Below, piece after piece: positions 1 through 10,997 of a stretch of 10,997 bases of DNA (positions within the stretch are counted from its first letter, which is position 1; each line of letters opens with the position of its first letter). The notes beneath the pieces were generated by a model, which made no database searches, was not told the DNA's origin, and was given only the letters and a program-made list of their open reading frames with translations. Source of the stretch: an uncultured Eubacteriales bacterium (GTDB taxonomy: Bacteria; Bacillota; Clostridia; Peptostreptococcales; Anaerovoracaceae); assembly GCA_902796875.1 (NCBI GenBank), contig CADBQT010000036.1, forward strand, positions 1 through 10,997. Direction: 5' to 3'. A program made the position numbers and the translations under genes.

Positions 1-779
1 CCGGTCGGGCCGGTCGCTTCTTCGTCCCGGGCCTCGTTGCCTTTCCATACTGCAAAGGCAGCGACCGGCGAGGTGCACCCGCCGTCCAACGCCCGAACGA
101 AGCTCCGCTCCGCCAGAGCGATCCGCCAGACATCGGCATCGTGGAAATCCTCCAGGCAGGAGACGTCGTAGCCCCGCCGGCCCTGGACCGCCAGTATCCC
201 CTGGCAGGCCGCCGGAAGCATCTCCTCGGGGGTGAAGATCCGGCTGATCCGGCTTTCCAGTCCGGCCCGCTTCAGACCGGCAACCGCCAACACCGTGGCG
301 CCGAACTCTCCGCTGTCCAGCTTGGAGAGCCTGGTCTGCACGTTGCCCCGGATGGGGGCGAACCGGGCTTCCGGATACATCTGGGAAAGCTGGAGCATCC
401 TCCGGTTGGAGGAACAGCCGATGGGCTTGTCCAGGTCGATTCCTGTGGCACCCTCAGGCAGGATCAGAGCGTCCCGGGGATCCTCCCGGGAGGATACGGC
501 CAGGATGGGCAGTTCCTCCGCAATGTCCATGGGCATGTCCTTCATGCTGTGCACCGTCAGGTCCGCCCGCCCGTCCATGAGGGCGATCTCCAGTTCCTTG
601 ATGAAGAGGCCCTTGCCGCCGATCTTGTCCAGATTCCGATCCAGGATCCGGTCGCCTTTGGTCTTCATGGTCACCAGTTCCACCTCGGCCTGGGGATCCC
701 ACGCCCGGATGGCGTCCATGACCATCTCCGACTGGATCACCGCCAGACGGCTCTCTCTGCTTCCCACTTTGATCTTCAT
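1..779 (-). CDS. hemC: Hydroxymethylbilane synthase (porphobilinogen deaminase), 3' end outside window
   Basis: Cytosolic enzyme that polymerises four porphobilinogen units into hydroxymethylbilane, the precursor of uroporphyrinogen III and so of siroheme and cobalamin. The first 259 residues are visible. The N-terminus MKIKVGSRESRLA matches the family start. HSMKDMP carries the catalytic Asp at residue 81. GGCT at residues 233-236 carries Cys235, the expected attachment point of the dipyrromethane cofactor. The family is about 300-310 residues, so only about 40-50 are missing beyond base 1. The ATG overlaps the stop of the upstream hemA fusion as ATGA (776-779), implying translational coupling, and a GGAA-type ribosome site lies just upstream. 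One oddity: the substrate-binding motif usually written GTSSLRR reads GCSSNRR at 121-127. Both arginines remain, so it is probably active. It is the last gene visible of the riboswitch-led operon. Confidence 0.96.
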   Translation of the reverse strand, partial: MKIKVGSRESRLAVIQSEMVMDAIRAWDPQAEVELVTMKTKGDRILDRNLDKIGGKGLFIKELEIALMDGRADLTVHSMKDMPMDIAEELPILAVSSREDPRDALILPEGATGIDLDKPIGCSSNRRMLQLSQMYPEARFAPIRGNVQTRLSKLDSGEFGATVLAVAGLKRAGLESRISRIFTPEEMLPAACQGILAVQGRRGYDVSCLEDFHDADVWRIALAERSFVRALDGGCTSPVAAFAVWKGNEARDEEATGPT

Positions 780-2362
780 TTGTATTCCTTTCCTTCCACC
801 ACCTGGCGGATGGCCGCCGCGGCGTTCTTCACGTTCCGGTGATCCGTTCCCCGGCCGACCAGCCCTGCGGTGAGCTCATCGCTCAAAGCCACCGCCGGGA
901 ACCAGAAGGTGGATTCATTTCTCGCATCGCAGACGTTGACCAGGATGTCCCGGTCCCGTCCGTCTTTGCCGATCTGCCGGTTGGTGTCCCGGTCGTCGGT
1001 GCAGGCCAGGATCATCCAGGCTCCGTCGGTCAGCTCCTGCCGGTAGGTGTCGCAGATCCACTCCACGGCGCCGCCGTCCGCCATGCGCTGAAGGCTTTCC
1101 GTCAGATCCCGGGACACGATGGTGATCCGGAATCCGAACTCCGCCAGGGTCATCACCCGGCGCTCGGCGATGTTTCCTCCTCCGATGACCACCACGGGCC
1201 GATCCAGGGTGTCGATAAACAGGGGGAAATACCGCCGCTCTCCCCGGTCCCGTTCAGGATCGGTGAGACGCTGGATGGACTCTTCCATCCGGCCCCGTTC
1301 CTTTTCCCAGCGGTGGAATTCGGTCACATAGCCTTCTACATACTCTGTCAGTTCTTCCTGCTGTTCATGGCGCAGCCGGTCCGGCCGGCCGCCGCTGATC
1401 TGGTCGATATCGCAACAGGTCACGCCGGGAAGATCCCCCACTTCGGGGGCCACGTCCCGGGGCACCGCCATGTCGATAAAGAGGCGGGGCATCGCAGGCC
1501 GGCGCGCGTCGTCGCCCGCCCCGCCGGCGGTCTCCGTCAGTTCCCGGGCGGTGACCACCACGTGGGGACTGGCGGTGGCGCTGACCACCGCATCGCAGTC
1601 GATCATCACCGCATATCGATCTGCATAGGGCACCGGCTCCACGCCCTCGGGGACTTCCGCCTCCCCGTGGCGATACCGGCGAAGGGTCATGAAAGTGCGA
1701 AGACCTTTTGCCGCCAACTGCCGGGCCACCCTCCGGCCGATGCTGCCGTTGCCGATGACCAGCACGGCCCGAACATCCGACTCCTCATCGACTCTTCTCA
1801 CGGCGCAGTCCGCCGTGGAGTCGTCGTGGATGTGAAGATCCACGTGGGTGCGGATCTCTTTGCCGGCGGTGATCCCAAGTCTGAACACCGTGTTCAGCAC
1901 ACCATCGGAAGCGCCGCGCCGGCGGGCATCCCGCACCGCATCCCCCACCTGGCTGATGATCTGGCTGTCTCCCCAAAGCCGGGACCGGGCCCCCGCCGTA
2001 AGAAGGCAAAGATGACGCAGCACGTCGTCCCCCTGAAGGGTCTGCTGGAGATGAGCGTGCCGCTCGGGCTCAAGCCCGTGGACCCGGCACAGGACCTGAT
2101 AGGGGTCGATGGCCGCGCCGGCCGCCGGATCTTCCTCCGGCGCGCAGCCGGCCGAGGCATCCTCACCCAGGGACAGATACAGTTCCGTCCGGTTGCAGGT
2201 ATTGATCAGCACGGCGCCGCGAACGGCCGCCTCTGCCTTTGCCCAGGCGTAGATCTCCTCCGTCTGAGTCTCGTCGCAGGCAAAGAGTTCCCGTTCCGAC
2301 ACGTCGGCCCGATGGTGGTCGATGGTGGTCATGATGATGTTGGTCATCGTGTTTTCCGTCAT
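776..2362 (-). CDS. hemA: Fusion: glutamyl-tRNA reductase + precorrin-2 dehydrogenase (Met8/SirC-like) domain
   Basis: A 528-residue two-enzyme protein. Residues 1 to about 365 are glutamyl-tRNA reductase, which reduces Glu-tRNA to glutamate-1-semialdehyde with NADPH. Seen: TCNRTELY with catalytic Cys56, WGDSQIISQV at 130-139 (usual form GExQIxGQV), a Rossmann motif VIGNGSIGRR at 202-211, and FIDMAVPRDVAPEV at 295-308. Residues about 377-528 match the NAD-binding part of siroheme synthases: VVIGGGNIAERR at 391-402, CTDDRDTN at 454-461, and NVCDA with Asp479, the position equivalent to the essential Asp104 of CysG. This domain would oxidise precorrin-2 to sirohydrochlorin. It is only about 150 residues and lacks most of the helical C-terminal region of full Met8/CysG proteins, so metal insertion probably depends on the CbiK of the same operon. 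The reductase dimerisation region is also short. The start is the ATG of a TAATG overlap with the upstream stop, with GGAG nine bases before it. I recall similar HemA fusions from clostridia. Confidence 0.93.
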   Translation of the reverse strand: MTENTMTNIIMTTIDHHRADVSERELFACDETQTEEIYAWAKAEAAVRGAVLINTCNRTELYLSLGEDASAGCAPEEDPAAGAAIDPYQVLCRVHGLEPERHAHLQQTLQGDDVLRHLCLLTAGARSRLWGDSQIISQVGDAVRDARRRGASDGVLNTVFRLGITAGKEIRTHVDLHIHDDSTADCAVRRVDEESDVRAVLVIGNGSIGRRVARQLAAKGLRTFMTLRRYRHGEAEVPEGVEPVPYADRYAVMIDCDAVVSATASPHVVVTARELTETAGGAGDDARRPAMPRLFIDMAVPRDVAPEVGDLPGVTCCDIDQISGGRPDRLRHEQQEELTEYVEGYVTEFHRWEKERGRMEESIQRLTDPERDRGERRYFPLFIDTLDRPVVVIGGGNIAERRVMTLAEFGFRITIVSRDLTESLQRMADGGAVEWICDTYRQELTDGAWMILACTDDRDTNRQIGKDGRDRDILVNVCDARNESTFWFPAVALSDELTAGLVGRGTDHRNVKNAAAAIRQVVEGKEYK

Positions 2363-3495
2363 TATTGTTTTCTCCGTCTTTTCACCAGGAAGTTGAGCAG
2401 ACCTCCGACCAGGATGATGGCCAGCGCCAGGATCAGCACATTGATGGCCGCCTCCTGGGGGATCTGGTTCTTGTCCCCGATGGTGTCCTCATAAAAAGTC
2501 AGCCGGTACTCGATCTCCACCGGATGACCCATGGCCGTGGTGTCCGCCGTCACCGTGAAGCTTTCGTCCATGACGGGCACCGGGATGGTGAAGGTGGAAT
2601 TCCCTCCGTCCGTGGTCTCGTTCAGGTACTTCTTCCCGCCGACGATCATGTAATCGTAGTAGGTACTGCTCCAAAGCAGCCGGGCATAAGCCTTCCCGTC
2701 TTTCACCGTCAGCCACGTGGGCGAGGTCACGGAGGCCCGTCCGCTGCCGCCGGTCATGTGGACCTGGATGGAGTACTCCCCGTCTTCCACGTTCACCTTG
2801 GCCGGCTCCACGGAAATGGTCCCTTCGTCCACGTCCTCGCTGCCTTTGGCCTGCTGATCGATCTCCGCCTGCTTCAGGGTGTTGGTCCCCTTGGCCTCGT
2901 CGTAAAACTCCAACGCCTCCCGGATCCGTTCGTAGTCCGGCAGGGTGATCTTCAGGGCGTCCTCCGGCAGAGAGCCGGCGCTAAAGAGGATCTTCCGATC
3001 GTACCATTTTTTCTTTCGCTTGCTGTAGGCGGCGCAGTCCACGGGGGTATCCAGAGCCTCCACCTTCATGGTGAAGGTGCTCCGCCCCTCCCGGTTCTTC
3101 GGTTCGATGTAGTCTTCCAAAGGCGCCGCGGCCGCTTCCTCCGCGGTCCCGGGATAGATGAACTTGTAGCTGGCGCTGGACAGGGTCATCTGGGCGGTCA
3201 TCTTGCCGTCCTTCACCGTGAGGACGGTCTTCTCCACGTGGAAGAACGTGGAGCTGCTCTCGGTGATGACCTCGTACCGGCCGTCCTTCACGTCCCGCCC
3301 GTACACCGGGAGCATGCCGTAGCTTCCGATGTCCACGGACTTGGCCGTCTCCCCTTCGGAGGCCACCTTGTCGTAGCCCTCCGCTCCAAAGGCAGGGGCC
3401 GCCGGGGCGCCAAGACCCAACGCAAACACCAGGGCGATCACTGCCGCGGTCACCCGGCATAAGGTTTTTGTCTTTTGTGTCCCTCGTCTGATCAT
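2362..3495 (-). CDS. Membrane-anchored surface protein with two beta-type modules
   Basis: A 377-residue exported protein of unknown function. It has a basic N-terminus, a hydrophobic signal segment (about 16-36, cleavage likely near AFGA at 35-38), a large extracellular part, and a single C-terminal transmembrane span (about 350-370) followed by KRRRKQ as cytoplasmic stop-transfer. Module A (about 70-173) begins DGRYEV, contains FFHVEK, LTVKDGKMTAQM and YPGTAEEA, and ends KWYDRKI. Module B (about 237-334) begins DGEYSIQV and contains GGSGRASV, WSSTYYDYMIV, STFTIPV and ADTTAMGHPVEIEY. A helical linker separates them. The same two modules in the same order form the lipoprotein at 6846-7760, so the two are paralogues. 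The DG-Y start and W-Y-D-hydrophobic end of module A loosely recall NEAT (heme-binding) domains, but I could not establish homology. It sits 67 nt after cbiK and overlaps hemA by one base. Its position suggests a role in tetrapyrrole or cobalt capture at the surface; that is inference. The start has only a weak ribosome site. Confidence 0.85.
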   Translation of the reverse strand: MIRRGTQKTKTLCRVTAAVIALVFALGLGAPAAPAFGAEGYDKVASEGETAKSVDIGSYGMLPVYGRDVKDGRYEVITESSSTFFHVEKTVLTVKDGKMTAQMTLSSASYKFIYPGTAEEAAAAPLEDYIEPKNREGRSTFTMKVEALDTPVDCAAYSKRKKKWYDRKILFSAGSLPEDALKITLPDYERIREALEFYDEAKGTNTLKQAEIDQQAKGSEDVDEGTISVEPAKVNVEDGEYSIQVHMTGGSGRASVTSPTWLTVKDGKAYARLLWSSTYYDYMIVGGKKYLNETTDGGNSTFTIPVPVMDESFTVTADTTAMGHPVEIEYRLTFYEDTIGDKNQIPQEAAINVLILALAIILVGGLLNFLVKRRRKQ

Positions 3496-3562
3496 CGATC
3501 CGTCGCTCTTCCTCGATTTATTTCGCTCTCTTATCTCTTCGCTCTGCAGCCTGTGTCGTCGT

Positions 3563-4474
3563 TTATTCTACCGGCCGGGCTTCCTGGCCGTGGCGGACGA
3601 ACATTCGGCGGACGCCTTCGTAGGCGCCCAGTCCTTTTTTGACGGCCTCTACTGTGTAGCCGGCTGCCTTCATCCGGTTCATCCAGGAGTCGGGATCTTC
3701 TCCCGCCATATCCTTTACGGCGTGCTCCCCGGCCACGATCATGAGGGGGGCCAGGGTGGTGGCGGCTTCACCGGTGGAGCCTCCAGCAGGGCCGGCAGCT
3801 CTGTCGCCGCCGCTGAGCTTTCCCAGCACGTCCTCCAGATCCGGGGTCCCTTCCACCGTGCCCACGAAGGCACGGGTCCAACCCAGCCGGTGGAAGCTCT
3901 CCTCCAGCCGAACGTAGATCTCGTTGGCGGAGGGCTTGTCCGCCGAGCCGTGGCCCATGAGGACCAGGGCCCGGTCGCCTCGCGCGCCAGGAGCATCCGA
4001 CGCTTCCGAAGCATCCGCCGCTTCCAAAGCACCCGGCGCGCCCAGGTATTCCTCCCCCAGGATCTTCGCCAGTTCCTCCAGATCCCTTTCCTCATCCAGA
4101 AGAGGGCGACTGGCGGTGATGCATTTGAACTGACCTGCCTTTGCGCGAAGGAGCTCGGCGAGCCGGTCGTTTTCTCCGCCACCGATCATATGGGTGGGGA
4201 CCACCAGCACATCGTCGATCCCCTGATCCACCATCCGGTCCAGGGCTTCCTCCGCCGTATCGACGTGGATCCCGTCCCGGGCGTCGAGGCGGCGGATGAT
4301 CATTTTGCTTGTCCATCCCCGGAAGATCTTCCGGTCCGGGAATGCCTTTGCGAGAGACTCCTCGATGGCCCCGATGGTCTCTTCACAGGTCCGATTGTGG
4401 GTCGTTCCGAAGCTGACGACCAGCAGTCCTTTTCCGCCCGCAGTGTTGTTCATATCGTTTCTCATCCCGTCCAT
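3563..4474 (-). CDS. cbiK: Cytosolic sirohydrochlorin cobaltochelatase (CbiK family)
   Basis: Inserts Co2+ into sirohydrochlorin (factor II), the committing step of the anaerobic cobalamin route, in the cytosol. The 303-residue protein has the family opening GLLVVSFGTTHNRT (16-29), then VVPTHMIGGGEND, LMGHGSAD with His175, FVGTVEGTPD with Glu208, and VAGEHAVKDMAGED with His251. This is the His-Glu-His metal-binding set known from Salmonella CbiK (His145, Glu175, His207). The chosen ATG at 4474 has AGGAGG six bases upstream; an in-frame GTG at 4489 overlaps the permease gene and has no such site. There is no signal peptide. Two low-complexity inserts stand out: an Ala/Asp/Ser/Glu stretch at about 148-167, encoded partly by an 18-bp tandem repeat, and a Gly/Ala-rich stretch at about 222-240. 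The canonical second His of GHGTxH is Asp here. The gene starts 11 nt after the permease. A lipoprotein paralogue lies at the head of the same operon. Confidence 0.94.
   Translation of the reverse strand: MDGMRNDMNNTAGGKGLLVVSFGTTHNRTCEETIGAIEESLAKAFPDRKIFRGWTSKMIIRRLDARDGIHVDTAEEALDRMVDQGIDDVLVVPTHMIGGGENDRLAELLRAKAGQFKCITASRPLLDEERDLEELAKILGEEYLGAPGALEAADASEASDAPGARGDRALVLMGHGSADKPSANEIYVRLEESFHRLGWTRAFVGTVEGTPDLEDVLGKLSGGDRAAGPAGGSTGEAATTLAPLMIVAGEHAVKDMAGEDPDSWMNRMKAAGYTVEAVKKGLGAYEGVRRMFVRHGQEARPVE
3993..4028. repeat. Imperfect 18-bp tandem repeat inside cbiK
   Basis: Two adjacent 18-base units, 3993-4010 and 4011-4028, differ at two positions (plus-strand unit gcatccgMcgcttccRaa). A third, decayed start (gcacccg) follows at 4029. 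The repeat is in frame and encodes the Ala/Ser/Asp/Glu-rich insert of the cytosolic CbiK, between the substrate half of the protein and the GHG metal motif. It looks like a replication-slippage expansion that is tolerated because it falls in a loop. Confidence 0.8.
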
Positions 4475-4485
4475 CTCGACCCTCC

Positions 4486-5217
4486 TCACAGATTCTTCTT
4501 CTTGTAGATGAAGGCCACCGAGATCAGGGAGAAGGCGATCAGGTAGAGGATCAGGATAAGGATCCCCATGGGATCGAAACCGATCCCCTCGGAGATGCTC
4601 CGGATCATGCCGCTGGTCTGGGACAGGGGCAGGGCTGCCACCACCTGCCGGATCCCCATGGGCATGGACTCGGTGGAGAAAAAGGTATTGCAGAGGAAAG
4701 ACATGGGGGTGATGATGTAGGCCGTATAGCGGGGCGCATCGGTATAGCTTTTGGCCAGGAATGACAGGACCAGGGCCAGGGTGGCAAACACCGTTCCGTT
4801 GAGGAACATGATGAGCACGGACCAGCCGTTAAAGATCAGCCCCGTCCGGATGGGAAGAGTCAGAAGCAGGATCATCCCACCGGAATACATTCCCCGCAGG
4901 GCCCCTCCGATGACCTGCCCCAGGATGAACTGCCACAGGGGCGTGGGCGAGACCATCACCTGATCCAGGGCCTTCTCGTAGAGCCGCTGGACGCTCATGT
5001 TCTGAGCCACGGCGCCGAAGCTTCCCGTCATGGTGGACAGGGCCACGATCCCGGGGATCAGAAAATTAAGGTAGGGCTCACCGTGGGAGGTGGTCTGGAT
5101 CCCCAGCCCGAACACGATCAGGTACATGAGGGGGGTGATCACCGCCGCCAGGGTGATCTTATAAAAGTCCCGCCGGAACTCTCTCCATTTTTCCCAAAGT
5201 ACGGCAAGGATACCCAT
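4486..5217 (-). CDS. ABC-2 type transporter permease
   Basis: Integral membrane subunit of an ABC transporter, 243 residues, the usual length of the DrrB/NodJ-like ABC-2 permeases. Six hydrophobic spans are visible, at about 18-40, 50-72, 97-123, 132-155, 164-182 and 217-238. The segment following NMSVQRLYEKALDQVMVSP, with GQVIGGALRG, is the conserved family core between the second and third spans. The ATG overlaps the stop of the ATPase gene by one base (TAATG), so the two are made together and form one transporter. Transporters of this family mostly export lipids, drugs or polysaccharides, unlike the BtuCDF or ECF importers normal for B12 or cobalt uptake. The substrate cannot be read from sequence. 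Its place between cbiL and cbiK suggests a tetrapyrrole, metal or envelope-related cargo (inference). Confidence 0.93.
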   Translation of the reverse strand: MGILAVLWEKWREFRRDFYKITLAAVITPLMYLIVFGLGIQTTSHGEPYLNFLIPGIVALSTMTGSFGAVAQNMSVQRLYEKALDQVMVSPTPLWQFILGQVIGGALRGMYSGGMILLLTLPIRTGLIFNGWSVLIMFLNGTVFATLALVLSFLAKSYTDAPRYTAYIITPMSFLCNTFFSTESMPMGIRQVVAALPLSQTSGMIRSISEGIGFDPMGILILILYLIAFSLISVAFIYKKKNL

Positions 5218-6059
5218 TACTTCTGATCGATTCTCCTTCCCAGTTTTTCCACGAAAACGTCCTCCAGGGTGGTGCTGCGCAGGGACGCGTCTTCACCTGC
5301 CTGAGCCAGGTACTCGATGGCTTCTTCCCTCCGGGCGAAGTACCGGCTTTTGATCTGCTCCTCTCCGGTCTCGTCCACCGCAAATGCACCCAGTTCCTCG
5401 ATGAGATTGGCCGGGGTATCGATCACGTTCAGTTCCCCTTTGTTCATCAGGGCCACCCGCTCACAGAGAGACTGGGCCTCATCGATGTAGTGGGTGGTCA
5501 GAAGGATGGTGATCCCCTGCCCGTGAAGCTGACGGAGCAGGTTCCACATCTGCCGCCGGGAGATGGCATCCATCCCCGCCGTAGGCTCGTCCAAAAGCAA
5601 AATCTCCGGTTCGGTCATCAGCGCCCGGCAGATCATCAGCTTTCGCTTCATGCCTCCGGAAAGGTGACGGACCACCCGATGATGATAATCGGAAAGGCCG
5701 GCGAACTCCAGAAGTTCCCGGCTCTTTTCCCGAATCTCCTTCTTCGGCATGTAATAGAGTCTTCCCTGATACTCCATCACCTCATCCATGGTCATGTCCT
5801 GACGCATGGAATACTCCTGGGTGATGACGCTGATCTTTCGCTTCTCCGACGAGGCCTTCCGATCAAGCTTTTTCCCGTCGATGCGGACCTCCCCCGCCGT
5901 GGGGAGGAGCACCGTGGAAAGCATGCTGATGGTGGTGGTCTTGCCGGCCCCGTTGGGTCCCAGCAGACCGAAGAATTCCCCCGTCTCGATGGTCAGATCC
6001 ACGTTATCCACCGCCGTGAAGTCTCCGTATTTTTTTGTCAGACCCCGAAGTTCGATCAT
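5217..6059 (-). CDS. ABC transporter ATP-binding protein (DrrA/CcmA-like)
   Basis: Cytosolic ATPase partner of the ABC-2 permease that follows it, 280 residues. All motors are intact: Walker A GPNGAGKTT (34-42), Q-loop Gln81 in ITQEYSMRQDMT, signature LSGGM (133-137), Walker B ILLLDE (153-158), D-loop in AGMD, and H-loop His190 in TTHYIDEA. A C-terminal extension of about 60 residues after position 215 ends TTLEDVFVEKLGRR, the typical tail of the daunorubicin-resistance type ATPases. The start MIELRGLTKKYG is standard and has AGGAG upstream. A small GC hairpin (6073-6086) directly precedes this ribosome site. It lies 35 nt after cbiL and overlaps the permease gene by one base. Confidence 0.96.
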   Translation of the reverse strand: MIELRGLTKKYGDFTAVDNVDLTIETGEFFGLLGPNGAGKTTTISMLSTVLLPTAGEVRIDGKKLDRKASSEKRKISVITQEYSMRQDMTMDEVMEYQGRLYYMPKKEIREKSRELLEFAGLSDYHHRVVRHLSGGMKRKLMICRALMTEPEILLLDEPTAGMDAISRRQMWNLLRQLHGQGITILLTTHYIDEAQSLCERVALMNKGELNVIDTPANLIEELGAFAVDETGEEQIKSRYFARREEAIEYLAQAGEDASLRSTTLEDVFVEKLGRRIDQK

Positions 6060-6072
6060 CCGATTCTCCTGC

Positions 6073-6086
6073 CCGGGCAGTCCCGG
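6073..6086 (-). promoter_or_regulatory. Small GC hairpin before the ATPase ribosome site
   Basis: In the transcript, CCGGG-ACTG-CCCGG can form a 5-bp stem with a 4-nt loop, two bases from the AGGAG at 6066-6070. An overlapping perfect 12-base palindrome (6069-6080) would instead include the ribosome site. It could modulate ATPase translation relative to cbiL, but short GC hairpins are common in GC-rich DNA, so the functional reading is weak. Confidence 0.25.
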
Positions 6087-6094
6087 AGTTCCCC

Positions 6095-6796
6095 TTATTT
6101 GTCTTCCCGATCCCGGGCGATGATCAGGGAGAAGTATCCCGCTTCATCGGGGATCTCCTCCACGTCGCTATATACCTTCTCGTTTTCCATGCCGCAGTTT
6201 TCCACCATGAACACGTCCTTGCCGCTGGCCCGAAGCAGGTCTTTGACCTCCTTCATGTGGCTGCCCGACTTCATGAGCACGTAGCTGCCCGGATGGCTCA
6301 GTTTGGTGTGGAGCTTGTGGGCCGCCGGCACCACATACATGGACTGGTTCCAAAGGGTGATGGGAAGGTTTCCCCTTGCCGCCGCCGCGCAGAAGGAGGG
6401 GATGCCGCTGACCAGAGCCGTCTCGTATCCATCCTCGTCCATCAGCTTCTGCAGATAGGAAAAGGTGCAGTAAATCGTCGGATCTCCCAGGGTCAGATAG
6501 ACCACGTTTTTCCCCTGGTCCAGCTGTTCCTCGATGAGGTCCGCCCCCTTGCGGTGGTTCCTCCGCTGCTCTTCCACGTCCATGGTCATGGGCATGTAGA
6601 TGGGGATCAGTTCCTTGTCCGCAAGCTCCGGCACCGCCTGGACAGCGATCTGATAGGCCACCGATTCCCGGGCGACTTTTCCCGGCACGGCGATGCAGTC
6701 GTTCTCCCGGATCAGGCGAACGGCCTTCATGGTCATCAGCTCCGGATCTCCCGGGCCCACGCCTACTCCGTAGGCGATTCCTCTTCCTTCTTTCAT
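6095..6796 (-). CDS. cbiL: Cobalt-factor II / precorrin-2 C20-methyltransferase
   Basis: SAM-dependent methyltransferase that adds the C20 methyl group to cobalt-factor II, directly after cobalt insertion in the anaerobic cobalamin pathway; cytosolic. The 233 residues match the family length. Seen: the N-terminal tetrapyrrole-methylase motif GVGVGPGDPEL (10-20), LTLGDPTIYCTFSYL (101-115), and VSGIPSFCAAAA (129-140), with MVENCGMENE near the C-terminus. GDPTIYCTF is characteristic of CbiL/CobI among the pathway's methylases. The start at 6796 has AGAGGAG just upstream. An in-frame ATG 13 codons earlier (6835) lacks a good ribosome site and adds residues absent from the family. It lies between the two-module lipoprotein (49 nt upstream) and the ABC ATPase. 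Confidence 0.95.
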   Translation of the reverse strand: MKEGRGIAYGVGVGPGDPELMTMKAVRLIRENDCIAVPGKVARESVAYQIAVQAVPELADKELIPIYMPMTMDVEEQRRNHRKGADLIEEQLDQGKNVVYLTLGDPTIYCTFSYLQKLMDEDGYETALVSGIPSFCAAAARGNLPITLWNQSMYVVPAAHKLHTKLSHPGSYVLMKSGSHMKEVKDLLRASGKDVFMVENCGMENEKVYSDVEEIPDEAGYFSLIIARDREDK

Positions 6797-6845
6797 GGTT
6801 CTCCTCTTCGGTCTGTTCTCTCCGGCCGGCTCCAAAGGCCGCCGC

Positions 6846-7760
6846 TTACTCTACCAGCGTACACACCAGGGTGTACTCGATCTCGTGGGCCTTGCTCATG
6901 GCCGTGGTGTCGGCGATGACCTTGAAGGCCTCGTTCAGATTCTTCACCGGGATCTCGAAGGTGGAATTTCCCGACCTGTTCACCGGCTCATACTTTTCCC
7001 CGTCCACCAGCATGTAGTCGTAGTTGGGGCTGGACCAGGTGACGGTCAGGGTGCCTTTGCCACCCTCCACCTTCATCTTCGCCGGGGTGTCGATGGAGGC
7101 CCGTCCGGTGCCTCCCTCCATGGCGATGTTCACCTGATACTCTCCGTCCTCCATAGCGTCCACGGCCTTGGCTTCTCCCGCAGCGCTCTCGGCGTCGGCG
7201 TTTTCATCTCCTGCTTCAGCCTCTGCGCCATCCTCTGCCTTTGCATCGGAGGCCGCAGCGCTTCCCGGGACCGCATCTCCCGGCTCCGGGTTGGACACGG
7301 TCACCTTGTGGTCGTACCAGTTGCCCTTGGTCCCGATGAGGGCCACGTCGAACTCCTGGTCCAGAGCGGGCACGGGGATGTCGAACCCGTAGACCTCCAT
7401 CTCATAGCCGTCGCTGTAGACCACCTTGTCCTTGGTGGGCTCGATCAGCTGGGCCCCGTCCTTGGCGGCGTCTTCCGCCGTGCCCGGGAAGAGGTTGGTG
7501 ATCTTCTTGGACGCCAGGGAGACGTGGATGGTCATCTTGCCGTCCTTGACCGTCAGCAGGCCTTTGCCTTCGTTGGCCTCGTTGACGTGAAACATGTTGC
7601 TGTCTGTGGTAAAGTCCGCCACGTAGGTGCCGTCGGCGATCCCCGGATCCGGCGTTTCGGTCCCTTCCTCCGTGCCGGAGCCGCAGCCGGCCAGCCCGAA
7701 GGCAAGCAGGATCCCCAGCACCATGACCGGGATGGCCAGTCCGAATCTTCTCTTACTCAT
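6846..7760 (-). CDS. Lipoprotein with two beta-type modules
   Basis: A 304-residue lipoprotein of unknown function. A basic start and hydrophobic segment lead to the lipobox LAGC with Cys26, so it should be lipid-anchored outside the membrane. Module A (about 42-155) begins DGTYVAD, contains MFHVNEAN, LTVKDGKMTIHV, FPGTAEDAA and FDIPVPALD, and ends NWYDHKV. An acidic Ala/Glu/Asp linker (about 157-203) follows. Module B (about 204-300) begins DGEYQVNI and contains GGTGRASI, WSSPNYDYMLVDGEKY, STFEIPV and ADTTAMSKAHEIEY. It shares both modules, in order, with the anchored protein at 2362-3495 but uses a lipid anchor and has no C-terminal span. From memory such modules recur in Firmicutes surface proteins, sometimes next to iron- or heme-type transporters; I cannot verify that here. 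GGAGAG lies upstream of the ATG. A terminator-like hairpin separates it from the exported CbiK gene. Confidence 0.87.
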   Translation of the reverse strand: MSKRRFGLAIPVMVLGILLAFGLAGCGSGTEEGTETPDPGIADGTYVADFTTDSNMFHVNEANEGKGLLTVKDGKMTIHVSLASKKITNLFPGTAEDAAKDGAQLIEPTKDKVVYSDGYEMEVYGFDIPVPALDQEFDVALIGTKGNWYDHKVTVSNPEPGDAVPGSAAASDAKAEDGAEAEAGDENADAESAAGEAKAVDAMEDGEYQVNIAMEGGTGRASIDTPAKMKVEGGKGTLTVTWSSPNYDYMLVDGEKYEPVNRSGNSTFEIPVKNLNEAFKVIADTTAMSKAHEIEYTLVCTLVE

Positions 7761-7772
7761 GATCTCTCCTTA

Positions 7773-7788
7773 CCGGTAAAAATACCGG
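7773..7788 (-). promoter_or_regulatory. Short hairpin abutting the lipoprotein ribosome site
   Basis: The transcript can fold CCGGTA-UUUU-UACCGG, a perfect 6-bp stem, just before the AAGGAG of the gene at 6846-7760. Its first four stem bases (7785-7788) are shared with the larger hairpin at 7785-7815, so the two cannot form fully at the same time. It also takes up the U-run of that hairpin. The arrangement could act as an alternative fold that spares the terminator. Confidence 0.4.
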
Positions 7789-7815
7789 CCGGCTCCCCAA
7801 GGGGCGGCCAGCCGG
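7777..7815 (-). terminator. Intercistronic terminator-like hairpin after the exported CbiK gene
   Basis: In the minus-strand transcript, CCGGCUGGC and the facing GCCGGCCGG pair, with one wobble, then CCC pairs with GGG across a bulge, giving a long GC-rich stem (7785-7815). UAUUUUUA follows (7777-7784). This has the form of an intrinsic terminator inside the operon. It would allow the first gene to be expressed more strongly than those downstream, or it could stabilise a processed 3' end. Confidence 0.55.
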
Positions 7816-7856
7816 CACGTTTATCATTACCTGACGTCGCTGTTTATATGGATTCT

Positions 7857-9083
7857 TTATTTGTTGATCACAGCGCCAGCGTGCTCGACGTAGAGCTTCT
7901 GGATGTCTGCGATCCGGCCCATGCCTTCGATCTGGCAGGAGACGTTTTCCTTGCCAAAGCCTTTGCCCGTGTCGACCGGCGCATCAGCACCCTCGACCTC
8001 GAACTCACCGCCGTTGGCGAAACCATAGTACCAGCTTCCCTCTTCATCGGCAGCCATGTCGTTGTTGGCGTGGTCACCGGCCACCAGCATCAGGGGACGC
8101 AGGACGACCTTGGTGTAGCCTGCCTCTTCCACAGCCTTCTTCACCTGGGGGAATGCGGTCTCTTCCGGAATGCCTTCAACGGTCCCGACGAAGACGTTCT
8201 TGTATCCCAGTTCTTCCATCTGCTTCTGCATCTGGCTGTAGGTCACGCTGGCTTCGTGGGACGTTCCGTGGCCCATGAGGACCAGAGCCGTTCCGTCTTC
8301 CGCCATGGCGTCGATGGAATCTGCGCCGGCAACTTTGACGGCCTCATCGACCACCGCCTTGGCAGCCGCTTCCTTATCCGCATTGATGACGGAAGCATCC
8401 GCGCCGACCTCGCCCAGCATGGGCTCTGCGATCTCGACGGACTCGAACTTATCCTTTACCTTTTCCACTGCTGCTACCAGCTCATCATACTCGGCGCCGT
8501 GCATCAGGTGAGTCGGCTGGACCACCAGGGTCTTGACGCCGTTGTCGACGGCTCTCTGGAGAGCCTGATCCATGTTGTCGATCTTCTCGCCGTCACGAGC
8601 CTGGATGTGGTTGATGATGATCTGCGCCGTGAACGCTCTTCTCACGGACCAGTCGGGATAGGCTTCGATCAGCGCCTTTTCCACGCCGCCGATGTCCTGG
8701 ACTCTGCTGTCGTTAAAGGACGTGCCGAAGCTGACCACCAGCAGTTCCTTTTCGCCGATCTCGTCGCCGTTCAAGGGATCGTCCTTGGACGCATCGCCGG
8801 TGTCATCGCCGAAGTATCCCGGATCATCCAGCTGCTCCTTCTGCTCGTCGGTCAGAGCGTCATAAGCCGCCTTGGCCGCCTCGCACTGGGCATCCGTGTC
8901 ATCGGTCCTCTCCTGGACCTGGATCGCCTCGATGGCTTCGTTGCATGCCGCCACCGCATCTGCGCCATTATCCGCCGGTTCCGCCTCTTCCGAGTCGCCG
9001 GAGCCGCCGCAGCCGGCCAGAGTCAGGCCGAGAGCAAACACCAGAGCCAGGCAGAGGACAATGAGTTTTCTGTAGTTTTTCAT
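7857..9083 (-). CDS. cbiK: Exported CbiK-like cobaltochelatase, lipoprotein
   Basis: A 408-residue lipoprotein with a complete CbiK fold outside the membrane. A hydrophobic signal segment leads to LAGC with Cys25. After an acidic spacer, residues about 43-88 form a predicted helical domain containing AAYDALTDEQKEQL, a pattern I associate with helical repeats of Firmicutes surface proteins. The CbiK part starts at ELLVVSFGTSFNDSR (113-127) and keeps VVQPTHLMHGAEYD, LMGHGTSHEAS with His272 and His276, FVGTVEGIPE with Glu303, and VAGDHANNDMAADEEGSW with His338, the full His-Glu-His metal set. The chosen ATG (9083) has AGGAGG seven bases upstream and opens a standard signal sequence; upstream in-frame ATGs at 9089 and 9125 fit worse. 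Exported CbiK proteins are known from Desulfovibrio (periplasmic, heme-binding), so metal or heme binding, scavenging or chelation at the surface are all possible. It is the first gene after the cobalamin riboswitch. Confidence 0.93.
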   Translation of the reverse strand: MKNYRKLIVLCLALVFALGLTLAGCGGSGDSEEAEPADNGADAVAACNEAIEAIQVQERTDDTDAQCEAAKAAYDALTDEQKEQLDDPGYFGDDTGDASKDDPLNGDEIGEKELLVVSFGTSFNDSRVQDIGGVEKALIEAYPDWSVRRAFTAQIIINHIQARDGEKIDNMDQALQRAVDNGVKTLVVQPTHLMHGAEYDELVAAVEKVKDKFESVEIAEPMLGEVGADASVINADKEAAAKAVVDEAVKVAGADSIDAMAEDGTALVLMGHGTSHEASVTYSQMQKQMEELGYKNVFVGTVEGIPEETAFPQVKKAVEEAGYTKVVLRPLMLVAGDHANNDMAADEEGSWYYGFANGGEFEVEGADAPVDTGKGFGKENVSCQIEGMGRIADIQKLYVEHAGAVINK

Positions 9084-9125
9084 GATCATACCTCCTGTGT
9101 GATAAATAATATGGTCGCAGAACAC

Positions 9126-9152
9126 AAAAGGCCTCGCAAACGGTGCAAAGCC
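9126..9152 (-). terminator. Intrinsic terminator, expression platform of the cobalamin riboswitch
   Basis: The transcript folds GGCUUUGCA-CCGUU-UGCGAGGCC, a 9-bp stem with two G-U pairs and a 5-nt loop (9130-9152), followed by UUUUGUGUU. It lies about 100 nt after the aptamer and 43 nt before the first start codon. CCUCAUGAGG just upstream offers alternative pairing for the GAGG of the stem. This fits a riboswitch that stops transcription when cobalamin is bound. The rest of the leader between 9153 and 9254 holds no gene that I can see. Confidence 0.65.
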
Positions 9153-9254
9153 TCATGAGGTATCATTCAGTATTACATCCGCCAGTGACTCGTGGCCGGG
9201 ACGAACGGACCCCCTTCCTGCTGGCAGGCCGGCGCTCTCATTCCCCCTCTATTC

Positions 9255-9497
9255 CCGACAGGCAGGTTTCCTGACTTACGGCCTTCGCTTCGTCCGCCTT
9301 CCCAGGATCTCTCCCAGTGGCTTCGGGCTGCGCCGGCGCCTTTGCCTTTGCCTCCCGGATGGACTCCGCCCCCGCCGCATACAGTGACGAGTTCGCGCAG
9401 GTTTCTCACCTGCTTCCCTATTACCCCCGCATCCGGACTCCCACCCTTTCGGAATCTCCCGAACCGTCCGGGAATACGGATGTGCGGCACCTGTCGG
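9255..9497 (-). ncRNA. Cobalamin (AdoCbl-type) riboswitch aptamer
   Basis: The conserved elements of the cobalamin riboswitch are present in order in the minus-strand transcript. GGGAAGCAGGTGAGAAACC (9400-9418) is the GAA-C-GGTGNGAA-CC core hairpin. GCCACTG lies at 9315-9321. The B12 box AAGTCAGGAAACCTGCC lies at 9261-9277. The closing helix P1 is a perfect 8-bp pairing of CCGACAGG (9490-9497) with CCTGTCGG (9255-9262), which fixes the ends. A promoter lies immediately upstream and a terminator downstream. It should repress the whole operon, from the exported CbiK gene to hemC, when cobalamin is plentiful. Confidence 0.97.
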
Positions 9498-9516
9498 TAT
9501 TTGTATTCGCAAAGGC

Positions 9517-9546
9517 ATTATAGCACAAAGCCCCCATCCCGTTCAA
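9517..9546 (-). promoter_or_regulatory. Extended -10 promoter of the riboswitch operon
   Basis: On the minus strand, TTGAAC (9541-9546) and TATAAT (9517-9522, full consensus) are 18 bases apart, with TGC before the -10 giving an extended -10 element. Transcription would begin near 9510, about a dozen bases before helix P1 of the riboswitch, which is exactly where a leader promoter is expected. Confidence 0.85.
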
Positions 9547-9580
9547 CGGATGATTTTATTCATCCGCCCGGTCTGGGGGC
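9530..9580 (-). terminator. Nested double hairpin, possible terminator of the small membrane protein gene
   Basis: Just after the stop codon at 9584, the transcript can pair GCCCCCA (9574-9580) with UGGGGGC (9530-9536). Inside that, CGGAUGA pairs with UCAUCCG across a 6-nt loop (9547-9566). UUUGUG follows the outer stem. It resembles a weak intrinsic terminator. The -35 element of the riboswitch promoter lies within the structure, so the DNA may also serve as a regulator site. Confidence 0.45.
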
Positions 9581-9583
9581 CGG

Positions 9584-9820
9584 CTACTCGTCCAGTCTTT
9601 TGATCTTTTTCTTCTCCCCCTGTTTCCCCTTCTGTCTGGCCTTTTTCTTCTCTTCCTCTGCCTTTGCTTTCGCCTCTTCCTCGGCCCGTTTCTCCTCGGC
9701 CGCCGCCTTGTCGGCCTTTCGCTGCTGGAAGGCCGCCTTAAAGAATCCTATGGCCACCGAGAGAAGGGCAAAGGCCAGAAGAAACACGATCACATAACCC
9801 AGCATGGCAAACTTGCTCAT
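9584..9820 (-). CDS. Small single-span membrane protein with charged coiled-coil tail
   Basis: A 78-residue protein with no recognised family. Residues about 4-30 form one hydrophobic span (GYVIVFLLAFALLSVAIGFF). The rest is a Lys/Glu/Ala-rich helix with repeats of the AEEEAKAK type, ending in a very basic GKQGEKKKIKRLDE. The pattern suggests an N-terminally anchored protein with a cytoplasmic coiled-coil tail. The start at 9820 has GGAGGAGA immediately upstream; a longer reading from 9892 begins inside the promoter region and is not supported. Composition is typical of real small membrane proteins rather than chance GC-rich frames. It is divergent from the murE-like gene and precedes the riboswitch operon on the same strand, but a separate promoter for that operon argues for an independent role. 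Confidence 0.75.
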   Translation of the reverse strand: MSKFAMLGYVIVFLLAFALLSVAIGFFKAAFQQRKADKAAAEEKRAEEEAKAKAEEEKKKARQKGKQGEKKKIKRLDE

Positions 9821-9844
9821 ATTCTCCTCCATTACGGTCTTTGA

Positions 9845-9873
9845 TTGAAATGGTTGGATATGTAGTGTATGAT
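9845..9873 (+). promoter_or_regulatory. Promoter for the murE-family gene
   Basis: TTGAAA (9845-9850) and TATGAT (9868-9873) each match consensus at 5 of 6 positions with an optimal 17-base spacer, in an AT-rich island of otherwise GC-rich DNA. The predicted start is near 9880, about 33 bases before the ATG at 9913. Confidence 0.8.
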
Positions 9874-9892
9874 ATGTAGGGAATTTTTGCAA
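9864..9892 (-). promoter_or_regulatory. Candidate minus-strand promoter for the small membrane protein
   Basis: On the minus strand, TTGCAA (9887-9892) and TACACT (9864-9869) stand 17 bases apart, each with 4 of 6 consensus matches. The -10 shares bases with the -10 of the plus-strand promoter, so the two could not be occupied at once. It is weaker than the plus-strand promoter and only a candidate. Confidence 0.35.
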
Positions 9893-9912
9893 GTGAAAGG
9901 ACGTATTGAATA

Positions 9913-10997
9913 ATGAAATTTGCTCAGTTATTTGAGTCTCTTAAATATGAGGTCCTGACCGGACCCGAAGCCGGTACGGGCGTTACCTGCGACCTTCAGA
10001 TCGACGACCTGGTCATGGACTCCAGGAAGGTGTCCCCCGGATCCCTCTTTGTGTGCATCCAGGGAGCCGCTTTCGACGGCCACAACTTCGCTGCCGATGT
10101 GGCAAAGGCTGGGGCCGCCGTCATCGTCATCGACCGGGATGTGGACCTTGACGCCATCGCCGAAGCCGGGAAAGAGGTTGCCGATAAAGAAGGCCTTTCC
10201 GGTGCTTCCGGTCCCGTGGTGGTTCGGGTAGAGAACAGCCGCTACGCCCTGGCCTGCCTTTCCGCGGCCTGGTTCGGCCACCCCGCCCGGGAGCTGACCA
10301 CCATCGGGATCACCGGCACCAAGGGAAAGACCACCACCACCTACATGGTCAAGTCCATTCTGGAGCGGACCGGCCACAAGGTGGGACTCATCGGCACCAT
10401 CGAAGCCATCGTCGGAGAAAAGTCCTACCCCGCTCCCAACACCACCCCCGAATCCTATACGGTCCAGAAGTATTTCCGGGAGATGGTGGATGCGGGCTGC
10501 GACTGCGTGGTCATGGAGGCTTCCTCACAGGGGTTCATGCTCCACCGGACGGCTGGGTTCATCTTCGACTACGGCATCTTCACCAACATCGAATCGGATC
10601 ACATCGGTCCCAACGAACACCGGGACTTCGATCACTATATGGCCTGCAAGAAGATGCTCCTCTCCCAGTGCCGGATCGGCATCGTCAACCGGGACGATCC
10701 CCACTTTGAGGAGATCATCGACGGCCACACCTGTGAGCTGGAGACCTACGGGCTCTCTCCGGAGGCGGACCTTAGGGCGGAGAACATGCAGCTGGTTTCC
10801 CATCCCGGATACCTGGGCATCTCCTACCAGGTGAGGGGTCTGATGGACTTCCCTGTGGAGATCGACATCCCTGGCAAGTTCAGCGTCTACAATTCCCTGA
10901 CGGCCATCGCCATCTGCCGCCACTTCCAGGTGAGCCCTGAGGACATCACCGCGGCCCTGGCGGACATCCGGGTCAAGGGAAGAGTGGAGCTCATCGA
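9913..10997 (+). CDS. murE: MurE-family UDP-MurNAc-tripeptide synthetase, 3' end outside window
   Basis: Mur ligase that adds the third amino acid to UDP-MurNAc-L-Ala-D-Glu in peptidoglycan precursor synthesis; cytosolic and ATP-dependent. 361 residues are visible of roughly 480-500. Domain 1 (about 1-125) has the MurE uridine-binding type sequence with VMDSRKVSPGSLFVCIQG. The central ATPase domain starts at TTIGITGTKGKTTT (129-142, P-loop), followed by PNTTPES, VMEASSQGF and FTNIESDHIGPNEH. The Lys that is carbamylated in Mur ligases is probably Lys246 in YMACKK. The motif that separates diaminopimelate from lysine addition lies beyond the window, so the amino-acid specificity is not settled. 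The ASSQ and DHIGPNEH wording differs from housekeeping MurE (often SSHAL and DHLDYHG), which hints at a clostridial paralogue. The start has a somewhat distant AAAGGA and a good promoter 40 bases upstream. Confidence 0.92.
   Translation, partial: MKFAQLFESLKYEVLTGPEAGTGVTCDLQIDDLVMDSRKVSPGSLFVCIQGAAFDGHNFAADVAKAGAAVIVIDRDVDLDAIAEAGKEVADKEGLSGASGPVVVRVENSRYALACLSAAWFGHPARELTTIGITGTKGKTTTTYMVKSILERTGHKVGLIGTIEAIVGEKSYPAPNTTPESYTVQKYFREMVDAGCDCVVMEASSQGFMLHRTAGFIFDYGIFTNIESDHIGPNEHRDFDHYMACKKMLLSQCRIGIVNRDDPHFEEIIDGHTCELETYGLSPEADLRAENMQLVSHPGYLGISYQVRGLMDFPVEIDIPGKFSVYNSLTAIAICRHFQVSPEDITAALADIRVKGRVELI

Follow-up and report, generated by a model that had tools for sequence, protein, structure and literature searches.

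The operon and its leader

The window, which is the whole of contig C36 (10,997 nt) from the MAG (1.39 Mb, 267 contigs, 91.6% complete) of an uncultured Eubacteriales bacterium with relatives among gut species, carries nine genes on the minus strand downstream of a predicted cobalamin riboswitch (Table 1). As the window is an entire contig, hemC is truncated and the operon's 3′ end lies out of view. The eight intergenic gaps span −4 to +96 nt, as in one transcript, and with the aptamer upstream this bears out the single riboswitch-led unit described in an earlier note on this DNA. The gene content, gene order and riboswitch given there were confirmed by profile and covariance-model searches, and the HemA-SirC and HemC genes were found to join the same unit, beyond the interval 2362..9510 considered previously. 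HemA-SirC combines a glutamyl-tRNA reductase with a precorrin-2 dehydrogenase-like domain; no dimerisation-domain match was obtained for its HemA part by profile search.

Table 1. Features of the window, in order from the start of the predicted transcript.
Feature	Position	Strand	Evidence
Promoter-like site upstream of aptamer	9517..9546	−	TTGAAC-18-TATAAT, 10/12, consensus match only
Predicted cobalamin riboswitch aptamer (RF00174)	9244..9463	−	64.0 bits, gathering 31.5, E 2.8e-14
Terminator-like hairpin downstream of the aptamer, ahead of the first gene	9128..9154	−	11 pairs then TTTTGTGTT, consensus match only
LpCbiK, CbiK-fold lipoprotein, 408 aa	7857..9083	−	PF06180 218.4 bits; lipobox LAGC
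NEAT_A, lipoprotein with two NEAT-type modules	6846..7760	−	PF05031 27.8 bits, under cut-off 32.8; lipobox LAGC
CbiL, cobalt-factor II / precorrin-2 C20-methyltransferase	6095..6835	−	TIGR01467 185.6 bits, cut-off 163.25
ABC ATPase of ABC-2 pair, DrrA/NodI-like	5217..6059	−	PF00005 123 bits
ABC-2 permease, 243 aa	4486..5217	−	PF01061 68.1 bits, cut-off 26.9
CbiK, cytosolic sirohydrochlorin cobaltochelatase, no signal sequence	3563..4489	−	PF06180 214.8 bits
NEAT_B: two NEAT modules joined by a helical linker, between a signal sequence and a C-terminal membrane helix	2362..3495	−	PF05031 42.3 bits, cut-off 32.8
HemA-SirC fusion	776..2362	−	PF05201, PF01488, PF13241; TIGR01035, TIGR01470
HemC, hydroxymethylbilane synthase, truncated by contig end	3..779	−	TIGR00212 273.9 bits

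The hairpin at 9154–9128 is a possible expression platform of the riboswitch. The leader as a whole (9290–9075) folded no better than its shuffles (z −0.93), and terminator-like sites in the window showed no excess (8 against a shuffle mean of 9.7).

The CbiK-type and NEAT proteins

LpCbiK most likely starts at the ATG at 9083, which lies behind an AGGAGG, and not at the GTG at 9125, up to which its reading frame stays open. Both CbiK-type proteins exceeded the PF06180 cut-off of 26.2 bits and missed the 400-bit cut-off of the NF047852 equivalog (175.8 bits for LpCbiK, 184.0 for the cytosolic CbiK). The closest sequences of solved structure to LpCbiK were Salmonella CbiK (1qgo) and FetB (9b86). 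The catalytic histidine pair of CbiK lies in the C-terminal half (His145 and His207 in Salmonella; PMC7689651), and both motifs are kept in LpCbiK and in the cytosolic protein. By pattern, both were also present in 17 of 20 lipobox-bearing rows, two of the others being without the second motif and one truncated. LpCbiK-type proteins formed a supported tree group (97/91), with one sequence, L085_1012, falling outside it; the lipobox and cytosolic labels alone require four changes on the tree, two labels (L121_3 and L106_1) being doubtful as these sequences begin at a locus edge. An LpCbiK match of at least 63% identity was found in 32 of 50 permease-bearing genomes and was absent from the other 18. 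An excerpt of PMC10206600 gives CbiK a Km of 0.79 nM for Co(II) with sirohydrochlorin; a surface CbiK could therefore be a cobalt scavenger.

In CbiK fold, export signal and sequence kinship, LpCbiK resembles FetB/IhtB of Porphyromonas gingivalis and the periplasmic CbiK of Desulfovibrio vulgaris (presumably PDB 2xvx). It differs from these in its operon partners, as the excerpted descriptions of both mention neither NEAT proteins nor an ABC-2 pair. For Desulfovibrio, a B12 element controlling cbiK-cbiL and btuCDF is described in a section of PMC545781.

The two-module proteins of the earlier note were identified as NEAT proteins, with NEAT_B above and NEAT_A below the PF05031 cut-off. The two are 37% identical, and NEAT_A, itself a row of the NEAT profile A2, matched that profile at E 4.7e-80. 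NEAT_A would be anchored by lipid and NEAT_B by its C-terminal membrane helix. The predicted structure of NEAT_B (pLDDT 88.7) has the NEAT beta-sandwich fold and gave fold matches to Isd-type NEAT proteins. Matches to A2 follow CbiL even without the permease, since CbiL was found in 38 of 49 A2-positive compared with 21 of 148 A2-negative genomes (p 5e-16), and the two lie no more than 20 kb apart in at least 22 genomes. Some A2-positive proteins outside the module had no Pfam NEAT match.

Tandem NEAT domains, a helical linker, a surface anchor and the fold matches recall the Isd-type heme relay (IsdB/IsdH, IsdX1/X2). Heme-binding NEAT domains supply an axial Tyr from a YxxxY motif. At this position, module 1 carries K, R, E, T or N and module 2 carries V, L, H or I in 61/61 sequences. 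The register of module 1 is secured by a gap-free alignment with IsdX2 NEAT5, and that of module 2 comes from the internal repeat only. The axial tyrosine thus appears to be missing, which rules against a canonical heme NEAT and leaves room for other ligands. Two methionines are near-invariant in the same alignment, at 283 (60/61) and 322 (59/61). The operon also departs from Isd in its predicted cobalamin riboswitch, where Isd systems are under iron control, in its corrin enzymes, and in the ABC-2 rather than FecCD permease that adjoins. In the open-licence PMC literature, no paper was found that links the NEAT domain to CbiK together with cobalamin, to the cobalamin riboswitch, to cobalamin biosynthesis or to cobalt together with a riboswitch, nor one that joins CbiK, heme, lipoprotein and NEAT.

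Recurrence of the ABC-2 pair and its partners

The ABC-2 assignment follows from the permease profile score together with a partner ATPase gene that overlaps by one base. Profile matches placed the permease in the NodJ/DrrB/YadH-type group, and the ATPase scored 261.5 bits against TIGR01188, under the cut-off of 312.45. The pair shares its ATPase and permease families with the NodIJ/DrrAB/YadGH exporters; unlike those, it falls below every curated subfamily cut-off and is here conserved only in a corrin context. Neither the permease nor the binding protein of the importer described below had a relative among solved structures at E 0.1. Twelve further genomes sampled from the family carry the permease at 66–81% identity; all four other sampled genomes of the same genus lack it.

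Loci were picked by permease similarity alone, and the best 80 of 263 were analysed. A NEAT protein was present somewhere in 79 of these 80. Counts within 4 kb of the permease rest on the 49 of the best 80 that have full flanks, the remaining 31 being left out for short flanks. Within that distance NEAT was found in 48/49 loci, CbiL in 44/49, CbiK in 30/49, any tetrapyrrole gene in 46/49 and FecCD in 3/49. In three loci (L075, L101 and L125) no tetrapyrrole gene was recognised within 4 kb of the ABC-2/NEAT core. Gene order was likewise kept in other species, beyond chance, and the same set occurs in the named isolates Mobilibacterium timonense, Baileyella intestinalis, Eubacterium infirmum and Bilifractor porci. 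Chance or a binning artefact, with unrelated envelope genes beside cbi genes in one MAG contig, might be suspected from a single 11-kb contig and the lack of the permease elsewhere in the genus, but it is contradicted by these isolates, by the 48 NEAT-bearing loci and by the GC content of the window (0.608), which agrees with two further contigs of the MAG (0.600 and 0.608), and is extremely improbable.

A cobalamin riboswitch was found in 34 of the best 80 of 263 loci and not in the other 46, seven of which were short and had no Rfam scan; B12 control is therefore common and not universal. The text pattern used gave zero false sites in reversed sequences and overlooked 10 loci, which Rfam found among 45 pattern-negative loci rescanned; four further loci sit on contigs already scanned as L035–L037 and L041 without a riboswitch match. 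The first recognised gene downstream was CbiK-type at 20/37 sites and cbiL at 8/37. The proposal that the envelope genes are made only when cobalamin is scarce depends on such a riboswitch and may not extend to all loci.

The permease also marks corrin makers. In the family of the source genome (f1), CbiL was found in 12/13 permease-bearing compared with 47/184 permease-free genomes (p 2e-6), and in a second family, that of Bilifractor, in 9/9 compared with 63/151 (p 6e-4); the genomes are related, so that these and the other presence/absence p values are too small. The earlier note had held that a functional link would fail if the envelope genes appeared elsewhere without any B12, heme or cobalt context. 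As a tetrapyrrole gene is kept in 46 of 49 loci, the link survives this check, and together with the CbiL counts the envelope genes are tied non-randomly to corrin synthesis.

No match to CbiM (PF01891) was found in the source genome at its 91.6% completeness. Short CbiM, defined by a split at 330 residues that was picked after the data were seen and for which open-frame length is merely a proxy, was found in 0/13 permease-bearing genomes of f1 compared with 22/47 other corrin makers (p 0.001). Long frames we take to be the nickel type. CbiM within 30 kb of CbiL differed similarly (0/13 compared with 16/47, p 0.013), and any CbiM more weakly (4/13 compared with 31/47, p 0.03). In the second family no significant difference was seen for short CbiM (2/9 compared with 25/63, p 0.47), any CbiM (3/9 compared with 33/63) or CbiM near CbiL (0/9 compared with 13/63). 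In the wider set, short CbiM was present in 2/50 permease-bearing genomes. An apparent replacement of CbiM by the module is thus clear for short CbiM in f1 and without significance in the second family.

Possible functions of the module

By sequence, the locus joins a predicted cobalamin riboswitch and early corrin enzymes to an LpCbiK that retains both histidines, two proteins with tandem NEAT modules and a dedicated ABC-2 pair, and this set recurs in corrin-making Bacillota. With moderate confidence we regard the operon as an extracytoplasmic module for cobalt/tetrapyrrole supply, devoted to anaerobic corrin synthesis, for which we infer both substrate and direction of transport. At low cobalamin, the NEAT proteins and LpCbiK would bind and process a tetrapyrrole, or the cobalt form of such a ring, outside the membrane. 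The ABC-2 pair, together with NEAT_B, would carry a tetrapyrrole-type compound across the membrane, the BtuC/FecCD-type importer of the cbi clusters would serve as the entry route, and the captured cobalt or cobalt-ring would feed the CbiK/CbiL step inside the cell. The recurring partnership may in this way provide B12 synthesis with cobalt or with a precursor of the ring. The guess of cobalt or tetrapyrrole capture made in the earlier note is consistent with the NEAT identity and with the CbiM pattern of f1, the latter being unsupported in the second family.

No FecCD permease was detected in the window by profile search. The other cbi operon of the source genome, on contig C183, begins with a binding protein, a BtuC-like (FecCD) permease and a corrinoid-type ATPase, and several genomes carry a BtuC/FecCD-type importer, either in the cbi cluster of the module itself or in a second one. 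A single cbi cluster of one genome (G072) combines a surface CbiK with NEAT-like proteins and a BtuC-like importer and lacks the ABC-2 pair. The contrast once drawn with normal B12 operons, which carry importers, is therefore weak. The known importer BtuFCD is alike in its occurrence in cbi clusters, C183 included, and unlike the window pair in being FecCD-type and not ABC-2.

These clusters raise the alternative of corrinoid salvage, in which the NEAT proteins and LpCbiK would be cobalamin or cobinamide receptors feeding a BtuCDF-like importer, with the ABC-2 pair accessory. Cobalamin riboswitches often control B12 uptake, and both the C183 and the G072 arrangements would suit such a role. 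Salvage should, however, serve non-makers too, yet the permease keeps to corrin makers; both the CbiK fold and the association with cbiL, sirC and hemC indicate early, uncontracted rings, and FecCD genes are rare near the permease. We judge salvage rather unlikely.

A more specific form of supply, which we hold to be unlikely, is a tetrapyrrole cobaltophore cycle. At low cobalamin, sirohydrochlorin would be made and exported via the ABC-2 pair, loaded at the surface by LpCbiK with sub-nanomolar cobalt, handed as cobalt-sirohydrochlorin along NEAT_A and NEAT_B, and returned by a FecCD/BtuC-type importer straight to CbiL. If so, metal carrier and biosynthetic intermediate would be one molecule.

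Isd-type scavenging of heme or porphyrin, with NEAT taking heme, LpCbiK stripping or swapping the metal and the iron or ring being used, is improbable. The axial tyrosine appears to be missing, the predicted control is of the cobalamin rather than the iron type, and permease-bearing genomes are corrin makers, which argues against plain heme as well as corrinoid scavenging. Export of surplus or toxic ring intermediates by the ABC-2 pair, with NEAT_B and LpCbiK as mere surface buffers, would fit the NodJ/DrrB/YadH-type group, whose members are mostly exporters; expression at low cobalamin is ill-suited to detoxification and a surface cobaltochelatase would be left unexplained, so that we consider it very unlikely.

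As a supply module, the operon would be comparable with CbiMNQO and the predicted Cbt transporters, which are likewise partners of anaerobic corrin synthesis in a B12 operon context. The source genome differs from CbiMNQO carriers in having no CbiM match, and the protein families are unrelated. According to a section of PMC2667541, predicted Cbt types are found chiefly among genomes that make B12, many of which have no known cobalt transporter; the ABC-2 pair may be one of the predicted CbtC–G. The supply reading bears on how anaerobic, early-cobalt-insertion B12 makers without CbiMNQO obtain cobalt. If it is true, NEAT proteins would have a scope beyond heme that takes in cobalt or corrin precursors, extracytoplasmic CbiK proteins would gain a role, and a new marker for gut and rumen B12 producers would be at hand. 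The conserved set joins a surface CbiK, NEAT and an ABC-2 pair to corrin genes in many animal-gut Bacillota, and three of its carriers, B. intestinalis, M. timonense and Bilifractor porci, are in culture.

The window operon and its control region

The window comprises the complete contig C36 of a 1.39 Mb MAG (267 contigs, 91.6% complete). Gene families were assigned with Pfam and NCBIfam. Nine minus-strand genes followed a cobalamin riboswitch in the order LpCbiK (a CbiK-fold lipoprotein), NEAT_A, cbiL, ABC ATPase, ABC-2 permease, cbiK, NEAT_B, hemA-sirC and a truncated hemC; the spacing between neighbouring genes ranged from -4 to +96 nt. A promoter-like site lay upstream of the aptamer and a terminator-like hairpin downstream. 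Since such hairpins were no more frequent in the window than by chance and the leader folded no better than shuffled sequences, the hairpin is only suggested as the expression platform. In the tandem NEAT-type protein NEAT_B, Met283 was near-invariant (60/61), as was Met322 (59/61). Methionines are metal ligands in Shp, and these two could be so here.

LpCbiK carried the lipobox LAGC and both histidine motifs; its solved sequence relatives were Salmonella CbiK (1qgo), FetB (9b86) and the chelatase 2xvx.

Recurrence across loci

Permease relatives at 66–81% identity were found in 12 of 196 other sampled genomes of the window's family, with one more at 42%. Scanning the permease alignment over named genomes gave 263 relatives, the best 80 of which were fetched as loci. 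These were mapped with profiles trained on gene clusters from the same loci; in the NEAT cluster, each of the 78 genes had a BLAST match to window NEAT_A or NEAT_B as well. The usual order among the 80 was cbiL-ATPase-permease-(cbiK)-NEAT-sirC-hemC-cobA/hemD-hemB. In 12 loci a DUF819 membrane protein (PF05684) was present, usually directly after hemB.

Neighbours were counted in the 49 of these 80 loci with 4 kb on each side of the permease. Within that distance NEAT was present in 48 (all except L115), CbiL in 44, CbiK in 30 and SirC in 26. A tetrapyrrole gene was found within 4 kb in 46/49, bearing out the earlier note's link between the envelope genes and corrin synthesis. The three without one were L125, L101 and L075, the last having a weak riboswitch (47.8 bits). 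The gene set is real and conserved.

Cobalamin riboswitches occurred in 34 of the best 80 loci (37 sites): 24 by a text pattern, which gave zero matches in reversed sequence, and 10 by an Rfam rescan of 45 pattern-negative loci. The first recognised gene 3' of the site was CbiK-type (20), cbiL (8), hemA (4), hemB (2) or cobA/hemD (1); two sites had no recognised gene within 1.1 kb downstream. Predicted B12 control is therefore frequent and often directed at a CbiK gene. The proposal that the envelope system is under B12 control thus held for many loci, but not generally.

The CbiK tree contained 68 rows from the 80 loci (best 80 of 263) and the window. A single supported group of 21 (support 97/91) held 19 of the 20 lipobox-labelled rows and two edge-cut rows. 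Its branches were short, whereas those of cytosolic CbiK were long; identity to the nearest row was 88% for window LpCbiK and 58% for window cytosolic CbiK. Large CbiK proteins of two loci, L134 and L132, adjoined NEAT-like proteins within cbi clusters.

Corrin makers and the proposed supply route

CbiL was present in 12/13 permease-bearing and 47/184 permease-lacking genomes of the window's family (n=197); in the thirteenth, G117, a cbiL end lay at its contig edge. In the Bilifractor family (n=160) the counts were 9/9 and 63/151. Heme scavenging does not match this distribution. Nor does corrinoid salvage, since the permease was confined largely to CbiL genomes; the pattern is not that expected of either system.

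With a 330-residue length split chosen after the data were seen, and in genome sets that overlap and share descent, short CbiM (a cobalt importer component) was found in 0/13 permease-bearing versus 22/47 other corrin-making genomes of the first family, in 2/9 versus 25/63 such genomes of the Bilifractor family (not significant), and in 2 of 50 permease-bearing genomes searched from the best 80 of 263 loci. Both Bilifractor positives, G304 and G366, had CbiL and permease on different contigs; one of the two among the 50 was a gene split over contig ends.

The NEAT profile A2 matched 49 of 197 genomes of the window's family; CbiL was present in 38/49 A2-positive versus 21/148 A2-negative genomes. 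In at least 22 genomes an A2 match lay no more than 20 kb from CbiL; 11 of these genomes lacked the permease. Because some long A2-matching proteins gave no Pfam NEAT match, they are called NEAT-like by A2 only. With cbi genes named by eye, one cluster of G072 (L134) combined a CbiK surface protein, two NEAT-like proteins, a binding protein, FecCD, an ATPase and cbi genes; G177 (L133) had LpCbiK, NEAT_A and CbiL and lacked the ABC-2 pair. Contig C183 of the window's own genome grouped a binding protein, a BtuC-like permease and a corrinoid-type ATPase with CbiD, CbiF, CbiG and CbiH.

A regulatory element, signals for export, the enzyme families and the fold, recurrence across loci and a bias towards corrin makers were observed; beyond these, we infer a supply arm that would act outside the membrane and provide cobalt or a ring precursor. 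Because CbiK with sirohydrochlorin has a Km for Co(II) of 0.79 nM (PMC10206600), surface CbiK would be a plausible cobalt scavenger if its tetrapyrrole is outside. In a bold reading, the ABC-2 pair would be the exit route for the tetrapyrrole. The gene set was not found described in the open-licence PMC papers searched; the nearest parallel in the literature examined was Desulfovibrio, where cbiK-cbiL together with btuCDF is under a B12 element (PMC545781). The system is classed as a putative variant of tetrapyrrole/cobalt acquisition that brings known families of proteins together in a new way.

Coordinates of features in the window and other loci
Feature	Location	Strand	Remarks
Cobalamin riboswitch	window 9463-9244	minus	64.0 bits
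HemA-SirC-like fusion	window 776-2362		no Pfam match to glutamyl-tRNA reductase dimerisation domain
NEAT_B	window 2362-3495		membrane-helix protein
Upstream flank of operon	window 9584-10995	plus	small membrane protein and MurE-like gene (MurE named by eye)
Small membrane protein	window 9584-9892	plus	weak OAD-gamma match
Second riboswitch of window's genome	G000:C53:2512-2768 (L049)		62.8 bits; between MetH-reactivation-like gene and MoxR-DUF58-transglutaminase-like operon (named by eye)
Large CbiK protein	L134:15034-16941		636 residues; N-terminal export signal by eye; fibronectin III match
Large CbiK protein	L132:15639-17342		568 residues; N-terminal export signal by eye
Tandem LpCbiK-like matches	L042:15548-17215		pair inside one long frame region
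DUF819 membrane protein	L060:15237-16445		also at 11 other loci
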